Below, piece after piece: positions 1-64,000 of a DNA stretch of 64,000 nt (positions within the stretch are counted from its first letter, which is position 1; each line of letters starts with the position of its first letter). Below the pieces are notes generated by a model. That model did not search any database, had not been told where the DNA came from, and worked only from the letters and a program-made list of their open reading frames with translations. The stretch is from a virus, in IMG/VR virus record IMGVR_UViG_3300025093_000015, positions 1 through 64,000 of that record; one strand, written 5' to 3'. Made by a program: the position numbers and the translations under genes.

Positions 1-152
1 TAGGAGGATTCCTAAATCATTCAGATAAACCTAATTGTAAAATAGAATCAGATGAAGCTGGTACAATAAGAAAGCTCTTTACACTAGAAAAAATTGAACT
101 AGGTAAAGAGCTAACTGTAAAGTACAGTTGGTATGATCCAACTAAAAAATAA
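1..152 (+). CDS. SET-domain protein, C-terminal end only
   Basis: An open frame entering from the left edge (first full codon at base 3) ends with TAA at 150-152. The 49 residues carry the SET-domain signature in order: FLNHSDKPNC (the NHS..PNC motif that forms the S-adenosylmethionine pocket), then an R..L...K.I..G segment, then ELTVKYSWY (the E-L-T-x-x-Y motif holding the catalytic tyrosine). SET proteins transfer methyl groups to protein lysines. The substrate cannot be told, and the N-terminal half lies outside the window. It converges on the ribonucleotide reductase gene with no spacer. Confidence 0.72.
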   Translation, partial: GGFLNHSDKPNCKIESDEAGTIRKLFTLEKIELGKELTVKYSWYDPTKK

Positions 153-2012
153 TTATTTAACCTCACAGGCACCGCCTGCACATGCTAATTCTCCTGATAG
201 ATTGGTGTTATCATCATCTTCTACAACTTTAGAAAGATCAACATCCATTAAAGATTTTACCATTTCATTAAACTTTCTTTTTGAAATGTCTTCAAATGGA
301 GCTTGAGTATATGTACCACCATCATAAGGCAAAACAGATAATCCATTATAATGATCCCTATTTTCCCACATCCACTGACCTGCCATCTCCCAATCTTCCT
401 CTTTAAGACTTACAGTAGCAGAGACATTGTGAGTATTAGAACCCGTTCTATGACCTGGCTTTACCCATTCAGTTGCAACCTTTTTAATTCTTTCAAGAAG
501 TGCAAAAGGAGACTCTGTTCTAAGTATAGATCCTTCAGGAGCTGACTGTGGAATACTAATTACAGCAGTGTCATGACTACGGAATACACAATCTTCAACT
601 AACTCTGGGTGGTTATTTACTAAGTAAGTATAGATAGATTCATTCTTACCTACACGTATTCTTCTTACATAATAGTCATTATGCCATGCATGAATACCAG
701 ATGAAGTTCCTAATGTTAATGATGTTGTGCCAGCAGGTTTTACAGTAGTTGTTCTAGCTGATTTTTTAATACCAATTGCTTTAGCAACACGTGCATTTTC
801 TTTCTTAACAATTTCAGCAGCTTCTTCCATGTTATAACCTAATATTCTACCGGAACCAATACCAGTCATAGAGACACCAATAAGTGCATCTTTTTCTGTA
901 GTCTCTTTCCATACCGGTCTAAGGTAATGAAAGTCTGTATATCCAGCTTGAAGTGTTCCAATAAATGAAGCAGCCTTAACTCTTTCATTTAGATCTTCTT
1001 GTGAATCTATAGTAGATACATTAACCTCACAAAGATTACAAAACTGAAATGGTCTTAGTGCTATTTCACAACATGGATTAGTACCCCAATCTTTATCATT
1101 ATTAAAGTATATACCCGGTTCACCTGCTCCAGATAATTCAACACGTTTCCATAAGTCCATAAAGAAAGACTTAGTTATTTTATGTCTCATTAATACAGCA
1201 GAGTTATTAGCTCTACCACGTTGTGGGTTTAGTTCCCACCATGCACCTGATTTACATGCAATCATTTCACTATCATCAGCACTAAATAAACTAATAAGAG
1301 CAGCACGTCTAATACCACCCGCAAGAACTGCATCTGCAATATAACATACTATATCATGTACTTCAAGTGTGCTTAATTGATCACCATCTTCTTTTGCATT
1401 TAGTATACCTTCTACCTTTAGTAAGCATTCTTTAAGTGGTTGAGGACCAGGAGCTTTACCACCTGATGTAACAAGTCTAGCACCTTTAGGTCTAATATCA
1501 GAGAAATCAAATACAATTTTAGATGATCTACCATTTAGGTAAGACTTAACTAGAACTTTGACTGCGTCAGCCCAACCTTCTATACTATCACCTATCAAGT
1601 ATCTTTTGGTTCTTTTTTTATAAGGTTTATTAATAGGAGGTAGTTTTGCTACATGATGTCTTTGAACAGAATAACCAACACCAGTTCCACCAAGAAGTAG
1701 GAACATACACTCACTAAAAGACTCTAGACTATCTATAGGAAGGTAAGCACAATTATATATTCTATTAGGACTAATTTCAATAGGCTTGCCACCAAATTGC
1801 ATAGACCTCATAGAAGGTAATATTTTTTTATCATATACAAATTTGTATACATCCTCTATTTCTTCTTTAAGAGCAGGATAAGTTTTAATATGCATAGCTT
1901 TGTTTCTTGTAACAAGCTCTTCCCAAGTCTCCCTTCTTTTTAATTCAGGAATGTACTTAGCGTATTTCATATGGACAGTAATGTCACTCAGAATTTGGTT
2001 ATTTAAATTCAT
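153..2012 (-). CDS. Class II (adenosylcobalamin-dependent) ribonucleotide reductase, monomeric RTPR type
   Basis: 619 residues. It reduces ribonucleotides to deoxyribonucleotides for phage DNA synthesis. Landmarks: NCAYLP near residue 88 (first redox Cys), the loop LLLGGTGVGYS, then NPCCEI followed by FCNLCEVN (thiyl-radical Cys and redox partner), and C-terminal ACAGGACEVK, the CX4C shuttle pair of the Lactobacillus RTPR type. The family is usually about 700-750 residues, so this is a compact form. No R2 subunit or activase gene is nearby, which fits class II. It probably needs host-derived adenosylcobalamin. Start chosen at the first ATG, preceded by an A/T-rich leader. Confidence 0.9.
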   Translation of the reverse strand: MNLNNQILSDITVHMKYAKYIPELKRRETWEELVTRNKAMHIKTYPALKEEIEDVYKFVYDKKILPSMRSMQFGGKPIEISPNRIYNCAYLPIDSLESFSECMFLLLGGTGVGYSVQRHHVAKLPPINKPYKKRTKRYLIGDSIEGWADAVKVLVKSYLNGRSSKIVFDFSDIRPKGARLVTSGGKAPGPQPLKECLLKVEGILNAKEDGDQLSTLEVHDIVCYIADAVLAGGIRRAALISLFSADDSEMIACKSGAWWELNPQRGRANNSAVLMRHKITKSFFMDLWKRVELSGAGEPGIYFNNDKDWGTNPCCEIALRPFQFCNLCEVNVSTIDSQEDLNERVKAASFIGTLQAGYTDFHYLRPVWKETTEKDALIGVSMTGIGSGRILGYNMEEAAEIVKKENARVAKAIGIKKSARTTTVKPAGTTSLTLGTSSGIHAWHNDYYVRRIRVGKNESIYTYLVNNHPELVEDCVFRSHDTAVISIPQSAPEGSILRTESPFALLERIKKVATEWVKPGHRTGSNTHNVSATVSLKEEDWEMAGQWMWENRDHYNGLSVLPYDGGTYTQAPFEDISKRKFNEMVKSLMDVDLSKVVEDDDNTNLSGELACAGGACEVK

Positions 2013-2045
2013 GTCATTTTTTTTAAGATGTTAAACAATTTAGAT

Positions 2046-2069
2046 AAAAAACCCCCTGTGATTAAGGGG
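2046..2069 (-). terminator. Rho-independent terminator, leftward
   Basis: Read leftward, CCCC (2069-2066), a 10-base loop and GGGG (2055-2052) are followed by six T. It lies between the small gene ending at 2093 and the reductase start at 2012, so it may limit read-through into the reductase gene. Confidence 0.55.
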
Positions 2070-2092
2070 TAGTAATAATATACCAATTTATA

Positions 2093-2272
2093 TTATGATA
2101 TAGAAATATTTACATAAGAAACTTTGAAAAAAATGAGACCTAGTTCAATGTTAAAAGCAGGAACCCATTCTTCTGATTCATCTACCTTTGTTTCATATTG
2201 TGATATAGACATACCAAACAGGCATGTTTTGGGTAAAAATTGAAAAAGTATTTGATGTCTTTTAATCTTCAT
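2093..2272 (-). CDS. Small beta-rich protein, unknown function (59 aa)
   Basis: ATG at 2272, TAA at 2095-2093. The protein starts MKIKRHQILF, has an acidic middle (DESEEW) and ends with alternating hydrophobic strands (AFNIELGLIFFKVSY). Size and the closing 'F.IELG..F' pattern resemble the small proteins at 8885-9067 and 38097-38249, so the three may form one family. It is divergent from the rightward operon at 2356. No function is recognised. Confidence 0.5.
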   Translation of the reverse strand: MKIKRHQILFQFLPKTCLFGMSISQYETKVDESEEWVPAFNIELGLIFFKVSYVNISIS

Positions 2273-2293
2273 ATTATTTTAGTTTTATTATTA

Positions 2294-2310
2294 TTTTTTG
2301 TATATTATAA
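2294..2310 (+). promoter_or_regulatory. Putative phage promoter (GTATATTAT core)
   Basis: T-rich tract followed by GTATATTATAA, 46 bases before the first gene of the rightward operon at 2356. The nine-base core is exactly repeated before six other rightward genes (8885, 39494, 50584, 55961, 57454, 60196). Confidence 0.6.
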
Positions 2311-2355
2311 GTGTACCATAGTAAAATGGTAGATATTAATATTTATACATAAATC

Positions 2356-2655
2356 ATGGATTGGAATCTATTAGGCACTATTATTATTACAGCATTGACT
2401 GTGCTAGGTAGTAGTGAAGCGTTTAAATTTTACAAATCCAGACTAGCATTAAAAAGCAAAAGTATGGATTTAAAAGAAGAATACAAAGAAGATCTAAAGA
2501 AAAGAGTAAATAGGTTAGAAGTTCTTTTAACTGAGTCATCTAAAGAAAAAGATGATCTAAGATTATGTGTAATTAAATTAACAGAAGAGGTAGCAACTCT
2601 ACGTGAGAAAGTTAAATTTCTTGAAGCAGAAAATGAACGTCTTAAAAAAATATAA
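2356..2655 (+). CDS. Membrane-anchored coiled-coil protein
   Basis: 99 residues: an N-terminal membrane segment (residues 5-22, LLGTIIITALTVLGS) followed by a charged heptad-like coiled coil (residues 35-98) ending EAENERLKKI. One N-terminal membrane helix plus a coiled coil is typical of small phage membrane proteins, including holin or spanin-type partners, but no motif settles this. First gene of the operon, two bases before the next gene. Confidence 0.65.
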   Translation: MDWNLLGTIIITALTVLGSSEAFKFYKSRLALKSKSMDLKEEYKEDLKKRVNRLEVLLTESSKEKDDLRLCVIKLTEEVATLREKVKFLEAENERLKKI

Positions 2656-2657
2656 TT

Positions 2658-3284
2658 ATGGCAGATAAAAAACGAATGGCAGAACACTCAGCAAGGACTG
2701 GAGAAGCATTAGCATCATTGTATGGATCTTCAACTCCAATAACTAGCATTTTACCAGTACAAGAAAGAATAGATGTTTCAAAAACATCTGGAGAGTACAG
2801 AACAAGGGGTACAAAATCTCCAAATAGAACAACAATGCCAGAGAAGTTATTGTTACAAATTACAGATCCTGGTGACGCACCTACAGCACCAACTGTAGTT
2901 AGCAATCCTGGTACATTAGATAGTCCAAGTGAAGCACATATTTCTAGATATAGACCAGCATCATATGATAGTAGATCTGGCCGTTGGGATACTAGACATC
3001 CAAGTTATAGAACTGATGTAGCTACTTTAACAAATGCAATATCTAGGTATAATACATATCAATCAGATTTACAATCATATAATAGAAATTTAACTGATTA
3101 TAATACAGCTGTTGCACAAAGAAATACAGATACAGCTACAAATACTACAAGAACTAATCAATATCAAAGAGATCTTCAAAAGTTCTTTACTTCATTAGGT
3201 AAAAAGAAAGCAAGTAAAAAAGTAGCAACAAGAACAAGAGGTTCTAGAAATCCTGGAACATCATCAAGTAGAGGTACAAGATAA
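2658..3284 (+). CDS. Low-complexity protein with basic tail, unknown
   Basis: 208 residues, rich in S, T, N, R and Y, with no membrane segment. Residues 125-170 hold a Tyr/Asn/Thr-rich helical stretch (YNTYQSDLQSYNRNLTDY), and the last 35 residues are Lys/Arg-rich (KKKASKKVATRTRGS). Such a composition fits a DNA-contacting or virion-internal protein. No family recognised. It sits between a membrane protein and a Gln/Met-rich basic protein. Confidence 0.6.
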   Translation: MADKKRMAEHSARTGEALASLYGSSTPITSILPVQERIDVSKTSGEYRTRGTKSPNRTTMPEKLLLQITDPGDAPTAPTVVSNPGTLDSPSEAHISRYRPASYDSRSGRWDTRHPSYRTDVATLTNAISRYNTYQSDLQSYNRNLTDYNTAVAQRNTDTATNTTRTNQYQRDLQKFFTSLGKKKASKKVATRTRGSRNPGTSSSRGTR

Positions 3285-3296
3285 AAAATTAAAATT

Positions 3297-3800
3297 ATGG
3301 CTAGATATAAAAGATATAGATACGGTGGTAAAAGAGTACCAGGAATGTATGCTCAGGATGGTAAAGAAACACCAATGAATCCAGTACCACCTCAGATGCA
3401 ATCAATGAATGAAAAACCTACTATTCAATCTTCTGGAGAAGCTCAGGCTTTACGTACACAAAATCAAATAGTTGAACAAACAATGTTAGAAAATGCCATG
3501 AGACAACAACAAATGGCAGCAATGATGCAACAGATGCAGATGCAAAATATGTTGTTACAACAGCAAAATCAATTACAACAGGTTCAAATTGAAAAAATGG
3601 ATTTGATTAATAGTGCTAGAACAACAAAGAAACCTGTAGGACCTGTAAATTCTCCTAAAAGAAAAGGTGGCTCAAATAGTAGAAAACCTAGAGTAAATGT
3701 AGTAATGTCACAAGGTCAAGGAACAACCTTTAGACATGGAGGAGGAATGGGAAAAAAAGGTAAGTGTTTGCCAGGAGGTAGATTCAGTAAAAGAAGGTAG
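3297..3800 (+). CDS. Gln/Met-rich protein with basic ends, unknown
   Basis: 167 residues. A basic N-terminus (MARYKRYRYGGKRVPG) leads into a Gln/Met-rich helix (about residues 60-100, repeats such as MQQMQMQNMLLQQQ), then a Lys/Arg/Gly-rich tail ending RFSKRR. The middle should form a coiled coil. The type is common in marine phages as small virion or DNA-associated proteins. Its role is not known. Start ATG in the AAAATTATG context typical of this genome. Confidence 0.6.
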   Translation: MARYKRYRYGGKRVPGMYAQDGKETPMNPVPPQMQSMNEKPTIQSSGEAQALRTQNQIVEQTMLENAMRQQQMAAMMQQMQMQNMLLQQQNQLQQVQIEKMDLINSARTTKKPVGPVNSPKRKGGSNSRKPRVNVVMSQGQGTTFRHGGGMGKKGKCLPGGRFSKRR

Positions 3801-3802
3801 TT

Positions 3803-4087
3803 ATGGCAAAAGAGTTAAATGAAGATACATCATTTAAGGTTAGTGTAAAAACTTTAATAGCTATTGCTATTGCTCTGTCAACAGTAATAGGCATGTGGTT
3901 TGCATTACAGGCAGATATAGAAGAAGCAAAAGAACTTCCTGTACCACCACCGCCAGATGTTACACGTATGGAGTTTGATATGAAAGATAAAAATATTAGA
4001 CTAACAATACAAAATACTGCAGATGATGTTGAAGAAATTAAAGATGACATCAAACGTATAGAAGAAAAAATAGATAAACTAAGATAA
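3803..4087 (+). CDS. Single-pass membrane protein with coiled coil
   Basis: 94 residues. Short polar N-terminus, one membrane helix at about 16-35 (LIAIAIALSTVIGMWFAL), a Pro-rich hinge (PVPPPPD) and a C-terminal coiled coil (DDVEEIKDDIKRIEEKIDKL). Topology predicts a cytoplasmic N-terminus and an exposed coiled coil, as in i-spanin-like or other small phage membrane proteins. Function not proven. It starts two bases after the upstream stop. Confidence 0.65.
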   Translation: MAKELNEDTSFKVSVKTLIAIAIALSTVIGMWFALQADIEEAKELPVPPPPDVTRMEFDMKDKNIRLTIQNTADDVEEIKDDIKRIEEKIDKLR

Positions 4088-4112
4088 TAATTAACTTTAA
4101 ATTAAATAAAAA

Positions 4113-4511
4113 ATGGCAAGTGCAAATTTTAAATTAACGTTAGGTTCAACAGACTTAACTACTGACGCTCTGAATCTTTCAACAAGTAAAGATCTAGCTA
4201 GTTGTACATCAGGTGGTGTATTACGTATTGTACTTGATACAACTGCACATTCAAGTGCAACAGAACTTGTATCAGCTACAAAATATACAGAAGGAGCTTA
4301 TGTATGGATTCATAATCCAGCTACTCCTGTTTCATCTGGTAATGATAGAATTTATGTATCAGTTGATGAAACATCAGCAACACCAATCATACTAAAAGGT
4401 GGTGATTGGGCTTTAATACCTTGGGCAGGAACAACTAGAACCACTGATAAAAATATTTTAGCATGGGGTGCTTCTGCAGGTCTTATTGTAGAGTTTGGAA
4501 TATATCAATAA
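4113..4511 (+). CDS. Small beta-sandwich-like structural protein A
   Basis: 132 residues, no signal peptide, rich in T, S, A and G with alternating beta-strand patterns. It shares a plan with the next gene: 'LTTDALNLS' near the start, an extended centre, a 'W.LIPWAG' turn near residue 106 and an ending '.IVEFGIYQ'. Small proteins of this kind are common as virion decoration or fibre-associated proteins in marine phages. That role is inferred from composition and pairing, not from a motif. Confidence 0.6.
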   Translation: MASANFKLTLGSTDLTTDALNLSTSKDLASCTSGGVLRIVLDTTAHSSATELVSATKYTEGAYVWIHNPATPVSSGNDRIYVSVDETSATPIILKGGDWALIPWAGTTRTTDKNILAWGASAGLIVEFGIYQ

Positions 4512-4535
4512 TAATTAAAAAAATATTTAGAAATT

Positions 4536-4928
4536 ATGGCAACATTAAATATAACAGCAGATATTGCAAGTACCGGTTTAACAACTAATGCAATTTCTTT
4601 AAATCTTTTGAAAGCTGCTAGTGTTACTACAGGAGGTATTGTAAGAACTACTACAACTGCAGAAAAATCTAGTAAAGCAGTTTTATTAGCTCATGCAGAT
4701 TATACTGCAGCATCTGCAACAGGAAGTACATATGTATATCTTAAAAATGTAACAGGTCAACCACTTAGAATATCTTTGATAGGTAACACTAGTAATGATG
4801 ATGAGTTTGAAGTAGCATTGCCAGTAGGTACATTTGCTCTATTTCCATGGAAAGCTGATACTGCTAATATTACAGTATATCAAACTTCATCTGGTACTAC
4901 TACTATAGAGTACGGAGTATTCAATTAA
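4536..4928 (+). CDS. Small beta-sandwich-like structural protein B (paralogue)
   Basis: 130 residues, a probable diverged duplicate of the gene before it: 'LTTNAISLN' near the start, a central 'STYVYLKN' strand matching 'AYVWIHN' in the neighbour, 'FALFPWKAD' matching 'WALIPWAGT', and the ending 'TIEYGVFN' matching 'IVEFGIYQ'. The tandem pair points to a repeated virion-surface component. Its stop lies one base before the signal-peptide gene at 4930. Confidence 0.6.
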   Translation: MATLNITADIASTGLTTNAISLNLLKAASVTTGGIVRTTTTAEKSSKAVLLAHADYTAASATGSTYVYLKNVTGQPLRISLIGNTSNDDEFEVALPVGTFALFPWKADTANITVYQTSSGTTTIEYGVFN

Positions 4929-4929
4929 T

Positions 4930-5286
4930 ATGAAAAATTCTGTTTGGAAGATATTTGGGATCTACCTTTTATTGCTAGTTTGTATTTTATTTTCACAGCA
5001 ATCATTTGGTCAAGTAACTGTTGTACAGTACAATGCAAATTGGAATGATGCAAACAAAGTAACTTGGCTAAAAAAATTATCTGATGTTGATAAAGTAAAA
5101 GATGTATGTATAGCTGAAGATCCTAAAGCCCAACAAAAACATGAAATAGTTGTAGTACCTACTATAATTATTTTTAAAGATGGTGAAGAGGTAAAAAGAT
5201 ACCAAGCAGATATATCATTTACAATGAAGGCTACTAGAGAAGAGATACAAGAATTTATTGACGAACTTATAATGAGTGATTTTTAA
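4930..5286 (+). CDS. Exported thioredoxin-fold protein lacking the active-site cysteines
   Basis: 118 residues. Residues 1-28 form a Sec signal peptide (charged start, hydrophobic core IYLLLLVCILF, end FSQQSFGQ). The rest reads as a thioredoxin fold: strand VTVVQYNANW, a helix, then VPTIIIFKDGEEVKRY with the conserved cis-Pro after Val. The usual W-C-G-P-C-K active site is replaced by W-N-D-A-N-K, so redox activity is not expected, and a binding or scaffolding role in the periplasm is more likely. It is followed two bases later by the T9SS cargo gene, suggesting a joint envelope role. Confidence 0.7.
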   Translation: MKNSVWKIFGIYLLLLVCILFSQQSFGQVTVVQYNANWNDANKVTWLKKLSDVDKVKDVCIAEDPKAQQKHEIVVVPTIIIFKDGEEVKRYQADISFTMKATREEIQEFIDELIMSDF

Positions 5287-5287
5287 T

Positions 5288-7750
5288 ATGAAAAAACTTT
5301 TATTTCCACTATTAATATTATTATCTAGCTTTGCATTATCACAAAATTCTTATATTGTCATAGAAGCACAATATGATTCATGGGGACCTGCAGAATCTCA
5401 ATTTTATATTACAGATGCCCAAGGTGATACTGTGTATCATCATCAACCTACAGTGCAAAGTGAATATTTATTAGATACTTTATTTATAAACGCACAACCA
5501 CTTACGGCTATTTTATTAGATCAATATGGAGACGGATGGCAAGATACTGGTCAACAAGGTTATTTTAGAACATGGAATAATTGTCAAGATACAATAGTAG
5601 AATTTATATCTTCACCTACAAATTACTTTGCCACAGAAATAATAAACTTTAATCTGGGTCCATGTCTACCAAACGGACCTCCACCTCCACCATGCTTACC
5701 TGCAGTAGTTATAATTAATTTAGATCAGTATCAATCAGAAACGTCCTGGGAGATTACTGATACTTTAGGTTTTGTAGTAGCATCAGGTAGTGGTTATGGT
5801 TCACAACCAGATTATGGAACTGTTGTTGTTCCTGTATGTTTACCACAAACTGTATTAAATTTTACAATATTTGATTCTTATGGAGATGGTTTAAATGGTT
5901 CACTTTGGCAAGGTCAAGATGGATCTTATTTTGTTAAACAATGTGGTGATACGTTAGTATATGGTACAGATCCGGCTTTTGGTACAGACACAACACATGT
6001 CTTTACTATAAGTGAATGCCCTCCTATATATGGGTGTACAGATGATGATTATGTAGAATGGAATCCGTTTGCAGATACTGATGATGGTAGCTGTCAAACA
6101 TTAAAAGTATTTGGGTGCATTGATCCAGATGCATTTAATTATGATTCTACAGCTAACACAATGGACCTAGTTCCACAATGTGAGTTTACACTAATACTGC
6201 ATGATCTAATGGGTAATGGTTGGGTTGGTTCAAATTTAGAATTAGAGTTGCCTGATACGTCTTTTAATTTTACTCACACAGGTGGTTTCAATGATGAATA
6301 CCAATTTACAATAGATGCTCCGGATCCTGCTACGTTTAGGTTTCAAATATCTCCACAGGCTGCACTAACTACTATAGAGTGTGGGTTTACTTTACTTAAT
6401 CCAGAGGGTGATACATTAATTAGTGTTCAACCTCCATTTATACAACCTTTGTTTCCATATTCTTTTATTACTAATTGTGGTAATACGTGTATAGAAAAGA
6501 TATTTGGGTGTACAGATAGCCTAGCTTTAAACTATTATGATGAGGCTAATACAGATGATAGCTCTTGTTACTATGTGGCAGGATGTATGAACCCACTATA
6601 TTTAGAATATGATACAGCTGCTGATTATGATGATGGATCATGTGTAACTTTAATTGTTGCAGGATGCATGGACTCAACAGCTCTTAACTATGATCCGCTA
6701 GCAAACGTAGAGATACCAGGATCATGTGTAGCAATAGTAGAAGGATGTATGAATCCTTTAGCATTTAACTATAATCCTAATGCTAATGTTGATGACTCAA
6801 CATGTATACCAGTTGTTGATGGTTGTACAAATCCTATTGCACTTAATTATGATTCAACTGCTAATACAGATGATGGTTCTTGTGTATTACCAGTGCCAGG
6901 GTGTACAGACCCTAATGCATTTAATTACAATCCCCTAGCAAATGTAGATGACTCAAGTTGTATTGATATAGTATATGGTTGTACAGATGCTTCTGCTTTT
7001 AACTATAATCCTTTAGCCAATGTAGATAATGGTTCTTGTGAACCTTTTGTGTTTGGTTGTATGGATTCTACTATGTTTAATTTTAATCCTTTAGCAAATA
7101 CAGATGACAATAATTGCATTCCTTTTATTTATGGTTGTACTGATCCAAGCATGCTCAACTACAATCCACAAGCTAATACAGAAGACTTTAGTTGTATTGC
7201 TTACATTTATGGTTGTACTGATAGTACTGCCCTTAATTATGATCCGTTGGCTAATACTGACAACGGCACGTGTATTGAAGTGGTTACAGGGTGTATGGAT
7301 CAAGGTGCGTGGAACTATGAACCTTTAGCAAATGTTAATGACTCAGCTTCTTGTTTATATAGTGCTGGTTGTATTGATGGTCCAGGTAATCCTTATTGGT
7401 TAAATGATGGATGTTATGCATGGGTAATTGATGTAGATGTTTATTGCTGTGAAAATGCATGGGATGCATCATGTCAAACAATGTATGATTATTGTCAACT
7501 TGGATGGCCTACAAATATAGATGATTTATCAGTAATAGGTGTTGTAATATACCCTAACCCAACAACTGGAATTGTAAGAATATCTACAAGATTAGAAATA
7601 CAATTAAAGGTTTTAGATATGAGTGGAAAAACTATAATTGATGAGCTTAATCCACAAGTAATAGATTTATCAGACTATGCAGATGGTCTATATAATATTA
7701 TAGTAAATGTTAATGATAAACAATACTTCAATAAAATTATAAAACAATGA
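5288..7750 (+). CDS. T9SS-exported cell-surface protein with 13 Cys-rich repeats
   Basis: 820 residues from ATG at 5288 (a GTG twelve bases upstream would put residues before the signal peptide). Order: signal peptide (MKKLLFPLLILLSSFALSQ), two beta-rich domains with GDGW/GDGL turns (DQYGDGWQDTG, DSYGDGLNGS), a related third domain (DLMGNGWVGS) among the first repeats, thirteen units of the type G-C-[TMI]-[DN]-x7-N-Y-[DN]-P-x-A-N-x-D-[DN]-x-[ST]-C, a second Cys-rich module (CCENAWDASC), and a type IX secretion sorting domain at the C-terminus (VVIYPNPTTG, then VLDMSGK, DLSDYADGLY and the final KIIKQ). Known T9SS cargo is exported and anchored on, or released from, the outer membrane of Bacteroidota. 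This implies that the infected cell displays it. Confidence 0.85.
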   Translation: MKKLLFPLLILLSSFALSQNSYIVIEAQYDSWGPAESQFYITDAQGDTVYHHQPTVQSEYLLDTLFINAQPLTAILLDQYGDGWQDTGQQGYFRTWNNCQDTIVEFISSPTNYFATEIINFNLGPCLPNGPPPPPCLPAVVIINLDQYQSETSWEITDTLGFVVASGSGYGSQPDYGTVVVPVCLPQTVLNFTIFDSYGDGLNGSLWQGQDGSYFVKQCGDTLVYGTDPAFGTDTTHVFTISECPPIYGCTDDDYVEWNPFADTDDGSCQTLKVFGCIDPDAFNYDSTANTMDLVPQCEFTLILHDLMGNGWVGSNLELELPDTSFNFTHTGGFNDEYQFTIDAPDPATFRFQISPQAALTTIECGFTLLNPEGDTLISVQPPFIQPLFPYSFITNCGNTCIEKIFGCTDSLALNYYDEANTDDSSCYYVAGCMNPLYLEYDTAADYDDGSCVTLIVAGCMDSTALNYDPLANVEIPGSCVAIVEGCMNPLAFNYNPNANVDDSTCIPVVDGCTNPIALNYDSTANTDDGSCVLPVPGCTDPNAFNYNPLANVDDSSCIDIVYGCTDASAFNYNPLANVDNGSCEPFVFGCMDSTMFNFNPLANTDDNNCIPFIYGCTDPSMLNYNPQANTEDFSCIAYIYGCTDSTALNYDPLANTDNGTCIEVVTGCMDQGAWNYEPLANVNDSASCLYSAGCIDGPGNPYWLNDGCYAWVIDVDVYCCENAWDASCQTMYDYCQLGWPTNIDDLSVIGVVIYPNPTTGIVRISTRLEIQLKVLDMSGKTIIDELNPQVIDLSDYADGLYNIIVNVNDKQYFNKIIKQ
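6032..7354 (+). repeat. Thirteen in-gene tandem Cys-rich protein repeats
   Basis: Thirteen units of about 22 residues, spaced 27-99 residues apart, each opening with Gly-Cys and closing with Cys, with a core Asn-Tyr-[Asp/Asn]-Pro and a DD[GS]SC ending. Units 5-13 are the most regular; units 1-4 are more diverged and separated by longer insertions. The conserved Asp/Asn positions suggest metal (calcium) binding and each unit a disulfide. Confidence 0.85.
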
Positions 7751-8841
7751 GGAAGACAATAGATATAACACCAGTTATATATGTTTTAGTAATGATTGTA
7801 ATGTTCTTAATAGGAACAACTTCTGCTTTTAGTCAGGAAAGTAATTTTAAAAGCAGCCTTAAAAAAACATTTAAGTTTGCTACTTTTTACGGTGCTATCA
7901 ATGGTAACAACTCTATTTCAGATGTTGATGTATTTTCAGTTACGAATGGATTAGAAAAAGAAACAATAGAGACTCCATTTGACTATTCAATGTCAGTTGG
8001 TATTAGAAAGATTGCTAGATTTGGATACGAGAATAGAGCTAATACATTTTATGATGGTAGTGAAAAATCATACAGTGATGCAGCAACGTTAGGTAAAGTA
8101 AGAGGTTTTGAGTTTCTTTTTGAATTAGATTACGCTAGACAACAAGGTACCGACTTTCTCAATCAACAGCACTTCTTAAGATATGTAGCTAACAGATGGA
8201 TAGCAAAGGTAGAATATGTCCAGGATGGTTTTGCGGATATTAAGTATTACGAGTCATCACAAAGGTATAGACAAAAGTTCAACAATAAGTTTTCATTGAA
8301 TATAGGTGCAGTACAAAGACTGTCTGAACCATATGGATACGATCCACTAGAAGAGTGGGTGCTATCTACAGGAGACATACACTACACAAACCTTGCTTTA
8401 GAAGAAGGGTATAATGTAGAATTTGATGGCTCAGGCGGAGTAACCTATCTTAATCCTAATGGGAACGTTGTAGCAGAAAACACCCAGGTATGGGAAGCTG
8501 TGGTGATCCCTGAAGTACTATCCAACTATGTAGAAAAGAAAAGAAATGAGTTACCAACACAGTGGAACCATTCTCTAGTAATAGGGTTGGACTATTACCA
8601 TTTTACAAAAGACTTTTGGGTACATACCTGGGGAAACATAATGCCTTATCACTATGATGCGGGAGGAGAGTATTCTTATCATACATTCCACGGAGGACAA
8701 TGGACAGACTACTCTGGTGGTTTAATTTTTGGATGGAGAGCTAGTAAGCATCTTGGTTTTTTCTTAGAAGGTAAGTACAATAAGTATTGGAATAGACAAT
8801 GGCATGACTTTAAATTGGGTGTCAATTACGTGATATTCTGA
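7747..8841 (+). CDS. Exported outer-membrane-type beta-barrel protein
   Basis: 364 residues. A signal peptide (hydrophobic core VIYVLVMIVMFLIG, end TSAFSQ) is followed by about 330 residues dominated by aromatic, alternating strands, with a terminal strand 'FKLGVNYVIF' ending in Phe as outer-membrane barrel proteins do. Segments such as MSVGIRKIARFGYENRA and FFLEGKYNKYWNRQWHDF look like barrel strands. The start overlaps the stop of the T9SS cargo gene by four bases (ATGA), so the two are translationally linked. Codons are more GC-rich than in flanking genes, hinting at a later acquisition. Specific function unknown. Confidence 0.65.
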   Translation: MRKTIDITPVIYVLVMIVMFLIGTTSAFSQESNFKSSLKKTFKFATFYGAINGNNSISDVDVFSVTNGLEKETIETPFDYSMSVGIRKIARFGYENRANTFYDGSEKSYSDAATLGKVRGFEFLFELDYARQQGTDFLNQQHFLRYVANRWIAKVEYVQDGFADIKYYESSQRYRQKFNNKFSLNIGAVQRLSEPYGYDPLEEWVLSTGDIHYTNLALEEGYNVEFDGSGGVTYLNPNGNVVAENTQVWEAVVIPEVLSNYVEKKRNELPTQWNHSLVIGLDYYHFTKDFWVHTWGNIMPYHYDAGGEYSYHTFHGGQWTDYSGGLIFGWRASKHLGFFLEGKYNKYWNRQWHDFKLGVNYVIF

Positions 8842-8843
8842 TA

Positions 8844-8862
8844 TTTTTTTTGTATATTATAA
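8844..8862 (+). promoter_or_regulatory. Putative phage promoter (GTATATTAT core)
   Basis: TTTTTTTGTATATTATAA lies directly after the outer-membrane protein gene and 22 bases before the gene at 8885. The core nine bases are identical to six other sites ahead of rightward genes. Confidence 0.6.
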
Positions 8863-8884
8863 TATAACCATAAAATAATTTAAT

Positions 8885-9067
8885 ATGATTAATTGGATTA
8901 ATTCCTGGAAATCAGGAAATAAAAAAGAGAAGTATGAGATCAATGTAAGAATTGGTAAACTAACTGTATTAGAAGTTATGTTTTGTCCATGTGAAGTATG
9001 TGAGAACAAAAAAGCTTATTGTGCAAAGTTTAGATTTATGATCTTTAACTTAGGATTTGAACTGTAA
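8885..9067 (+). CDS. Small Cys-containing beta-rich protein, unknown
   Basis: 60 residues. Contains a Cys-rich turn CPCEVCENKKAYC, which could bind a metal ion, flanked by hydrophobic strands (KLTVLEVMF and FRFMIFNLGFEL). The C-terminal strand pattern resembles the small proteins at 2093-2272 and 38097-38249. First gene after a strong promoter-like motif. No family recognised. Confidence 0.55.
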   Translation: MINWINSWKSGNKKEKYEINVRIGKLTVLEVMFCPCEVCENKKAYCAKFRFMIFNLGFEL

Positions 9068-9087
9068 CAATTTAAAAGAATAAACCA

Positions 9088-9390
9088 ATGAGTTTAAAAG
9101 AATTTAACGGCCTAAAAAATGTAGAAGTTTCTGAAGGAAGAGCTCAGATGACTTTTTGTGCTAACTGCAAATCATGCCCTGCTATTGATATTTCTGCTGA
9201 GTCAGATACAGTTGTAGTAGGTGGTGATGAAGAAGGATATACATCTTTCACTAAAGAACAATTTAAATTATTTGCTGATGTAGTTAAGTCAGGAGCATTT
9301 GACAAATACATGGCTAAGAAATGTGCATGTGGTAAAACACAAGATCCTGATGGAAACTGTGATGGTTCACATGCTGATAAATGTGAGTAA
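9088..9390 (+). CDS. CDGSH-type iron-sulfur protein
   Basis: 100 residues. The C-terminus holds CACGKTQDPDGNCDGSH, which fits the CDGSH 2Fe-2S ligand pattern (three Cys and one His; C-x-C-x2-[ST]-...-P-...-CDGSH) but with one extra residue between Thr and Cys compared with the usual spacing. An N-terminal FCANCKSC may hold a second metal. CDGSH proteins bind redox-active 2Fe-2S clusters; what the phage uses one for is unknown. The stop overlaps the next gene's start (TAATG). Confidence 0.75.
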   Translation: MSLKEFNGLKNVEVSEGRAQMTFCANCKSCPAIDISAESDTVVVGGDEEGYTSFTKEQFKLFADVVKSGAFDKYMAKKCACGKTQDPDGNCDGSHADKCE

Positions 9391-9623
9391 TGTCTAAAAA
9401 CTGGATTAAAGGAGCAATAAAAAAACCGGGATCTCTTACCGCTGCTGCTAAAGCAAAAGGTATGAGTATATCTCAGTATTGTCAAAATCCACCATCTACA
9501 TTAGCAAAGCAAAGATGTAACTTAGCAAAGACATTAAAAAGTTTTAAGAAGGCTGAAGGAGGACAAGTACAAGGATGTGGTTGTCCATATGGAATGGAAA
9601 TGGGCCCAAATAGAGTATTATAA
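9390..9623 (+). CDS. Small basic phage protein (WIKGAIKKPG family)
   Basis: 77 residues, starting MSKNWIKGAIKKPGSLTAAA. Proteins opening with WIKGAIKKPGALxxxA followed by a Lys-rich helix and an LAKTL segment recur in marine phage genomes. Here NLAKTLKSFKKA is followed by a Cys pair (GCGCPYG). Probably small virion-internal or DNA-associated. No experimental role known to me. The start overlaps the CDGSH gene stop. Confidence 0.6.
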   Translation: MSKNWIKGAIKKPGSLTAAAKAKGMSISQYCQNPPSTLAKQRCNLAKTLKSFKKAEGGQVQGCGCPYGMEMGPNRVL

Positions 9624-9624
9624 T

Positions 9625-10020
9625 ATGAGTATACTAGGAAAAATATTTAGCGGAGGTGCAGGAGAACTGGTTGAATCAGTTGGTGGGGTTCTAGATAACC
9701 TAACTACATCCAAAGAAGAAAAGCTAGAAGCTAAAAGAAAACTAAAAGAATTAATCCTGAAGCATGAAGCTGAGATGGATAAACAAATAACTGAACGTTG
9801 GAATGCTGATATGGCATCTGACTCTTGGTTATCTAAGAATGTAAGACCAATGGTTCTTATATTTTTAATTGTTTGCACTATGCTACTTATTTTTATTGAC
9901 GCAGGTGCAATAAGCTTTGTTGTAGAAGAGAAGTGGACTGATCTACTGCAACTAGTATTAATAACAGTAATAGGTGCTTATTTTGGTGGCCGTTCTGTGG
10001 AGAAAGTAAAGAAAAAATAA
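9625..10020 (+). CDS. Holin-like membrane protein (Holin_3TMs type)
   Basis: 131 residues from ATG at 9625; an upstream in-frame start at 9577 lies inside the preceding gene and is unlikely. An amphipathic N-terminal helical region (LTTSKEEKLEAKRKLKELIL) is followed by DSWLSKNVRPMVLIFLIVCT, a second membrane segment and the glycine-bearing LVLITVIGAYFGGRSVEKV. The pattern W-L-x-x-x-x-R-P at the membrane entry and the G-x-x-x-G-G-R-x-x-x-K end match the three-TM holin family of gene transfer agents and phages, which perforates the inner membrane at lysis. Confidence 0.7.
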   Translation: MSILGKIFSGGAGELVESVGGVLDNLTTSKEEKLEAKRKLKELILKHEAEMDKQITERWNADMASDSWLSKNVRPMVLIFLIVCTMLLIFIDAGAISFVVEEKWTDLLQLVLITVIGAYFGGRSVEKVKKK

Positions 10021-10039
10021 CTATTAAAAATTAGAAATT

Positions 10040-10288
10040 ATGCCAATGCACATTAAAGGAGGCTTTAAAAGTAAAAATGGCCTTGTAACTTACGGAGCTG
10101 GAGGAGCTTATGGAGCTGCACCATCAGCAAGAAGAGCAAAAGATAAAGCTCAAAAAGGAAAAGAACTTAAAGAAGTACCTCCTGGTAAAGAAGGTGCTGG
10201 TTTAAGACAATTATCTAGATCAGTACGTAACAATATGGGTTACGCAAGATATGGAACATCAATGGATCCTAAAAAAACTAGAAAATAA
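10040..10288 (+). CDS. Small basic Gly/Ala-rich protein, unknown
   Basis: 82 residues, Gly/Ala-rich at the start (GAGGAYGAAPSARRAKDK) and Lys/Arg-rich throughout, ending DPKKTRK. Lies in a run of small basic genes between the holin-like protein and the fibre-like protein. No family recognised. Starts in an AAATTATG context. Confidence 0.55.
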   Translation: MPMHIKGGFKSKNGLVTYGAGGAYGAAPSARRAKDKAQKGKELKEVPPGKEGAGLRQLSRSVRNNMGYARYGTSMDPKKTRK

Positions 10289-10291
10289 ATT

Positions 10292-10429
10292 ATGGCTAGG
10301 AAAGTAAACGTATATGTATTTACAGGTAATAAGAAAAAGAAAAGACCTGGAGTACATGCTAAGACCAAAACTAGTAAAAGTAAAGGAGCTCAGAACTATA
10401 AAAAACAATATGTAGGTCAGGGCAGATAA
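10292..10429 (+). CDS. Very small Lys-rich protein (45 aa)
   Basis: ATG at 10292 three bases after the previous stop, TAA at 10427-10429. Sequence starts MARKVNVYVFTGNKKKKRPG and ends NYKKQYVGQGR. The pattern 'GNKKKKRPGVHAKTK...YKKQYVGQG' looks like a recurrent mini-protein of Bacteroidota phages. Nearly a third of its residues are Lys or Arg. Role unknown; spacing and start context support expression. Confidence 0.6.
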   Translation: MARKVNVYVFTGNKKKKRPGVHAKTKTSKSKGAQNYKKQYVGQGR

Positions 10430-10439
10430 TTTTATAAGT

Positions 10440-11534
10440 ATGCCTATATATAATCCAGGACCACAAATAGCAATGCCTCCTATTAGGGGTGGTTATGTTT
10501 TATCATTTTATGATGGTACAGCAAGTGAAACACAACTGTATAGTCAAAATGATATTTTAGGTTTTGGTAAAGGTACCAATCAGTTAATTATTTATATGAA
10601 AGGTGCCAGAGATGTCAATGCTAAAGATACAATAACAATAACTCTTAATCCTACAACAATTACTGCTGATAGAGCACAAGTAATATTAATGGAAGGTATA
10701 CGTGAGCTTAATACTCATCCTTCTAATGAAGTAATTAAAAAAGTTGTAGCTCCTTTACAAGGTGATAATGATTTTGTACATGAGTTTGCTTCTTGTACAA
10801 TAGCTTATGGAACATGTTGTTCTGGAGGTGGCGGAGATACTTATACTTTAGAAGCAAGTGCAAAAGCAGGTTCCAATGTTCCTTTACTTTTAGATGCTGC
10901 TTCTGGATCTGACTCTACAGTTAATTTAACTGAAGGTACAAACATTACTTTAACAAGAAACAGTGCAACACAAGTTACTATAGATGCATCTGTTCCTAAT
11001 GTATATCATCAAATAAATAATCATAATTTATTTCTAGCATCATGGGACATGAGAGATCCATACTTGTTTCCTATATTAGAAGACCGTGGTTCAGGATTTT
11101 ATACAGGTAAGAATATAGGATCTTCAGTTAGTCCAGGATCATATCCATCAGATGAAGCTTTTAAATGGCAAACTAACCTTGAGAGAGCAACAACTGCATG
11201 GGATAGAGTAAGTTGGTATACTTTATCAATGGCTAATATGACAGATGCAGACATTGCTGCTTTAGGTACTGGAGGTCAAGTAAAAGCTATATTATATAGA
11301 TATAGTCCATCTGCTGGAGACAGTACTTTTAATTATACAACACAAATATTAGGTGATGTAGATTTTAATACAACAGCAAATAGAGTGCAAACAAATGCAC
11401 AAACTACTAATATAACACTTTCAGTAGGTGATTTATTTTTTATAGGTTATCAATATACTGTAACAGCAGGATCTGCATCAGGTGCTATTACTAACCTAAG
11501 ATTACAAACTACAGGTAGGTTCTGGAAATCATAA
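10440..11534 (+). CDS. Fibre-like structural protein
   Basis: 364 residues without signal peptide. The central part (about 130-185) reads TLEASAKAGSNVPLLLD, then GSDSTVNLTEGTNITLTR and ATQVTIDAS, the repeated 'G(S/T)..v.L..G.NITL......I' strands typical of phage tail or head fibres. The C-terminal 170 residues form a separate beta-rich domain (DMRDPYLFPI, GSGFYTGKNIG) that may bind the host or decorate the virion. Last gene of the rightward operon. Confidence 0.6.
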   Translation: MPIYNPGPQIAMPPIRGGYVLSFYDGTASETQLYSQNDILGFGKGTNQLIIYMKGARDVNAKDTITITLNPTTITADRAQVILMEGIRELNTHPSNEVIKKVVAPLQGDNDFVHEFASCTIAYGTCCSGGGGDTYTLEASAKAGSNVPLLLDAASGSDSTVNLTEGTNITLTRNSATQVTIDASVPNVYHQINNHNLFLASWDMRDPYLFPILEDRGSGFYTGKNIGSSVSPGSYPSDEAFKWQTNLERATTAWDRVSWYTLSMANMTDADIAALGTGGQVKAILYRYSPSAGDSTFNYTTQILGDVDFNTTANRVQTNAQTTNITLSVGDLFFIGYQYTVTAGSASGAITNLRLQTTGRFWKS

Positions 11535-11571
11535 AAAAAAAGACTAGCAGGAAATGGAATAAACCTGCTAG
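11532..11571 (-). terminator. Rho-independent terminator, leftward
   Basis: Eight-base perfect stem CTAGCAGG (11544-11551) / CCTGCTAG (11564-11571) with a 12-base loop, followed in the leftward direction by TC and nine T. It closes the long leftward transcript ending at 11607 and overlaps the stop of the convergent fibre-like gene. Confidence 0.85.
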
Positions 11572-11606
11572 CCCCTTTACAGTAAATATAAACGTTGGTT
11601 TTATAT

Positions 11607-11924
11607 CTACTTTCTTTCTTTTAAAAGCCCTTCTATAATAATTAAATAGTTTATGGCATCTCCTATTTTTTCATTAATCAGTTCCTCAGAAGGTTCTTCT
11701 TCTGGTAACTTTTCTAACATTGATATAATTGATTCAAGATGCTTTGCAGCATAGTTCCATGCTACTTGCTCAGGTTCTGTAGTAAATACAGACACTCCAA
11801 CACCATTTTTTATATTCTCAAATACATCAATATCATTAGCATACTCTTTCTGTTTGACAGTAAAAGTATCCTCAATCTTTTTAAATCTAGCTTTTAAAAG
11901 TTTTTTAAAATTAGTTTGATTCAT
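11607..11924 (-). CDS. All-helical DUF1599/MazG-like protein
   Basis: 105 residues: KQKEYANDIDVFENIK, then AWNYAAKHLESIISML, then NEKIGDAINYLIIIEGLL. The pattern of a K-x-Y start, a W..yaaKHl middle helix and an E-x-x-D-x-x-x-Y-L helix resembles the DUF1599 (nucleotide-modification-associated) and MazG-like helical families, linked to nucleotide pools or modified bases. No full catalytic ExxED set is visible. Last gene of the leftward block. Overlaps its upstream neighbour by 14 bases. Confidence 0.5.
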   Translation of the reverse strand: MNQTNFKKLLKARFKKIEDTFTVKQKEYANDIDVFENIKNGVGVSVFTTEPEQVAWNYAAKHLESIISMLEKLPEEEPSEELINEKIGDAINYLIIIEGLLKERK

Positions 11925-12075
11925 TATTCTTGTCAGCGTTGACTATTGTCTCTGCATGTTTTCTAATAATACTATCCTCATCAAGATTAACATTTTCAAT
12001 GTTTGGTTCTTGATCTAATTTTACATTTGAAAGATTAGGCTCTTCCATTTCCATTGGTTTTAAATTGTCATTCAT
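11911..12075 (-). CDS. Small acidic protein, unknown (54 aa)
   Basis: ATG at 12075, TAA at 11913-11911. MNDNLKPMEMEEPNLSNV followed by an Asn/Glu/Asp-rich stretch and a basic helix SIIRKHAETIV. Probably disordered. A TAAATTTG box (host -7 type) sits five bases upstream of the ATG, so it might head a near-leaderless transcript. Overlaps the next gene by 14 bases. Confidence 0.45.
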   Translation of the reverse strand: MNDNLKPMEMEEPNLSNVKLDQEPNIENVNLDEDSIIRKHAETIVNADKNNESN

Positions 12076-12099
12076 GTTTACAAATTTAAAGATTAATAA

Positions 12100-12939
12100 T
12101 TAAAAAATATATCTTATGGTAGATAAATTAAAATATTTACCATAGATGCTCTTAAAGTCACTAAGTAACTTTGTCTTTTGTCTAAGTGGGTATCTCATGA
12201 CTCCACTATAATTTTTTACTTCATTTGAATACTTCATGTATTCCCGTGCCTCTTCACTTGCTTTATTCATTTGATTAACATGATTAGTAAGTGCAATAAC
12301 TTCACATTTATTTTCACCTGCGTATTTCTTTACAAGTTTAAATAGTGTATCATACTCATCACGCCAACCTGGATAAAATACAAGTGGAGAATAATTAAGA
12401 TGAACTTCCCATCCAAGATCTTTTAGTCTATTGACATCATGAATCCTAGATAGTATCTTCTGCATCTTTGGCTCAAGAACATCTGAATACTTTTGTGGCA
12501 TAAGACTAACACGCACACGTGGCCTTTTATTAAAGTGATTTACATCAAGCTTTAATAAACCTGGATACTTAGTAGCCATAGTGCTATTAAGTTGTGGGTG
12601 ATCATCATACATCTTAAGATAATTATGAAGTGTCCCTGGTACATGCTTCTGCATCAAAACTAAGTCTGAATTGCATGCAATGTCTACCATTGTATATACA
12701 GGATCTTGTTGATTAGGAACTTTATTATAAGTTTTTTCCCATTCAACTACAGAGTTAAATATCTGGTCAACATTCTCATTGACAAATACTCTGTGTCCAT
12801 TATACCTTGACATATAACAATAGGTGTCTACACAACCACCAAAACATCCATAGATTATATTTGGTGCAATGCAATCAGAGCTATTGTTATTTGTCTTAGT
12901 AACTAAAGTTTTTGTTTTTTGATATTTTAACTTGGCCAT
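12100..12939 (-). CDS. Spore photoproduct lyase-like radical SAM protein
   Basis: 279 residues. Near residue 31, YGCFGGCVDTYCYMSRY supplies three Cys for a 4Fe-4S cluster, spaced CX3CX4C rather than the usual CX3CX2C. The later half (RPRVRVSLMPQKYSDVLEP, KDLGWEVHLNYSPLVFYPGW) matches the spore photoproduct lyase order: R-[FV]-S-[LM] strand, E-P contact, then 'G..V..h..P...Y.GW...Y'. That family repairs a UV thymine dimer by radical chemistry. The phage substrate is unproven. Uracil-DNA glycosylase lies just upstream, suggesting a DNA repair or base-processing pair. Confidence 0.65.
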   Translation of the reverse strand: MAKLKYQKTKTLVTKTNNNSSDCIAPNIIYGCFGGCVDTYCYMSRYNGHRVFVNENVDQIFNSVVEWEKTYNKVPNQQDPVYTMVDIACNSDLVLMQKHVPGTLHNYLKMYDDHPQLNSTMATKYPGLLKLDVNHFNKRPRVRVSLMPQKYSDVLEPKMQKILSRIHDVNRLKDLGWEVHLNYSPLVFYPGWRDEYDTLFKLVKKYAGENKCEVIALTNHVNQMNKASEEAREYMKYSNEVKNYSGVMRYPLRQKTKLLSDFKSIYGKYFNLSTIRYIF

Positions 12940-13043
12940 ATAACTACAATATTACTGCCAATAGATGAAGATGAGGTCACACTCTTTACCTTTATCTTTT
13001 TCTTTTTCTTTAGATTTAGGTTTTGTAACTTTTTTCTTACCAT
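12927..13043 (-). CDS. Possible tiny Lys-rich protein (38 aa)
   Basis: ATG at 13043 overlaps the TGG-TAA end of the uracil-DNA glycosylase gene, and TAA at 12929-12927 lies inside the first codons of the radical SAM gene. The peptide MVRKKLQNLNLKKKKKIK then SVTSSSSIGSNIVVIWPS has a basic half and a hydrophobic half. Overlap at both ends is in keeping with the compact operon, but there is no homology support. Confidence 0.3.
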   Translation of the reverse strand: MVRKKLQNLNLKKKKKIKVKSVTSSSSIGSNIVVIWPS

Positions 13044-13732
13044 TGGATTTCTTCTTCTCCTCTTTCTTTGAGATTTTCATTTATCTTCTTAAATAAGTTA
13101 TCACTATCCCACTTACCACCACGGTATGCAGCAGCTGCAGGATGAATTACAAAATGTTTTTTATGGTCATTAGAAATCATATTTGCAAATGGTTTTGCCT
13201 TAGCACCCATAAATACAAAATCAATAACTTTAGAATAATCATTTAAAACATTACTAAATATAAACTCTGTCCAACCTTTCCATGTCTTAACATGTGCGCC
13301 AATATTATCTACTTCACATGTCAGTGCAGTATTTAACATAAGCACGCCTTGCTTAGACCATCTACTTAGATCACAATCTCTAGTTGCATCTGGATACTGT
13401 GTCTGAAGTTCATCAAAAATATATCTTAATGATGGCTGTTCTTTATTAGTCTTAGAACAACTAAATGCTATTCCGTCAGCAACATCTGCCTGTGGATATG
13501 GATCTTGTCCAACAATTACAACCTTAAGATCATTATAATTGCATAGCTCATATGCTTTTAATAGATCTTTAAATTTAGGTGTAAACTTTTTACCATCACT
13601 TACTTCTGACATAAGTGTTTCTATAGGCCTTCTAAACTGTGGGGAATGGATTAAGTTCCATATATCTGTCTCATACCAGCCTGAAGGTTTTAATTTATTA
13701 ATAAATTTTTCTTGTATTTCTTCTATTTCCAT
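13037..13732 (-). CDS. ung: Uracil-DNA glycosylase, family 1
   Basis: 231 residues. The catalytic water-activating motif is present as VIVGQDPYPQADVADGIAFS (usual GQDPYH), and the DNA-intercalating motif as HPAAAAYRGG instead of HPSPLSAYRG. WSKQGVLMLNTALT is the conserved mid-motif. It removes uracil from DNA, either protecting A/T-rich phage DNA or attacking host DNA. The changed loop (PSPLS to PAAAA) may alter strand insertion. Start overlaps the thioesterase stop by one base. Confidence 0.9.
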   Translation of the reverse strand: MEIEEIQEKFINKLKPSGWYETDIWNLIHSPQFRRPIETLMSEVSDGKKFTPKFKDLLKAYELCNYNDLKVVIVGQDPYPQADVADGIAFSCSKTNKEQPSLRYIFDELQTQYPDATRDCDLSRWSKQGVLMLNTALTCEVDNIGAHVKTWKGWTEFIFSNVLNDYSKVIDFVFMGAKAKPFANMISNDHKKHFVIHPAAAAYRGGKWDSDNLFKKINENLKERGEEEIQW

Positions 13733-14118
13733 TATATTGCATATTGTTTTTTTACTTTATCTGATATTGGTATAGGATCATTGTTTTCATCTATTCTAAC
13801 AAATCTTATATTAGTTGATAGTATAACAGATTGATCACCTGAATATACATTGTGTACTCTTGCTTCTAAATAAAATGTAATAGAAGTATTACCAATATGT
13901 ACAACTTTACCATATATTTTTATAAGTTGTCCTTCTTTTGCAGGTTTTTTAAATATACATTTATCTATCATTACTGTAACCATACGCGGTGTATCACATA
14001 CTTGCATAGCATATGCTGCACCTGCTGCGTCTAACCAAGCTAAAAGTTTTCCTCCAAATAGATTAGCATGAAAACCTAAATCAGATTTTTTAATTGGATG
14101 TGTTGTTATTAATTTCAT
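13732..14118 (-). CDS. Hotdog-fold acyl-CoA thioesterase (YciA type)
   Basis: 128 residues. Opening THPIKKSDLGFHANLFGGKL then LAWLDAAGAAYA is the hotdog helix with the N-x-x-G-G catalytic-region motif of acyl-CoA thioesterases, followed by strands VTVMIDKCIFKKPAKEGQ and IYGKVVHIGNTSITFYLEA. Such enzymes cleave acyl-CoA to free fatty acid and CoA. An unusual cargo for a phage: it could shift host lipid metabolism or phospholipid supply during infection. Downstream and overlapping the uracil-DNA glycosylase start region. Confidence 0.8.
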   Translation of the reverse strand: MKLITTHPIKKSDLGFHANLFGGKLLAWLDAAGAAYAMQVCDTPRMVTVMIDKCIFKKPAKEGQLIKIYGKVVHIGNTSITFYLEARVHNVYSGDQSVILSTNIRFVRIDENNDPIPISDKVKKQYAI

Positions 14119-14139
14119 ATAATATAATATTAAAGTGAA

Positions 14140-14184
14140 GAGAGTCTGTATAGGAAAATTACAAAAAGTCTATACAGAACTCTC
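14140..14184. other. Long imperfect hairpin between genes
   Basis: GAGAGTCTGTATAG (14140-14153) pairs with CTATACAGAACTCTC (14170-14184), a 14-pair stem with one bulged A and a 16-base A-rich loop. No T-run follows in either direction, so it is not a standard terminator. It lies between the DUF932-like gene and the thioesterase gene and may be an RNA processing or mRNA-stability element. Confidence 0.55.
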
Positions 14185-14207
14185 AACACTATCTGACATG
14201 ACTCAGA

Positions 14208-15110
14208 TTACATTTCAAAATCAAAGGTTTCTTCATCAACCTCAATAAAACCGGCCTCTTCTGGCTCAACTGGTAGTTCAGAAGTATATTCTCCAGCATC
14301 TACTTCAGCTATCTGCTGATCAATTGTAAGTTGATTAGGATCTATTGGATCTGACTCAACATTATTTGTATCAGTAGTTTGTATTGTAGATTGACTTAAG
14401 CATTCTGCAATCATAAATTCATGAAACTTTTGTTGATCAGACATCCAAGACCTAGGATGTGACATCTTTAATGCATGTGTAACATGATTATAAAATGCCC
14501 ATGCTGTGTCTTGTCCAACACCATATTGATATGATGGTTTACTCATCTCTTTTTTGATGCAAGAAACTTGACTGCTATCTACTAACTCTTCCTCAATAAA
14601 TAAACGTCCCACTAGTTCTGCCTGCTCTTTATTAGACATAGTAACATTCTTCATTGAATCCTTATCATTGATAAGCTTTGTATAATGTTTATTAGCATTT
14701 TTTATTTGTGACATTATTTGATTGAATGCTTCAGAGTCAGCATTACCTGTATGTTTTCTTGCATAGGTTGACATGTCACCTGCTACCATTCCGTTATTAC
14801 AAACAAATACGTAGGCTCCAATACCACATTGAAATCTAATTTGTTTATTATAACTATTGGTCCAGGCAAACATCATACCTAACTCAGGATCTTTTTGTGA
14901 CTTGATATGATAAATACCTTGTGCTATATTACAATCTCCTGTAGCTTTATACTCTTCATTGACAATATCAAAACCATGTGTTTTTAATAAGCTTCTGCTA
15001 GCATCAATAAGAAATTTGTGACGTATTACTGTATATGTGCTCCCATGATTTGGGAACTTAGCTGCAGCCAGATGATCTGCACTGCAACTAGTTGGTTTTT
15101 TGTATCCCAT
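14208..15110 (-). CDS. DUF932-like protein with acidic C-terminal tail
   Basis: 300 residues. The central part (RFQCGIGAYVFVCNNGMVAG followed by a helical region with KHTG) has the 'V.CsNGMv.gd' signature of DUF932 / phage-plasmid-like proteins, which often sit beside replication or SSB genes. The last 60 residues are acidic and probably disordered, ending in EEAGFIEVDEETFDFEM; such acidic aromatic ends resemble SSB-type interaction tails. Function unproven. It has its own promoter-like box at 15129-15136. Confidence 0.65.
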   Translation of the reverse strand: MGYKKPTSCSADHLAAAKFPNHGSTYTVIRHKFLIDASRSLLKTHGFDIVNEEYKATGDCNIAQGIYHIKSQKDPELGMMFAWTNSYNKQIRFQCGIGAYVFVCNNGMVAGDMSTYARKHTGNADSEAFNQIMSQIKNANKHYTKLINDKDSMKNVTMSNKEQAELVGRLFIEEELVDSSQVSCIKKEMSKPSYQYGVGQDTAWAFYNHVTHALKMSHPRSWMSDQQKFHEFMIAECLSQSTIQTTDTNNVESDPIDPNQLTIDQQIAEVDAGEYTSELPVEPEEAGFIEVDEETFDFEM

Positions 15111-15128
15111 TTTTTAAAATTTTAAGTT

Positions 15129-15136
15129 CAAATATA
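15129..15136 (-). promoter_or_regulatory. Putative host-type promoter -7 box (TATATTTG)
   Basis: Read leftward, TATATTTG lies 19 bases before the ATG of the DUF932-like gene. A TTG occurs 20 bases upstream of the box. Bacteroidota promoters have a -33 TTTG/TTG and a -7 TAnnTTTG, so spacing and sequence fit. Confidence 0.5.
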
Positions 15137-15147
15137 CTGATTTTGTA

Positions 15148-17049
15148 TTAGAATAACAAGAGTTGATTGCTCTGTATTCCAATGATATTATTGATTTCTT
15201 TTTCAATAGCATCTAGATAATACTTTTCATTAATATCATATAAAGCCCATTCTTTGTGCTCTATATCATTCATAATAGTTTGCATCCATCTACCTGCTTC
15301 TAGTTGTATTTCTCTTCTGTCATTTTTATTGACTTTGATTATTTTACAACCACTGTTAGAGATATAATATCTATTTATTTTCTGTAGTTTATATTCTACA
15401 GGTTGGTTATGTTCTATAGATCTAGCAACTTGCTGCCAATTACCTTTTGATTTACCGCCAATACAATAATCAAGTATATTATTATTATTCTTAAGTGTCT
15501 CTTCTGGTAAAGTTCCATTAACAAAATATGCATACAATGCTTTTGGAATGATTAGTTTAGATTTGTTTTTATGAAGAGCTAACCCTTCAAATTCAAAACG
15601 TCCCTTACATTTAGCTTTACCATCTTCATCCACTGCAATATAATTATTAACATCAGCAAGAACAAGTTTAGAATATGTACCGTGCTCAAGAGCTAAACTA
15701 GTTATCTCTTCCCACTTCTTACATACATCTAAGTATATTTGCTTTTTAGATCTAGGTATTACTGTCTCAACACCATCTGTATTTTGCATCAATGGAATGG
15801 CTTCTGGAATAGCTTCACAGATCATTTCATATAACATCATCAGCGTAAGTTGACCATTAATAGTAATAAACATAGTAAACTGCGGATCATACAGGAAAGA
15901 GTTCTTGTCATTACTAAGACCATATGTACTGTTAAGTATAATTTTATATACATAGTTCATAGGATTACTCTTAGGAATCTTTTTTCTCTCTGTAAAGAAC
16001 CACTCATACAGATCACAAAATGCTTTCTTATCTAAGTGTGCAGGTGCAATCTTATTTTTAATTGCAAGGTTAGGATAGAAACTGGCAACATCTGAAGACA
16101 TAATAATATTATCTTCATCTGATTCATAAACACCCGGTTTGTTACAACCATGTGCACCACCCAAGCCAAAGTCTGTTTTAACATCCTTGTATATAACTGA
16201 ATATTTAAATCCACCTTTAGTAAAGTTTGGATTTATCTCTACAGTTTTAAATTTGTCAAGAAGATTATTAAACTCTGGTGTTGCAAACTCAATATAGTCT
16301 AGTATAATATCTTTTACCTTAATAACATTTCTATATGTTCTAAGTTTTTTTAATTCATACTTAGGTATACCAAGTTCTTTTCCAAGATAATATGCAAATA
16401 ACTCTTTACTAATCCTTGGCTCTGATGCACTGTATAAATTAATACCATACTGATCAGTCAGATTTTTACGCAAAGCAATCAAAGGTTTACATTGATTAAA
16501 TATTTCTTTGGTTGAGTCAACATCATTAATACAATAACCAACAATCATATCAAGCTGTTGTTTAGTTGTTATATTTGTATCATGAGGCAATGGCATATCA
16601 ACCATATTATCCCAATCCATACTATATTGAATCCATTTAAGACTAGACCTTTTAGCCATATTGTCCCAATGATTAAGTTTGTATACATCTATTTGTTTAA
16701 TAGACATATGCCATTCTGGAAACTCTTGAAACTCATTTTTATTAGATCTATCAATACAGGATTGAGCATATGTATAAATCTCTTCTGCTATGCTTTCTCC
16801 ATCCATGAGCTTCAGGTTTTCATGGTTTTTAATTATATTGTGAGTTATTTGGGCATCAAACGCTAGTCCATTATAGGATATATGCCACTCTCTATTTTCT
16901 ATGTTTTGTTTTAGGAAGTCTATGAACTTATCATAATCATTCTGTAATGAACATACAGAGAATATATGTGTCTCATCAGTTTTATAGTGTTTAAATACAC
17001 CAACAAAACAATTTGACAAAGTCTCATAGTCCATTATCCAATGGTTCAT
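15148..17049 (-). CDS. DNA polymerase, family B, with 3'-5' exonuclease
   Basis: 633 residues, short for the family (usually 750-900). Exonuclease motifs: WIMDYETL (DxE), ISYNGLAFDAQI (NxxxFD) and VGYCINDVDS (YxxxD). Polymerase motifs: A at about 315 (SDVASFYPNLAI, the DxxxFYP type), B at about 375 (KIILNSTYG) and C at about 425 (MQNTDGVETV), in which the usual D-T-D-S is N-T-D-G but the metal-binding second Asp remains. It is the replicative polymerase of the phage. PolB polymerases with compact fingers are known in crAss-like phages, among others. The start overlaps the small membrane gene upstream (ATGA). Confidence 0.9.
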   Translation of the reverse strand: MNHWIMDYETLSNCFVGVFKHYKTDETHIFSVCSLQNDYDKFIDFLKQNIENREWHISYNGLAFDAQITHNIIKNHENLKLMDGESIAEEIYTYAQSCIDRSNKNEFQEFPEWHMSIKQIDVYKLNHWDNMAKRSSLKWIQYSMDWDNMVDMPLPHDTNITTKQQLDMIVGYCINDVDSTKEIFNQCKPLIALRKNLTDQYGINLYSASEPRISKELFAYYLGKELGIPKYELKKLRTYRNVIKVKDIILDYIEFATPEFNNLLDKFKTVEINPNFTKGGFKYSVIYKDVKTDFGLGGAHGCNKPGVYESDEDNIIMSSDVASFYPNLAIKNKIAPAHLDKKAFCDLYEWFFTERKKIPKSNPMNYVYKIILNSTYGLSNDKNSFLYDPQFTMFITINGQLTLMMLYEMICEAIPEAIPLMQNTDGVETVIPRSKKQIYLDVCKKWEEITSLALEHGTYSKLVLADVNNYIAVDEDGKAKCKGRFEFEGLALHKNKSKLIIPKALYAYFVNGTLPEETLKNNNNILDYCIGGKSKGNWQQVARSIEHNQPVEYKLQKINRYYISNSGCKIIKVNKNDRREIQLEAGRWMQTIMNDIEHKEWALYDINEKYYLDAIEKEINNIIGIQSNQLLLF

Positions 17050-17195
17050 GATTTATCTTTTTTATTTTTTTCTTCCCATTTAGTCATATTTTCAATTAAC
17101 TTTTTTTGTTCTTCTATTCTTCTACCTTGATGAAGAGCATGTTTTGCTAATCTAAATATTATATAAATACCTATTAATATTGCTAATCCAGTCAT
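17046..17195 (-). CDS. Small single-pass membrane protein (49 aa)
   Basis: ATG at 17195, TGA at 17048-17046, overlapping the polymerase ATG by four bases. MTGLAILIGIYIIFRLAKHA is a membrane helix followed by a charged helix (RRIEEQKKLIENMTKWEEK). Predicted topology: N-terminus outside, charged coiled coil in the cytoplasm. Translational coupling with the polymerase suggests real expression, though the role is unknown. Confidence 0.5.
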   Translation of the reverse strand: MTGLAILIGIYIIFRLAKHALHQGRRIEEQKKLIENMTKWEEKNKKDKS

Positions 17196-17212
17196 GTTTT
17201 AAAATTTAGTGC

Positions 17213-17236
17213 AAAAAAAAGGGAGCCGTAGCTCCC
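17213..17236 (-). terminator. Rho-independent terminator, leftward
   Basis: Perfect stem GGGAGC (17221-17226) / GCTCCC (17231-17236) with loop CGTA, followed leftward by eight T. It ends the transcript of the gene at 17257-17706 and separates it from the small membrane protein and polymerase genes. Confidence 0.9.
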
Positions 17237-17256
17237 TCAAATTTGGGGTTAATAAA

Positions 17257-17706
17257 TTATACAGCAGCAATTATTGGTTTCTCAGCTGAACCACCAACTA
17301 TATTACTTTCTTCTAAGAAAAACTCATCTAAGTCAAATGCATCTGGATTTACAGCAAACATTTGAATTAACTCTCTGATCTCTTCTTCAGTAACTACATA
17401 GTGCTCTGAACAAGTATCCATTGCTCTTCTTTCTTCTCTAAAATCTTTACCATTTGCTCTTGGTCTTCCTTTAACAGGAACTTGATCTCCATTATCATCT
17501 AGTCTAGGAACCATATGATAACTTTGCTTCATAAATTTAGAGATTACTACCATAATTTTTTCACTTGGTGAGAATAAACATTCTACATAAGGACAATCAT
17601 TATGGATAGGAATCAATTTAAAACTTTTCATAGAGCCAAATGCACTCTTGATTAACATCATAGTCTTTGGGTTTTCCTCTACATGCTTTTTAGTTTTCTT
17701 TGCCAT
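17257..17706 (-). CDS. Conserved-looking phage protein, unknown (149 aa)
   Basis: 149 residues: a basic start (MAKKTKKHVEENPK), a central alpha/beta region (LIPIHNDCPYVECLFSPSEK, then MVVISKFMKQSYHMVPRLDD) and an acidic end (DAFDLDEFFLEES). No motif recognised. It is followed by a strong terminator, so it is the last gene of the 17257-19277 or longer unit and probably well expressed. A TAAATTTG sequence upstream overlaps coding sequence of the previous gene. Confidence 0.6.
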   Translation of the reverse strand: MAKKTKKHVEENPKTMMLIKSAFGSMKSFKLIPIHNDCPYVECLFSPSEKIMVVISKFMKQSYHMVPRLDDNGDQVPVKGRPRANGKDFREERRAMDTCSEHYVVTEEEIRELIQMFAVNPDAFDLDEFFLEESNIVGGSAEKPIIAAV

Positions 17707-17724
17707 ATCAGTTTTATTTTTTTT

Positions 17725-18288
17725 TTACAAATTTAATTCTTTTTTTATAATTTCCAAGTCTTCAGTTAGGTTTTCTTTATCAAAGTCTGGTTTACTACAT
17801 AACTCACCAACTTTTTTTAAATCTTCCTCACTGACATTTAATAACATAGCATAGTCTTCCCAGTAGTAACCAGGATATAGATAACTTTCTATGTATTCAC
17901 CAGTATTTCCATACTCACCAAAAAAACCTATTATGGTTTCTTTAGTTTTTTTTCTCATTTTTGAATATTTACCATTTAAAAATCTTTTGTAATCAACTCT
18001 ATAAGGTTTTAAATCAAAAATAAAAATAAAATTATACATGCTAAATCTATCTTTAGCAACATAATATTCTGAAGATTCTAAATAGATTTCACTGAATATT
18101 TCAAATTCATCAATATTATCTTTGTCTAATGTATAAAGACAGATTAGTTTGTTCCTATACTCAGCGTAGCTATCACCCCAGCTGACATATGTTTGTACAG
18201 GAACAAACCTAACCCCTTTCTTAATACCTAACAAAGGATAAAGAAAGACTTTACTTTTTTGAAAATATTCTTTATACAGTCCTTTCAC
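17725..18288 (-). CDS. Unknown protein next to the nuclease (187 aa)
   Basis: 187 residues, Tyr/Phe-rich, with GVRFVPVQTYVSWGDSYAEY, FIFIFDLKPYRVDYKRFLNG and a C-terminal acidic helix (VSEEDLKKVGEL). Its stop is 18 bases before the next gene and its start touches the stop of the PD-(D/E)XK nuclease gene. Probably a replication/recombination accessory protein by position only. Confidence 0.55.
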   Translation of the reverse strand: MKGLYKEYFQKSKVFLYPLLGIKKGVRFVPVQTYVSWGDSYAEYRNKLICLYTLDKDNIDEFEIFSEIYLESSEYYVAKDRFSMYNFIFIFDLKPYRVDYKRFLNGKYSKMRKKTKETIIGFFGEYGNTGEYIESYLYPGYYWEDYAMLLNVSEEDLKKVGELCSKPDFDKENLTEDLEIIKKELNL

Positions 18289-19277
18289 TATAACACTACA
18301 TTACCTTTAGCAAATTCATATGGTAAACTATAATCTCTTTTTTCATAATGGTAATTAGCTTCTTTTAATGTTGCTTCAAAACCATCATACCACTCTCTTA
18401 GTGTATTATCACTAACATCAAATATATATACTTGATCATAGTTATCTATGACAACAAAATTAAAAGTAATTTTATAATTACTTACATCTTCAATAGAATT
18501 TTTTATCACCAATGTAATGTAAATAACTGCTTGCATCCAATAGTTATAATAATCAACTGTCTCTGCAAACTTATCTAAACTTTTAGATGTTGTTTTAAAA
18601 TCTATAATAGTTATTTCTTTTGATTCATGATCAATAACATATCTATCAACATAACCCTTAAGACCAAATTTATAATCTTTTAAATCACATTCTAAATATT
18701 TCTCATTCCATGCTTCAATAGGATCTATTTCAAAGTCAGTAACAGATACTTCAAGTAAAGATGATACATCTTTATTATCTTTAATAATATCTACTCTTTC
18801 TTTTGCTTTTGCAAGCATGTCATTATCTATAATATCTTTACCACTAGTATCACACATAAATGCATAGTAATCTTCACATTCAGGAGTACGAACCTTAGCT
18901 AAACGTTTAGATTCATCTTTAAGTGATTGATATAAGTTCATAGATTTTAAAGAGTCTAGTATAACAAAATCTTCACAAGCTGCAAGTGTATCTGCATCTG
19001 TATGAAGTGTTATATCTTTTAACACCTTCCTCAACGATTCAGATGGTACTTTATTAGGAACAATAGAAAATTCTTCATGTAGTTTTTCAGGTTGTAATAA
19101 CAACAGATGTAATAGCTTGCCTTCAATAAGGTGCTTATCTGTCTTTTCTTCCCTTTCTTTAAGGATATAATCTTTATAAAAAAGTGATGGACTAAACAAT
19201 AGTTTATTCAATGATGAATAACTAAACTTATAATCCTTGTTGTAAAATTCTTCTTCTTTTATTGGATCTTTTTTCAT
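18288..19277 (-). CDS. PD-(D/E)XK exonuclease (RecB/RecE-like)
   Basis: 329 residues from ATG at 19277, whose leader AAAATTTTAATTATG matches other starts here; an upstream ATG at 19316 falls in a hairpin-prone spacer. N-terminus YKFSYSSLNKLLFSPSLFYK is the usual first helix of the PDDEXK_1 family, LIEGKLLHLLLLQPEK the glutamate-bearing helix, and GLKGYVDRYVID then ITIIDFKTT supply the D...(D)FK catalytic core, followed by YWMQAVIYI, the Q-x-x-x-Y helix. Such enzymes resect DNA ends for recombination. Confidence 0.85.
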   Translation of the reverse strand: MKKDPIKEEEFYNKDYKFSYSSLNKLLFSPSLFYKDYILKEREEKTDKHLIEGKLLHLLLLQPEKLHEEFSIVPNKVPSESLRKVLKDITLHTDADTLAACEDFVILDSLKSMNLYQSLKDESKRLAKVRTPECEDYYAFMCDTSGKDIIDNDMLAKAKERVDIIKDNKDVSSLLEVSVTDFEIDPIEAWNEKYLECDLKDYKFGLKGYVDRYVIDHESKEITIIDFKTTSKSLDKFAETVDYYNYWMQAVIYITLVIKNSIEDVSNYKITFNFVVIDNYDQVYIFDVSDNTLREWYDGFEATLKEANYHYEKRDYSLPYEFAKGNVVL

Positions 19278-19369
19278 AATTAAAATTTTAATGGTAAGAG
19301 AAGCACGGGCTTCCACAAGATATTATAACCTAACCCGTACTTTCCTACCGCTGGTAAATTCACACTAAA

Positions 19370-20548
19370 CTAAAAAGGTAAATCATTATGGCTACCAGCA
19401 TTAATAACATTTGTCAAATTAGTATCTACATCACTAACAAGTTGATCTGCAAACTCCGGTTTAAGTTTTAGATCAGATGCATTTAATGTAAAGACACTCT
19501 CTCTTGTGCCTGCACCAGAATAACCAGATAATACACGTTTAAACATAGTATTAGCAATTACTCTTGACGCAAACATAGTAAGACATTTATCTTTACACAT
19601 ATTTTTAATTAAGACATCATATGCATGTCCCCATTGACTCAATGATAAGTTAATATATTTATCATATACTTTTCTTAAAGATTTAAAGTTAACGGTATTC
19701 CATACATTAGATACTTTCATATTCTCAGAATCAAATGCAAATAATAATGCAAGATATGTTTTTGATGCTTCTTCATTACAATTAGCCATCATACTTAATC
19801 CAACACTAATATTTTCTTTATCTGGAGATGTAACAAGTTTATGTATATTTTTAAATGATTCTTTATCTATGATAATAGAATCTTCTGTACATAACTTATT
19901 CATGTGTTCATCACTAACATATGTATAATTAGAATTAACTATGTTATTGTAATGTTCATACATTTCTATAGGTACAAATTCTACATAATTACGTGACTGT
20001 GAACGCACACTTCCGGTAAATTTTTCTATCAAATCTGTGTAAACATTTTGCGTAGAATGATAGTAATAACCATTTGATACCATAATATGTGAATTACTTT
20101 CAATATGTAATAATTTTTTTGCTACTGAATCTATATGCTCTTGAGATATTTTAGAACTACGTACAATTTCTAATAATTCAGTTCTTTTGTCATTAGTCAT
20201 TTGATCTGAACCACCCCAATAAATTTTTATACATTTATCTATAGTCTTATCACCTACAATAACTAATTGTGCATCATCTATATTACGTGTAGTTTTAAAA
20301 TTACATTTTTCTTGTAGTATAGATAATTTATCTCTAGATAATTGTAGATGTGGTAATCTATAAACTTTATCAACATTAGCAGTTAACCATGCAGAATCAG
20401 GTTCTTCACAATCAACTAAGTTTTGAACTAATTTACTACTAGAACGATTAGAATCTCTAACTCCAGCATAATAACCCATGTGTTTTACAATAAATCTAAA
20501 ATCACTTTGCGTACCTCCAGCTATTTCTATTTCATATAACTTTTTCAT
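19370..20548 (-). CDS. Partner protein P2 of the MoxR/VWA unit, SSB-like DLPF tip
   Basis: 392 residues. No known family, but clearly related to the gene upstream: both have a 'LP...(VL)S.D(RK)(IL)...L.......T..(IL)D.A(DQ)(LV)(IV)I..' block (here LPHLQLSRDKLSILQEKCNF) and a later block with D..N...G......N. The last residues GSHNDLPF equal the consensus tip of bacterial SSB proteins (D-D-[IL]-P-F), which binds replication and repair proteins. It overlaps the upstream gene by four bases. Probably acts on replication or chromatin along with the ATPase, by inference. Confidence 0.6.
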   Translation of the reverse strand: MKKLYEIEIAGGTQSDFRFIVKHMGYYAGVRDSNRSSSKLVQNLVDCEEPDSAWLTANVDKVYRLPHLQLSRDKLSILQEKCNFKTTRNIDDAQLVIVGDKTIDKCIKIYWGGSDQMTNDKRTELLEIVRSSKISQEHIDSVAKKLLHIESNSHIMVSNGYYYHSTQNVYTDLIEKFTGSVRSQSRNYVEFVPIEMYEHYNNIVNSNYTYVSDEHMNKLCTEDSIIIDKESFKNIHKLVTSPDKENISVGLSMMANCNEEASKTYLALLFAFDSENMKVSNVWNTVNFKSLRKVYDKYINLSLSQWGHAYDVLIKNMCKDKCLTMFASRVIANTMFKRVLSGYSGAGTRESVFTLNASDLKLKPEFADQLVSDVDTNLTNVINAGSHNDLPF

Positions 20549-21588
20549 TTTAAATACTTTTTATATTCTGGTTTAACACTTACTTTAAATACATACAAGT
20601 CTCTATTATCTATTCTTATTTCTTTTCTAACAATAGATTCTAAATACTTAAAAGATTCTTTGTTAAGAGTATCTTCTTCTTTCATCCACTGGATTTGATC
20701 TAGTGCAGACCTATGATAATACTCATCTATTTTAGACGCCCTCTTCCAATACTGAACATCTTTATTCCTATTATACATGTACATGTTACTATACAGTTCA
20801 TAAGATAATGTCCATAGTAAATGGTGATTATATCTATAATCAATGGTAGGTAGTATAGCTCCTATCATATTCCAGTCATCACCAGAACCACTATTCTTCA
20901 TAGATATTAGATCTTGTAAAAGTCTTTCATCTAATTTAATTTTAGTAGCTGACTGATGCATAACTTTCTCTACATCAAATATTGGTTTACCCATCTCAAC
21001 TGCATATGCAGCATTAACTGCAAGACCAGAGATCATATATGCATCATAAGGAAACTCTAATCTATTTGCTTTGTAATTACCAACAAATCCTTCTTCAACT
21101 TTATTACAGTATATAACTCTAGCTAATTCACCACCTCTTGCGTTTGCTGCACAATAATCATCTACTTCTGTACAACCAGCATCAATAGAATCATGGTTAT
21201 ATATAGTATTTAATAAATAATTATGATTAATATTATCAGATGTTTCTGTCGTTGTACCAAGGTATCCGTGAGATATTATAACATCAGCAGCATCAAGATC
21301 CTTAGTAATACTTATACTATGTTCTTTTAATGCAGCTTTAATTCTATCAGTAGAAACAGGACAATTAGGAAGTACAAATGCTTTTTTATATAGTGTCATG
21401 TCCGGTTGAACATCACAATCATTTTTGTCAAGAATACCATCTATTTTTTTAGAAGTATAATCTGACTCATCAATATAAACGGTTTCTATTGTACCATTTC
21501 TATCAACCATGACCCCATAAGGGTCACAGTCAATAGAGAAATGTTCAATAGCATCAGGATTAAACTCCTGGTGTATTGCTCTTGCCAT
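20545..21588 (-). CDS. Partner protein P1 of the MoxR/VWA unit (paralogue of P2)
   Basis: 347 residues with LPNCPVSTDRIKAALKEHSI then TKDLDAADVIISHG, matching the same block in P2. A 'CTEVDDYCAANARGGELARV' stretch with two Cys follows. No catalytic motif known to me. It begins one base before the MoxR-type ATPase stop region and overlaps P2 by four bases, so ATPase, P1 and P2 are co-translated. A substrate adaptor or remodelled target is a reasonable guess. Confidence 0.55.
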   Translation of the reverse strand: MARAIHQEFNPDAIEHFSIDCDPYGVMVDRNGTIETVYIDESDYTSKKIDGILDKNDCDVQPDMTLYKKAFVLPNCPVSTDRIKAALKEHSISITKDLDAADVIISHGYLGTTTETSDNINHNYLLNTIYNHDSIDAGCTEVDDYCAANARGGELARVIYCNKVEEGFVGNYKANRLEFPYDAYMISGLAVNAAYAVEMGKPIFDVEKVMHQSATKIKLDERLLQDLISMKNSGSGDDWNMIGAILPTIDYRYNHHLLWTLSYELYSNMYMYNRNKDVQYWKRASKIDEYYHRSALDQIQWMKEEDTLNKESFKYLESIVRKEIRIDNRDLYVFKVSVKPEYKKYLK

Positions 21589-21589
21589 A

Positions 21590-22852
21590 TTATTTTACGG
21601 TCATTTTAATGATTTCAGGATTCATCATCATTTTATTAAACTTAGATTTATTACCGTTAAAGATTGTACGCACAACAAGATACTTAAGATCATCAGTAAA
21701 GTAATCTTTAGTACATAATGCAATTAATCTATCAGTAATTTTTTGTGAGACAGTGTTTTCTTTAGAATATACAACAGAATAGTTTGCCAATCTGGTAGCC
21801 AGAGTTGATGCAATGTCTGCTCTATATGTATCATCTTTACCAACACAACCTCTTAGTTCACCAAGAATATATTGCTCATTATCATGAGTCAATAAATCTT
21901 TAGGTGTTACAAGCTTGTCAAGCTTATTATTAATAAATGTAGTAAACATAGATGCAAATGCATCACCTACACTACCTTCACCAATCATTTGGATCATAGA
22001 CAAGTTGTCTTCAAAAGATTCAAAGCTAGATATAGCATTAAAGAATGCTGTAATAGATCTTGCATTAGTCTCTTGTGTTACAAGCTCCGGGTGTAACAAT
22101 AAGAAGTTAATACATCTAGTATCAATACCTTCTTCTTCTGCCCAACGAGCCCATACTTCCACATCAAACTTAAGATTAGCAGTAATATATCTAGTCTTTT
22201 GTGCTGAGTCAATACTATTAACCATGTAGTCTCCATTATCTGGATTACTAGTTAATATAATATGCCAGTCTTTTGGTAAAGACCATGAGATATATTGTTG
22301 TCTATCTACAAGTTCCATAACAGCTTGTATGAATCTAACATCTGCACGGTTCCAGTCATCAAGAAGAAGTATACCTCCATCTTTCTTGTCTGCAATCCAC
22401 TCAGGTGCACAGTAAGACATTCTATTCTTACCAGTCATCTTCCAACCTTGTCTAAGATACTCCTCAACTGCAAGCTCATCAACCCACTGTCCAACTTTCT
22501 TTGTAACAGCAGCATTACTAACTTGTGCAGCAGCCGCAGCTTTCTGTGCTGCAGTATAATTAAGATCATCAATCTTTTTTGCTACTTGCTTCTCTTTGTA
22601 CATTTGAAACTGACGAACTGGAAAACCTACAAGGTCACCCAACTCCTCAATCTGTGCAAGATTAAGCTTAACAAAGTTAAGATTGTTCTCTTTTGCTAGC
22701 TGTAATACAGCTGTAGTTTTACCAATACCTGATTCACCTACTACTTCAACAGCTACAGGATTTTTACCTCCTTCTTGTAAGAACCTATTGTTCTTTACTA
22801 TGTGGTTAACAAAACCTTTTAATTCATCAATGTTTAAATTTACTTGTGCCAT
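21590..22852 (-). CDS. MoxR-type AAA+ ATPase (CobS-like)
   Basis: 420 residues. Walker A at about 35 (VVGESGIGKTTAV), followed by EELGDLVGFPV, the MoxR/CobS pattern after Walker A. Walker B and sensor: GGILLLDDWNRADVRFIQAV, RQQYISWSLP, WHIILTSNPDN, with a RYI..NL stretch near the arginine finger. MoxR ATPases work with a VWA protein to insert metals or remodel complexes; the VWA gene is the next gene upstream. Similar CobS-like genes occur in marine T4-like phages. Ala-rich insertion YTAAQKAAAAAQVSNAAV near residue 98 is unusual. Confidence 0.85.
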   Translation of the reverse strand: MAQVNLNIDELKGFVNHIVKNNRFLQEGGKNPVAVEVVGESGIGKTTAVLQLAKENNLNFVKLNLAQIEELGDLVGFPVRQFQMYKEKQVAKKIDDLNYTAAQKAAAAAQVSNAAVTKKVGQWVDELAVEEYLRQGWKMTGKNRMSYCAPEWIADKKDGGILLLDDWNRADVRFIQAVMELVDRQQYISWSLPKDWHIILTSNPDNGDYMVNSIDSAQKTRYITANLKFDVEVWARWAEEEGIDTRCINFLLLHPELVTQETNARSITAFFNAISSFESFEDNLSMIQMIGEGSVGDAFASMFTTFINNKLDKLVTPKDLLTHDNEQYILGELRGCVGKDDTYRADIASTLATRLANYSVVYSKENTVSQKITDRLIALCTKDYFTDDLKYLVVRTIFNGNKSKFNKMMMNPEIIKMTVK

Positions 22853-22856
22853 AATT

Positions 22857-24020
22857 TTAATTTAATTGTATTTTAAGACCTGGTAAGTCCTGATTAATAT
22901 TGCAACGAGAACTATGTACCCATAAGGTATTGTGTGGACAGTTCTCCGGAGTATATGCTTCTCCATCTGTTAAATATATAAGGGCTGTGTATTTCCCCTT
23001 CTTTTCATTAAAGTGATCTATAACAGGTTGAAAGCTTGTACCACCTCTACCTTTGATCTCCCAATCCTTTCTTGGATTGAACTCTTCTACTGAATTTAAT
23101 TGTGTATCACATTGAGCAACTGTAATCTTGTGACCAGTCTTATGCATATGCACCAACTCATTCATAAATTCTTTTAGTTCAGAATTAGATACTGATCCTG
23201 ATGTGTCAACACCAACTAGTATATTATTCTTAAACTTAATCTTAAGACCCGGATTTTCTACATACCTTTTGTTATACTTACGTCTTAACTTCTTAGTATA
23301 TGATACGCTAGAATTACCAACAAATCTTCTTAAGTATCCTTTCCAATCAAACTTTGGAGGCTCAATATGTCTAAGTCTTCTAATAAGATCTGCAAGTTCT
23401 CCTGGTATATTACCACGTCTCTTTTCAGTTTGCTCTGCAGTTTCTTTCATCTGATGCTGTACTTGCTTTTCTACAAGCTTCTGTTCAGCTTCTGTAAGAT
23501 CTTCAAACTCTTTCCATGTACCATGACAATACTGACTATCACCATCCATTTGATCTAATAAAGAATCTAAAGATGGACAACTACCAGATTTTTGTTCTTG
23601 CTCAAGTAACTCATAGTACTTAATAGTACCAGCTTTCTTTGGAAGATTTAATTCTGGAAATGTATCAAGAGTTAAACCACCTTCAGGTAACTGATCAGCG
23701 GCTATATATTGATTAATCTCAAGATCTGCAGCAATATTAAATAGTTTATGATTACTAAACCTATCTCTCATTGTTATATGTCCAAAAGACACATGCAACA
23801 ATTCATGTTTTAATAATCCTATTCTTTGTTTCTCATTAAGATCAGCAAAGAAACCTGGGTTAATAGATAGTTGAACACCTATACCATTTTTACTCACACC
23901 TGCAGTAGGTATGTCTTTACGCATTTGTTTGTTTAATCCAATCAAAAAGAGCCCGTAATAGGGCTCATCTAAGATTAAGGATTTACTTGCTCTAGCAAGA
24001 ATATCTGATATATTTACCAT
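22857..24020 (-). CDS. VWA-domain protein with HExxH metallopeptidase-like region
   Basis: 387 residues. Residues about 70-110 contain GLLKHELLHVSFGHITMRDR (HExxH zinc motif plus a later NIAADLEINQYI), matching the putative metallopeptidase region of VWA-like DUF2201 proteins. The C-terminus has a VWA fold with NILVGVDTSGSVSNSEL (MIDAS D-x-S-x-S), GRGGTSFQPV and IYLTDGEAYTPENCP. Metal-binding residues look intact in both parts. Pairs with the adjacent MoxR ATPase as in CobS-CobT and MoxR-VWA systems. Overlaps the upstream gene by seven bases. Confidence 0.85.
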   Translation of the reverse strand: MVNISDILARASKSLILDEPYYGLFLIGLNKQMRKDIPTAGVSKNGIGVQLSINPGFFADLNEKQRIGLLKHELLHVSFGHITMRDRFSNHKLFNIAADLEINQYIAADQLPEGGLTLDTFPELNLPKKAGTIKYYELLEQEQKSGSCPSLDSLLDQMDGDSQYCHGTWKEFEDLTEAEQKLVEKQVQHQMKETAEQTEKRRGNIPGELADLIRRLRHIEPPKFDWKGYLRRFVGNSSVSYTKKLRRKYNKRYVENPGLKIKFKNNILVGVDTSGSVSNSELKEFMNELVHMHKTGHKITVAQCDTQLNSVEEFNPRKDWEIKGRGGTSFQPVIDHFNEKKGKYTALIYLTDGEAYTPENCPHNTLWVHSSRCNINQDLPGLKIQLN

Positions 24021-24412
24021 GCTAATTCCAAATTAATTTTTTTTACAAAATTCTTACTACTCATGCTACCTAGGTATAACATAGTTATTTCATATTCTAC
24101 TATTCTTTTCTCTATATTGCTAATAGATTCTTTTCTAAGAATTTGAAATAAATCACTCCAAGGTTTACACTTGTCTCTAAGATCAGTTGTTCTTTCCATG
24201 ATTTCTTCTTCTGTATTCCAATTTTCTGCATTGACAAAAGATCTTATAAAATTAAATCTATCACTACTATCTAATGATTTAGCTATTGCTATTATTACAG
24301 CATCAGATACTTTTAAGCTTATAAGATTAGATATACCAATTTGCATATCTTCATCAGAACCTTTTATTAATCTTTTATTTTGTAAATATAATTCTAAAGT
24401 TAATTCAATCAT
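24014..24412 (-). CDS. Helical protein upstream of the VWA gene, unknown
   Basis: 132 residues, mostly helical: LYLQNKRLIKGSDEDMQIG, SLKVSDAVIIAIAKSLDSSD, TTDLRDKCKPWSDLFQIL. No motif recognised. Overlaps the VWA gene by seven bases and the DUF6915-like gene by eight, so it belongs to the same transcript. It may be a small subunit of the MoxR/VWA unit. Confidence 0.55.
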   Translation of the reverse strand: MIELTLELYLQNKRLIKGSDEDMQIGISNLISLKVSDAVIIAIAKSLDSSDRFNFIRSFVNAENWNTEEEIMERTTDLRDKCKPWSDLFQILRKESISNIEKRIVEYEITMLYLGSMSSKNFVKKINLELAW

Positions 24413-24752
24413 TTATTTTCATTGTTTTTAAGGCCCATATAGGCGTTTTTTTACTATTAAGAATGTCTAACCATTCCTTTGCGGTAGGAATATAATTATT
24501 ACAGTCCTCCCTTACATGCTGCTCTGCAACATATCTAGTATATACAGTTTTACCATCTGAATTTTTAAATGATTTACCAAATCTATCTTCACAAGCAAAG
24601 ATACCTTCACTGTGATGTCTAAACATTCTGTGCATAGAAGAACCTAACCAACTTTTAGTTTCATCCATCCAATCATGGATGTGAATATAATCTTCAGGTT
24701 TACCTCCAAACTTTCTTGCAGAAGATTTAGAATGCAGTAATGGATGAGCCAT
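24405..24752 (-). CDS. DUF6915-like protein
   Basis: 115 residues. MAHPLLHSKSSARKFGGKPE, YIHIHDWMDETKSWLGSSMH, FRHHSEGIFACEDRFG and RYVAEQHVREDCNNYIPTAK form a recurrent phage/bacterial His-rich pattern (HP..H..SS.k.fGG....Y..IH.W.DetK...D...R..rHHseGIf..E..FG....nSdG...pvR.vaEQHv.eD). Clustered His and Asp/Glu may bind metal. Function unknown. Confidence 0.7.
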   Translation of the reverse strand: MAHPLLHSKSSARKFGGKPEDYIHIHDWMDETKSWLGSSMHRMFRHHSEGIFACEDRFGKSFKNSDGKTVYTRYVAEQHVREDCNNYIPTAKEWLDILNSKKTPIWALKTMKIND

Positions 24753-25132
24753 TATGCTAAAGCTTCAGTAATAGGATTATCATCTACAGAATATTCATAG
24801 TTTTCAGTATGTCTTTGAGTGTGATGAATAGTTAATTCTCCTGTATCAACATTAATTTCTAAACTTCCATAACCACCATCATTATTAACCCAGTCCCACT
24901 CAACATTTCTACTTATAAAATGATAAAGTGCTTCTTCAAACATACCAAGAAAATCATCAGGAACAATATCTTTGTCCCATTTTTCTTTACCTTTTTCATC
25001 TAATATATATGCATCAGTGCTATCAATACAACCATCATCACCACCCCCACTATAATGTATCTGAACTCTTACTATTCCTAGATCTTTTAGTTCTCTTAAT
25101 TTTAGTTTTTGTTTTATTGTTAGATTTTCCAT
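24752..25132 (-). CDS. DUF6878-like protein, overlapping RusA
   Basis: 126 residues with LGIVRVQIHYSGGGDDGCID, then GGYGSLEINVDTGELTIHHT, which resembles a small phage family having a 'v...YsGsGDsG.I' start and a 'vnvdtg.v..h...r' C-terminus. It begins 83 bases inside the RusA-like gene in another frame, an unusually long overlap. First codons MENLTIKQKLKLREL are A/T-rich. Role unknown. Confidence 0.6.
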   Translation of the reverse strand: MENLTIKQKLKLRELKDLGIVRVQIHYSGGGDDGCIDSTDAYILDEKGKEKWDKDIVPDDFLGMFEEALYHFISRNVEWDWVNNDGGYGSLEINVDTGELTIHHTQRHTENYEYSVDDNPITEALA

Positions 25133-25496
25133 TTTTAATTATTTTAATTTCAACACCTGGATTTTCTTTATCATACACATACTCTTCAAAATGTGGTAAC
25201 ATAAATGTCATGTTATCATCTTCAATCCACCCATGTTTTACCATGTCATCTTGAACTGTTTGTGCAGGATTTATATAATCAAACTTGTGCCGTGTACCTC
25301 TATAAAATTTAAATGATATTGTAACAGGAAGATCATGCTTTGCTAACTCTTTTGCAAAAGAAGCTGCATGCTTCTGATAATGTTTAGTAGTGTCCTTTCT
25401 ATACTTCATAACAGTTTTACTTGATATAAAATATTTACCAGTCCACCTTCTACCATTCTTACTTGAGGGTACATTCCCCGGTATAAACCATTTCAT
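25050..25496 (-). CDS. RusA-like Holliday junction nuclease
   Basis: 148 residues. Start MKWFIPGNVPSSKNGRRW and central FKFYRGTRHKFDYINPAQTV...GWIEDDN follow the RusA plan (basic substrate strand, then D-x-D-N and later [ED]-D-D). The second Asp of the usual D-x-D-N is Ile here (FDYIN), so catalysis may rely on other acids. A Lys/Arg-rich tail (KTKTKIKRTKRSRNSKSS) is encoded in the region overlapping the next gene. RusA enzymes resolve branched DNA. Four bases from the primase stop. Confidence 0.75.
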   Translation of the reverse strand: MKWFIPGNVPSSKNGRRWTGKYFISSKTVMKYRKDTTKHYQKHAASFAKELAKHDLPVTISFKFYRGTRHKFDYINPAQTVQDDMVKHGWIEDDNMTFMLPHFEEYVYDKENPGVEIKIIKNGKSNNKTKTKIKRTKRSRNSKSSDTL

Positions 25497-26470
25497 TGTC
25501 TTAAGTTTTTAATTAATAAAGGTTTGAGCATGCTATGCACTGCATCAAAACCATGTTCTTTAACAGCATCTGATAAATCTTTACAACTATCTAATGCAAA
25601 GCCGTTGATCTGATATAGTTCTTTATATCTATCTATGGCCTTACTACCTGCTGTATCATTATCAAACAAAGTTATAACTTTTTTATACTTATCCTTAAGA
25701 TTTTGAATTATATAGGGTTTAATTACTGTATTCTCTGAGTCAGGAGCAATAACCTCAAGGTTATAACCAAACTGACTAAGACACATTGCGTCTTTCAAAG
25801 AAGAACATATAACCAAATAAGGTTGATTATATTCTAACTGATCAAAGCCTTGCAGATGTGCATTGATCTTTATGAATTTATATTTTTTTTGTGACGGTTG
25901 GTATATTTTATAAACTTTACCATCCTTGTCAAAGTAACCATATAATTTTGGATACTCCATCCTAATAGTTTTTACACCATCAGGATCATCTTTTGACATA
26001 GTATAATATTCAAGAGGTTTTACATTATATTTCTCTAATGTTGACTTGCCAATATTAAATTGTAACCAGTACTGCTGATCCAATCTATTCCATGGCCGTT
26101 CACTGCAATAATCAACCTTATATCTAGGATGATCCTTAACCTCTATGTTATACTTACCTTTTTCTAATGCAAACTTATTGTAATCATTAATCATTTTGAA
26201 TACAGCCTTTGAGTAGTCTATACTAAAAAGCTCTTTAATCAGATCAATTTTGTTACCATAGTTTCCTGTTGAGAAATCCTTAAATTTATACTGCCTTGTA
26301 TTCTTATCAACAAAGACCCACATGCTTGGTGTTCTTTCACCCGGATTAAATATAGAATGTATTCTAACATTTTGTCCAGTTAAACTTTCTGGTAAATCCA
26401 AATAGTATTGAAACACCCAAGCACTTGGAACTTTGCTTTCATCAGATACAAGATTCTTTGTACTTATCAT
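25493..26470 (-). CDS. DNA primase, Toprim type
   Basis: 325 residues from ATG at 26470 (leader AATATTATTATG); an upstream start at 26518 adds a poor stretch. The N-terminal part carries HSIFNPGERTPSMWVFVDKN then YKFKDFSTG, the primase zinc-domain strand pattern but without the Cys ligands. The Toprim core is YLVICSSLKDAMCL and KVITLFDNDTAGSKAIDRY, with the D-x-D pair in LFDND and Glu replaced by Ser-Ser at motif one. It makes RNA primers together with the DnaB helicase encoded upstream. Confidence 0.8.
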   Translation of the reverse strand: MISTKNLVSDESKVPSAWVFQYYLDLPESLTGQNVRIHSIFNPGERTPSMWVFVDKNTRQYKFKDFSTGNYGNKIDLIKELFSIDYSKAVFKMINDYNKFALEKGKYNIEVKDHPRYKVDYCSERPWNRLDQQYWLQFNIGKSTLEKYNVKPLEYYTMSKDDPDGVKTIRMEYPKLYGYFDKDGKVYKIYQPSQKKYKFIKINAHLQGFDQLEYNQPYLVICSSLKDAMCLSQFGYNLEVIAPDSENTVIKPYIIQNLKDKYKKVITLFDNDTAGSKAIDRYKELYQINGFALDSCKDLSDAVKEHGFDAVHSMLKPLLIKNLRQ

Positions 26471-26572
26471 AATAATATTGGGGCTGAGGGTTGGATAACG
26501 CAAGTGTTTTCTCCTCAATTAAGCTGGTATTACCACGTCTGGATTTACACCATTCAACACCCCTTTTATTAT

Positions 26573-27274
26573 TTACAGTTCAAAGTCAGATCCACTACCT
26601 GATGTTCCTTCAAATGAAGAATCAGCAGCTGGTGTCTCTTTCCTTACAATCTCTCTAAGATGTGTAGACTTATCATATGTCATAAGTCTAGACTTAGTAG
26701 TATCAATATCTATAGCTTCTACAGGAACTCCATCTTTAGATGGTCTAGGTAAATAAAGATCATCATTAACATAACCTTCTTTATTTTCCCATTGTCTTGA
26801 ACCTATACAAGCATTAAAGAAATCACTATTAGCAAACAACGCTGATGCTTTTGTCATAAAAGCTTCTATTGTGTCTGCCTCAATAGCATCTAGTTCATCT
26901 CTTTTACCTAATTGCTCAGATAAAAAAATCATAGACTTCAATACTTCTTGATCTCTAGATACTTCACGTCCACTTGGAAGTGTTGCATCTTTATATGGAT
27001 AAGGAGTCATTCTAACTCTACCCACTTGACCTTCATATCTACCTTTAGATTGATCATTCATATCTCTATAGAAACCTTCAAAGTCTCCCTTAACTGGTTC
27101 TGTCTCTACATGTAGAGTAATATTGTACGCTTCAGAGTCATATGGTGTTTTATCAAATGTAACAGAATTAATTCTAACAACTTGATTACCTGGACTCATT
27201 ACTGGTTTTGGTCTGCTTGATCCAGCAGACATGTCTTTTGTATTAAACATAACTTTACTTTTTACTTCATTCAT
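26573..27274 (-). CDS. Putative single-stranded DNA-binding protein
   Basis: 233 residues. An OB-like strand pattern (NQVVRINSVTFDKTPYDSEA then YNITLHVET, GDFEGFYRDM, YEGQVGRVRMTPYPYKD) recurs in Bacteroidota phage proteins linked to SSBs. A linker rich in Asp/Ser follows, ending GTSGSGSDFEL, an acidic tip ending in hydrophobic residues as SSB tails do. It sits directly between primase and the Sak4-like ATPase. SSB identity is inferred from context and tail; no canonical SSB motif is obvious. Confidence 0.5.
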   Translation of the reverse strand: MNEVKSKVMFNTKDMSAGSSRPKPVMSPGNQVVRINSVTFDKTPYDSEAYNITLHVETEPVKGDFEGFYRDMNDQSKGRYEGQVGRVRMTPYPYKDATLPSGREVSRDQEVLKSMIFLSEQLGKRDELDAIEADTIEAFMTKASALFANSDFFNACIGSRQWENKEGYVNDDLYLPRPSKDGVPVEAIDIDTTKSRLMTYDKSTHLREIVRKETPAADSSFEGTSGSGSDFEL

Positions 27275-27279
27275 AATAA

Positions 27280-27960
27280 TTAATTTTCATAAGTTGTAAT
27301 ACAATCCTTTACGAATTGTAAATCATTAGGTATAAAGGAATCTTCAAACATTCCCATTGGAGATTTACATGTGTTTTCTCCATTATTTTGTGTATCAAAC
27401 CCATATTCTAATGAGTCTTCATTCTTCTTAACTCTACCAAATAATACAATAGAGAAAAGACCTTCCAAAGTTAAAGTATTATCTATCATCTTACCAATAG
27501 TTTTAGCTTTAACTTTTCTGTGTCCGTTAATATCAGTTGAATCTTCTGAATGAGTTAAGAAAAAGATAGTTAAGTCTTCTCTCATGTCTTTAGGCATCTT
27601 AGCAACTTGTGCTAAATTTGCTGCAATTTGAGTAAACTTATCATAACCTTTCTCACTAGCTCTATCAAAGTATTCAAAGCTGGACATATACTGCCAATCA
27701 TCAATAACTAATGTTTTGATGTGTGGCATCTTATCATTGACATGCATCATAGCCTTAACTATACCATTAGCAGATGAAGCTGAAGTCATATTACCCTTTG
27801 GATTTTCTTTACTAATATTTACGTAATTCTTCTTCCAACCTTTAAATGGTAACGGCTTGTTAGCAATGTTGATGATAAATGTTTCTTTAGGATCTAATGT
27901 CCTAATAGATGTGGACTTACCTGTCCCTGAGTCTGCAATGACTAATACACTTTGTGCCAT
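27280..27960 (-). CDS. Sak4-like RecA-fold ATPase
   Basis: 226 residues. Walker A: VLVIADSGTGKSTSIRTL near the start. Walker B: IKTLVIDDWQYMSSFEYFDR. A third strand TIFFLTHSEDSTDINGHRKV with a sensor His/Ser, and KAKTIGKMIDNTLTLEGLFS. This short RecA-like plan is that of Sak4 single-strand annealing ATPases, which pair with an SSB in phage recombination; the SSB-like gene follows by six bases. AAA+ identity is sure; Sak4 assignment is by motif order. Confidence 0.75.
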   Translation of the reverse strand: MAQSVLVIADSGTGKSTSIRTLDPKETFIINIANKPLPFKGWKKNYVNISKENPKGNMTSASSANGIVKAMMHVNDKMPHIKTLVIDDWQYMSSFEYFDRASEKGYDKFTQIAANLAQVAKMPKDMREDLTIFFLTHSEDSTDINGHRKVKAKTIGKMIDNTLTLEGLFSIVLFGRVKKNEDSLEYGFDTQNNGENTCKSPMGMFEDSFIPNDLQFVKDCITTYEN

Positions 27961-27962
27961 AC

Positions 27963-28493
27963 TTATTTATTTAATTTATTACTTATACTTAATAATGCTC
28001 TCTCAATACCTTTTAGTACATCTAGCATATCTCTACCAGTCTCTGGGTCTGGTAATTTAATTTTGTCAAAGTCTTCTTTAATGTCTTTAGTAGTAAACTT
28101 TTGTCCTCTACTAGTTACATCATTCATAGGCTTTAACTCTGAAACAGGTATTAGATGTCTTTCAAATCCTGAGTTACTTGTAATTAGTTCATACTCTTCT
28201 TTCCAATGTGGATTATGTTTAACTAAATACAATGTTCTCTTTGGATCTTCAGACTCATATTGTATACTTACAAACTCTGTGTAAATATCTTTACCTTTTT
28301 CTAATTCACTAGGAAAAAATGATACATATAGTTCATCTTTACCAGTGGGTCTATAGGCCATCTTAGGAATATATAAAGCATGCTTTTCTCCAACACTATC
28401 AAAGTATGGTTGATGCTCTTCCCTAAGCTTGGAAACTTTCTGTTTACGTTCAGCTGGAGTCATAATATTATCTTTTAATTTTGTGCTTATCAT
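27963..28493 (-). CDS. Unknown protein of the replication block (176 aa)
   Basis: 176 residues. Contains ELYVSFFPSELEKGKDIYTE, FVSIQYESEDPKRTLYLVKH and a helical C-terminus (MLDVLKGIERALLSISNKLN). Starts three bases after the DnaB stop; an internal ATG at 28463 is an alternative start. The two bases separating it from the Sak4-like gene place it in the same transcript. No family recognised. Confidence 0.55.
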   Translation of the reverse strand: MISTKLKDNIMTPAERKQKVSKLREEHQPYFDSVGEKHALYIPKMAYRPTGKDELYVSFFPSELEKGKDIYTEFVSIQYESEDPKRTLYLVKHNPHWKEEYELITSNSGFERHLIPVSELKPMNDVTSRGQKFTTKDIKEDFDKIKLPDPETGRDMLDVLKGIERALLSISNKLNK

Positions 28494-28495
28494 AA

Positions 28496-29443
28496 TTATC
28501 TTCTTTCTTGCTGAGGTGGAGTATCCATCTCTGCTATTTGCATTCTCTCAAACTGAGCTTTGAAAAAACTCATTCTTGTGTCACCATTTCTGGCTTTTAG
28601 AAAATGTAAAACTAGTGTTTTATCATCTTGTATAATATATCTATCAGGGCCATAGAATCTAATCTTTTGTTTTGCAGGACGGTTAATACCAATCAAGGTA
28701 TCAGCATGTTGTAACATTGCATCTGAACCAAATATATCTGATTCAAGAACATAGTTACCATACTTACCATCTACTGCTCTATCCGGATTATCTATGTTTC
28801 TGTTTAACTGTGACAGTGCTATAAACATACAAGGATATTCACGTTTAACTTGTGTAAAAAACTCACCCAGCTCAAATAACATATCTAATCTGTTATTTTG
28901 ATATGGTGCTCTTTTTACTAGTATAGTGTGATCTAAAGTTATAATAGTCTTTTGACCTTGATGTTCATTCATATACATGTCTATTTGTTCACGCATTTGA
29001 TTTACAGTCATAGGTGTAGATATAATATCCACTGGACTTTTAACTCTATCTTTTGCATACGAGTGACATTTATCAAATGTATCTTTAGTTAAAGTATGAC
29101 CAGCACTACATAACTCTTTATATGTTTTACCGGTTATTGAACTAAACTCTCTTAATGCTGAGGTTCTACCTACCATCTCAAATTGAAACTCAAGAACTCT
29201 GTAGTTTTCTTCAGGATTAAGAACAAATGATTCTCTAATTATTTGATCTTTAATTAATGTCTTACCTGACCCTGGTCTACCGCCTATAACAGTAAGAGTA
29301 TTCCACTCTAATCCATCTGTTACAGCATCATTAAACTTAGGCCATGGTGTTTGTATAGACTTCTCCTTACCGGATTGTCTGTCAAGCATATATTTAAGTG
29401 CTTCATTAAATGATTGATATTGTCCATGCCATGCTTCTTTCAT
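28496..29443 (-). CDS. Replicative DnaB-like helicase
   Basis: 315 residues, the C-terminal RecA-like half only (full DnaB is about 450-470). Walker A: LTVIGGRPGSGKTLIKDQII. Motif H1a/E: VLEFQFEMVGRTSALREFSS. Walker B: KTIITLDHTILVKR, and the Gln sensor: MFIALSQLNRNIDNPDRAVD with ESDIFGSDAMLQHAD. It unwinds DNA ahead of the polymerase. The missing N-terminal primase-interacting domain is common in compact phage DnaB. Overlaps the winged-helix gene by four bases. Confidence 0.9.
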   Translation of the reverse strand: MKEAWHGQYQSFNEALKYMLDRQSGKEKSIQTPWPKFNDAVTDGLEWNTLTVIGGRPGSGKTLIKDQIIRESFVLNPEENYRVLEFQFEMVGRTSALREFSSITGKTYKELCSAGHTLTKDTFDKCHSYAKDRVKSPVDIISTPMTVNQMREQIDMYMNEHQGQKTIITLDHTILVKRAPYQNNRLDMLFELGEFFTQVKREYPCMFIALSQLNRNIDNPDRAVDGKYGNYVLESDIFGSDAMLQHADTLIGINRPAKQKIRFYGPDRYIIQDDKTLVLHFLKARNGDTRMSFFKAQFERMQIAEMDTPPQQERR

Positions 29444-29988
29444 ACTACTTTCTCTTTAAAGTGGTTATCTTCAGGCTCTACTCCATCTCTAATCATATCA
29501 CAATAATCTGCAAGGTCAGATGTTCTGACTTTAGATTTATCTTGTTTACTAATAAAGTACTGACTTGTTTTCATATACATATAATCATTGTCTCTGTATG
29601 CATTAACATACATGCTTGTTGCATCTATAACTTCATCCCAACTAAAATCATAGTTTTCAAAGAACCATCTAAATGAATTTTCTAATGTTTTTACATTTAC
29701 ACGTGCAGGTTTACCACTTGGTAGCTTACCTGCAGGAAATATATCTCTATATTCATTGATTCTTTTCAAGAACTCTTTACCCATAAGCTGAATACTAGTT
29801 CTTTTTTTAGCTTTAATAAAGTAATTTTCAAATCTTGCTATTACTTTATTAGCTTTTATAGATAATGAACCATCCTGTTCAATGAAACCTAATGACTTAA
29901 GTTGTTGAACATCTGATTTACTATCAGGCAAGGGTAATGACAGACTCTTCTTTATTCCGTAAAGAATCAAGAATTGATTGGGTGTCAT
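29440..29988 (-). CDS. Winged-helix protein, candidate helicase loader
   Basis: 182 residues starting MTPNQFLILYGIKKSLSL, a wHTH-like opening, with a C-terminal helical domain (SFRWFFENYDFSWDEVIDA, then MYMKTSQYFISKQDKS). A Shine-Dalgarno-like AAGGAG lies five bases before this ATG, rare in this genome; a longer start at 30024 is possible. Between DnaA domain-IV and DnaB genes, with overlaps at both sides, which suits a helicase loader or initiator. Function is inferred. Confidence 0.5.
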   Translation of the reverse strand: MTPNQFLILYGIKKSLSLPLPDSKSDVQQLKSLGFIEQDGSLSIKANKVIARFENYFIKAKKRTSIQLMGKEFLKRINEYRDIFPAGKLPSGKPARVNVKTLENSFRWFFENYDFSWDEVIDATSMYVNAYRDNDYMYMKTSQYFISKQDKSKVRTSDLADYCDMIRDGVEPEDNHFKEKVV

Positions 29989-30505
29989 TTTCTCCTTCAG
30001 TATTTGTTGAAATAATTCCCACATAATCTTTAATGTTTTTTAATACAGCTTTATGTACTACCATATAATCCGTTTCATTAGTATCTATCATGTTTTGTAC
30101 TGACTTTACTGAGTGTAACACAGTAGCATGATCTCTATTTATAAACTGTCCTATTCTAGTAGTAGTAAATCCAAGATTCCTTGCTATATATGTGTAACAT
30201 TGTACCCATATTAAAACATTTCTTCTTCTAGATTTAATGATCATGGAGTCTACATAACTGAGTGAAGGATCTATTTCATGCATTGTATGTATTACAATTT
30301 CTTCAAGTTCCTTAAGTTTATTAGTTATGTTTATATTGGCTAATGCATCTATTTCATTTTTCCACATAGTGGTGTAATTCTTTACACTAGATGAGCCTAA
30401 TTTTTCACTGACAATTACTTGCAGTTTTTTTTTATATTTTAATTCAAAGTTATTTACAAACAACTGAATTTCTCTAGTCATTTGCTTATGTTCTTCTTCA
30501 AACAT
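29924..30505 (-). CDS. DnaA domain-IV-like protein without the ATPase part
   Basis: 193 residues. Residues about 100-145 include RRRNVLIWVQCYTYIARNLG then TTTRIGQFINRDHATVLHSV, matching the DnaA DNA-binding signature (R-D-H-[TA]-T-V-L-H). The AAA+ domain is absent; the first 90 residues are an unrelated charged coiled coil (LKELEEIVIHTMHEIDPSLS). It should bind DnaA-box DNA (TTATCCACA) without hydrolysing ATP. First gene of the leftward replication block, divergent from 30559. Confidence 0.85.
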   Translation of the reverse strand: MFEEEHKQMTREIQLFVNNFELKYKKKLQVIVSEKLGSSSVKNYTTMWKNEIDALANINITNKLKELEEIVIHTMHEIDPSLSYVDSMIIKSRRRNVLIWVQCYTYIARNLGFTTTRIGQFINRDHATVLHSVKSVQNMIDTNETDYMVVHKAVLKNIKDYVGIISTNTEGENDTQSILDSLRNKEESVITLA

Positions 30506-30546
30506 ATTTATTGGTTTTAAAGTTTACAAAGATAAGAAATTTTTGT

Positions 30547-30554
30547 TATATTTG
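30547..30554 (+). promoter_or_regulatory. Putative host-type promoter -7 box (TATATTTG)
   Basis: TATATTTG lies four bases before the ATG at 30559, so transcription could start on or next to the start codon (leaderless). A weak GTTTA sits about 20 bases upstream. Faces the DnaA-like gene's start across a 53-base gap. Confidence 0.5.
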
Positions 30555-30558
30555 CCAC

Positions 30559-30699
30559 ATGAACAACACGTTTCTCATACAAAATTTAATGGTTGCAATT
30601 AAAGAACCAAGTATAAAAAAACTAAGGATTAAAACTAATCCTGATTTATTAAAATTTTTAAATAATGGCAAAGAAATTAACAAAAAAACAAATAGCTGA
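30559..30699 (+). CDS. Small basic protein, unknown (46 aa)
   Basis: ATG at 30559 (an upstream start at 30511 lies before the promoter box). MNNTFLIQNLMVAIKEPSIK then KLRIKTNPDLLKFLNNGKE, ending NKKTNS. Short helices with a Lys-rich end. It overlaps the next gene's start by 35 bases. Weak on its own; supported mainly by the box just upstream. Confidence 0.4.
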   Translation: MNNTFLIQNLMVAIKEPSIKKLRIKTNPDLLKFLNNGKEINKKTNS

Positions 30700-31201
30700 A
30701 AGATCTAATAAAGCTAAAGAAGCTATTAGAAATAACAAAGTTGTACAATTAGTACCTGATGCTATTACTCAGATACCTTTTACAACAGAATTTAGAACAT
30801 ATATAGAAGAAACTATAAATTATCTTTTTAGTTTGCATAGTGAAGATCATACAATAAAAGCATTACATCATATTAAAACAAACTTTGAACATATCAAAGA
30901 AGATGATCCTGTTGATCCATATATGAATTCATTATGGACATTAATGACAATTCAAACAGAAATGAATAGACAAGCTGTTGAACAAGGAAATGTCATTGTT
31001 ACAGATGAAGATGTAGATGAAGCTACTAAAAAGATGATTAAATCTTTAGAAACTTTTAATGAAGATGAATTAAAAGATATGTTTAAAGAGGTTAATGGTA
31101 ATTATGAAAATATGAGAAAAGAAGATGAAGCTAGAAGAGCTACAACAACTGATAATAATAGTGCATCAGCATATGACTCTCCACAATCTAACGAAGATTA
31201 G
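30665..31201 (+). CDS. Unknown rightward protein in a leftward region (178 aa)
   Basis: 178 residues, Lys-rich start (MAKKLTKKQIAERSNKAKEA), mixed alpha/beta centre and long acidic helix (VTDEDVDEATKKMIKSLETF then NEDELKDMFKEV), with a low-complexity tail (TTTDNNSASAYDSPQSNED). Convergent with, and overlapping by 14 bases, the NinB-like gene. No family recognised; it and the small protein before it form an isolated rightward pair. Confidence 0.55.
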   Translation: MAKKLTKKQIAERSNKAKEAIRNNKVVQLVPDAITQIPFTTEFRTYIEETINYLFSLHSEDHTIKALHHIKTNFEHIKEDDPVDPYMNSLWTLMTIQTEMNRQAVEQGNVIVTDEDVDEATKKMIKSLETFNEDELKDMFKEVNGNYENMRKEDEARRATTTDNNSASAYDSPQSNED

Positions 31202-31571
31202 ATCCAACTTCATCACCTAATTCTATAATTTCTTGTATTACAGAGTTTAATTCCTCTTTACTACAATCTCCAAAAGATTTGCAGTACTCAGTTCCATTCT
31301 TATTGAAACAGAGTCCTGCTTTTCTTTTTACAAGTAATTTCATTTCACTAAAAGAATAACCAAGATCATTTGCAAGTTGTCTTATACTTACATGTATCTT
31401 AGCTATCTGTGCATTAGTGCCATTATCACCTGAGATGCTAATAAATATTTCTACTTTAGCTCCTTCAGGTAAATCTTCTACAAACTTATTGTATATTGTT
31501 TCTTGTGCTTTAACATTATATTCCAACTTACCATCACGTTTGGTTAGGTTGGCAAATAAATTTGCTTTCAT
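31188..31571 (-). CDS. NinB-like recombination accessory protein
   Basis: 127 residues from ATG at 31571 (an upstream ATG at 31586 adds five weak residues). Pattern HVSIRQLANDLGYSFSEMKL then VKRKAGLCFNK...YCKSFGDCSKEELNSVIQEI follows the NinB-type plan (h..I..lA...G.s..E.k..vk...g, then kS....s..E....I..i). NinB acts with other nucleases in phage recombination. Two Cys residues (GLCF, YCKS) could bind metal. Moderate identification. Overlaps its neighbours on both sides. Confidence 0.5.
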   Translation of the reverse strand: MKANLFANLTKRDGKLEYNVKAQETIYNKFVEDLPEGAKVEIFISISGDNGTNAQIAKIHVSIRQLANDLGYSFSEMKLLVKRKAGLCFNKNGTEYCKSFGDCSKEELNSVIQEIIELGDEVGSNLR

Positions 31572-31942
31572 GATACATCCATACAATTATCCCAATCAAA
31601 CACACAATCTGGATAATGAATCTCATTAAACTGTCCCATTATATTATTAAGGATTGTTATAGAGTTATCTTGTGATATTGATTCAGGTAGTTTTTCTCCT
31701 ATTCCTAATGATCTTAAGACAGCATTAGCTTCTTCAACTCTACTAAGCTTACAATATCTTGTTGAATCATTATGTATATACATGCCATAAAACATGCCGC
31801 GGCCTTGTTCTACATAAGATACATTAATCTTTGTAGGAGCAAGCCTTGTTTTTCTATTTAATTTTCTTTCTATTTGAGTTGCTATGTAAAATCCAATAAG
31901 CATACCAGCAAGTATAGAAAAAAACCATATTGTTATTTCCAT
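31568..31942 (-). CDS. N-terminally membrane-anchored protein, unknown
   Basis: 124 residues. MEITIWFFSILAGMLIGFYI is a membrane helix; the rest is soluble with strands KINVSYVEQGRGMFYGMYI, a helical NDSTRYCKLSRVEEANAVL stretch and an acidic Cys-containing end (PDCVFDWDNCMDVS). The cytosolic or periplasmic side cannot be told. Overlaps the NinB-like gene by four bases. Confidence 0.6.
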   Translation of the reverse strand: MEITIWFFSILAGMLIGFYIATQIERKLNRKTRLAPTKINVSYVEQGRGMFYGMYIHNDSTRYCKLSRVEEANAVLRSLGIGEKLPESISQDNSITILNNIMGQFNEIHYPDCVFDWDNCMDVS

Positions 31943-31943
31943 A

Positions 31944-32180
31944 TTATTTAAATCTTAATGTATTAATATCAACAAGAACAAATTCTTGTCCACATTTAGT
32001 ACAGTTAATATCATCTGTTGCCATGTAGTTTAATGTTTTACTAGAACAGTTAGGACATAGTTGATCCATCTGCGCTGGAGTATTTTTTGTTTGGTTATAA
32101 TACCATTCAAGATACTCCATAGCAGATTTATCAGTCCCAGACTGCATATATTCCATATGCACTTCTTTCATTCTACCCAT
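31944..32180 (-). CDS. Small zinc-ribbon protein
   Basis: 78 residues. A helical N-terminus is followed by LCPNCSSKTLNYMATDD then INCTKCGQEFVLV, two CxxC pairs 16 residues apart forming a zinc ribbon. Zinc ribbons of this sort bind nucleic acid or partner proteins. One base before the membrane protein gene. Function unknown. Confidence 0.7.
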   Translation of the reverse strand: MGRMKEVHMEYMQSGTDKSAMEYLEWYYNQTKNTPAQMDQLCPNCSSKTLNYMATDDINCTKCGQEFVLVDINTLRFK

Positions 32181-32183
32181 AAC

Positions 32184-32345
32184 TTAAGGCTTTTTATAGT
32201 ATTCTATATACAAAGAGTCTAAACTATAATAATAGTTTGCTTGCAGTATATCAATTTCTTTTTGAATTAGCAATTGACGTTGTGTTATATCTTGTGATAC
32301 ACCACACGATGCTAAAAATAATACTAACATTATTAAATATTTCAT
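32184..32345 (-). CDS. Small lipoprotein (53 aa)
   Basis: ATG at 32345, TAA at 32186-32184. MKYLIMLVLFLASCGVSQDI is a lipoprotein signal with lipobox LASC and a lipidated Cys at residue 14. The mature part is 40 residues (a Gln-rich helix, then YYYSLDSLYIEYYKKP). Very short phage lipoproteins act as outer spanin partners or surface exclusion factors; here the role is open. Three bases before the helicase gene. Confidence 0.6.
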   Translation of the reverse strand: MKYLIMLVLFLASCGVSQDITQRQLLIQKEIDILQANYYYSLDSLYIEYYKKP

Positions 32346-32347
32346 AA

Positions 32348-33445
32348 TTAATTATCTAAAGGGTTATAAAAATGTATTTTGTCTTGGTCAAATGTAGATA
32401 ACGCTGAGTTAACCCATTTAACATCTACTGTATTTGCATAACATAGTATATGACAGATAGACTGCTCATTAGGTAATAACCTAAGTAATCTACCTATACG
32501 TTGTGAAGTTTTTCTTTCATTACCATATGCATGCATTATAATACCTTGTTTTAAATTAGGTATAGATATACCTTCACTAAGTTGTAATACACAAGACATT
32601 TGATTTATTCTACCATCACTAAATAATTCTAAATTTTCTTCAGATTTTTTATTACCTGAGTGATAACTATGTAAACACATTCTGTCAGCCTGTTTCTTTG
32701 TATTAGCAAATACAAGACACTTTTGATCTATATTTTTAAGTAAACCTTTTGCATATGCTTCTTTTGTTGGATAATCCATCATAGCTTTCATACGCATTAT
32801 AGATGCAAATTGCTTTTGTTTCTGTGTTTGTGCATCACCTACACGTGATGTAAAATAATCATAGTCTGCCTTTTCTGATGTATACCAGAAACCACCATTC
32901 TTAGCTTTCTTCTTATGTGTTTTAAGCTTAGATAGTTGTAACTCATGTACAATAATTTTGTAATCATTAAGTATATTACTATCTGTAGCCTCATCAACAC
33001 TATAATTATATACAATAGGACAATACTTATTGACCATTTTGTATTTTTCTGTGCCTTTTCTTGGTGGTGTACCAGTTAGACCAAGAATCTTACCTTTATA
33101 TTCAGATAAAAATTCATTATGACTATCCAATAAACTGTGACATTCATCAAGATATACTATGTCATAATCATTTGGATTCTTTTTATTTAATGATAAGTAT
33201 GTTACAAATTCTATATGTGACAATAACCTATCAGTTAAATTCATTTTTCTTAATTCATCTAACCAAGCATCCATAACAGATAGCTTAGGTATAACAACTA
33301 GTGTTTTTATAAAAGGATTATAGTTTTTCTGTAGGTGCTGTATAGCAATTCTTGTTTTACCAACACCCATAGAAATACCTAATCCACATCTCTTATTATT
33401 TACAGCAAGATCTAACGCTTGCTTTTGTACACTATCTCTTCCCAT
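32348..33445 (-). CDS. SF2 DNA helicase
   Basis: 365 residues. Motif I GLGISMGVGKTRIAIQHL, Ia TLVVIPKLSVMDAW, II IVYLDECHSLLDSH (DECH box), III LGLTGTPPRKG, and IV-VI include KCLVFANTKKQADR, VLQLSEGISIPNL and TSQRIGRLLRLLP. The order is complete, so the enzyme should be an active ATP-driven DNA translocase. It overlaps the next gene by 14 bases. SNF2-like helicases of this size are found in many Bacteroidota phages. Confidence 0.9.
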   Translation of the reverse strand: MGRDSVQKQALDLAVNNKRCGLGISMGVGKTRIAIQHLQKNYNPFIKTLVVIPKLSVMDAWLDELRKMNLTDRLLSHIEFVTYLSLNKKNPNDYDIVYLDECHSLLDSHNEFLSEYKGKILGLTGTPPRKGTEKYKMVNKYCPIVYNYSVDEATDSNILNDYKIIVHELQLSKLKTHKKKAKNGGFWYTSEKADYDYFTSRVGDAQTQKQKQFASIMRMKAMMDYPTKEAYAKGLLKNIDQKCLVFANTKKQADRMCLHSYHSGNKKSEENLELFSDGRINQMSCVLQLSEGISIPNLKQGIIMHAYGNERKTSQRIGRLLRLLPNEQSICHILCYANTVDVKWVNSALSTFDQDKIHFYNPLDN

Positions 33446-33683
33446 CTCTCAAATATCTTATAGTTCCCATAGCATGTTCTAATACTTCAATAATATGTTG
33501 TTTATCAGTTTTCATTAACTGATGTACATTTATACTACCATATTTATCTATATTAGTATAGTTTCTAGCTTCAGCTATTTCTTTATTTAATACTTCTTTA
33601 TAGTGTATCTGCTTCATGAATTCATGAGCTTCTTTATATTGTTTACCTTCAAGGGCTTGTTTTGCGTTATCTAATTTAGCCAT
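33432..33683 (-). CDS. Small helical protein, unknown
   Basis: 83 residues, helical and charged: KLDNAKQALEGKQYKEAHEF then NKEIAEARNYTNI and IIEVLEHAMGTIRYLRDGKR. Overlaps the SF2 helicase start by 14 bases, so it may be translationally linked with it. No family recognised. Confidence 0.5.
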   Translation of the reverse strand: MAKLDNAKQALEGKQYKEAHEFMKQIHYKEVLNKEIAEARNYTNIDKYGSINVHQLMKTDKQHIIEVLEHAMGTIRYLRDGKR

Positions 33684-33685
33684 AA

Positions 33686-34087
33686 CTAGTCTCTTTTAAT
33701 TGATAAATTTAATTCTATTGCTTCTATTGGATGTTCTTCTATCCATGTATGACAAGATCTACACACAGAAAGCCAGGTTGTTGCATCATTATGATACTTA
33801 CCCCTACCTTTCATGTGATGTACATCAGTTGATTGTTTAGTACAATTAGGTAAAGCAGCTTGACACATTGGATGTTTAGTAAGAAATACCCCTCTTAACT
33901 TACCATACAATCCATCAAGTTTCTGCATCTTTGTAGATTTAACCTTAATTGGTTTAACCTTTTTTGATTTAAAAGGCTTACCTGCAAGTTTACCCCAGCA
34001 GTTTCTACAATATTTATTACCTTCATGATTCTTCCATATATACTGGTCTGTTTCACAACCAGCACAATATTTCTTCTTTGGTTTCAT
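33686..34087 (-). CDS. HNH endonuclease
   Basis: 133 residues. An N-terminal zinc-finger-like section (YCAGCETDQ... KYCRNCW, CxxC pairs) precedes the HNH core: CQAALPNCTKQSTDVHHMKG then WLSVCRSCHTWIEEHP, with the H-H motif and two Cys pairs. Typical of phage homing or packaging-linked nucleases. Target unknown; no terminase neighbour here, so a homing or recombination role is likely. Touches the previous gene's stop by one base. Confidence 0.85.
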   Translation of the reverse strand: MKPKKKYCAGCETDQYIWKNHEGNKYCRNCWGKLAGKPFKSKKVKPIKVKSTKMQKLDGLYGKLRGVFLTKHPMCQAALPNCTKQSTDVHHMKGRGKYHNDATTWLSVCRSCHTWIEEHPIEAIELNLSIKRD

Positions 34088-34563
34088 TATTTAATGTCAA
34101 AAAAGTTAGATGGTAATAATCCTTCTGATATAAACTTAACAATCAAATGTTCATATTGAATGCCCATTTCTTTTAAAGTTAGTTTATTCTGATAATCAGA
34201 TATATAATCAAAAGGTTGCTCATAAAAAGCTTTACCTAATTTACTACCTGCAAATATAGCAAATATCTTCTGTGAATCATTATAACAAAGTCTTTGCTTC
34301 CATCTATTTATAACATCTTGAGATCTTTTCCAGACTTTTATAATCCTTCTCTTCTTATCCCAATGCATTTTAGATATTTCTTCTTTGTTATATAACTTAA
34401 GACCATGCAATACCCTTTTGAATAAAAAGTGTTGCTTTGGATTAAGTTTTTGATACTCTATTTTTCTATCATGAGACATATATTCATCATAGATTTCAAG
34501 TTTTCTTAAACGTGCTAGATGTTTAGCTACTTTAAGTTGTTGGATTTGTTGTGCGTTTAGCAT
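34087..34563 (-). CDS. Basic helical protein upstream of the HNH nuclease, unknown
   Basis: 158 residues, Lys/Arg-rich, with QQIQLKVAKHLARLRKLEIY-type helices, MHWDKKRRIIKVWKRSQDVI and a C-terminal ending EGLLPSNFFDIK. The composition suggests nucleic-acid binding. Begins after the terminator at 34602, so it heads the leftward unit containing the HNH and helicase genes. Confidence 0.5.
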   Translation of the reverse strand: MLNAQQIQQLKVAKHLARLRKLEIYDEYMSHDRKIEYQKLNPKQHFLFKRVLHGLKLYNKEEISKMHWDKKRRIIKVWKRSQDVINRWKQRLCYNDSQKIFAIFAGSKLGKAFYEQPFDYISDYQNKLTLKEMGIQYEHLIVKFISEGLLPSNFFDIK

Positions 34564-34601
34564 GTCAGTATAGTTTTAAGTTTATATTAAGTTTGAGTAA
34601 T

Positions 34602-34627
34602 AAAAAAAGAGGGGCACATGGCCCCCC
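34602..34627 (-). terminator. Rho-independent terminator, leftward
   Basis: GGGGC (34611-34615) pairs with GCCCC in the GCCCCCC run (34621-34627), loop ACATG, followed leftward by TC and seven T. It ends the transcript of the acidic-tail protein gene at 34655. Confidence 0.75.
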
Positions 34628-34654
34628 TTAGAAACAAAATAATAGTAATTAGGA

Positions 34655-35287
34655 TTAATCTAACTCAAAAGTTACATCATCATCCTCATCAACTACCACT
34701 TCTTCTTTTGATTCTATTTCTTCAATAGAATCTTCTAAATCTACTTGCTTGTTACGTCTAGTAGACTTAGGCTTTTCTTCTTCATCATTAGCAGTCATTT
34801 CTTCCATTTGTTCTTTGGTTATCTTAACTGCTTTTGACTCAACACCATTAGCTTCTCTAATAGCTGCACCATTAGTATGAGCAATAAGTGTATCATGATC
34901 ATTCATATCCATAGAATAAAATGATTTTCTGTATATAGGACAGTCTACTTCACCTGTCTCTGGGTTAACACCTACACATACTATGCCTGTGTCCCCTGCT
35001 ACTTTAAGATCTCTATCAGGATTATCTGAACTAAATGGTTCAAATGATTCTCTAACAACAATCTTACCAGGCAATGTTTTTGCCTCAGCTAAACCTGTAG
35101 CTTGTAAGTCTTCTACAGTACCATGTATCAAGGTACTTCTACTCTGCTTCTTGACCCAGTTTCCGTTGCCAATAGCAGTTGTTTCCTGTACTAATCTAAC
35201 GTGTCCAAATTCAGGATTATTTTTGGATACTCTAATTACACTACCGTTGTCATCTGCAACAATAGTAACTTTACCATTTTCAGTCAT
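34655..35287 (-). CDS. Unknown protein with acidic C-terminal tail
   Basis: 210 residues. Beta-rich first 130 residues (GKVTIVADDNGSVIRVSKNN, GHVRLVQETTAIGNGNWVKK, KIVVRESFEPFSSDNPDRD), then a Lys/Arg patch (KPKSTRRNKQ) and an acidic tail ending DDDDVTFELD. A beta-rich body plus acidic tail would suit an ssDNA-binding or DNA-mimic protein, but no family is recognised. Followed by a terminator, so a separate, probably abundant transcript. Confidence 0.5.
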   Translation of the reverse strand: MTENGKVTIVADDNGSVIRVSKNNPEFGHVRLVQETTAIGNGNWVKKQSRSTLIHGTVEDLQATGLAEAKTLPGKIVVRESFEPFSSDNPDRDLKVAGDTGIVCVGVNPETGEVDCPIYRKSFYSMDMNDHDTLIAHTNGAAIREANGVESKAVKITKEQMEEMTANDEEEKPKSTRRNKQVDLEDSIEEIESKEEVVVDEDDDVTFELD

Positions 35288-35329
35288 GTCAAAATTGGTT
35301 TTAAAAATTAATAAAAAGTGTGAATAAAT

Positions 35330-35605
35330 TTAAATGTCATCAGGACGAAAGTAATCATCCTGGAACTTCTCTATATCAGGTATCTCATCAAGACGTTGTT
35401 CTCTGTCTTCTGGTAACATACCATCATCTGTTTTTTGTTTTTTAGTTTTTGAACTATGTAATGCAGATTTAAAGAAAGGATCTACTGGATCAGATGTATA
35501 CTGGTCACCAAGACAGGCAAGCTCATGAAGCTCATCATCAGTCATATCTAAGTATTGTTCAATACTTAAATGTATAACTCTGCCATTTGGTAACTGGTAT
35601 ATCAT
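35330..35605 (-). CDS. Small acidic protein, unknown (91 aa)
   Basis: 91 residues. YQLPNGRVIHLSIEQYLDMT, then DDELHELACLGDQYTSDPVD and an acidic C-terminus (ADRE.. DIEKFQDDYFRPDDI). Helical in the middle. No family recognised. Lies 43 bases upstream of the acidic-tail protein gene and is separated from the DUF2459 gene by a 90-base gap. Confidence 0.5.
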   Translation of the reverse strand: MIYQLPNGRVIHLSIEQYLDMTDDELHELACLGDQYTSDPVDPFFKSALHSSKTKKQKTDDGMLPEDREQRLDEIPDIEKFQDDYFRPDDI

Positions 35606-35695
35606 TTAACAAAAATATCAAAAATTATCAGTGATAATACATACTTTTGTTGATACAGCAATATTTATTAATAGAAGTATAGCTATCTATTAATA

Positions 35696-36274
35696 TTAAT
35701 CATAAAGATTTATTATATCCTTACTAAAAATTGCCTTTTTTCTTGCATAAAGATCACTCTTCTTTAGCATTTCATTAGTCCAAGTGTTACAAGTATACAA
35801 TAATGAATACTTACCTTTAGCTTTGTAATACCAACCATTATTTATTGTATCTATGACTCTAATTTTATTTCCATTAGAATCAAGCACATATGATTTTTTT
35901 ACATTTAAATGTAACATTTCTAATTGATACTTATCTACAAGAACAGGTATCCAGTGATCTTGTTTATTATAATGACGGATTTCTCTTATTACAACATCTT
36001 CCCTATTATTAGAAACATGTAAGTAATCTTTATAACTTGCATCATTCCATGTTGGAATGTTCATAAAGAAATGTGCTGCACCCCATCCATATGAAGTATA
36101 CTCTCCATCTGTTGGTAATACTAAATCTACATGCACACCATTATCATTTAAATAAACAGTATCTACTATTTTTCTTGTGTCACCAAAAAATAAACATTTT
36201 TGATGATTTACAGTAGGATTATAGTCACATCCTATAAAAACTGATGCTACTAATATTATTATTATTTTTTTCAT
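35696..36274 (-). CDS. DUF2459-type lipoprotein
   Basis: 192 residues. MKKIIIILVASVFIGCDYNP is a lipoprotein signal with Cys16. The mature part has NGVHVDLVLPTDGEYTSYGW, GAAHFFMNIPTW and, near the end, YSLLYTCNTWTNEMLKKSDL. The H...VLP.....YGWG...F...P.W plan and the C-N-T-W motif match DUF2459, known from bacterial urease-region proteins and thought to be papain-like enzymes with Cys/His pairs. Enzyme activity is not shown. Could modify or seal the cell envelope. Overlaps the HTH gene by four bases. Confidence 0.7.
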   Translation of the reverse strand: MKKIIIILVASVFIGCDYNPTVNHQKCLFFGDTRKIVDTVYLNDNGVHVDLVLPTDGEYTSYGWGAAHFFMNIPTWNDASYKDYLHVSNNREDVVIREIRHYNKQDHWIPVLVDKYQLEMLHLNVKKSYVLDSNGNKIRVIDTINNGWYYKAKGKYSLLYTCNTWTNEMLKKSDLYARKKAIFSKDIINLYD

Positions 36275-36513
36275 TTTAGTAATTTTATTATTTTACCTTC
36301 TCTTTTAATATATTTTGCATCTTTTAACTCTTTTATACCCCTGCTAACGGTACTATAACCAACATTCAACATATCAGCTATAGTTCCATTGCTAGGGAAA
36401 CAAGTACGGCTTTTATTAGCATGTATACAGTATACACTATATACACATTTTGCTATCAATGATAGTTCTGGATCAGATATAACTTCATGCGAAACTATTC
36501 CAAACCTTTCCAT
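36271..36513 (-). CDS. Winged helix-turn-helix protein (HTH_36 type)
   Basis: 80 residues. SLIAKCVYSVYCIHANK, CFPSNGTIADMLNVGYSTVS and RGIKELKDAKYIKREGKII give the classic HTH_36 plan (Lsl.aK.vY..l......CfPS..tia..l..s..TVsR.ik.L...g.i). It should bind DNA as a regulator or initiator. Overlaps the previous gene's start by four and the next gene by 19 bases. Confidence 0.75.
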   Translation of the reverse strand: MERFGIVSHEVISDPELSLIAKCVYSVYCIHANKSRTCFPSNGTIADMLNVGYSTVSRGIKELKDAKYIKREGKIIKLLK

Positions 36514-36938
36514 TTATCTAAAGGTATTGCTACAATATCTTTAGTATATACTTCTACACTTGTAGATATAGGTTTATTATCACGTAAAGTAACACACTCC
36601 ACATGCATCTTATAATAAGTAGGATTAAAATCACTACCATAAGATGTGTCACCAGTTATCATGCCGTAATGATAACCTTCTTTATCTACAAATCCTAGAT
36701 CTTGTAGTACATCTATGTTTACACTATCAAATTCATACTTATCAGGTTTAAACTTAATCTTTTGATTCTTGTTTAAAAGTATATAGTCTGGTGTAGACAT
36801 AATGTGCATTAATAATTCTATCTGTGAATCATTCAACATATACAATACTGCATCTGCTGCTTTACCAGCTTCTTGGTTAAACAAGTCAGATAATAGTATC
36901 TTTAGTTGTGGTACAGTAAGCTTTATGCTCCGTTCCAT
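36495..36938 (-). CDS. Unknown protein (147 aa)
   Basis: 147 residues. LTVPQLKILLSDLFNQEAGK, then helical and strand sections, ending KDIVAIPLDKWKGLE. No family recognised. Its start overlaps the C-terminal codons of the small membrane protein upstream. Confidence 0.5.
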   Translation of the reverse strand: MERSIKLTVPQLKILLSDLFNQEAGKAADAVLYMLNDSQIELLMHIMSTPDYILLNKNQKIKFKPDKYEFDSVNIDVLQDLGFVDKEGYHYGMITGDTSYGSDFNPTYYKMHVECVTLRDNKPISTSVEVYTKDIVAIPLDKWKGLE

Positions 36939-37066
36939 AATAATTCAGGATTAAATATTGCCAAAACCATACATATAACTACTGAAATAGTAAATGCACA
37001 TATGATTAATGTTGTAAAAAGGAATTTCCATTGCTGTTTTACAAATGTTAAAAAGTTTCTTACCAT
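36923..37066 (-). CDS. Small single-pass membrane protein (47 aa)
   Basis: ATG at 37066, TAA at 36925-36923. MVRNFLTFVKQQWKFLFTTL leads into LIICAFTISVVICMVLAIF, a membrane helix, and ends NPELLWNGA. Basic N-terminus predicted inside. Overlaps the next gene by 16 bases. Role unknown. Confidence 0.5.
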   Translation of the reverse strand: MVRNFLTFVKQQWKFLFTTLIICAFTISVVICMVLAIFNPELLWNGA

Positions 37067-37091
37067 AATAATCTATTTAATTAGTTAACTG

Positions 37092-37165
37092 TACACCCAG
37101 TAGGACTTGAACCTACAACCTACAGCTTAGAAGGCTGTTGCTCTATCCAATTGAGCTATGGGTGC
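37092..37165 (-). tRNA. tRNA-Arg(UCU)
   Basis: Cloverleaf read leftward: acceptor GCACCCA/TGGGTGT (first pair G-U), D-stem GCTC/GAGC, anticodon stem ACAGC/GCTGT with loop CTTCTAA (anticodon TCT), T-stem GTAGG/CCTAC with loop TTCAAGT. 74 nt including discriminator A; no CCA is encoded. It reads AGA, the dominant Arg codon in this A/T-rich genome, and would support translation in a host with a different balance. Confidence 0.95.
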
Positions 37166-37279
37166 AAACATGACAGTAAGAGTAGCTGTTACACTACCCT
37201 TACTATCTCTCACTCAAACTTAATAACCATTACTGACTATTAAATCATTAGTAACTATATACTGGTACTGTTATGTTTC

Positions 37280-37882
37280 TCATATATGAGAAATATCTAC
37301 CATTATACGGTGACTGTCATAGCACTCATGCTCAGGATCAAGGTGTCTACCTTCCTTTACAAAAGCTTTAACTCTTTTGATAAGACCTTGATTGTCTTTT
37401 ATCATTTTGAGTTGTGTGTAACTATCCATAAAAGCTATACCAGGTTTACTAGTTTTAAGTTTAAAGTCAATACTATGACAACTTGCAAATAATTCACAAG
37501 TGTAATCATCCATATCAACATCACCAAACATAGTCTTAAAAGGTTTAACTTCTATTAGATAATCACTAATAGCTTGTTTGAAATACTTTGGTGTATTCCA
37601 AGTACCAAGATGAAAACATATCTCAGTCAAGTTATCTTTGGTCATGTATGTTTGTACACATACACCACCAAAGTAACTACAGACATATTCCAAATCACCG
37701 TTAACAACATCCATTCTTCTATGGATCTTGTTTATTTTGTTACAGTCAGTTTGAAATATCTTACGACTATGGTAAGAGGTAATGCACTCTGCATCCCTCT
37801 TCCATAGATTTTTCCAAAAGTTTAACAATTTGTTAATCACTTTCCACGGTTTTTTTGTGTCCAGAATTTCCATGTCTGCCAC
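37280..37882 (-). CDS. Unknown Cys-containing protein (200 aa)
   Basis: 200 residues: helical N-terminus (INKLLNFWKNLWKRDAECIT), central YVCSYFGGVCVQTYMTKDNL, then YTCELFASCHSIDFKLKTSK and a C-terminal helix. Several Cys may form metal sites. No family recognised. Overlaps the two-TM membrane gene by 46 bases; a later ATG at 37873 would shorten the overlap. Confidence 0.5.
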   Translation of the reverse strand: MADMEILDTKKPWKVINKLLNFWKNLWKRDAECITSYHSRKIFQTDCNKINKIHRRMDVVNGDLEYVCSYFGGVCVQTYMTKDNLTEICFHLGTWNTPKYFKQAISDYLIEVKPFKTMFGDVDMDDYTCELFASCHSIDFKLKTSKPGIAFMDSYTQLKMIKDNQGLIKRVKAFVKEGRHLDPEHECYDSHRIMVDISHI

Positions 37883-38100
37883 TGGTTATACTTCTTTTTA
37901 ACATCAAACAACCACACTAATGATACAATTAAGTATACCCAAAACAATGTCATGAATATAGTTTTTGATGTATCAGGATGAGGTTGTAACCATTCAATCA
38001 ATAAGATTGAAGATAAACCACTTATTAAAGTGGCAAATACTGCTGTAATCCATGCAACAAGAATCTTTGCTGGTGGATTAAAATTTTTAAATCTGTTCAT
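37837..38100 (-). CDS. Two-helix membrane protein
   Basis: 87 residues. Membrane segments at about 12-35 (ILVAWITAVFATLISGLSSI) and 45-65 (TIFMTLFWVYLIVSLVWLF), basic tail NQWQTWKFWTQKNRGK. Could be holin-type or a membrane remodeller; no marker residues. ATG overlaps the upstream small gene's stop (ATGA). Confidence 0.6.
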   Translation of the reverse strand: MNRFKNFNPPAKILVAWITAVFATLISGLSSILLIEWLQPHPDTSKTIFMTLFWVYLIVSLVWLFDVKKKYNQWQTWKFWTQKNRGK

Positions 38101-38249
38101 AGTCTAGATTTTTTAAAGTTATACGTGAGTTCAATGTCAAGAAAAGGTAATAACAATATAAAATCTATTGACTTACTTCTCTTTTGGTAGCCAAATCCTA
38201 CACCAATGAATGGTATAACACCTAGTCTACAGTTAAATTTCTTTTTCAT
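38097..38249 (-). CDS. Small beta-rich protein, unknown (50 aa)
   Basis: ATG at 38249, TGA at 38099-38097. MKKKFNCRLGVIPFIGVGFG, YQKRSKSIDFIL then LLPFLDIELTYNFKKSRL. Hydrophobic strands with the ending 'PFLDIEL.Y.FK', like the proteins at 2093-2272 and 8885-9067. Translationally coupled to the membrane gene downstream. Family proposed here only from this pattern. Confidence 0.5.
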   Translation of the reverse strand: MKKKFNCRLGVIPFIGVGFGYQKRSKSIDFILLLPFLDIELTYNFKKSRL

Positions 38250-38291
38250 AATAGTAATTTAATGGTTAATAATAAAGTTTGAGTTAATAAA

Positions 38292-38415
38292 TGATGAGTG
38301 ACACTAGTGCAGGTCTTGTTTTTATTTGGGCATTTGTATGGATTTCTCCATCTCCCTGTCCTCAGAGATTGCTACTCTGTTATGCTTCATTACACTAGCA
38401 GACTGTCACTCATCA
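38292..38415. ncRNA. Candidate structured RNA (18-pair stem with two internal hairpins)
   Basis: TGATGAGTGACA (38292-38303) pairs with TGTCACTCATCA (38404-38415), continued by CTAGTG (38304-38309) with CACTAG (38393-38398) after a 5-base bulge. Inside are ATGGA/TCCAT (38338-38351, loop TTTC) and CAGAG/CTCTG (38363-38379). All pairs are Watson-Crick, so the strand is ambiguous. A 124-base fold with this many perfect pairs in A/T-rich DNA is unlikely by chance. Confidence 0.6.
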
Positions 38416-38428
38416 AGTTTAAATTGCA

Positions 38429-38484
38429 AACCATCTTTAATCTTGCAAGAGTACGTCTATATTTTTCAATATATAAAGATGGTT
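38429..38484. other. Hairpin with an 11-pair stem
   Basis: AACCATCTTTA (38429-38439) pairs with TAAAGATGGTT (38474-38484) around a 34-base loop; TTGCAA copies at 38424-38429 and 38443-38448 can pair as an alternative. It follows directly after the structured element at 38292-38415, without a terminator T-run. Confidence 0.5.
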
Positions 38485-38837
38485 CTAACCTTCACGATAA
38501 GGACTTACTATGGTATTACAGTAATGACCAACCCAATACTGCCTATTCAAATGATGGTGTATTATATTAAAGCAGTTTATCTTCTTGCTTAGGAATACGC
38601 TGTTGCCAATGTTATGAAATTGACTAATAGTACAGCCTTTCTATTTTTTAATATTGCGGATACATATATGCTCATCCTATAGAGAGAGAACATAAATATA
38701 ATATAGGCTATAACAACAAGTCTCTATCTATTACCGAATCTAACGGCTGAGTGGTCAAGAGGCCAATAGATGACTCTCACATCTTAAACCTTGTCATTAT
38801 AGCTATATTATATATTACTGTGATTAACAGTTGTAGT

Positions 38838-39322
38838 TGTGGATTAAAGTGGTAATATGTGGGAAATAAGATCTCACACACACAATTTAATGCACACAAT
38901 TAATTTTTTTGTCACTCAATTGTATTAAGTGTTAGTGTAACTGTGCATAGTAGTGTGGATGTAACGTAGCTATGCAGAGTTACAGCAAGTACTAAACAGA
39001 ATCTTAGATAGATTCTGCCCAGTACATACCAGTTGGTTCATCTGTTTCCTGGTCAAGGACCGGATTAGATGACAACTGGAATCCCTTAATCTCTTGGTTC
39101 TTCTTAAGACCAAGAGTGGATGGGTCAAGGGAATTACCTGATTCATCCATAAGGCATAGTAGACCGTAGGTCACGGAGCCTTGTTCTCTGTCATAGACAG
39201 TTACACCGTTGATAGTGGACTTTTTAGTCCCTAGCACGGCAGTTTTTACTATGATAGTATTATTTACTATCTTGTGGAAAAAAATTGACTTTGTCATTTT
39301 TTTTGGTTTTAATTGATCCACA
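38838..39322. other. Cluster of DnaA-box-like sites
   Basis: Sites: TGTGGATTA (38838-38846), TGTGGGAAA (38858-38866), TGTGGATGT (38954-38962) and TGATCCACA (39314-39322). Two differ from the DnaA consensus TTATCCACA by one base, the others by two. The phage encodes a DnaA domain-IV protein, so these may be its binding sites. Confidence 0.35.
39004..39297 (-). CDS. Unknown small protein (97 aa)
   Basis: 97 residues from ATG at 39297 (a TTG start at 39351 is unlikely). KSIFFHKIVNNTIIVKTAVL, then GVTVYDREQGSVTYGLLCLM and LGLKKNQEIKGFQLSSNPVL. Beta-rich; the QEIKGFQLS..PV sequence resembles phage proteins near SSB genes but no family is certain. Its stop borders the gene-free stretch; its leader holds a DnaA-box-like site. 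Confidence 0.5.
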   Translation of the reverse strand: MTKSIFFHKIVNNTIIVKTAVLGTKKSTINGVTVYDREQGSVTYGLLCLMDESGNSLDPSTLGLKKNQEIKGFQLSSNPVLDQETDEPTGMYWAESI

Positions 39323-39423
39323 CTTTGACATAGGGGGTGGATATTGCCCAATGATAAGACGGGGAGCTGATCAGTAAAACCTTTTCACAACTTAACACAT
39401 ACAAAATTTCCATAGGCCAAAAA

Positions 39424-39440
39424 TTTTTAGTATATTATAG
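39424..39440 (+). promoter_or_regulatory. Putative phage promoter (GTATATTAT core)
   Basis: TTTTTAGTATATTATAG lies 53 bases before the gene at 39494, the first of the late rightward block. Same nine-base core as six other sites. Confidence 0.6.
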
Positions 39441-39493
39441 TATACATAGATCCTTTATAGAAAGGTTTGTTTAACACTTAAAAAATAAAATAG

Positions 39494-39814
39494 ATGGACA
39501 ATTATGACTCATTTGATGACATGGATGGAATGGATGGTCTAACACTCTCACAAAGGATGCATGTAGAGGAATTGATAATAGATGCAGCGTTTAGAAACTC
39601 ATTTAAGATTATAACTGGTAATAAGACTTTAGAGGATTTACTTGATAAGAAGTCTGATGATCCAAACGCAATGCACGCAATATGTGCGCATGAGCCTGGT
39701 GAAGAGCCAAGCATAGATACACTAGAAAATATGATGGCGTATTTTGTAGAAACTGAGGAATATGAAAAATGCGCTAAAATAAGGGATATAATAAATGTAC
39801 GTATACAAGGCTAA
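39494..39814 (+). CDS. UVR-motif-like protein, unknown
   Basis: 106 residues. Acidic N-terminus (MDNYDSFDDMDGMDGLTLSQ) and a C-terminal helix 'METEEYEKCAKIRDII'-type segment resembling the UVR motif of UvrB/UvrC (…E.Y..A..lRD.I). UVR motifs mediate partner binding in nucleotide excision repair. Only this short signal supports the link. Overlaps the SNase gene by 20 bases. Confidence 0.45.
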   Translation: MDNYDSFDDMDGMDGLTLSQRMHVEELIIDAAFRNSFKIITGNKTLEDLLDKKSDDPNAMHAICAHEPGEEPSIDTLENMMAYFVETEEYEKCAKIRDIINVRIQG

Positions 39815-40160
39815 ACTTGATAGAGTAGTTGATGGTGACACAGTAGATGCTATCATTGACTTGGGGTTTGATATAACAGTTCACAAAAGAATCCGCTTGA
39901 TAGGAATTAATACTCCTGAGTCAAGAACTCGTGATCTAGAAGAAAAGAAACGTGGACTAGCAGCAAAACAGGCATTGATTGACTTGCTGACAAAAGATAA
40001 TGAGGAAGAATACTTCATTGTTGAAAGTGAAAAGGTAGGAAAATATGGACGTGTACTTGGTAAATTACATGCATTGATAGAAAACAAGGAATGTTGTTTG
40101 AATGAAAAACTAATAGAAATGGGTCATGCCGTGGAATATCATGGCGGTAAAAGAAAATAA
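39795..40160 (+). CDS. Staphylococcal nuclease-like (SNase) nuclease
   Basis: 121 residues. YKAKLDRVVDGDTVDAIIDL then KRIRLIGINTPESRTRDLEE and KAIDL..EK.GKYGRVLGKLHA follow the SNase fold: conserved D-G-D-T loop (metal and active site), R-L-I-G-I-x-T-P-E (catalytic Arg and Glu region) and KYGRVLG (second Arg). Should be a metal-dependent nuclease of the thermonuclease family, possibly for degrading host DNA. Lacks a signal peptide. Confidence 0.85.
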   Translation: MYVYKAKLDRVVDGDTVDAIIDLGFDITVHKRIRLIGINTPESRTRDLEEKKRGLAAKQALIDLLTKDNEEEYFIVESEKVGKYGRVLGKLHALIENKECCLNEKLIEMGHAVEYHGGKRK

Positions 40161-40161
40161 A

Positions 40162-40326
40162 ATGGCAAAGAAGAAAAAGAAAAAAGCTAAAAGAGACGCT
40201 TGTTACCATAAGGTAAGATCAAGATATAGTGTATGGCCATCAGCTTATGCATCTGGGGCACTAGTAAGATGTAGAAAGGTAGGGGCTGCTAACTGGGGCA
40301 ACAAGTCTAAAAAGAAAAAGAAATAA
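40162..40326 (+). CDS. Small Lys/Arg-rich Cys-containing protein
   Basis: 54 residues from ATG at 40162 (an upstream start at 40126 lies in the previous gene's codons). MAKKKKKKAKRDACYHKVRS, RYSVWPSAYASGALVRCRKV then GAANWGNKSKKKKK. The pattern 'C..KVk.rY.VWPSAYASGALVkCRK.GA.NWG' recurs in marine phages. Highly basic, so probably DNA- or capsid-bound. Role unknown. Confidence 0.7.
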   Translation: MAKKKKKKAKRDACYHKVRSRYSVWPSAYASGALVRCRKVGAANWGNKSKKKKK

Positions 40327-40541
40327 TGGCTAAAGAAAGCTTACATAAATGGTTTAGTAGAAACAAAGGTAAAGGTTGGATAGACTGCAAGACTGGTAAA
40401 CCTTGTGGAAGAAAGTCAGCAAAAGGCGGATCTAAAAGACCGTATCCTGCTTGTAGACCAACTAAAGCACAATGTACATCTGCAGCTAAAAAGAAAACTA
40501 GTTCAAAAAGAATTAGTTGGAAAAAAAGAAAAAAGAAATAG
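40326..40541 (+). CDS. Small basic protein, DUF5872-like
   Basis: 71 residues. WFSRNKGKGWIDCKTGKPCG, then KSAKGGSKRPYPACRPTKAQ and a Lys/Arg end (KKKTSSKRISWKKRKKK). The GW.DC.tg..CGR...........YPaCRPt.A.C pattern matches DUF5872-type phage proteins. Overlaps the previous stop by one base (TAATG). Confidence 0.7.
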   Translation: MAKESLHKWFSRNKGKGWIDCKTGKPCGRKSAKGGSKRPYPACRPTKAQCTSAAKKKTSSKRISWKKRKKK

Positions 40542-40543
40542 TT

Positions 40544-40807
40544 ATGGCAAGCAAAAAGAAAGGAGCTATGAAAGGATGCTCCATAAAGAATGGATGTAAA
40601 AGTAAATCTGGTGGTCTTACTGCTAAGGGGCGTAGGATGATCAATAGAAAGACTGGATCTAAACTTAAAGCTCCACAACCAGGAGGGGGTCCACGTAAAA
40701 GATCTTTTTGTGCTAGAAACTTAGGCCAGATTAAAAAATTTAATATTGATTGCAGAAAGACTCCTAAGAAAAGAGCTTGTCTTGCAAGAAAAAAATGGAA
40801 GTGCTAA
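40544..40807 (+). CDS. Small basic protein, DUF6321-like
   Basis: 87 residues from ATG at 40544. MKGCSIKNGCKSKSGGLTAK, GRRMINRKTGSKLKAPQPGG, GPRKRSFCARNLGQIK, then DCRKTPKKRACLARKKWKC. The 'GLTAKGR...N..TGS.LKaPqP..gpRK.SFCAR..G......D....KTPkKRA..RWKC' type is widespread in phages of marine bacteria and viruses of algae. Basic and Cys-rich. Role unknown. Confidence 0.75.
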   Translation: MASKKKGAMKGCSIKNGCKSKSGGLTAKGRRMINRKTGSKLKAPQPGGGPRKRSFCARNLGQIKKFNIDCRKTPKKRACLARKKWKC

Positions 40808-40808
40808 T

Positions 40809-41024
40809 ATGTGGAAATTATTTAAAGATGAAAATGACATCAATGAAAAAGCTGTAGTAGGCTTTGCTTCATTTATACTAATGGTAATATTTGCTATATG
40901 TGATCTTATTACCGGATGGTGTGGAATGGAGCTTGTAATAAATGAAGTTATATACAACTCATTTGTTATTGTAACTCTTGGGAGCTTTGGTATAAGCTCA
41001 TTTGAGAAAATTAAAGGTAAATAA
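40809..41024 (+). CDS. Two-helix membrane protein, holin-like
   Basis: 71 residues from ATG at 40809. Segments VVGFASFILMVIFAICDLIT and VIYNSFVIVTLGSFGISSFE surround a short loop, ending KIKGK. The plan resembles small phage membrane proteins with 'G..S..R....' N-termini near lysis genes. A holin role is possible, but the genome has other candidates at 2356, 9625 and 37837. Confidence 0.55.
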   Translation: MWKLFKDENDINEKAVVGFASFILMVIFAICDLITGWCGMELVINEVIYNSFVIVTLGSFGISSFEKIKGK

Positions 41025-41031
41025 ATCATCT

Positions 41032-41691
41032 ATGACAAATAAAGAAAAGACTCCTCCAAAAGGGAGTATTAGGTTTTCATTAAGCCTTTCACCAGAACAA
41101 AAAAAGGCTAAGACAGAAATTTTAAAACATCCTTATAACTTTGTAGTAGGAAATGCTGGAAGTGGTAAGACATTACTTGCTGTCCAGATAGCACTTGATC
41201 TTTTATTCAAAAGGCAAGTAAATAAAATTATAATAACAAGACCTACAGTATCTACAGAAGATAATGGATTTCTACCAGGATCAGAGCATGAAAAGATGGA
41301 ACCTTGGTTAGTTCCTATTAGATCTAACATGCGTAAGGTATATAACAAACCTTTAATCTTGCAGAAACTTGAAAAGGAAGAAAAAATAGAATTGGTATCA
41401 CTTGCACACTTTAGAGGACGTACTTTTGATGACTCAGTAGTAATAGTAGATGAATACCAAAATTTAACAAAATCACAACTAGCAATGTGTATTGGAAGAT
41501 TAGGTAAAGAATCTAAGATGATTTTTTGTGGTGATTCATATCAAATAGATTTAAAAGACAAACAACACTCAGCTTTTCATGATATGTCTAAACTTATTCC
41601 ATCTCAATATGTTTTTAAAACAACATTAAAAGATTCTCATAGACATCAAGCAATAAATGAACTATTAGAGATGTTAAACGGGTATCATTAA
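41032..41691 (+). CDS. phoH: PhoH-like ATPase
   Basis: 219 residues from ATG at 41032. Walker A FVVGNAGSGKTLLAVQIAL, then KIIITRPTVSTEDNGFLPGS, HFRGRTFDDSVVIVDEYQNL (Walker B) and MIFCGDSYQIDLKD. The order matches PhoH, an ATPase common in marine phages and linked to phosphate stress in hosts; its biochemical role is uncertain, with RNA helicase/ribonuclease ideas. Stop is followed by an A/T-rich gap with a host-type -7 box. Confidence 0.9.
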   Translation: MTNKEKTPPKGSIRFSLSLSPEQKKAKTEILKHPYNFVVGNAGSGKTLLAVQIALDLLFKRQVNKIIITRPTVSTEDNGFLPGSEHEKMEPWLVPIRSNMRKVYNKPLILQKLEKEEKIELVSLAHFRGRTFDDSVVIVDEYQNLTKSQLAMCIGRLGKESKMIFCGDSYQIDLKDKQHSAFHDMSKLIPSQYVFKTTLKDSHRHQAINELLEMLNGYH

Positions 41692-41730
41692 AAAAAATGC
41701 TTTAAACTTTTTTTATTTAAACTTTTTATA

Positions 41731-41738
41731 TATATTTG
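41731..41738 (+). promoter_or_regulatory. Putative host-type promoter -7 box (TATATTTG)
   Basis: TATATTTG lies 28 bases before the ATG at 41767, in a T-rich stretch; no clear -33 TTTG is seen. Fits the Bacteroidota TAnnTTTG box. It may start a unit covering 41767-50461. Confidence 0.45.
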
Positions 41739-41766
41739 CCATTATTAATTAAAAATTAAAATTGCT

Positions 41767-42102
41767 ATGGCAACAAAAACAAAAGTGAAGGATATTGATC
41801 CTAAAACAGCATCTAAAAAAGAAATGGATGCAAAAAGAAAGGAAGTTACACAATTTTACAAAGATAACATTCCCCATTTAGAAACTCAATTAAAGTATGA
41901 AGAATTACTTAGAGATATTGAGAAAACACGTGCTGAAAGACTACAAGCTCAAATGTTTATTGCACAAACAATGGCTACTCCAACTGAAGAAGAAGGAGAA
42001 GATTCAAATGAAATGAGAGCAGAATTTAATGCAAATGCTGATGGTGCAGAAGCAGCAAGGCAAATTAAAAGAACTTTAAAACGTGAAGCAAATGGTGTAT
42101 AG
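41767..42102 (+). CDS. Helical charged protein, unknown (111 aa)
   Basis: 111 residues. KVKDIDPKTASKKEMDAKRK then a long helix (IPHLETQLKYEELLRDIEKT, RAERLQAQMFIAQTM) and an acidic C-terminal part. Coiled-coil like. Position just ahead of lysis and virion genes suggests a chaperone or assembly factor, unproven. Confidence 0.5.
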   Translation: MATKTKVKDIDPKTASKKEMDAKRKEVTQFYKDNIPHLETQLKYEELLRDIEKTRAERLQAQMFIAQTMATPTEEEGEDSNEMRAEFNANADGAEAARQIKRTLKREANGV

Positions 42103-42712
42103 TGTTGATCATATAAGACGTGCTTTAGAACGTAAAAATTATAAGTTTTTTGAAAACGGTGACTATAATGTCAATATAGTAGGAGTAAGAAACTCCCTAA
42201 CTAAGGATAAGGTAACAAATGCTTTTGATGATCTTATGACTTTATGTTATAAGATTGATGGTGAATGGCAGTATCATGAATTTGATTGTACTACTGATCC
42301 TGGAACTCATTATATGAATAGTCCTATAGTAGAAAGTAAAGGTACAGCAATACTAAAACCAGGACAATACAGAGGTTCTCACAAGATTAGAAAGCATCAA
42401 GGTAGATATGAAGCTTTAGGTCAGTGTAGACCAGTAACAGTGTATAGAGACAATAATAGAGATGATGTATATAATTTAAATACTGAAAATACAGATACAG
42501 GTTTATTTGGTATTAATATACACAGAGCAACTAAGTATGCAGGTAAAAAATCTAGTCAAGTAGATAAATGGTCTGCAGGTTGTCAAGTTATTGCAGCTAA
42601 TGATGATTGGACTAAATTTATGAAGATCATGAGAAAAGCTAGAGATACATGGAGTAATAGTTTTACATATACACTTATTGAAAGTGAAGATATACCAACA
42701 ACATGGCTCTAG
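42092..42712 (+). CDS. L,D-transpeptidase-like cell-wall enzyme
   Basis: 206 residues from ATG at 42092 (a GTG nine bases upstream overlaps the previous gene). Core: YHEFDCTTDPGTHYMNSP, GQYRGSHKIRKHQGRYEALG, then GLFGINIHRATKYAGKK and QVDKWSAGCQVIA, giving His-x15-Ser-x-Gly-Cys of YkuD/L,D-transpeptidase enzymes. In phages such domains cut or remodel peptidoglycan, so this is the best endolysin candidate. No signal peptide, so a holin is needed. Confidence 0.75.
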   Translation: MVYSVDHIRRALERKNYKFFENGDYNVNIVGVRNSLTKDKVTNAFDDLMTLCYKIDGEWQYHEFDCTTDPGTHYMNSPIVESKGTAILKPGQYRGSHKIRKHQGRYEALGQCRPVTVYRDNNRDDVYNLNTENTDTGLFGINIHRATKYAGKKSSQVDKWSAGCQVIAANDDWTKFMKIMRKARDTWSNSFTYTLIESEDIPTTWL

Positions 42713-43074
42713 TAAATAAAGTAGATAAAAGGGCAAAAGTAAGTATTGATGAAGCTATAAAGTTTCAAATACTTACTTATTGCTTTTTTAATGATATACA
42801 AATTAGTTTATCAGATCTAAATTGTTTACACTTATTAGCTATGTCAGGTAATATTGAAATGACTAAATTTTGTAATATGGTTTCAGAAGGTGGTGTATTT
42901 AAAAGTGCACAGTCTTGTAGAAATGCTATAACAAAAGCAGAAAAAAAAGGTCTGATTGTTAAGAATGGTAATAATAAAAAAACAATAACTATTAATCCAG
43001 CTATGAATATACAGATTGAGGGTCCATTGTTTTTAGAATATAAGATATTAGGTGTTGAATCCGAAGAACTATAA
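42703..43074 (+). CDS. Winged-helix-like protein, unknown
   Basis: 123 residues. KFQILTYCFFNDIQISLSDL, LNCLHLLAMSGNIEMTKFC, VFKSAQSCRNAITKAEKKGL then IVKNGNNKKTITINPAMNIQ, a helix-helix-wing plan consistent with DNA binding. Overlaps the previous stop and the start of the HU gene (23 bases). Not a recognised family. Confidence 0.5.
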   Translation: MALVNKVDKRAKVSIDEAIKFQILTYCFFNDIQISLSDLNCLHLLAMSGNIEMTKFCNMVSEGGVFKSAQSCRNAITKAEKKGLIVKNGNNKKTITINPAMNIQIEGPLFLEYKILGVESEEL

Positions 43075-43414
43075 AAAATTTTATGATGATATTGCTGAAG
43101 AAGCAGAAGTACATAAAGATTTAGTTAAAGATTTTATTTATTTCTTTTATGCTAAAGTTAGAAAAGAATTATCTGAACTTAATCATCCAAAAATACATTT
43201 GCCTAACTTAGGAACTTTTTCTATAAGAGTTGGTAAACTAAAAAAACATATAAAGAAAAACAAAGACATTTTAGGTAATCTACAAAAAATGACTTTTGAA
43301 GGATATGACAAGTCTGTACCTGTAAAAGAAAAATTACAAAAGATGGAAGACTTGTTAGAAGTAATAGAAGAAAACATAAAAAATAAAAAAAAGTTTAAAA
43401 ATGAGAATAAATAA
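43052..43414 (+). CDS. HU/IHF-family DNA-bending protein
   Basis: 120 residues from GTG at 43052 (TTG at 43055 is next; no in-frame ATG near). KNYKKFYDDIAEEAEVHKDL then VKDFIYFFYAKVRKELSELN, HPKIHLPNLGTFSIRVGKLK and a Lys-rich C-terminus. The 'i..P.LG.F.ir' segment and DNA-contacting arm fit HU/IHF. IHF-like subunits are typical of crAss-like phages. It may bend DNA at packaging or origin sites. Confidence 0.75.
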   Translation: MLNPKNYKKFYDDIAEEAEVHKDLVKDFIYFFYAKVRKELSELNHPKIHLPNLGTFSIRVGKLKKHIKKNKDILGNLQKMTFEGYDKSVPVKEKLQKMEDLLEVIEENIKNKKKFKNENK

Positions 43415-43823
43415 ATTATTAGGTGCCCTAGGTAATTTAGATAAAATTGCTGAAGGTATTAAAAATAAAATTTTTAAAAGAGATGATGTAGAAGCTATTG
43501 CTAAAATGAGATGGTTAGAATGTTCTGTTTGTCCGTTTTTGGATAAAGAAGGTTCTAGTTGTGCTGTTAATGGTACACAACCATGTTGTTCAGATTGCGG
43601 TTGTAGTATTGCACTTAAAATAAGAGCAATGTCAGCTGATTGTCCAAAAGGAAGATGGAAAGCTATTATGCCAGAAGAAATGGAAAATGAATTAAAAAAA
43701 CAGATTTATTTAAACATGGAAGAAACTGATAAGCATAGAGCAGATATAAAAAGAAGAGCTGAAGAACAAAATAAAAAAATAAGAGATAAACATAAAAACA
43801 ATAAAGATGCCAGTAATATTTAG
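43401..43823 (+). CDS. Cys-rich zinc-binding-like protein
   Basis: 140 residues. WLECSVCPFLDKEGSSCAVN, PCCSDCGCSIALKIRAMSAD then CPKGRWKAI, eight Cys arranged CxxC...C...CCxxCxC...C like a small zinc cluster seen in phage proteins of unknown role (DUF6171-like). C-terminal coiled coil with NKKIRDKHKNNKD. Overlaps the HU stop by 14 bases. Confidence 0.6.
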   Translation: MRINKLLGALGNLDKIAEGIKNKIFKRDDVEAIAKMRWLECSVCPFLDKEGSSCAVNGTQPCCSDCGCSIALKIRAMSADCPKGRWKAIMPEEMENELKKQIYLNMEETDKHRADIKRRAEEQNKKIRDKHKNNKDASNI

Positions 43824-44640
43824 AGAAAAAGGTCATGTGTATGAAAGCCTTGATGAGCAATTAGAAAAAGATCAAATTAAATGGACTAGTGTAACTAGTT
43901 TTATTGGCTTGTTTAAACCTAAATTTGATGCTAAATCTCAAGCTGTAAAATCAAGTAAGAATAAAAGATCTAAATGGTACGGAATGACACCAAAAGAAAT
44001 TACTGATGCTTGGAATAATGAAACTACAAGAGCAATAGAATTAGGTAATTGGTATCATAATCAAAGAGAAGAAAATTTATGTGAGTTTAATACTATTGAA
44101 AGAGATGGTGTTGAAGTACCTATTATAAGACCTATAACAGATGATAATGGTATTAAGATAGCTCCAGATCAAAAAATAAAAGATGGTGTATATCCTGAAC
44201 ATTTTGTATATCTTAAATCATTAGGTTTATGTGGACAAGCTGATTTAGTTACTATTGTAAATGGAAAAATAAATATATTAGATTATAAGACTAATAAGGA
44301 AATCAAAGAAAAAGGATTTACAAATTGGGAAGGTATAACATCAAAGTTATATAATCCTGTCTCACATTTGGATGATTGTAATTTAAACCATTACAATTTA
44401 CAACTTAGCTTATATGCATATATAATTAAAAAACATAATCCTAAATTAAAAATAGGTAAATTACAAATACAACATGTATCATTTGAAAAAGAAGGTGAGA
44501 ATGAGCATGGTTATCCTATCACTAAGTATAATGATCAGGGTGAACCAATTATTAAAGAAATTAAAATGTATGAACTACCATATTTAAAAGATGAGATTAA
44601 TAGTCTTGTAATGTGGTTAAAAGATAATCCACAATGCTAG
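43807..44640 (+). CDS. PD-(D/E)XK nuclease (second copy type)
   Basis: 277 residues. VTSFIGLFKPKFDAKSQAVK, NEITTRAIELGNWYHNQREE-like helix with the glutamate, then LCGQADLVTIVNGKINILDY and KTNKEIKEK, giving the core G-x-x-D...(I-x-D-Y-K-T), and NLQLSLYAYII with the conserved Gln. It is a second PDDEXK enzyme unlike the one at 18288, located just before the packaging genes, so perhaps for DNA-end processing or head filling. Confidence 0.85.
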   Translation: MPVIFREKGHVYESLDEQLEKDQIKWTSVTSFIGLFKPKFDAKSQAVKSSKNKRSKWYGMTPKEITDAWNNETTRAIELGNWYHNQREENLCEFNTIERDGVEVPIIRPITDDNGIKIAPDQKIKDGVYPEHFVYLKSLGLCGQADLVTIVNGKINILDYKTNKEIKEKGFTNWEGITSKLYNPVSHLDDCNLNHYNLQLSLYAYIIKKHNPKLKIGKLQIQHVSFEKEGENEHGYPITKYNDQGEPIIKEIKMYELPYLKDEINSLVMWLKDNPQC

Positions 44641-45152
44641 TAAAACTATTTGACGTACAAAATGGTAAAGTAATACCATCAGAACATTGCTATTCTATTA
44701 AATCACTTAAAGGTATTATGGATAAGTATCCTGATACATATATGGAAATATATTTATTTGTATTTTATATGACATGTCCAGATCCTGATATGAATCCATT
44801 TTTTAATATGCCTGAGCATGAAAAAGAAGATTTAATTATAGAAGAGGTAGGTTTAGAAGAATCACCAGAAGATGAAACAATCAGAAATGCTATAAGATTA
44901 TGTGAAGATCTTTATCATACACCTACGTATAGAGCATATAAAGGTATAAAGACAATGTTAGATAGATTAGCAAGATATATGGAAACCACATCCATAGAAC
45001 ATGGTAGAGATGGTAATTTAACATCATTAGTAAATACTGCAGCTAAGTTTGAACAAATAAGACAATCATTCAAAGGTGCATATAATGATATGAAAGATGA
45101 ACAAAAAAGTCAAGTGCGTGGTGGACAAGGCTTGGCTTATGATCAAATGTAA
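44634..45152 (+). CDS. Candidate terminase small subunit
   Basis: 172 residues, helical: HCYSIKSLKGIMDKYPDTYM, EIYLFVFYMTCPDPDMNPFF and YKGIKTMLDRLARYMETTSI, ending with an acidic/Gly-rich tail. No HTH is plain. Placed ahead of the GroES and terminase genes, where crAss-like phages have a TerS-like protein. Overlaps the nuclease stop by seven bases. Position-based assignment. Confidence 0.4.
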   Translation: MLVKLFDVQNGKVIPSEHCYSIKSLKGIMDKYPDTYMEIYLFVFYMTCPDPDMNPFFNMPEHEKEDLIIEEVGLEESPEDETIRNAIRLCEDLYHTPTYRAYKGIKTMLDRLARYMETTSIEHGRDGNLTSLVNTAAKFEQIRQSFKGAYNDMKDEQKSQVRGGQGLAYDQM

Positions 45153-45169
45153 ATTAAAACTAAAATAAA

Positions 45170-45442
45170 ATGAGTAAAATTAGACCAGTAGGAGATAGAC
45201 TCCTAATTAAACAACACAAATCAGAAGAAACTTATGGTAATACAGGAATATATATTCCAGAATCTTCACAAGAAAAACAAGATAAAGGTACAGTTGTTTC
45301 TGTAGGAGAAGATGTAGAAGGTATACATGAAGGTGAAGTTGTATTATTCAATCAGTTTATTCAACCGGTAAAAGTAAACCACATGGATGAAGATCATATC
45401 TTGTTAAGACAACAAGATATATGGGCAATACAAGATGTATAA
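45170..45442 (+). CDS. groES: Co-chaperonin GroES
   Basis: 90 residues. IRPVGDRLLIKQHKSEETYG, IYIPESSQEKQDKGTVVSVG then GEVVLFNQFIQPVKVNHMDE and ILLRQQDIWAIQDV give the GroES plan (P..DR.lik, mobile loop, G.V..vG). The mobile loop that contacts GroEL is T-Y-G-N-T-G-I-Y-I. Phages such as T4 and RB49 code their own co-chaperonins to fold capsid proteins with host GroEL. It overlaps the terminase start by eight bases. Confidence 0.9.
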   Translation: MSKIRPVGDRLLIKQHKSEETYGNTGIYIPESSQEKQDKGTVVSVGEDVEGIHEGEVVLFNQFIQPVKVNHMDEDHILLRQQDIWAIQDV

Positions 45443-47627
45443 AATTGTACCTACATACAAAGATGGTAAATGGACTACAACTGATTTTAAATCAAGAGAA
45501 GACTTTACTAAATATATTTTAACTTTATTTAAAGAGCCAGGGCAGTATCAATTTGATGAGACTGCTCTGCTTTTTAATAATGAAGCTACTATATTTAACA
45601 AGAATGGTTTTTACTGTGATAAACCATTTAGATCAAAAGATTATATAAAATATTGGGAAGATCAAAAACATAAATGCAGAGAGGGTGTTCTATACCATGG
45701 TAAGAAGAATATATTTTATTTAACTAGAGATTATTACATGTGGTTAAACTTCTTACCAATCTTTGATAAAGAAGAAAAGAAGTATGGTTTTGCAAAAGTT
45801 AGAGATGCACAATATCATATGGCCTTATATGAACTACTTGCAGAATTACATTATAAGCATGCTGCTATCTTAAAGAAAAGACAGATAGCTTCATCATATT
45901 TTCATATGGCAAAACTTTTAAATCAGTTCTGGTTTGAAGAAGGGTCTATATGTAAAATGGGTGCTTCATTAAAAGATTATATTAATGATAAAGGTTCTTG
46001 GAAGTTTTTAGATGAATATAAAACATTCCTTAATGAACATACAGCTTGGTATAGACCATGTACACCTGAGAAGGTATTGCTATGGGAACAGAAGATAGAA
46101 GTAAGAATAAATAATAGAAAAACTAACAAAGGACTTATGTCTAAAATACAAGGTGCATCTTTTGAAAAAAATGCAACAACAGGTGTAGGTGGACCTTGTA
46201 CTTACTTCTTTCATGAAGAGGCTGGTATTGCTCCAAAGATGGATCAAACTTATGAGTATATCAGACCAGCCATGTCATCTGGTATGATTACTACCGGTAT
46301 GTTTATAGCTGCAGGATCTGTGGGTGATCTTGATCAGTGTAATCCTCTAAAGGAAATGATACTTAATCCACAATCAAATGATATATACGCTGTAGAAACA
46401 GATCTAATGGATGATAAAGGTGGTTTTGGTATTGCAGGTCTATTTATACCAGAACAGTGGTCTATGCCCCCTTATATTGATAAATACGGTAACTCACAAA
46501 TAAAAGAAGCTTTGCAAGCTATTAAAGATGAAAGAGGTCAATGGGAAAAAGATTTAGCACCAGAACAATATCAATTACGTATATCACAGAAACCTATTAA
46601 TATTGCAGAAGCTTTTGCTTATAGACAAGCATCTATATTTCCACAAGGTATTATTGCTAAACAATTAAAGAAGATTGAAGATAAAGAATATTCTTATGAG
46701 TTTATACAACTAGAACGTGATCAAAAAGGTATAACAGCAAAAAGAACTAAAAAATTACCTATATCTACTTTTCCTGTAAAGAAAAAGATGGAAGATAAAA
46801 CTGGATCACTTGTAGTATGGGAAAGACCAATTAAGAATCCAGACTTTGGTACATACTATGCATCTATTGACCCTGTATCAGAAGGTAAAACAACTACATC
46901 AGATTCATTGTGTAGTATATTTGTTTATAAAAATCCAGTAGAGGTTACAAGAGAAACACCAGATGGATCTGAAACATTTATAGAAAAAGATAAAATAGTA
47001 GCATCATGGTGTGGTAGATATGATGATATAAATAAAACTCATGAGCAATTAGAAATGATTATAGAGTGGTATAAAGCATGGACTATTGTTGAGAACAATA
47101 TATCTTTATTTATACAACATATGATTGCTAAAAGAAAACAAAAATATCTTGTACCTAAACAGCAAGTATTATTTTTAAAAGATCTTGGCTCAAACAGAAC
47201 TGTATATCAAGAGTATGGTTGGAAAAATACAGGAACATTATTTAAAAATCATTTAATATCTTATGCAATAGAATATATTAGAGAAGTGATAGATGAGGAT
47301 TTAGATGATAATGGAGAAGTAATATCACAAACATTTGGTATAGATAGAATACCTGATCCAATGTTGTTAACAGAAATGTCACAATATTATCCTGGATTAA
47401 ACGTGGATAGACTTGTAGCTTTTTCTGCATTAGTTGCATTTGCTAAGGTTCAACAGTCTAATAGAGGCTATTTAAAACGTAAAGAACTGGATAAGTCAGC
47501 AAATAACTTGGATAATTCAAGAAATTTGTATAAATTATCTATGAGCCCTTTTAAGAATTTAGGGAGGGGTAAAAAGAATAATGGAAGTAAAAAATTTAGA
47601 AAGTCACCTTTTAAAAATATAAAATGA
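45435..47627 (+). CDS. Terminase large subunit, crAss-like
   Basis: 730 residues. An ATPase half with AAILKKRQIASSYFHMAKLL (Walker A region, altered) and CTYFFHEEAGIAPKMDQTYE (Walker B with H-E-E), and a C-terminal nuclease half with TYYASIDPVSEGKTTTSDSL (RNase H-like, first Asp of the active site). Motors of this length with an R-x-x-x-[AS]-S Walker A are seen in crAss-like phages. It packages DNA through the portal encoded next. Lys-rich C-terminus (GRGKKNNGSKKFRKSPFKNI). Confidence 0.85.
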   Translation: MYKIVPTYKDGKWTTTDFKSREDFTKYILTLFKEPGQYQFDETALLFNNEATIFNKNGFYCDKPFRSKDYIKYWEDQKHKCREGVLYHGKKNIFYLTRDYYMWLNFLPIFDKEEKKYGFAKVRDAQYHMALYELLAELHYKHAAILKKRQIASSYFHMAKLLNQFWFEEGSICKMGASLKDYINDKGSWKFLDEYKTFLNEHTAWYRPCTPEKVLLWEQKIEVRINNRKTNKGLMSKIQGASFEKNATTGVGGPCTYFFHEEAGIAPKMDQTYEYIRPAMSSGMITTGMFIAAGSVGDLDQCNPLKEMILNPQSNDIYAVETDLMDDKGGFGIAGLFIPEQWSMPPYIDKYGNSQIKEALQAIKDERGQWEKDLAPEQYQLRISQKPINIAEAFAYRQASIFPQGIIAKQLKKIEDKEYSYEFIQLERDQKGITAKRTKKLPISTFPVKKKMEDKTGSLVVWERPIKNPDFGTYYASIDPVSEGKTTTSDSLCSIFVYKNPVEVTRETPDGSETFIEKDKIVASWCGRYDDINKTHEQLEMIIEWYKAWTIVENNISLFIQHMIAKRKQKYLVPKQQVLFLKDLGSNRTVYQEYGWKNTGTLFKNHLISYAIEYIREVIDEDLDDNGEVISQTFGIDRIPDPMLLTEMSQYYPGLNVDRLVAFSALVAFAKVQQSNRGYLKRKELDKSANNLDNSRNLYKLSMSPFKNLGRGKKNNGSKKFRKSPFKNIK

Positions 47628-47692
47628 AAAAGTACTGGACAACTTCTACAACATGTGGTGATATTAGTATCATCTATTATATAAAGAAATAA
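47624..47692 (+). CDS. Possible very small peptide (22 aa)
   Basis: ATG at 47624 overlaps the terminase stop (ATGA) and TAA ends at 47692, four bases before the portal ATG. MKKYWTTSTTCGDISIIYYI then KK. May act as a translational bridge between terminase and portal. No homology evidence. Confidence 0.3.
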   Translation: MKKYWTTSTTCGDISIIYYIKK

Positions 47693-47695
47693 ATA

Positions 47696-50461
47696 ATGAA
47701 AGTATTTAACGCTCTTCAATTAAAAAATGGTGCAAAAGCCAAAGAATCTAGATACCCGGCTACATCAAGTTTAACTCAACCTGTACAGTTTTTATCTGCA
47801 AAACGTAAAACTAATGATTGGGCTGCATGGAATTTAGATTGGCTTGAAGAACAAGGTATGGAGTTCTTAAGAAGAAATGCCAGAAAACTTTTAAAGAATT
47901 ATAAGCTAGCAAAAGGTATCATTGATAAGACAGATTATATTATTGAAGAGAATAATCAATATTCAGAACTTATTGATGTATTAACAGAAGAAGACAACTC
48001 AGCATTAGAGTTGAAGTTCTATCCTATAATCCCAAACGTAATTAACGTTCTCTCAGGAGAATTTTCTAAAAGATTTAATAAAGTTCAATTTAGAGCTGTA
48101 GATGATCTATCATATAATGAAATGATGGAACAGAAAAGATCTATGATTGAAGAAAATCTATTAGCTGATGCTGCAATACAAGTTCAACAAAAGTTAATTG
48201 AACAAGGTCTTGATCTTTCAGGAGAAGAAGCACAAAAAGCTCTTGCACCAGAACAATTAAAATCATTACCTGAAATAGAAGAATTTTTTCAAAAAGATTA
48301 TAGAAGCTTAGTAGAAGAATGGGCTAGTCATCAATTAAGAGTTGATGAAGAAAGATTTAAAATGCAGGAATTAGAAGAAAGAGGATTCCGTGACATGCTT
48401 ATATGTGATAGAGAATTTTGGCATTTTAAAATGATGGAAGATGACTATAAAGTAGAATTATGGAATCCAGTATTAACGTTCTACCAAAAGTCTCCAGACA
48501 CAAGATATATTTCAGAATCTAATTATGCAGGTAAGTGTGAGATGATGACAATATCAGATGTTATTGATAGTTATGGTTACTTGATGTCTAAAAAACAATT
48601 AGAGTCATTAGAATCAATACATCCTGCTAAATCTGCAATTTATATGAATCAACCAGTTCAAAATGATGGTTCATTCTATGATCCTACAAAATCTCATAAA
48701 TGGAACACACAATCTCCTTCATTAGGATATAGACAGTTTATGAGTAACTGGAATAAGTTTCCAGGTGGTGGAGGTGACATTGTATCACAAATCTTAGGTG
48801 AAGGTGAAGATCTTGCATCATATGGTAACACTGATCTTTTAAGAGTATCTACAATTTATTGGAAGACTCAAAGAAAGGTTGGGCATTTAACTAGAGTTAT
48901 GCCAGATGGTGAAGTAGAACAATTAATTATTGATGAAAACTGGAAACAGTCACACAAACCTATTTATAATACGCATCTATTCAAAGAGAAAACAAAAGAT
49001 AATCTTATTGAAGGAGAACATGTAGATTGGATATGGATTAATGAAGTATGGGGTGGAGTAAAAATAGGTAGAAACTTACCACATAGTTGGAGAACAGAAA
49101 TGTCATCTGATTTTGATCCAATATACTTAGGTATAAATAAAAAGAAACCAGGTAGAGTACAGTTTCAATTTAAAGGAGATAACAATCTTTATGGTTGTAA
49201 ACTACCTATTGAGGGAAGAGTATTCTCAGATAGAAATACGAGATCTACTTCTTTAGTAGACTTAATGAAACCATATCAAGTAGGATACAATATGGTTAAT
49301 AATCAAATTGCAGATATACTAGTAGATGAACTAGGAACTGTAATTATGTTTGATCAGAATGCATTACCACGTCACTCAATGGGAGAAGATTGGGGTAAGA
49401 ATAATATGGCAAAAGCATATGTAGCTATGAAGGACTTTGGTATGTTACCATTAGATACTTCTATAACAAACACAGAAAATGCTACAAACTTTAATCATTA
49501 TCAGACATTAAATCTTGAACAGTCAGGAAGATTAATGTCAAGAATACAATTAGCCAATCATTTTAAGCAACAAGCTTTTGATGCTATTGGTGTTAATCCA
49601 CAAAGATTAGGTGCACCAGTTGCTCAACAAACAGCTACAGGTGTAACACAAGCTATGAATCAATCATATGCACAAACAGAAATGTACTTTATACAACACT
49701 CAGATAATCTTATGCCAAGGGTACATCAGATGAGAACTGACTTATCACAATACTACCATAGTAAAATGCCTAGTGTTAGATTAAATTATATTTCTAGTGA
49801 AGCTGAAAAAGTAAACTTCCAAATAAATGGTACAGAATTATTAATGAGAGATTTTAATATTTTCTGTACAACAAGAACAAATCATAGATCTATATTAGAT
49901 CAACTTAAACAATTAGCAATGACTAATAACACATCAGGCGCAAGTATATTTGATCTTGGTGGTATTATTAAAGCTGACTCAATTGCAGAAGTTTCTAACA
50001 TTCTTAAAGGTGCTGAAGAAAAACAACAAGCTCAAAGACAACAAGAAATGCAACAACAACAGCAAATGCAACAGCAACAAATTGAAGCACAAGCTAAAGA
50101 AAAAGCTGCTGAACGTGAGTTCCAAGCTTCACAAAATGCTGAAGAACGTAAAAATGATCTTATGGTTGCAGAAATTAGAGCTGCTGGTTATGGTGCACAA
50201 ACTGATATTGATCAAAATGAGCAAAGTGATTTCCGTGATGCAATGCAAGATATGGAAAAAAGAGAGCAGTATAGAGAGCAAATGGACTTCAAAAGAGATG
50301 AAGCAATTAGAAGAGATTCTATGAGTCAAGCAAAAATGGATATTGATAGACAAAAATTACAAACTCAACGTGATATTGCAGCTACAAATCTAGAAATTGC
50401 TAGAGAGAATAAGAATAAATATGATGTTCAAAAATCCCCAAAAGACAAGGATAAAGAGTAA
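47696..50461 (+). CDS. Portal protein, crAss-like
   Basis: 921 residues. FYPIIPNVINVLSGEFSKRF then NKVQFRAVDDLSYNEMMEQK is the opening found in crAss-type portals; mid-part VELWNPVLTFYQKSPDTRYI; MVNNQIADILVDELGTVI and a Gln-rich end (QQQQMQQQQIEAQAKEKAAE) that would be helical. Portals form the dodecameric ring through which DNA is packed. Placed between terminase and scaffold. Length is above typical for podophage portals because of the Gln-rich tail. Confidence 0.85.
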   Translation: MKVFNALQLKNGAKAKESRYPATSSLTQPVQFLSAKRKTNDWAAWNLDWLEEQGMEFLRRNARKLLKNYKLAKGIIDKTDYIIEENNQYSELIDVLTEEDNSALELKFYPIIPNVINVLSGEFSKRFNKVQFRAVDDLSYNEMMEQKRSMIEENLLADAAIQVQQKLIEQGLDLSGEEAQKALAPEQLKSLPEIEEFFQKDYRSLVEEWASHQLRVDEERFKMQELEERGFRDMLICDREFWHFKMMEDDYKVELWNPVLTFYQKSPDTRYISESNYAGKCEMMTISDVIDSYGYLMSKKQLESLESIHPAKSAIYMNQPVQNDGSFYDPTKSHKWNTQSPSLGYRQFMSNWNKFPGGGGDIVSQILGEGEDLASYGNTDLLRVSTIYWKTQRKVGHLTRVMPDGEVEQLIIDENWKQSHKPIYNTHLFKEKTKDNLIEGEHVDWIWINEVWGGVKIGRNLPHSWRTEMSSDFDPIYLGINKKKPGRVQFQFKGDNNLYGCKLPIEGRVFSDRNTRSTSLVDLMKPYQVGYNMVNNQIADILVDELGTVIMFDQNALPRHSMGEDWGKNNMAKAYVAMKDFGMLPLDTSITNTENATNFNHYQTLNLEQSGRLMSRIQLANHFKQQAFDAIGVNPQRLGAPVAQQTATGVTQAMNQSYAQTEMYFIQHSDNLMPRVHQMRTDLSQYYHSKMPSVRLNYISSEAEKVNFQINGTELLMRDFNIFCTTRTNHRSILDQLKQLAMTNNTSGASIFDLGGIIKADSIAEVSNILKGAEEKQQAQRQQEMQQQQQMQQQQIEAQAKEKAAEREFQASQNAEERKNDLMVAEIRAAGYGAQTDIDQNEQSDFRDAMQDMEKREQYREQMDFKRDEAIRRDSMSQAKMDIDRQKLQTQRDIAATNLEIARENKNKYDVQKSPKDKDKE

Positions 50462-50535
50462 GAATAATATACTTAGCTATATACTACAAAAAACTTTAGT
50501 AGATTTTCAAATTTTTAAGGTTTAAATAAAAAAAA

Positions 50536-50552
50536 CTTAGTATATTATATAT
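50536..50552 (+). promoter_or_regulatory. Putative phage promoter (GTATATTAT core)
   Basis: CTTAGTATATTATATATG is 31 bases before the scaffold-like gene at 50584. Marks the start of the capsid-tail operon after the portal gene. Confidence 0.6.
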
Positions 50553-50583
50553 GTAATCATTAACATTAAAACCAATAATAGTT

Positions 50584-51870
50584 ATGGCTGAAACAAAAAC
50601 AGTAGAAACCAAAGTAGAAAAGGTAGAGGTAAACCTTGATGAAATTTTTAACGGAGCTCCAGGTGCGGAGTCAATAACATTACCGGAAGAAGAATCAAAA
50701 AAACCTAACGTATTTAGTAGAAAAAAAGATGTTGACATGTCATTTATTGACAAACCAGTAGCTGAAGAAACTAAAGAAGAAGAAAAACCAGAAGCTACAG
50801 AAGAAACGTCTGAAGTAGTTGAGGAGAAAAAAGAAAAGAAAGAAACTGTTACTCCTGATCAGATTGATGAAATCTTAGGAGATAATCAAGAAGAAGAAGA
50901 AGTAACAGCAGAAACTGAAACAAAGAAGAGAGGTAGAAAACCAATCAGCGGAGTTTCAGATGTCTTCAAAAAGTTAATTGATGAAGAAAAACTTTTAGCT
51001 TTTGATGACGGAAAGGAGTTAGAAGACTATACTGCAAAAGATTGGCAAGAGCTTATTCAGGCTAATTTAGATGAAAGAGCAAATGCAGTAAGAAGAGAAA
51101 CTCCAAAACAGTTCTTTGACAGTTTACCACAGGAACTTCAAATTGCAGCAAGATATGTTGCAGATGGAGGTACTGATCTTAAAGGAATATTTAAAGCATT
51201 ATCAGTTGTTGAAGAAACAAGAGATCTCAATGTAAAAGAAGTGAAAGATCAGAAGCACATAATTAGAGAATATTTATCTGCAACTGGTTACGGAACACAA
51301 GAAGAAATTGATGAAGAGATTGAAGTATGGTCTGATTTAGGAAAACTAGAGCAACAAGCCATGAAGTTTAAACCTAAATTAGATAAAATGCAAGAGCAAG
51401 TTGTTGCTAGAAAACTTCAAGAACAAGACATGAAGAAAAAACAACAACAACAAGCTTCTCAAAACTATATGCAAAATGTATATAACACACTTAAAGATGG
51501 TAAAGTAGGTGATATTAAAGTAGATAAGAAAGTTCAATCCTTCTTATATAATGGTTTAGTTAATCCAGCTTATCCTTCAATTAGTGGACAAAATACAAAC
51601 TTGTTAGGTCATTTGTTAGAAAAGTATCAGTTTGTTGAACCAAACTATAGTATTGTAACTGAAGCATTATGGTTGCTTGCTGATCCAAAAGGATACAAAG
51701 CTAACATTATGAAAATAGGTGAAAATAAAGCTGTTGAAAAAACAGTTAGAAAACTTAAAACAGCACAAAGTAATAGAGCAAATGCTGCAGCTGTACAAGA
51801 AGAAACACCTCAAAAAAGACAAACAAGAAAATTACCAAGAGGTAATAAAAATATTTTTAAAAGAATTTAA
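50584..51870 (+). CDS. Scaffold-like head assembly protein
   Basis: 428 residues. Acidic, disordered N-terminus (Glu-rich, residues 25-115, EEEKPEATEETSEVVEEKKE), then helical charged regions (LQEQDMKKKQQQQASQN) and a basic C-terminus (RQTRKLPRGNKNIFKRI). Position between portal and capsid and this composition are typical of scaffolds. No protease motif is visible. Preceded by a promoter-like motif. Confidence 0.6.
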   Translation: MAETKTVETKVEKVEVNLDEIFNGAPGAESITLPEEESKKPNVFSRKKDVDMSFIDKPVAEETKEEEKPEATEETSEVVEEKKEKKETVTPDQIDEILGDNQEEEEVTAETETKKRGRKPISGVSDVFKKLIDEEKLLAFDDGKELEDYTAKDWQELIQANLDERANAVRRETPKQFFDSLPQELQIAARYVADGGTDLKGIFKALSVVEETRDLNVKEVKDQKHIIREYLSATGYGTQEEIDEEIEVWSDLGKLEQQAMKFKPKLDKMQEQVVARKLQEQDMKKKQQQQASQNYMQNVYNTLKDGKVGDIKVDKKVQSFLYNGLVNPAYPSISGQNTNLLGHLLEKYQFVEPNYSIVTEALWLLADPKGYKANIMKIGENKAVEKTVRKLKTAQSNRANAAAVQEETPQKRQTRKLPRGNKNIFKRI

Positions 51871-51911
51871 CAATAAACAATTAATTATTAACTAAACTAA
51901 ATTTTTAAATC

Positions 51912-52295
51912 ATGGCAAAAAATCCAAAAATTCATACGGTTACCTGTAAATATGTCTTTGCAGACGATGGTGCTGGTTCAACTTCAGCAACTACAGCATT
52001 AGCAGATACAGGTTTCATTCCAAAAGGTGCACAAATACTACGTGTTGGTGCTTTTTGTAAAACAGCATTAGCAGGATCAGGTGGTGGTCTTGAGCTTTAT
52101 GCAGAAGGTACAGATGGTACTGATTCTGTAAAAGTTGCAACATTTGCAGGTGGTACATTTGCAGCGAATGGTGATGCAGAAACATCAACAGTTACAGGTG
52201 CAATTATAACAGAAGAATCTGATTTTGCAATTAAGATGGTAACTGCGGTAGCATCAGCAGGAGATATAACTTTTGTAATAGAATACATAAACTAA
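51912..52295 (+). CDS. Small head (decoration) protein
   Basis: 127 residues. Ala/Gly/Thr-rich beta strands: IHTVTCKYVFADDGAGSTSA, IPKGAQILRVGAFCKTALAG and VASAGDITFVIEYIN. Between scaffold and capsid genes, where small decoration or cement proteins lie. Role inferred from position and composition. Confidence 0.6.
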   Translation: MAKNPKIHTVTCKYVFADDGAGSTSATTALADTGFIPKGAQILRVGAFCKTALAGSGGGLELYAEGTDGTDSVKVATFAGGTFAANGDAETSTVTGAIITEESDFAIKMVTAVASAGDITFVIEYIN

Positions 52296-52330
52296 TTAAA
52301 TTAATATTAACTTTAAAACAATAATCAATT

Positions 52331-53965
52331 ATGGCAACTCCAGTATTAAATAATGGGATTTTCCTAAGAGATACAAACTACAAAGCTAGTTCTCATGTTG
52401 ATTCTTACCACTTAACAGCAATGTTAGGATCTGCAGAACCTATGGATATGGGTCCTGTTGATTTGTGGGCAATGACACAAAAGGTTGAAATGCCTTTGTA
52501 TCAGTTAGCTTCATTTGGTGGACAGAATACAATTATGGTTGACAATGCACGTGGTGAGTATAAATGGCAAACTCCTATTGCACAAGACCTTCCTTACTCT
52601 CTAGGTAAAATTGACGGTGTCACTGACGCTGATGGAACAGTTAGAGGTATAGATGGTAAAACTTTTAAAATTCTTTTAAGTAAGAGAGCATTTGGTCACG
52701 GTGATATTATTACTTATGACAAGTACAATGGTAAAGAACTTTACGTTACTGCGGATGATATTCTTCCTTCAGGTGACGGATTTGTTTATACTGTACAACT
52801 TGTAAACAATGATAACACTGCTGGTCTAGCTGACAAATACCTTAAGTCAGGAACTAAATTCTTTAGAAAAGGTTCTGCAAGAGGTGAGTACGGTGAAAGA
52901 TTTTCAGATATTCAAACAGGAACTGGTTTCAGAGAATTCTACAACTTTGTAGGAGGAGCTGAAGCACACGTTCACTATTCAGTTTCTTCAAGAGCAGACT
53001 TAATGCTTAAAGGAGGAATGAATGCTGACGGTTCTATTCCTGTAACTGAGATTTGGAGAACATTTGACCAAGACGTTGATCCTTCTGTATCTTCTTTAGA
53101 GAGCATGGTAGAGATCATGGGTGCTGATTACGTGAAGAGAGCATTTGATAATGGTTCATTATCTAGAACTTTCTTAACTAACTTAGAAGCAGCACACCTT
53201 AACAAAATTGCTAGTGACATTGAAACTTACTTAATGTGGGGTCACGGTGGTAGAGTTAGACAAGACGGTCCAGATGACATCAGAATGTCAGTTGGTCTTT
53301 GGAAGCAATTAGACAACTCTTACAAGAGAATCTATAACAAGTCTTCTTTCAGCTTAGATATGTTTAAAACTGAGCTTTACAACTTCTACCAAGGTAAAGT
53401 TGAATTAGAAGGACCAGATCCACAAAGAACATTAATTGTTCAGACTGGTATTGGTGGTATGAAGCTTGTTAATGATGCAATTGCTAAAGAAGCTGCAGGT
53501 CTAGGAACTGCTTATGTAACTAATACTGATCAAATTGGTATGGTAACTGGTAGTGGAATGGACTTAGGTTTTGGATATGCATTCACTTCTTATGTAATTC
53601 CTTTCTTGGCAAACGTAAGATTTGTATTGAATCCTGCATTTGATAACCTACATACTAATGACATTGAGAATCCACTTATTGATGGAAGACCATTAAGCTC
53701 ATACAGCTTTATTATCTTTGACATCACTGAGTCTGGTAATGACAATATTCACTTATTGAAATTATCTTGGGATAATGCATTAAAATGGTTCTACCAAAAT
53801 GGTACTATGGACTATATGGGAAGAACTCAAGGTTTTGCATCATCAGGTAACTTTAATGGATACCGTGTAATGATGACACAAACTATGCCTTCAGTATGGG
53901 TAAAAGACCCAACTAAGGTTCTTAAAATTGTAATGAAGAATCCAATAACAGGAGGATCATTCTAA
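52331..53965 (+). CDS. Major capsid protein
   Basis: 544 residues. Early ATVLNNGIF-type start (MATPVLNNGIFLRDTNYKAS), ending VMKNPITGGSF. It carries more TTC, AAC and GAC codons than its neighbours, the usual trace of a highly expressed gene. Place after the scaffold and decoration genes, length and strong downstream terminator fit the main shell protein of HK97 fold. No short motif proves it. crAss-like head order. Confidence 0.75.
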   Translation: MATPVLNNGIFLRDTNYKASSHVDSYHLTAMLGSAEPMDMGPVDLWAMTQKVEMPLYQLASFGGQNTIMVDNARGEYKWQTPIAQDLPYSLGKIDGVTDADGTVRGIDGKTFKILLSKRAFGHGDIITYDKYNGKELYVTADDILPSGDGFVYTVQLVNNDNTAGLADKYLKSGTKFFRKGSARGEYGERFSDIQTGTGFREFYNFVGGAEAHVHYSVSSRADLMLKGGMNADGSIPVTEIWRTFDQDVDPSVSSLESMVEIMGADYVKRAFDNGSLSRTFLTNLEAAHLNKIASDIETYLMWGHGGRVRQDGPDDIRMSVGLWKQLDNSYKRIYNKSSFSLDMFKTELYNFYQGKVELEGPDPQRTLIVQTGIGGMKLVNDAIAKEAAGLGTAYVTNTDQIGMVTGSGMDLGFGYAFTSYVIPFLANVRFVLNPAFDNLHTNDIENPLIDGRPLSSYSFIIFDITESGNDNIHLLKLSWDNALKWFYQNGTMDYMGRTQGFASSGNFNGYRVMMTQTMPSVWVKDPTKVLKIVMKNPITGGSF

Positions 53966-53980
53966 TATTTATTTTGATAA

Positions 53981-54019
53981 TGGGGAGGGTAATTAAACTC
54001 TCCCCAATATCTTTTTTTT
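53981..54019 (+). terminator. Rho-independent terminator after the capsid gene
   Basis: TGGGGAG-GG (53981-53989) pairs with CTCTCCCCA (53998-54006) in a nine-pair stem with one G-U pair, loop of eight bases, then eight T (54012-54019). It should reduce expression of the downstream genes relative to the capsid. Confidence 0.9.
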
Positions 54020-54047
54020 AAACTATAAACCAATAATTAATTTAAAG

Positions 54048-55124
54048 ATGGCTAAAAAACAAAACATTAAACCAACAGAACAAGTAATAGAGAATACTAC
54101 AACACCAGTAGAACCTATTACTGAAATAACAATGATTGAAAAATATCAAGAAGGTAAAAATCAATCAATTGCAATACGTACTTTTTTTGATGGATCCAAT
54201 GAAAATATGGGTCTTGAAAATTATGGTATGTCACTTTTTGAAGGTGTAGTTCATGAAGAAGAATTATCATGTCTTGAAATCAATGGTATTAAAAGATATG
54301 TTACAGGCTTAAATGAATTTGCTCCTGAAATAAAGAAACTACCTCCTCAAAAGAGAGTAGCAAAAATAAATGAAATTAGAAAGGCTGTTGCAGTACTTGA
54401 AAGAGATCTTGCAGCTAATATAATTGATCCAGAAGATCCAGAGTTTTGGAATAAAGTAAAATTACTTAGACATGATAATCATGAATTCTGGGGAAAAATT
54501 AGCATTAGAGTAGGTAATGATCCAATTTATTTAGATCCTTCAACAGATCCTTATGATCTAATAAAATTATATGCAATTGAAGCAGGTGGCTTTTCTATTG
54601 TTGCACCAAATTTAAAAACAGCAAAAGGAACACCAGGTTGTAAATTTTATTTAGATAAACTAGAAGATACTGTTGGTACAAGAACAGAATTATCTAAATT
54701 AAGAAATAGAGCTTTAGCAGCACTAACAACTATGTTTGATTCAGAAAATAAAAAATTATTTTATGTTGCAAAAGTTTGTGATGCTAATAGTACACAATAT
54801 AATAATTCAACTGCGCATGATGTAATCTATGAAAATATGGATGCATTTATTCATGGTGATGGTCATGATAGAAATCAAAGAAGAGCAGCACAAATGTTCT
54901 TAGATACTTCAAGACTTTCTATGGAAGATTTAAAGTTGAAAGCTATTATTAAAGATGCTAGTGCATATGGTGTTATTACAAATAAAGCAGATGGATGGAT
55001 TTATTTAGGAAGTGTTAAGCTTGGTAAATCATCTGATTCATGTGTTGAGTTTTTAAAGAACCCGTTAAATGAAGAACATTTAGCATCTATTCAAAGTCAA
55101 GTTGAATATTACTGGACAATGTAA
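54048..55124 (+). CDS. Unknown structural protein (358 aa)
   Basis: 358 residues. QEGKNQSIAIRTFFDGSNEN, LRHDNHEFWGKISIRVGNDP then YLDPSTDPYDLIKLYAIEAG, and a helical C-terminal part (LDTSRLSMEDLKLKAIIKDA). Lies between the capsid and the adaptor genes, so it is likely a head-completion or connector protein. No family recognised. Confidence 0.55.
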   Translation: MAKKQNIKPTEQVIENTTTPVEPITEITMIEKYQEGKNQSIAIRTFFDGSNENMGLENYGMSLFEGVVHEEELSCLEINGIKRYVTGLNEFAPEIKKLPPQKRVAKINEIRKAVAVLERDLAANIIDPEDPEFWNKVKLLRHDNHEFWGKISIRVGNDPIYLDPSTDPYDLIKLYAIEAGGFSIVAPNLKTAKGTPGCKFYLDKLEDTVGTRTELSKLRNRALAALTTMFDSENKKLFYVAKVCDANSTQYNNSTAHDVIYENMDAFIHGDGHDRNQRRAAQMFLDTSRLSMEDLKLKAIIKDASAYGVITNKADGWIYLGSVKLGKSSDSCVEFLKNPLNEEHLASIQSQVEYYWTM

Positions 55125-55126
55125 TT

Positions 55127-55864
55127 ATGAATAATACTACACTACAATTAAAATTTAGACAAAGGCTTAATAAAATAGCTAGTAATGACTATGATAACAT
55201 AGAGTGCTGGCAGATTGTTGAGGCATTTAATAAAGCACAAGTTGAATGGTGTAGAAGACAATTACATGGTAATAATATGTATAAAGAAGGAGATGAGATG
55301 TCTAAAAGAAGAATTGATGATCTCCAACCTTTATTAAGAGATATTAGTTTTGCATTTGTTAATCAACCTACATATATACAGTCTACATCTTTTCCTGATG
55401 ATTATTTTGAATACAAAAGAATGACAGTTGAAGCTATCTCAGAATGCTGTCCTGCAGAGAAAATTAAAACTGCTTCTGGTTTAAGATCAAAAGGAAGAGA
55501 TATGACGGTATATCTTTCAGAAGAAGCTAATGTAGATCTTATAATGAGAGATCCTCTTAAAAGACCTGATTTTGAATGGGGAGAAACATATTGTACTATA
55601 CAAGGTAATAGGTTAAGAGTATACAAAAGAGATTTTGATATTATTAATCCTACTTTAACATATTATAGACAACCTAGAAATATTCAAATAGAAGGTTGTG
55701 TTGATCCATATACATTAGTGCAATCACCTGTAGATGTTGAATGTGAATTTAAAGATGATGTTGTTGAATTAATTATTGATGAAGCAGTATCAGTAATTGC
55801 AGGTGATATAAATGATATAAATCAATATGTTAGAGGTTCAGCAAGTGCAGAAAAAAATAATTAA
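55127..55864 (+). CDS. Head-tail adaptor (neck) protein
   Basis: 245 residues. LQLKFRQRLNKIASNDYDNI, WQIVEAFNKAQVEWCRRQLH, TSFPDDYFEYKRMTVEAISE, YYRQPRNIQIEGCVDPYT then VDVECEFKDDVVELIIDEAV. The 'Dd...F.........W........' start and the P-D-D-Y-F-x-x motif and C-terminal E-F-x-D-D-x-V-x-L-I-I-D resemble connector proteins of the gp4/adaptor kind that sit under the portal. Two bases after the upstream gene. Confidence 0.65.
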   Translation: MNNTTLQLKFRQRLNKIASNDYDNIECWQIVEAFNKAQVEWCRRQLHGNNMYKEGDEMSKRRIDDLQPLLRDISFAFVNQPTYIQSTSFPDDYFEYKRMTVEAISECCPAEKIKTASGLRSKGRDMTVYLSEEANVDLIMRDPLKRPDFEWGETYCTIQGNRLRVYKRDFDIINPTLTYYRQPRNIQIEGCVDPYTLVQSPVDVECEFKDDVVELIIDEAVSVIAGDINDINQYVRGSASAEKNN

Positions 55865-55885
55865 TATATGAGGTAAATACATTTT

Positions 55886-55904
55886 TATTTTGTATATTAT
55901 TAAT
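55886..55904 (+). promoter_or_regulatory. Putative phage promoter (GTATATTAT core)
   Basis: TATTTTGTATATTATTAATG, 57 bases before the ATG at 55961. Same nine-base core as the other sites; it sits after the adaptor gene and before the probable tail gene. Confidence 0.6.
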
Positions 55905-55960
55905 GTATCACTATGATACAACTATATATCAATATTTATTAACTTTTAAAAAAAGAAATT

Positions 55961-57328
55961 ATGGCTTATTTTAATCATGCGTTTTGCAAAGCTTTCTTAG
56001 CAAAGACGCACAACCAAGATACTACTAAAGCATCTCAGGATTTAACTACTGGGAATGTAGCTCTTCTTGGTGCAGACTACAAAGTTCTTGACGCTGCTGG
56101 CGTTGCAGGAACAAATGGCGGTATTTATATTGCTACTGGTTCTTTTATGGCTAATGACAAGATTGGAAACAATCCTGGTCATGGTGGATATAAAGAGTCA
56201 ATTAAATCAAAAATGATTCTAAAGAAATATATCTCTGATATGTGGATTTCAGAATGTAATGATGAAACTGCAGCTACTGCTGAAATTATTATCAAACCTA
56301 CTGCAGCAAATAAATCTTGCTTCCCATGTGGTTCTGATCCAATTTTTAGAGTAGATATTAAAGGTACTGCAGCATTAAGATTATTGAATCACAATGCTTA
56401 TGCTTCTTTATCTGGATCACTTCCAATGTTACAAGATGGTCAAAAAAATGCAGGTGGTACTGCACTAACACATCCAGCTAATGGTGTAGACATGTGTTGT
56501 GTTGAGCAATCTACTAGTAAATCAGGTATTGCTCCATCTATTGTTGCTGCTAACTTAAGAGATCAATTTAATAATGATCCAATCTTAAAGAATTTTGGTA
56601 CAGCTAAATTAACACAATCTGTGGGTGGTGCTGCTTATGCTGATCCAACTCTTGCGCAAGAAAATGCAATTTATGCAGGTGGTGCAGCTGGTATTAATGG
56701 TGATGGTACTTGGTTAGTAGATACACTATACAAAGTTACTATTACACTTAAAACTAGTTGTGAATTACAAACTCAATTCTCTTCTTGTTCATTTGATACT
56801 AGAGATTTCTATTTAATGGGAGGTCTTAAAGCATCTATTGATTTACAAGATGAAGTAGGTAATCCATGTGTTGCTTGTCAAGGATATGTTATTGAGTCTG
56901 AAACTGAATTTAAGCAAAGAAGAACTTCAGCTGAAACTGCTGCAAGAGATATTCTTTTAACTGAAGGATACAGACAATCTCCTTACAACCAAGGAAACAA
57001 AGACTCTGCAAGATTTAGAGAAATTGAGCAAATGTCTGGTATTGTTGATGAGGTAGGTAGAGATGCTACTGCTACTCCATGTACAGGTAAATACAGAGTA
57101 TATCACTTAGTACACAATGTTCCAAGATTTAACAACCCATCTGGAGTATTTGATAATGATCAGTATGTATACAGATTATATGTTCCATGTACTGGTGCTT
57201 CTGCAGCAACTACATCATTAGATGCTGACTGGTTAGCATTAGCACAAGATGCAAATGTACAGAAGTTTGATGGTTCAGGACCTGTAACATCTGTAGCAGA
57301 TCTAGTTAAAAAAGGTGGTGACATTTAA
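55961..57328 (+). CDS. Putative tail tube or sheath-like protein
   Basis: 455 residues, rich in Cys, Ala, Gly and Thr. KSKMILKKYISDMWISECND, KPTAANKSCFPCGSDPIFRV, CFNSCSFDTRDFYLMGGLK-type strands, EFKQRRTSAETAARDILLTE then GYRQSPYNQGNKDSARFREI, ending with a 'D.YRLYVPCTG' strand. Between head and large tail genes, strongly promoted and terminated: an abundant tail shaft protein is the most likely role, by position. Not matched to a known family. Confidence 0.5.
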   Translation: MAYFNHAFCKAFLAKTHNQDTTKASQDLTTGNVALLGADYKVLDAAGVAGTNGGIYIATGSFMANDKIGNNPGHGGYKESIKSKMILKKYISDMWISECNDETAATAEIIIKPTAANKSCFPCGSDPIFRVDIKGTAALRLLNHNAYASLSGSLPMLQDGQKNAGGTALTHPANGVDMCCVEQSTSKSGIAPSIVAANLRDQFNNDPILKNFGTAKLTQSVGGAAYADPTLAQENAIYAGGAAGINGDGTWLVDTLYKVTITLKTSCELQTQFSSCSFDTRDFYLMGGLKASIDLQDEVGNPCVACQGYVIESETEFKQRRTSAETAARDILLTEGYRQSPYNQGNKDSARFREIEQMSGIVDEVGRDATATPCTGKYRVYHLVHNVPRFNNPSGVFDNDQYVYRLYVPCTGASAATTSLDADWLALAQDANVQKFDGSGPVTSVADLVKKGGDI

Positions 57329-57358
57329 TAGTTAACACTATATATACACAATTAAAGG

Positions 57359-57387
57359 AGGGGTGGATTAAATTCTACCCCTTTTTT
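57359..57387 (+). terminator. Rho-independent terminator
   Basis: AGGGGT (57359-57364) pairs with ACCCCT (57377-57382), loop GGATTAAATTCT, then five more T (57383-57387). It ends the transcript of the probable tail-shaft gene. Confidence 0.9.
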
Positions 57388-57404
57388 ATTTCATTTAGTG
57401 TATA

Positions 57405-57425
57405 AAATTTTGTATATTATTATTG
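57405..57425 (+). promoter_or_regulatory. Putative phage promoter (GTATATTAT core)
   Basis: AAATTTTGTATATTATTATTG lies 29 bases before the ATG at 57454 and just after the terminator. Confidence 0.6.
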
Positions 57426-57453
57426 AGTATTGTATATAATAAATTGAAAACTT

Positions 57454-58032
57454 ATGGCAGCTAAACATATTTTAAGTCTAGATATACCAGCAAGTTCTAA
57501 TTGTGAAATACTTCCTATTGTTGATACAAGTGATTATACAAGCAATTTAGGTGTAAGTTGTCCTGAGCTATCAATAACTGCTCCTGGATATAATAATCCT
57601 AAAATTATTGAGACAGTTGTATCTAAAAATAATGATGGAGAATGGGAAGGTTTTGGAAGATTGAATTTAACAGCGTGTGCATTGGGACTACAAACTTCTA
57701 GTTGTTCTTCTAGTAGAGCAACAATTCCAGATGGTATCTATATTATAAAATATAGTGTTTCTCCTAATGATAAAGTATATGTAGAATATAATCATTTAAG
57801 AGTAACAGAGCTATTATCTACTTACTATAAAAAATTATGTGAGTTAGATGTTAAACCTTGTGAACCAAGTTCAGAGTTTCAAAAAGTTATGGCAGAAATG
57901 AAATATATACGTACATTAATAGATGCAGCTGTAGCTAAAGTAGAATACTGTCAAAGTCCAAATGAAGGGTTAGAGCTTTATAATTTTGCTAAAACAAAAT
58001 TAAAGAAGATTACCTGTGAGATATGCTGTTAA
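57454..58032 (+). CDS. Cys-rich tail-associated protein
   Basis: 192 residues. LSLDIPASSNCEILPIVDTS, LNLTACALGLQTSSCSSSRA, IPDGIYIIKYSVSPNDKVYV and EYNHLRVTELLSTYYKKLCE, then a Cys-rich C-terminus ITCEICC. The 'LdIP....c..l.I.DtS.Y...' start and 'IPDGIY.IkYSvSPndkvyVEYnhLR' are a recurring pattern in marine Bacteroidota phage tail regions as I recall it. Probably a tail completion or baseplate protein. Confidence 0.6.
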   Translation: MAAKHILSLDIPASSNCEILPIVDTSDYTSNLGVSCPELSITAPGYNNPKIIETVVSKNNDGEWEGFGRLNLTACALGLQTSSCSSSRATIPDGIYIIKYSVSPNDKVYVEYNHLRVTELLSTYYKKLCELDVKPCEPSSEFQKVMAEMKYIRTLIDAAVAKVEYCQSPNEGLELYNFAKTKLKKITCEICC

Positions 58033-58050
58033 TATTTTAAAAACTCTGAT

Positions 58051-60105
58051 ATGTCTTGCAATAAAAAGAAAGATGAAGAAATCATAAAAAAGATAAATAT
58101 TGAGCAAGCTTTTGCTGACTTAAAATTTAGAAAAATGAGAGAAGATAGATTTGGTTTATCTTCTTGTTGTAATTTAGATAAGTTAGATAAGTTATCTGCT
58201 CAAAAAGAACTTTGTGATTGGGATGATAATAAAGTTCCTATATATCTAGATAAAAAATATAAAGATAAAGATGATGACTCAACTTATAAGTGGAACTTTG
58301 AAAGTACACCTATACCTGATTGGGTTTTAAAAGCTTGTACACCGTGTACAGAATATAGTAGTGTAGTTACAACTACAACTGCTTCTATGACACTTACACT
58401 TACATCAACTGTTATAAGCTCTTCATCTGATTATATACCTGGTACAACAAAAGTATATGCTTTAGCTAAATATGATGGAACAGCTGCTAGTACATATTTT
58501 ACTATAGGTTATGGAGTTTTACCTGGTTCAGGAAATTTTTCACTAACTATTTATGGTAATACAAATACTGTAGATCCTAAAAATGGAGCAGATAATTCTG
58601 AAGTTTTAAAAATCATTATTGATGTAAATGGTGATGGTTCAGTAATTAAATCTGTAGATTATTCTGCTGTTGGATGGACTAATCAACTATATACAACTAG
58701 TGCAACTATAGAACCATCAGCAGCTGGCACAATAACTACAGAATGTACATATGGTATAGCTACAGATTGTACTTTTTGTGGAGAAGCTAGAAAGAATGAT
58801 CCAGACATGTATTTCTTTTATGATACTACATCACTAGGACGTCAAGAAGTAATAGATACACATAGTGTTGTTGAAACATGGATAACTGGTTTAAGAGATT
58901 TAGGTGCGTTTAATGGTAAAGTATATCACACATCTGTATTAGGTGAAAGATGGTTAGATTGGGCTGTTGTACCTTTTACTGGACAATTTAATAATGCAGG
59001 CTATTGTGGCGGATCTTATTCTCCAGGTGTAGGACAACCAGGTGTTATAGGACCACAAAATCCTACTTGGGGTAACAACCCTCCTACAGGAGGATATGTA
59101 GATGCAGTAACTCCTCCAACATCTAATACAAATACAATAGAATGGGGTGTACTAGATTATTTTATTAATGTAAAAGAAATAGATTGGTTTAATGGTGGTA
59201 ATACAACATCAACTGTTACATATACAGGAACAGGAGCATCAGGAGATAGTGTAACAAGTCCTGGCCCACCACCTATAGCATCAAGTAAAAGAATATTAGT
59301 TGTTGTATTTGCTGATGAAGCTACATCTCCACAACCTTATCCACAACCTTATCATGTAAATGCAAATACAGTTGCACCAACTTGGACTAATGCTACAGGT
59401 GGAACAAATGGAATTCAAGCAGTACCTACACCATGTTGGAGTGCTGATTATAATGAATTTGTAACTCAACATAATAAATTTTTAAATCAAGGATCAGATT
59501 ATGAAGCAAATTATTTTATATATCCTGCATATCCAAAAAGTGTAGCAGATGCTCATAAATCATTTCCTTTACATGTTGTTGGTGCAATTGATTCTGGTAT
59601 AAATAATACAGGTATATTAGCAAGTGCTCCAGCTAACGGTATAGTTTCTTTAGCACAAACTACTAGTGGTACTAATCCATATGTTCAATATAATGTTGGT
59701 AGATTAGATCAATATAATTGGGGTTATAATGTATCTCAACCACCTACAGGATTTACACAAGTTGATTTTGAAACTAATCTTGAAGCATTTTGGGACCCAG
59801 GTGATGAAGAATGCGTAGGTGATGTAGAGTGTTTAGTAATATATGTAAAAGATACTGAGGGTAATCCAATTGAGTGTTATCCAATTTATATAGATAATAA
59901 AGAAGTAGGTGTAACAGATGAGGATGGTTATTTTACACATAGCATACCTAATGCTAGTGTTGATAAAAAACATTCAATAGATCTATGTCATTGTTTTGAT
60001 ACAACAGGTGGTTGTAGTCAGCAAAGAATAGATATTACTGTAACACCACAAGAAACAAAAATAAAGTGTACAAAGCAGACAATTGATTGTACACCTGAAG
60101 AATAA
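58051..60105 (+). CDS. Tail protein with vWA-like domain and C-terminal Ig-like module
   Basis: 684 residues. After a charged N-terminus comes a T/S-rich beta region, then residues 250-420 read like a vWA fold: RKNDPDMYFFYDTTSLGRQE, an amphipathic helix and KRILVVVFADEATSPQPYP. The metal site is degenerate (D-T-T-S-L rather than D-x-S-x-S). Residues about 590-670 form a small Ig-like/carboxypeptidase-regulatory module (CLVIYVKDTEGNPIECYP then VTDEDGYFTHSIPN). Pro/Gly-rich linkers separate the parts. Likely a tail-tip or fibre adhesin. Neighbour at 60196 has the same vWA-like design. Confidence 0.65.
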   Translation: MSCNKKKDEEIIKKINIEQAFADLKFRKMREDRFGLSSCCNLDKLDKLSAQKELCDWDDNKVPIYLDKKYKDKDDDSTYKWNFESTPIPDWVLKACTPCTEYSSVVTTTTASMTLTLTSTVISSSSDYIPGTTKVYALAKYDGTAASTYFTIGYGVLPGSGNFSLTIYGNTNTVDPKNGADNSEVLKIIIDVNGDGSVIKSVDYSAVGWTNQLYTTSATIEPSAAGTITTECTYGIATDCTFCGEARKNDPDMYFFYDTTSLGRQEVIDTHSVVETWITGLRDLGAFNGKVYHTSVLGERWLDWAVVPFTGQFNNAGYCGGSYSPGVGQPGVIGPQNPTWGNNPPTGGYVDAVTPPTSNTNTIEWGVLDYFINVKEIDWFNGGNTTSTVTYTGTGASGDSVTSPGPPPIASSKRILVVVFADEATSPQPYPQPYHVNANTVAPTWTNATGGTNGIQAVPTPCWSADYNEFVTQHNKFLNQGSDYEANYFIYPAYPKSVADAHKSFPLHVVGAIDSGINNTGILASAPANGIVSLAQTTSGTNPYVQYNVGRLDQYNWGYNVSQPPTGFTQVDFETNLEAFWDPGDEECVGDVECLVIYVKDTEGNPIECYPIYIDNKEVGVTDEDGYFTHSIPNASVDKKHSIDLCHCFDTTGGCSQQRIDITVTPQETKIKCTKQTIDCTPEE

Positions 60106-60137
60106 TAATAATAAGACAACTTGGTTGTTTATTAAAA

Positions 60138-60156
60138 TTTGTGTATATTATAATGT
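60138..60156 (+). promoter_or_regulatory. Putative phage promoter (GTATATTAT core)
   Basis: TTTGTGTATATTATAATG, 40 bases before the ATG at 60196. A weak hairpin ACAAC/GTTGT lies just upstream at about 60114-60129. Confidence 0.6.
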
Positions 60157-60195
60157 ATACATGTAATAATTTACAGCTACAAAAACAATATATTT

Positions 60196-63100
60196 ATGAT
60201 ACCTAATCAATCTAGTAATAACAACGGATGTACAGATAACATGTCATCAAACTGTGTTGTATGGCAAGGACCAGATTTAACATGTATTGAAGTATGTAAT
60301 GGAGATACAGTTAGTAATGTAGTTGCTAACATGGCAGAAAAGCTTTGTGAAGTAATTGAAAACTCAGGAGGAGCTATAGATATTACTACTGTAAATCAAA
60401 AATGTTTAATAGCTGATTATGGTACCGCAGCAACAATACAAGAACTTTTTAATAATATTATTGATAAACTGTGTAACTGTTGTGCAACTAGCCAAACGCC
60501 AACAGATCCTTGTTCATGTGTTATAGAAATTCCTGATTGTTTAAGAAAAGCTGCACGTGATTATGCTAATAACGGAACTTCACCAATATCATTTGCATTA
60601 AACAATGATCCTTCAGTAGGACCTGGTAGAGGTTATGCACATTTTTTAGCATTACAGATTTGTGAAAATATTAGTGCAATTTCATTAATGCAATTGCAAG
60701 TTAATAACTTAGAACAAAGAGTAACATTTATAGAAGATAATTGTTGTAGTCCTTCATCAGCACCATCATCAACTACAGATAAAGTAGTTGCATCTAATTC
60801 TACAGGAAATAATAGTCCTGTAACATTTGCTACAGCAATAGGTGCATTAGATGATAAAGTTGGATCTATAGATAATACAGTTGGTACAGCTCAACAAATA
60901 AATACAGCAGTAGCATATACACCTGCTCTATCACAAAAAGATAGACTTAGTGGTTCAGGTACAATGGCAGCTACAAGAGGTTGGATAACTACACCAAAGA
61001 ATATGGCGCAGTCATTCCAAAACTTGTGGATTACAATGAATGACACAAGAAATGCTGTAGAAAATTTAAATGAAACTGTAGCAAAACCTACATGTGCAGA
61101 TATTACATTTGATGTTGTTGGTTCAACAAAGAAAACTACTACAGGAGCTGTATCTGCTCTTGTATTTGATTTTCAAGGTACATCTATTCCAAAAGCATTT
61201 AGTGAGTGTAATTCAAGAGGAACAAAATTAACTATTACAGATTCTTCTTTAAATACTGTAGTTAAATATGTTGATGTTGGATATTATCAAAATAATCCAC
61301 CTTATTATCTTGCTACTTCAGAAATGGGTAATCTTGATTTAGGTAGTAATTATTCTGTTAGAATAGATTTTTGTGCAAGTGATGGTAATACAACATGTCA
61401 AGAAATACAAAATATAACTATAGAAAATGAATTAGGATGTCCTACTTTAACAATAGGAACAGTAACAGCAGATTCTATTCCTTTTACAGTTTCTAATATA
61501 ACCCTTCCGGTAAATAAAGGACATATTGTAAATGTTGAGTTGCTTAACAAAGCAGGTTCTTTACAGGATTCAAGATCATTTACGTATCAAGGAAGAGATA
61601 TTACAGGTACATTTACTAACTTAGTACCTAATACACAATACCAAGTTAAAAATACTTTAACACAAGATGGTAAAGTTGGTACAACAGATTGTCCAGTACA
61701 ATTAGTTTCAACTTCAACTCCTGTATGTTCTACAGTTTTATATACACCAACTAGTTCAGAATGGAGAACTAGTAGAAGTGATTTAGTCACAGGTGGAAAT
61801 GTTGTAGAATTAGCAAGTTATAATAGTGGTGTCTCACAAACAAAATGGGAAGTAGGTTTTGATTCAAGCTATAATCCTATTGTTGTTATGGCATCAGCAA
61901 CAGGTATAACAGGATGGAATCATTCTGGTAAATTTATTAATGATGAGTTAACTACAGAACCATTACAAATTACTGGATTAACAGGTTCTCCAGTATCTCC
62001 TGCAGGTATTACAAGATCTAATTTAGAAAGTGGGTGGAAGTATATGGGAACAATTACTGATCCAAACAGTCAACTTTATTATGTATATGCTGCAGTAGAC
62101 ACTAATAATAAATCAATTAAACAAGTTGTTTTTGCTTGTAATTGTAGTGGTATATATTTAGATACTACTCAACCTGTATACTATTCAAGAACAAGTGCAA
62201 CAACAGATATTACACTTAATGTAGTTGGATATACTGCAGGTTCAGAAGAGCACACTTGGGCTATTACTACACAACCTGCACATGGTACATTAGCTTATAA
62301 AGCTGGTTCACCTACAAACAGTAGTGCAACTTATGTGTACACACAAAATGGTGATTTTATGACATCTGATAGTTTTGTTATTACATTATCAAATGCATGT
62401 GGTACAACAATAGGTACTAAGTATGTACAAATATTACCTTCACAAAGAATTAAATATACCTCAACTGATGTAATTGTATTTTTTGATACTAATGCTATGA
62501 CTACTGCAAATGCAGCAGATATTAAAAAATCATTTAATGCAATTAGAAGTGGATTTAGTGGTGCTACAAAACCTAATTTCTATTATGTAGCAGTTAATGG
62601 AACAGAATCTGGTGATTATTTAAAACATGTTAAAGGTTGTGTAGAACATGTAGGTGCTTTTAATAGTGCAGGATCATATGGAGCAGCTTTAAGTTATCCA
62701 ACATCTGGAACATGGTACACTGATATAATGTCTAATGGTGCAACGTTACCAAGTTATTGGACAACGACAGGTGCAGAATTTCCACCAGATGTACATATAA
62801 TATCTTTTGTTGGTCAAGTAAATGCAAATGGAACTTATGGTAAAGCAAGTTTACCTGGAACTCCAGCATGGGCAACACCGTTGGAACCTACTACAAATAG
62901 TGGATCTGGTACAGCACAATATCAAGAAGATTATGATGCTATAGTAGATATAACATCATCAGCAGCACCAACAAGTGCATGGGGTATTGCATGTCAAGCA
63001 CAAACAAGTTTCCCTTGGGTTTCAGGATCTATACCATTTACTGTAAGTCAAGTTGTTGTTACATTATTAAATGATATAGCTGGTGCAACAGCGTCTGTAG

Positions 63101-63780
63101 CTTTACAAGCATTTGCAGCACTTCAAGGAGAAAATCTTCTTTCTACACAAGAATATTATGGTGCAGCATTAGGTTTAGAAAGATATAGAAATCATGGAGC
63201 AATAGGAACAGGTTTAGATTTAACAGCATATTTACTTTCAGGTGTAGCATCTGTAAATATTCCATATAGTGTAACAACTAATGGTGCTGCTAATACAATG
63301 GTAGGTTTAAAAGATGTTTCACCTTCAAATTATTTTAATGCTGTTCATGCTTATATTGAAAATGGAACTGATTTAGATCTTTCAACTAATCCTATGATAA
63401 CAACATATTTTAGAGGTATGTTTGGATTACTAACATCAGGATCAACAGGAGAGCCAAGTTCTGCAGGTGGTCAACGTATGGGAAGCACAGCTACTTATGC
63501 AGTACAAATTAGTGGTAGTACTGATGCAGATAAAATATTAAGTGCTTGTACACAAGCTAAGACTGCTAGTAATTGTATAAATATATATAACTCAACAGGT
63601 ACACAATTTGATACAACTGTAAGAGCATATACAACTTTATCAGGATTAGTAAATGAGCAATCAGAATATGAATTAGAAAATGGAAAATTTTATGCATTGT
63701 GCCCAGGTGGAACAGGTGTAAATGTTGCTAGATATAGCACAACTTCACCACATTGGAATACGGTAAGCACGTGCCCTTAA
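60196..63780 (+). CDS. Large Cys-rich tail protein with FN3-like and vWA-like parts
   Basis: 1194 residues. N-terminus: CVVWQGPDLTCIEVCNGDTV followed by MAEKLCEVIENSG, a Cys-rich start that recurs in marine phage tail proteins as I recall it. A helical/linker part (LQVNNLEQRVTFIEDNCCS) is followed by beta modules: an FN3-like one near 410-510 (CPTLTIGTVTADSIPFTVSN), an Ig/cadherin-like one near 660-750 (DITLNVVGYTAGSEEHTWAI), and a vWA-like domain from about 750 (STDVIVFFDTNAMTTANAAD, later PPDVHIISFVGQVNANG). Metal site degenerate. Probably the main receptor-binding or baseplate hub protein. Confidence 0.65.
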   Translation: MIPNQSSNNNGCTDNMSSNCVVWQGPDLTCIEVCNGDTVSNVVANMAEKLCEVIENSGGAIDITTVNQKCLIADYGTAATIQELFNNIIDKLCNCCATSQTPTDPCSCVIEIPDCLRKAARDYANNGTSPISFALNNDPSVGPGRGYAHFLALQICENISAISLMQLQVNNLEQRVTFIEDNCCSPSSAPSSTTDKVVASNSTGNNSPVTFATAIGALDDKVGSIDNTVGTAQQINTAVAYTPALSQKDRLSGSGTMAATRGWITTPKNMAQSFQNLWITMNDTRNAVENLNETVAKPTCADITFDVVGSTKKTTTGAVSALVFDFQGTSIPKAFSECNSRGTKLTITDSSLNTVVKYVDVGYYQNNPPYYLATSEMGNLDLGSNYSVRIDFCASDGNTTCQEIQNITIENELGCPTLTIGTVTADSIPFTVSNITLPVNKGHIVNVELLNKAGSLQDSRSFTYQGRDITGTFTNLVPNTQYQVKNTLTQDGKVGTTDCPVQLVSTSTPVCSTVLYTPTSSEWRTSRSDLVTGGNVVELASYNSGVSQTKWEVGFDSSYNPIVVMASATGITGWNHSGKFINDELTTEPLQITGLTGSPVSPAGITRSNLESGWKYMGTITDPNSQLYYVYAAVDTNNKSIKQVVFACNCSGIYLDTTQPVYYSRTSATTDITLNVVGYTAGSEEHTWAITTQPAHGTLAYKAGSPTNSSATYVYTQNGDFMTSDSFVITLSNACGTTIGTKYVQILPSQRIKYTSTDVIVFFDTNAMTTANAADIKKSFNAIRSGFSGATKPNFYYVAVNGTESGDYLKHVKGCVEHVGAFNSAGSYGAALSYPTSGTWYTDIMSNGATLPSYWTTTGAEFPPDVHIISFVGQVNANGTYGKASLPGTPAWATPLEPTTNSGSGTAQYQEDYDAIVDITSSAAPTSAWGIACQAQTSFPWVSGSIPFTVSQVVVTLLNDIAGATASVALQAFAALQGENLLSTQEYYGAALGLERYRNHGAIGTGLDLTAYLLSGVASVNIPYSVTTNGAANTMVGLKDVSPSNYFNAVHAYIENGTDLDLSTNPMITTYFRGMFGLLTSGSTGEPSSAGGQRMGSTATYAVQISGSTDADKILSACTQAKTASNCINIYNSTGTQFDTTVRAYTTLSGLVNEQSEYELENGKFYALCPGGTGVNVARYSTTSPHWNTVSTCP

Positions 63781-63798
63781 TAATTAAAAAAATAAATT

Positions 63799-64000
63799 AT
63801 GAGTTGTAGTAGTTGTAAAAGTGGATCAACAAAGTCATCACCATGTGCATGTAAAGATCATGGACTAGTAACTCCTTGTAGTTATACAAATTGTCAAAGA
63901 AAAAATGATACTGAAACATGTGAAGATATACAATGTTCAGCATGTGTAGGATGGTGTCAAAATAGTTTTTGTGTAACTAATGCTGCTAACCAAACTTTTT
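63799..64000 (+). CDS. Cys-rich protein, N-terminal part only
   Basis: Open frame from ATG at 63799 runs off the right edge. MSCSSCKSGSTKSSPCACKD, GLVTPCSYTNCQRKNDTETC then ICSACVGWCQNSFC-type spacing: 11 Cys in 67 residues, in CxxC and CxC pairs. Similar Cys-rich starts occur in its tail-gene neighbours. It may bind zinc or form disulfide-linked contacts in the tail. Confidence 0.55.
   Translation, partial: MSCSSCKSGSTKSSPCACKDHGLVTPCSYTNCQRKNDTETCEDIQCSACVGWCQNSFCVTNAANQTF

Follow-up and report, generated by a model that had tools for sequence, protein, structure and literature searches.

Phage genes whose products end in T9SS type A sorting domains have been described before. In 'Cryophage' (Bellas et al. 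2020, PMC7468147), phage-encoded type A cargo has been reported together with the idea of superinfection exclusion, and the variable genes named in the available text comprise an endoglucanase, a GH39 protein and a PA14 protein. In addition, T9SS sorting domains were noted in crass-like gut phages in 2019 (PMC6949934), whose repeat ORFs, as given in the accessible part of that paper, are located close to the head genes, with a T9SS sorting domain in one of the BACON ORFs. The first-pass annotation of the cargo gene considered here held that phage genes of this kind are not an established class, a view that these two precedents, as far as their accessible texts go, contradict; since phage T9SS cargo was published in 2019/2020, the idea itself is not new. 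Likewise, the annotation's confinement of the T9SS to Bacteroidota is slightly too strict, as the available portion of PMC7468147 places the system in the Fibrobacteres-Chlorobi-Bacteroidetes superphylum.

The present locus resembles Cryophage in its phage-borne type A sorting domain, but differs from what the available text of PMC7468147 describes in having one repeat family, a fixed four-gene cassette, carriage by unlike phages and a second kind of tail. With respect to the crass-like phages of PMC6949934, BACON domains are present there and Cys-rich units here, and the accessible text of that paper describes no cassette. The Cys-rich unit, GC.D....NY.P.A..DDGSC, is shared with Flavobacteriales repeat proteins, many of which have a T9SS domain or a short tail at their C-terminus, and the same unit occurs in an annotated virion structural protein of cyanophage S-CAM3. 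No description of the cassette or the short tail was found in searches of the open PMC literature. Relative to the literature searched, the elements found in no paper are the four-gene cassette with its fixed order, its sharing by crass-like and sheath-bearing phages, and the short tail.

The window analysed covers bases 1 to 64,000 of a virus record that is 87,710 bases long and has PHROG-annotated terminase, portal and major head genes (phrog_6681, phrog_6547 and phrog_11589). Its terminase is 24-26% identical to the best records among those listed, for example cr50_1 and Flavobacterium Fpv20; cr50_1 and the like we take to be crass-like phages. From this terminase likeness, the phage of the window is taken to be crass-like and to infect a Bacteroidota host. 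The cargo gene is the third member of a four-gene set, the coordinates of which are given in the table together with the parts of the cargo and a neighbouring lysis gene.

Table. Features of the cargo gene, its cassette and the adjoining holin gene (window coordinates; residues are those of the cargo protein).
Feature	Position	Strand	Basis
Cassette gene 1, 94-aa protein, one N-terminal-proximal transmembrane stretch, charged coiled-coil-like C-terminal half	3803..4087	+	topology by eye
Cassette gene 2, 118-aa exported thioredoxin-fold protein lacking CxxC	4930..5286	+	profile, motif counts
Cassette gene 3, T9SS cargo, 820 aa	5288..7750	+	ORF calling, curated profiles, repeat count
Signal peptide, about residues 1-19	5288..5344	+	by eye
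Beta-sandwich domain 1, residues 21-124, CBM60-like fold (Z borderline)	5348..5659	+	AlphaFold2, VIA
Beta-sandwich domain 2, residues 136-241 (fold matches weak)	5693..6010	+	AlphaFold2
Repeat units 1 and 2, residues 249-298	6032..6181	+	AlphaFold2, pattern count
Beta-sandwich domain 3, residues 296-396, calcium-dependent CBM-like fold	6173..6475	+	AlphaFold2, VIA
Repeat units 3-13, residues 407-689	6506..7354	+	pattern count; model pLDDT <50, unreliable here
Further Cys-rich domain, residues 694-736	7367..7495	+	many Cys/Trp columns invariant in 32 relatives
T9SS type A C-terminal sorting domain, residues 754-820	7547..7747	+	PF18962, TIGR04183, profile, fold
Cassette gene 4, 364-aa outer-membrane beta-barrel, 12 predicted strands, signal peptide, C-terminal Phe	7747..8841	+	AlphaFold2, VIA
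Neighbouring holin, lysis gene outside the cassette	9577..10020	+	phrog_3427 holin, E 4.9e-32

The ORF of the cargo spans 5276-7750 with GTG as its first codon, and the 820-residue protein results from the ATG at 5288. Its N-terminus, MKKLLFPLLILLSSFALSQ, reads by eye as a Sec-type signal peptide, as the first-pass annotation had proposed, and a signal-peptide-like start is found by a crude rule in 121 of the 123 distinct cargo ORFs that hold the 5' end, with Q19 invariant in an alignment of 32 relatives. The AlphaFold2 model of the whole cargo (mean pLDDT 54.5) presents three fair beta-sandwiches and a C-terminal domain, and does not resolve the repeats. Domain 1, with block means of 70-88 over most of its length, comes borderline close to the vCBM60 structure 2xfd_A (VIA Z 8.0, rmsd 2.6, 87 aligned), and the match of domain 3 to the calcium-dependent carbohydrate-binding module 2xhh is weak to borderline (Z 7.1, rmsd 3.9, 96 aligned). 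Resting on Z values of 7-8, the carbohydrate-binding likeness of the N-terminal domains of the predicted model is borderline. These domains are also swappable, and a MAM domain is present in 8 of 32 aligned relatives.

The repeat region, between residues 249 and 689, has 12 Cys-rich units that match a strict pattern and one diverged unit at 276-298, hence the earlier count of thirteen was correct. Shuffling the protein 2000 times produced no unit of the strict pattern; its 820 residues include 41 Cys. The array is interrupted by the predicted beta-sandwich at about 296-396, which separates unit 2 from unit 3. The repeats alone are not diagnostic, because large proteins with the same repeats elsewhere in related records have neither a signal peptide nor a sorting domain in the ends examined. 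A role of the cargo itself as a virion protein was set aside, as it has a signal peptide and a sorting domain, and the window's own record gave no second match to the cargo profile.

The C-terminus exceeds the cut-offs of both curated sorting-domain models, with 34.4 bits for TIGR04183 on residues 754-820 (cut-off 23) and 40.8 bits for PF18962 (cut-off 27); the search of this end against sorting models thus upholds the T9SS sorting domain of the first-pass annotation and identifies it as type A. A profile of 16 classical ends (A5; 14 viral and 2 MAG-contig rows, some of which were later labelled by the profile itself) finds the sorting domains 8glk_D (E 3e-10) and 8glj_D (1.9e-7) as well as those of gingipains. 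Furthermore, model residues 751-820 superpose on 8glk_D (VIA Z 7.7, rmsd 2.1, 70 aligned; Foldseek TM 0.78 on the target), and the predicted domain also resembles 8glj_D (VIA Z 6.6) and the sorting domains of RgpB and PorZ. Unrelated Ig-like folds score similarly in VIA (3sd2, Z 7.1), so the fold alone is not specific and it is the sequence result that carries the weight of the call. In passing the cut-offs, in its predicted fold and in its place at the extreme C-terminus, the domain is like the known type A domains (TIGR04183 and PF18962, NucA/FspA in 8glk and 8glj, gingipain RgpB), from which it differs in being borne by a phage. Because a type A sorting domain and a signal peptide are combined on phage DNA, use of the host's export route by the phage, as first suggested, is probable, and export of the cargo via the host T9SS appears well supported at the level of sequence.

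The relatives of the cargo end in two ways. Of 32 full-length relatives, 12 have a Pfam match to the sorting domain, and the remaining 20 end in a short tail, for example LIMITDLLGRPTKENKNKLLLYIYNDGTVQRKLIKK; this tail, like the cassette around the gene, was missed in the first-pass annotation. In a census of 201 viral loci, 186 had the 3' end of the cargo, giving 143 distinct intact ends, of which 112 are classical, 30 are of the shorter kind that the sorting models do not see, a further departure from the known type A domains, and one is neither. Clustering the ends at 90% gave 107 clusters (83 classical, 23 short, one neither), and the lone end of neither kind (L333) stops where the tblastn match runs on, which may reflect a frameshift. 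Since none of seven short tails matched TIGR04183 or any other sorting model in NCBIfam (E up to 10), they are not filed as T9SS type A domains, although they may work like one. Comparison of the short-tail and classical-end profiles yields a weak likeness (probability 20.7, E 0.0011), in which the short tail is paired with the last part of the classical domain. When the tail type is placed on a tree of the Trx-like and barrel proteins (34 rows), five changes are needed and at least three are forced by well-supported branches; exchange of the whole gene could account for some of these.

The same kind of short tail ends proteins in Flavobacteriales MAGs. A short-tail profile (A4) was built from 18 phage and 15 host rows, some of which it later labelled itself. 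It matched two of 296 phylum-sampled genomes, one being the genome used as centre. In the Flavobacteriales family of that centre genome it matched 52 of 52 genomes, with 3-52 matches each, a figure partly helped by the host rows having been drawn from Flavobacteriales MAGs that may belong to it (G016 gave no row). Of the host proteins taken from the top of the family match list, and hence not at random (40 picked, one dropped, a 40-residue frame), all 39 place the tail no further than 3 residues from the stop. The N-terminus resembles a signal peptide by the crude rule in 34, one of them doubtful, and two of the other five lack their 5' end. The T9SS translocon SprA is encoded in 44 of the 52 genomes of this candidate host family, from which the window's own host may differ, and the centre genome additionally has 44 PF18962 matches. 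As these tails are family-wide and C-terminal, follow signal-peptide-like starts and occur alongside SprA, the short tail has the appearance of a sorting signal for the cell surface, specific to this lineage and adopted by phages, with the T9SS as its probable route. The family is proposed as a candidate host of such phages on the grounds that both have these tails and that one phage contig was placed in a MAG bin, and the MAG names suggest a marine habitat for the viral contigs. Should the short tail prove to be a T9SS signal, each genome of an abundant bacterial group would have dozens of surface proteins that go unnoticed by current models, and the restricted distribution of the tail could help to link phages to hosts.

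The other three cassette members are predicted to belong to different layers of the envelope. The 94-aa protein has no Pfam match and a weak PHROG match of unknown function. The Trx-like protein stays under the curated cut-offs (23.4 of 96.8 bits for TIGR01068, 19.8 of 23.5 for PF00085), and a profile of 34 of its relatives matches solved thioredoxins with a best E of 6.8e-7. It shares with thioredoxin the fold and the cis-Pro motif, [IV]PT being kept in 85 of 92 distinct relatives, but differs in being exported, with a hydrophobic N-terminus in all 92, and in its active site: the WCxxC of the oxidoreductases is found in none of the 92, CxxC anywhere in two, and [YF]NAxWN stands in that place in 81. 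The barrel has no Pfam, PHROG or NCBIfam family match, and its AlphaFold2 model (pLDDT 70.2) resembles Tsx, EstA and NalP (VIA Z 14.3, 13.5 and 13.3). The PorV/PorP type, the 14-strand T9SS shuttle family, is not among the 50 matches listed for this 12-strand model. At least 540 viral contigs encode a barrel relative, and some barrel or cargo relatives begin in a lipobox-like manner.

As to the conservation of this neighbourhood, the 47 viral loci found through the cargo, many of them fragments, contain the 94-aa protein in 38, the Trx-like protein in 39, the barrel in 37 and the holin in 28. A second sampling was anchored on the barrel, so that loci were not chosen by the cargo. Among the best 80 of the at least 540 matches, a cargo relative is present in 72 loci and a classical or short end also in 72, the two sets differing (L408 holds a tail end with too little cargo and L448 a cut cargo, and the eight cargo-less loci are in part short or cut); a relative of the 94-aa protein is detected by HMM in 67. 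Two of the loci, L464 and L466, are places on one contig, and L392 is the MAG contig L049 again. All four genes occur in 65 of the 80 loci, on one strand in every case, with a median span of 4918 bases and in three orders only (39, 13 and 13 loci), all rotations of cargo-barrel-TM-Trx.

The cassette is carried by unlike phages. L049, a Flavobacteriales MAG contig of 43,296 bases, has 42 ORFs, of which five match the window's record, four of these being the cassette. The remainder encodes, among others, a tail sheath (phrog_23, E 2e-66), a tail tube protein, a recombinase and a subunit of ribonucleotide reductase; next to the cassette is an amidase that bears a peptidoglycan-binding domain. Two more contigs, of 158 kb and 57 kb, have both a relative of the L049-type sheath and the cassette. 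When 48 cassette records were compared with the window's terminase, five matched at 76-100%, six at 26-29% and one marginally (23%), and 36, most of them fragments, had no match. In five of the six records with a distant terminase, these five being crass-like with 27-29% terminase identity, the barrel is still 53-66% identical to that of the window; the sixth, L041, holds no barrel. Because the cassette is far better conserved than the terminase, the pattern is read as exchange between phage lineages, crass-like and sheath-bearing, as the sequences suggest. Apart from L049 and L050, both on phage-like contigs, no host locus examined showed the cassette or whole-protein likeness to the phage cargo.

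Two alternatives concern the origin of the gene and the meaning of its short-tailed relatives. That the gene is host DNA joined to the phage contig by misassembly, a possibility raised in the first-pass annotation, could draw on the abundance of such Cys-rich repeats in Flavobacteriales surface proteins. This is extremely improbable and was rejected: 47 other viral contigs carry relatives of the cargo with conserved neighbours, as the annotation had asked of other phage contigs, the 65 complete cassettes all follow rotations of one gene order, and the barrel is nearly absent from host genomes. Its sole match in the 52 genomes of the candidate host family is the phage contig of one MAG, and a host origin of the barrel was rejected as well. 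It is also rather unlikely that the short tail is the signal of another outer-membrane or surface route, in which case the two cargo kinds would reach different places. The failure of all seven tails against the sorting models and the weakness of their profile likeness to classical ends are consistent with such a route, but the tail repeatedly takes the place of the classical domain at the C-terminus of one and the same protein, aligns on the last part of that domain, and ends host proteins with signal-peptide-like starts in a family where SprA is widespread.

Taken as a whole, the best explanation, held with somewhat better than even confidence, is that the gene is a phage-encoded cargo of the host T9SS that works within a travelling four-gene cassette. 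From T9SS biology, Sec would bring the cargo to the periplasm, the host translocon would carry it over the outer membrane, and it would then be fixed on the cell surface or released. Sequence and predicted fold show the cargo to consist of a signal peptide, CBM-like beta-sandwiches, a Cys-rich repeat stalk and a T9SS-type sorting domain. The cassette would supply one product per envelope layer, namely an inner-membrane coiled-coil protein, a periplasmic redox-dead Trx-fold protein, an outer-membrane barrel and the surface cargo; the four genes would travel jointly between phage lineages, and the end of the cargo would be fitted to the host, either as a classical domain or as the short tail that one host family appears to use on dozens of secreted proteins. 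These parts are best read as serving display on infected cells by way of the host T9SS. The wider proposition, a mobile trans-envelope module common to crass-like and sheath-bearing phages, with T9SS display and a host-matched tail that includes a hitherto undetected short T9SS signal so far confined to one Flavobacteriales family, is about evenly balanced between true and false. Phages usually exclude rivals or alter the host surface by means of single small proteins; a conserved four-gene set that uses the host's surface-export machine would, if true, be a new way to remodel the infected cell, and the cassette reading yields testable predictions on the outward look of infected Bacteroidota.

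As for the purpose of such display, the first choice, put forward tentatively, is a late change of the infected-cell surface that would stop rivals or the phage's own progeny from adsorbing to cells or debris; lysis and adhesion are serious rivals, each of them less probable, and the adjacency to lysis genes also fits purposes other than a surface change. On the lysis side, the cassette would be a spanin-like trans-envelope device, the coiled-coil protein being its component in the inner membrane, the barrel that in the outer membrane, the Trx fold a link and the cargo a surface partner that weakens or marks the outer layer. The arrangement of one product per layer and the i-spanin-like topology of the 94-aa protein, judged by eye, agree with this, and so do the neighbours: among 38 loci flanked on each side by 3 kb, a holin homolog occurs within 4 kb in 11 and an amidase endolysin, together with the small membrane protein C_19192, in eight; of the others 15 have C_19192 alone and four have none of the three. 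C_19192, however, has no lysis-family match, therefore only 19 of the 38 loci rest on annotated lysis genes; lysis would also not obviously call for a surface protein of 13 units whose N-terminal domains can be swapped, MAM being among them, and we know of no spanin with a T9SS-exported partner or a beta-barrel. Alternatively, the cargo may be an adhesin that glues infected cells or debris to particles, cells or glycans, so that progeny meet new hosts. This has a similarly low probability: the CBM-like and MAM domains and the occurrence of the same repeats in Flavobacteriales host surface proteins point towards it, but the fold matches are borderline, no binding partner is known and adhesion alone does not account for the other three cassette genes. 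The uses named in the first-pass annotation, namely superinfection exclusion, altered grazing, adhesion and metal capture, are all candidates; for metal capture the analysis turned up nothing in favour and nothing contrary.

The spread of the cassette among closer relatives was viewed through the terminase. From the best 80 terminase loci among those listed, the 15 longest records were taken, all above 43 kb. In the four of 43-50 kb no Trx-like protein, barrel or PF18962 was found, and two of them match the repeats only. Among the 11 records of at least 75 kb, the cargo is present beyond the repeats alone in eight, the Trx-like protein in nine, the barrel in eight and PF18962 in seven; two of these (G001 and G008) lack cargo, Trx and barrel, and a third, G013, has Trx and barrel and no cargo. 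That some relatives miss such parts weighs against the explanation preferred above. Distant barrel relatives found from G013 occupy three loci only, and near its holin this record encodes another protein, 248 aa long, which has a signal peptide and ends in a similar-looking short C-terminus.

Several relatives of the outer-membrane beta-barrel or of the type IX secretion cargo begin with lipobox-like starts (..SC..PKKCCGQ..) in place of the plain signal peptide, and the identical motif is found on both barrel and cargo genes (loci L018, L013 and others). Cargo-type Cys-rich units, one to eight per protein, also occur in large proteins of 1457–3089 aa elsewhere on related phage records (L236, L237, L238, L239, L240), and neither a signal peptide nor a sorting domain was present in the inspected ends of these proteins. 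In G013, a terminase-related record without the cargo, the secreted protein near the holin has LYNLNGQVIRRPKGVYIEHGKVKYKVN at its C-terminus, another short, sorting-like end.

A single viral contig of 245,646 bases, IMGVR_UViG_3300030098_004828, carries two cassettes about 120 kb apart (L464 and L466), each with a separate cargo. Its flanks look crass-like, so this may be a double genome or a concatenated one. In the record IMGVR_UViG_3300030331_002523, the terminase match (G366:92308-94508) falls in two successive frames, as would be seen if an insertion, a frameshift or an error had broken the gene in two.

Further genes of the window and of other records are listed below. The B12-dependent ribonucleotide reductase adjoins the cassette block of the window; in other phages, too, relatives of this reductase are found close to the cassette. 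The window has a single tRNA-Arg gene.

Features of the window and of other records
Feature	Position	Strand	Remark
B12-dependent ribonucleotide reductase	window 153-2012	minus	PF21995
tRNA-Arg, anticodon TCT	window 37091-37165	minus	
Secreted protein, 248 aa	L247:4466-5212 = G013:10465-11211	minus	
QueC homolog (7-deazaguanine synthesis gene)	L312:10186-11034	minus	on sheath-bearing phage contig

Follow-up and report, generated by a model that had tools for sequence, protein, structure and literature searches.

The window, a 64,000-nt stretch forming part of an 87.7-kb IMG/VR virus record, carries a replication/recombination operon on its minus strand. In order of transcription, the operon encodes a DnaB-type helicase, a Sak4-like annealase, an SSB-like protein, a primase and a RusA-type resolvase, followed by three small ORFs, a DUF2201/vWA protein, a MoxR AAA+ ATPase, P1, P2, a PD-(D/E)XK exonuclease and a family B DNA polymerase. 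The P1 and P2 genes are adjacent and overlap by 4 nt (Table 1). Both ORFs lie where the first-pass annotation had placed them, and P2 ends in GSHNDLPF, as it had recorded.

Table 1. Features of the P1/P2 locus, in window coordinates.
Feature	Position	Strand	Basis or remark
P2, tip-bearing paralogue, 392 aa	19370..20548	-	AF2 pLDDT 82; no PHROG/Pfam/NCBIfam family
P2 residues 61-111, alpha/beta segment common to P1, BRCT-like by weak structure match	20216..20368	-	
P2 residues 213-341, helical domain common to P1 and partly to g24014	19526..19912	-	
P2 residues 375-392, predicted disordered tail (pLDDT < 50), past the P1-homologous core	19373..19426	-	
NDLPF tip codons (SSB-Ct-like) of P2	19373..19387	-	Only GANYTNCCNTTYTRR match in the window
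P1, tip-less paralogue, 347 aa, ends KPEYKKYLK	20545..21588	-	
P1 residues 66-107, homologous to the P2 BRCT-like segment	21268..21393	-	
P1 residues 206-327, helical domain homologous to that of P2	20608..20973	-	
PD-(D/E)XK exonuclease, directly downstream of P2	18288..19316	-	PF12705 4.3e-11, phrog_412
MoxR-type AAA+ ATPase	21590..22852	-	phrog_1297 8.7e-37; directly upstream of P1 in loci examined
DUF2201 metallopeptidase-like and vWA-like protein, MoxR partner	22857..24020	-	PF13203 1.7e-21, PF09967 1.8e-15
g24014, small protein encoded upstream of vWA, perhaps holding the P1/P2 helical-domain start a third time	24014..24412	-	hhalign to P2 42-79%
Putative phage SSB-like protein, tail DFEL, co-occurs with P2	26573..27274	-	Position only, no family
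Sak4-like ssDNA annealing protein, possible tip receptor	27280..27960	-	phrog_2872 5.4e-64

The terminase (TerL) encoded in the window is 24-26% identical to those of crAss-like and Flavobacterium phages, and another window-encoded protein carries a type IX secretion system (T9SS) sorting domain (TIGR04183, 34.3 bits, cut-off 23). The crAss-like TerL and the T9SS sorting domain indicate that the phage host is very probably a member of the Bacteroidota. A host search with the phage UDG as query gave no match. The protein with the sorting domain (5276-7750, plus strand; 824 aa) has a signal-like N-terminus, tandem repeats of the GCTDxxAxNYNPxANxDDGSC type and a type A sorting domain. As a side reading, it may be phage-encoded cargo for type IX secretion by the host.

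No convincing family was found for P1 or P2 in PHROG, Pfam or NCBIfam. Neither protein was matched in 50,697 annotated phage records or in the bacterial genomes searched, nor did their profiles match crAss-like isolates. Hits of P2 to ribulose-phosphate epimerase (NCBIfam) and to an anti-restriction family (PHROG) were rejected because their scores fell well short of the cut-off or lacked significance. P1 homologues also matched the death effector domain, but over about 30 residues and far below cut-off, which makes these matches a lead only. Sequence searches of the PDB with P1, P2, the SSB-like family and the protein occupying the SSB-like slot in a P2-less clade (see below) returned no usable match. 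In the open-access full text searched, we found no report of the P1/P2 pair or of the SSB C-terminal tip (SSB-Ct) on a phage protein that is not an SSB.

Single-chain AlphaFold models were good for P2 (pLDDT 82) and poor for P1 (51). With Foldseek, the P2 model matched the BRCT domain of MCPH1 over 43 residues (probability 0.82, E 0.6), and in one P1 homologue residues 66-105 scored 14.4 bits against the Pfam BRCT cut-off of 21.3. These matches weakly suggest that the N-terminal segment common to P1 and P2 is BRCT-like.

The first-pass annotation had described P1 and P2 as duplicated proteins. Pairwise BLASTP gave nothing convincing (E 1.2) and hhalign with shallow profiles gave 4-12% probability, a result superseded by deep profiles built from 47-63 IMG/VR homologues each (about 60 for P1 and 50 for P2). 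With the deep profiles, P1 and P2 aligned over 276 collinear columns at 94.4% probability (E 9e-8); a separate run gave 85%, and E ranged from 6e-6 to 9e-8 over 275-276 columns. As controls, 16 of 17 other families from the same loci reached approximately 7% or less against P1 or P2. The exception was g24014 against P2; in g24014 the beginning of the helical domain may be present a third time, in shorter form. The P1 and P2 models also have the same top match in BFVD, the phage protein A0A6J5LXR8, and share two further, weak matches, one of them from a crAss-like virus. Two of the four significant BFVD matches of the P2 model come from one podovirus, again a pair. The deep profile comparison with its controls and the common structural neighbour thus bear out the duplication: P1 and P2 are paralogues, with collinear homology over most of both.

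In the profile alignment the end of P1, KPEYKKYLK, sits opposite KPEFADQL of P2, and the rest of P2 is a predicted disordered extension ending in NDLPF. P1 reaches only to the end of the P2 core, and the disordered extension with the NDLPF tip is thus peculiar to P2.

We checked the tip in P2 homologues, as the first-pass annotation had proposed, and found it conserved. Of 50 distinct P2 homologues, all from metagenomic contigs, 28 have it at their end, against 0 of 63 P1 homologues. Only 3 of 761 other plus-strand ORFs of the same loci end in LPF, all three belonging to one family in P2-less phages; internally, the LPF tripeptide occurs at 2.3e-4 per position. When the P2 set was thinned to 43 sequences below 90% identity, 26 carried the tip. 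All 26 have LPF and one of D, N, E or S at position -5, and 22 have D at -4; from -6 upstream, both sequence and length vary. The tip has been kept while the remainder of P2 changed greatly. Its L, P and F are encoded by four, four and two codons, respectively, and since these change synonymously the constraint acts on the protein. An overlapping frame does not explain the tip, because over 50 bases separate the P2 stop codon from the start of the following gene in the window.

Because sequence counts are phylogenetically non-independent, we used a maximum-likelihood tree of P2 from which the last 30 residues were left out. The tip occurs in both deep clades and its distribution needs five to six changes; most simply, it would be ancestral and have been lost several times (about five losses). 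The tip-less lineages are L013, L024, L046, L064, the L031-L040 clade and the L074-L087 clade. L012 has what looks like a doubled tail (HNDDLGSHPNDLPF). A genome-wide search of long tip-positive genomes for [DE]-L-P-F-stop picked out P2, usually with no other match; an extra match in a 245-kb record was discarded as not a gene. The same search yielded no such pattern within a gene in tip-less genomes, where the record could be checked. Compensation for a tip-less P2 by a different DLPF protein was thereby rejected; it holds only in the P2-less clade. As several lineages lost the tip with no [DE]LPF protein elsewhere in the checkable records, its function is not essential everywhere. G009, the 245646-base record of L077, contains the complete P1/P2 operon twice, in diverged copies (118272-119510 and 239194-240420), possibly two phages joined in assembly.

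The end of P2 had been read in the first-pass annotation as the tip of bacterial SSB on a protein that is not itself an SSB. Three chromosomal-type SSBs of Bacteroidota end in TDDLPF, ADDLPF and ADDLPF, two of them annotated in mutY-ssb-gldE order; a Prevotella SSB ends in ANMPF and the SSB of E. coli in DDDIPF. Like an SSB tail, the P2 tail is disordered, has acidic/polar residues and finishes in [I/L]PF; at the extreme C-terminus its LPF is identical, and the tip overall near-identical, to the Bacteroidota tips. PF00436 (SSB) had no match in P2, the source record or the relatives tested, and matched the control genomes. No SSB was among the PDB matches listed by Foldseek for the P2 model. 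P2 is not an SSB, and the conservation of precisely the tip residues, their identity to Bacteroidota SSB tips (DDLPF) and the lack of an SSB match uphold the earlier reading. Unlike the bacterial SSB-Ct, the tip of P2 belongs to a phage protein paired with a tip-less paralogue and with a MoxR-vWA pair. A comparable case is DdrB of Deinococcus, a protein without an OB fold for which an SSB-like C-terminal motif has been reported; DdrB, however, binds and anneals ssDNA and its motif is dispensable for radioresistance (PMC3834827), whereas the P2 tip is evolutionarily conserved.

The phage's own SSB-like family ends differently, in DF[DE]L in 35 of 36 members; that it binds ssDNA is conjecture, based on its gene lying between those of Sak4 and the primase. 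In one clade, seven records lack both this family and P2. These phages keep P1, MoxR and vWA, and the gene after P1 encodes a FEN-type exonuclease in place of P2. The protein in their pre-primase (SSB-like) slot is unrelated to the SSB-like family of the window (hhalign 0.2%) and ends in EDLPF or DDLPF in L055, L098, L099 and L101, with other ends in L100, L102 and L103. It is encoded after the Sak4-like gene and one small ORF. Its homologues, at 25-29%, include crAss001 gp81 and further hypothetical crAss proteins, which end in PWG, PWF or similar. The tip on the slot protein represents one evolutionary event and is suggestive only.

The adjacent MoxR AAA+ and vWA genes resemble the core of the MoxR-vWA ternary systems, in which dedicated extra proteins are encoded alongside and the third component is VMAP, iSTAND or FtsH (PMC7159879). 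By contrast, P1 and P2 have no Pfam family or known effector domain, their members matching no Pfam family of VMAP, iSTAND or FtsH type, and they lie in a phage replication operon rather than a bacterial conflict island. In described MoxR-vWA systems there is an additional protein, and remodelling is believed to act on the complex that contains it. By analogy, P1-P2 could be that additional protein.

The SSB-Ct is presented in PMC10164576 and PMC10018359 as the docking peptide of many genome-maintenance proteins. Most simply, then, a conserved copy of it on a disordered phage tail would allow P2 to dock such proteins. We lean towards the view that P2 mimics the host SSB tip and docks SSB-interacting enzymes to a P1-P2/MoxR-vWA module. 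One ancestor, with an alpha/beta (perhaps BRCT-like) segment and a helical domain, would have duplicated into P1 and P2, which would work beside the MoxR-vWA pair in the replication/recombination operon. During infection the [D/N]DLPF tail of P2 would occupy the SSB-Ct pocket of at least one host partner of SSB, of the PriA, RecO, RecQ/RecG, RecJ or DnaG type. These enzymes would either be recruited to the phage module or be held there away from host SSB, and the phage's own SSB-like protein would meanwhile bear its different tail, DFEL. The first-pass annotation had suggested that P2 could be drawn to, or imitate, ssDNA complexes; since SSB uses the tip as bait for its partners, the effect would be to bring those partners to P2 and not to bring P2 to ssDNA.

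Host targets are favoured because the tip consensus is that of host SSB and because the same phages end their family B DNA polymerase in a motif of beta-clamp type. In the window this polymerase (15148-17049, minus strand) ends in QLLLF, and QLxLF lies at the C-terminus or at most four residues from it in 23 of 23 homologues. QLxLF-type peptides bind the bacterial beta-clamp, and docking on host hubs thus fits the style of these phages. Against mimicry by P2, single SSB tips bind weakly and owe their avidity to SSB tetramers, which P2 would need to replace. Against docking of a host protein, there are candidate phage receptors in Sak4, P1 and the primase.

A reading in which the receptor is phage-encoded has a smaller but appreciable chance of being right. 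Here the Sak4-like annealase (or the exonuclease, primase or P1) would bind the P2 tail, and P2 would be a loader supplying an SSB tail in trans, since the SSB-like protein ends in DFEL. Sak4 is the strongest such candidate because Sak4 of phage HK620 uses a PF-ending SSB tail, requiring the last six residues of its own SSB, NDYPPF (PMC5928155). In both phages a recombination operon combines a Sak4 annealase with a tail ending in PF, although the HK620 tail is on SSB itself (PMC5928155) and here it is on P2. The order of genes in the P2-less clade, with the EDLPF protein close after the Sak4-like gene, also agrees with a phage receptor. However, the sequence of the tip is that of the host SSB consensus and not a phage-specific variant, and the tip-less lineages retain the same operon and Sak4 family.

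It is unlikely that the P2 tail is mainly an inhibitory decoy, blocking host nucleases and helicases (RecJ, RecQ or ExoI type) or SSB-sensing defence proteins at their SSB-Ct pockets and so protecting phage DNA. Mimicry of a host peptide, repeated loss of the tip, which fits a host-specific role, and avoidance of the host tip by the phage SSB-like protein are in keeping with a decoy, but a monovalent tip would inhibit weakly unless P2 were abundant or multimeric, and the operon context is one of replication and recombination. A degron is very improbable. In Streptococcus mutans, where SsbA is turned over by ClpXP, LPF suffices for degradation of GFP in strain UA159, yet it is not recognised in E. 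coli, other streptococci or several S. mutans strains (PMC5143411), and a degron of LPF alone leaves the constraint at -5 and -4 unexplained. That the tip is functionless, through chance or drift, is hardly credible: approximately 40% of P2 homologues lack it, but LPF is invariant in carriers despite synonymous codon change and a variable linker, stands against a background of 3/761 and is conserved at about 30% overall identity, which refutes this reading.

If P2 is indeed a mimic of the host SSB tip, phage MoxR-vWA modules would be tied to control of host SSB partners. Cases in which evolutionary evidence documents a phage imitating a bacterial hub peptide are rare, and a five-residue peptide is directly testable, giving a first functional handle on the unannotated P1-P2 pair beside MoxR-vWA in crAss-like phages. 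More speculatively, SSB function may be split in these phages. A phage ssDNA-binding protein with a private DFEL tail would coat the DNA, and the hub peptide would sit on a separate adaptor, P2, working with the MoxR-vWA remodelling machine; where the adaptor is absent, the peptide would be found on a protein in the SSB-like slot. We regard this arrangement as a tentative possibility; if true, the phage would gain control over which host repair and replication enzymes enter.

Other C-termini in these phages also stand out. The FEN-type exonuclease of the P2-less clade, a 250-aa ORF after P1 in L052, L056 and L061, ends in DDLWQ or DSLWQ. The crAss001 gp81 family (L109:4956-5876) lies between Sak4 and the primase, with the EDLPF tail in marine-type relatives (L098, L099, L101) and PWG/PWF-type tails in gut phages; it is a candidate crAss-like ssDNA-binding protein. 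A second recurrent acidic C-terminus, DF[DE]L/M or TFEL, is found on the SSB-like protein (35/36), a DUF932 protein and others, at 26573-27274, 14208-15110 and 34655-35287 of the window (all minus strand) and in L098-L103. These termini are possibly a private phage tail code.
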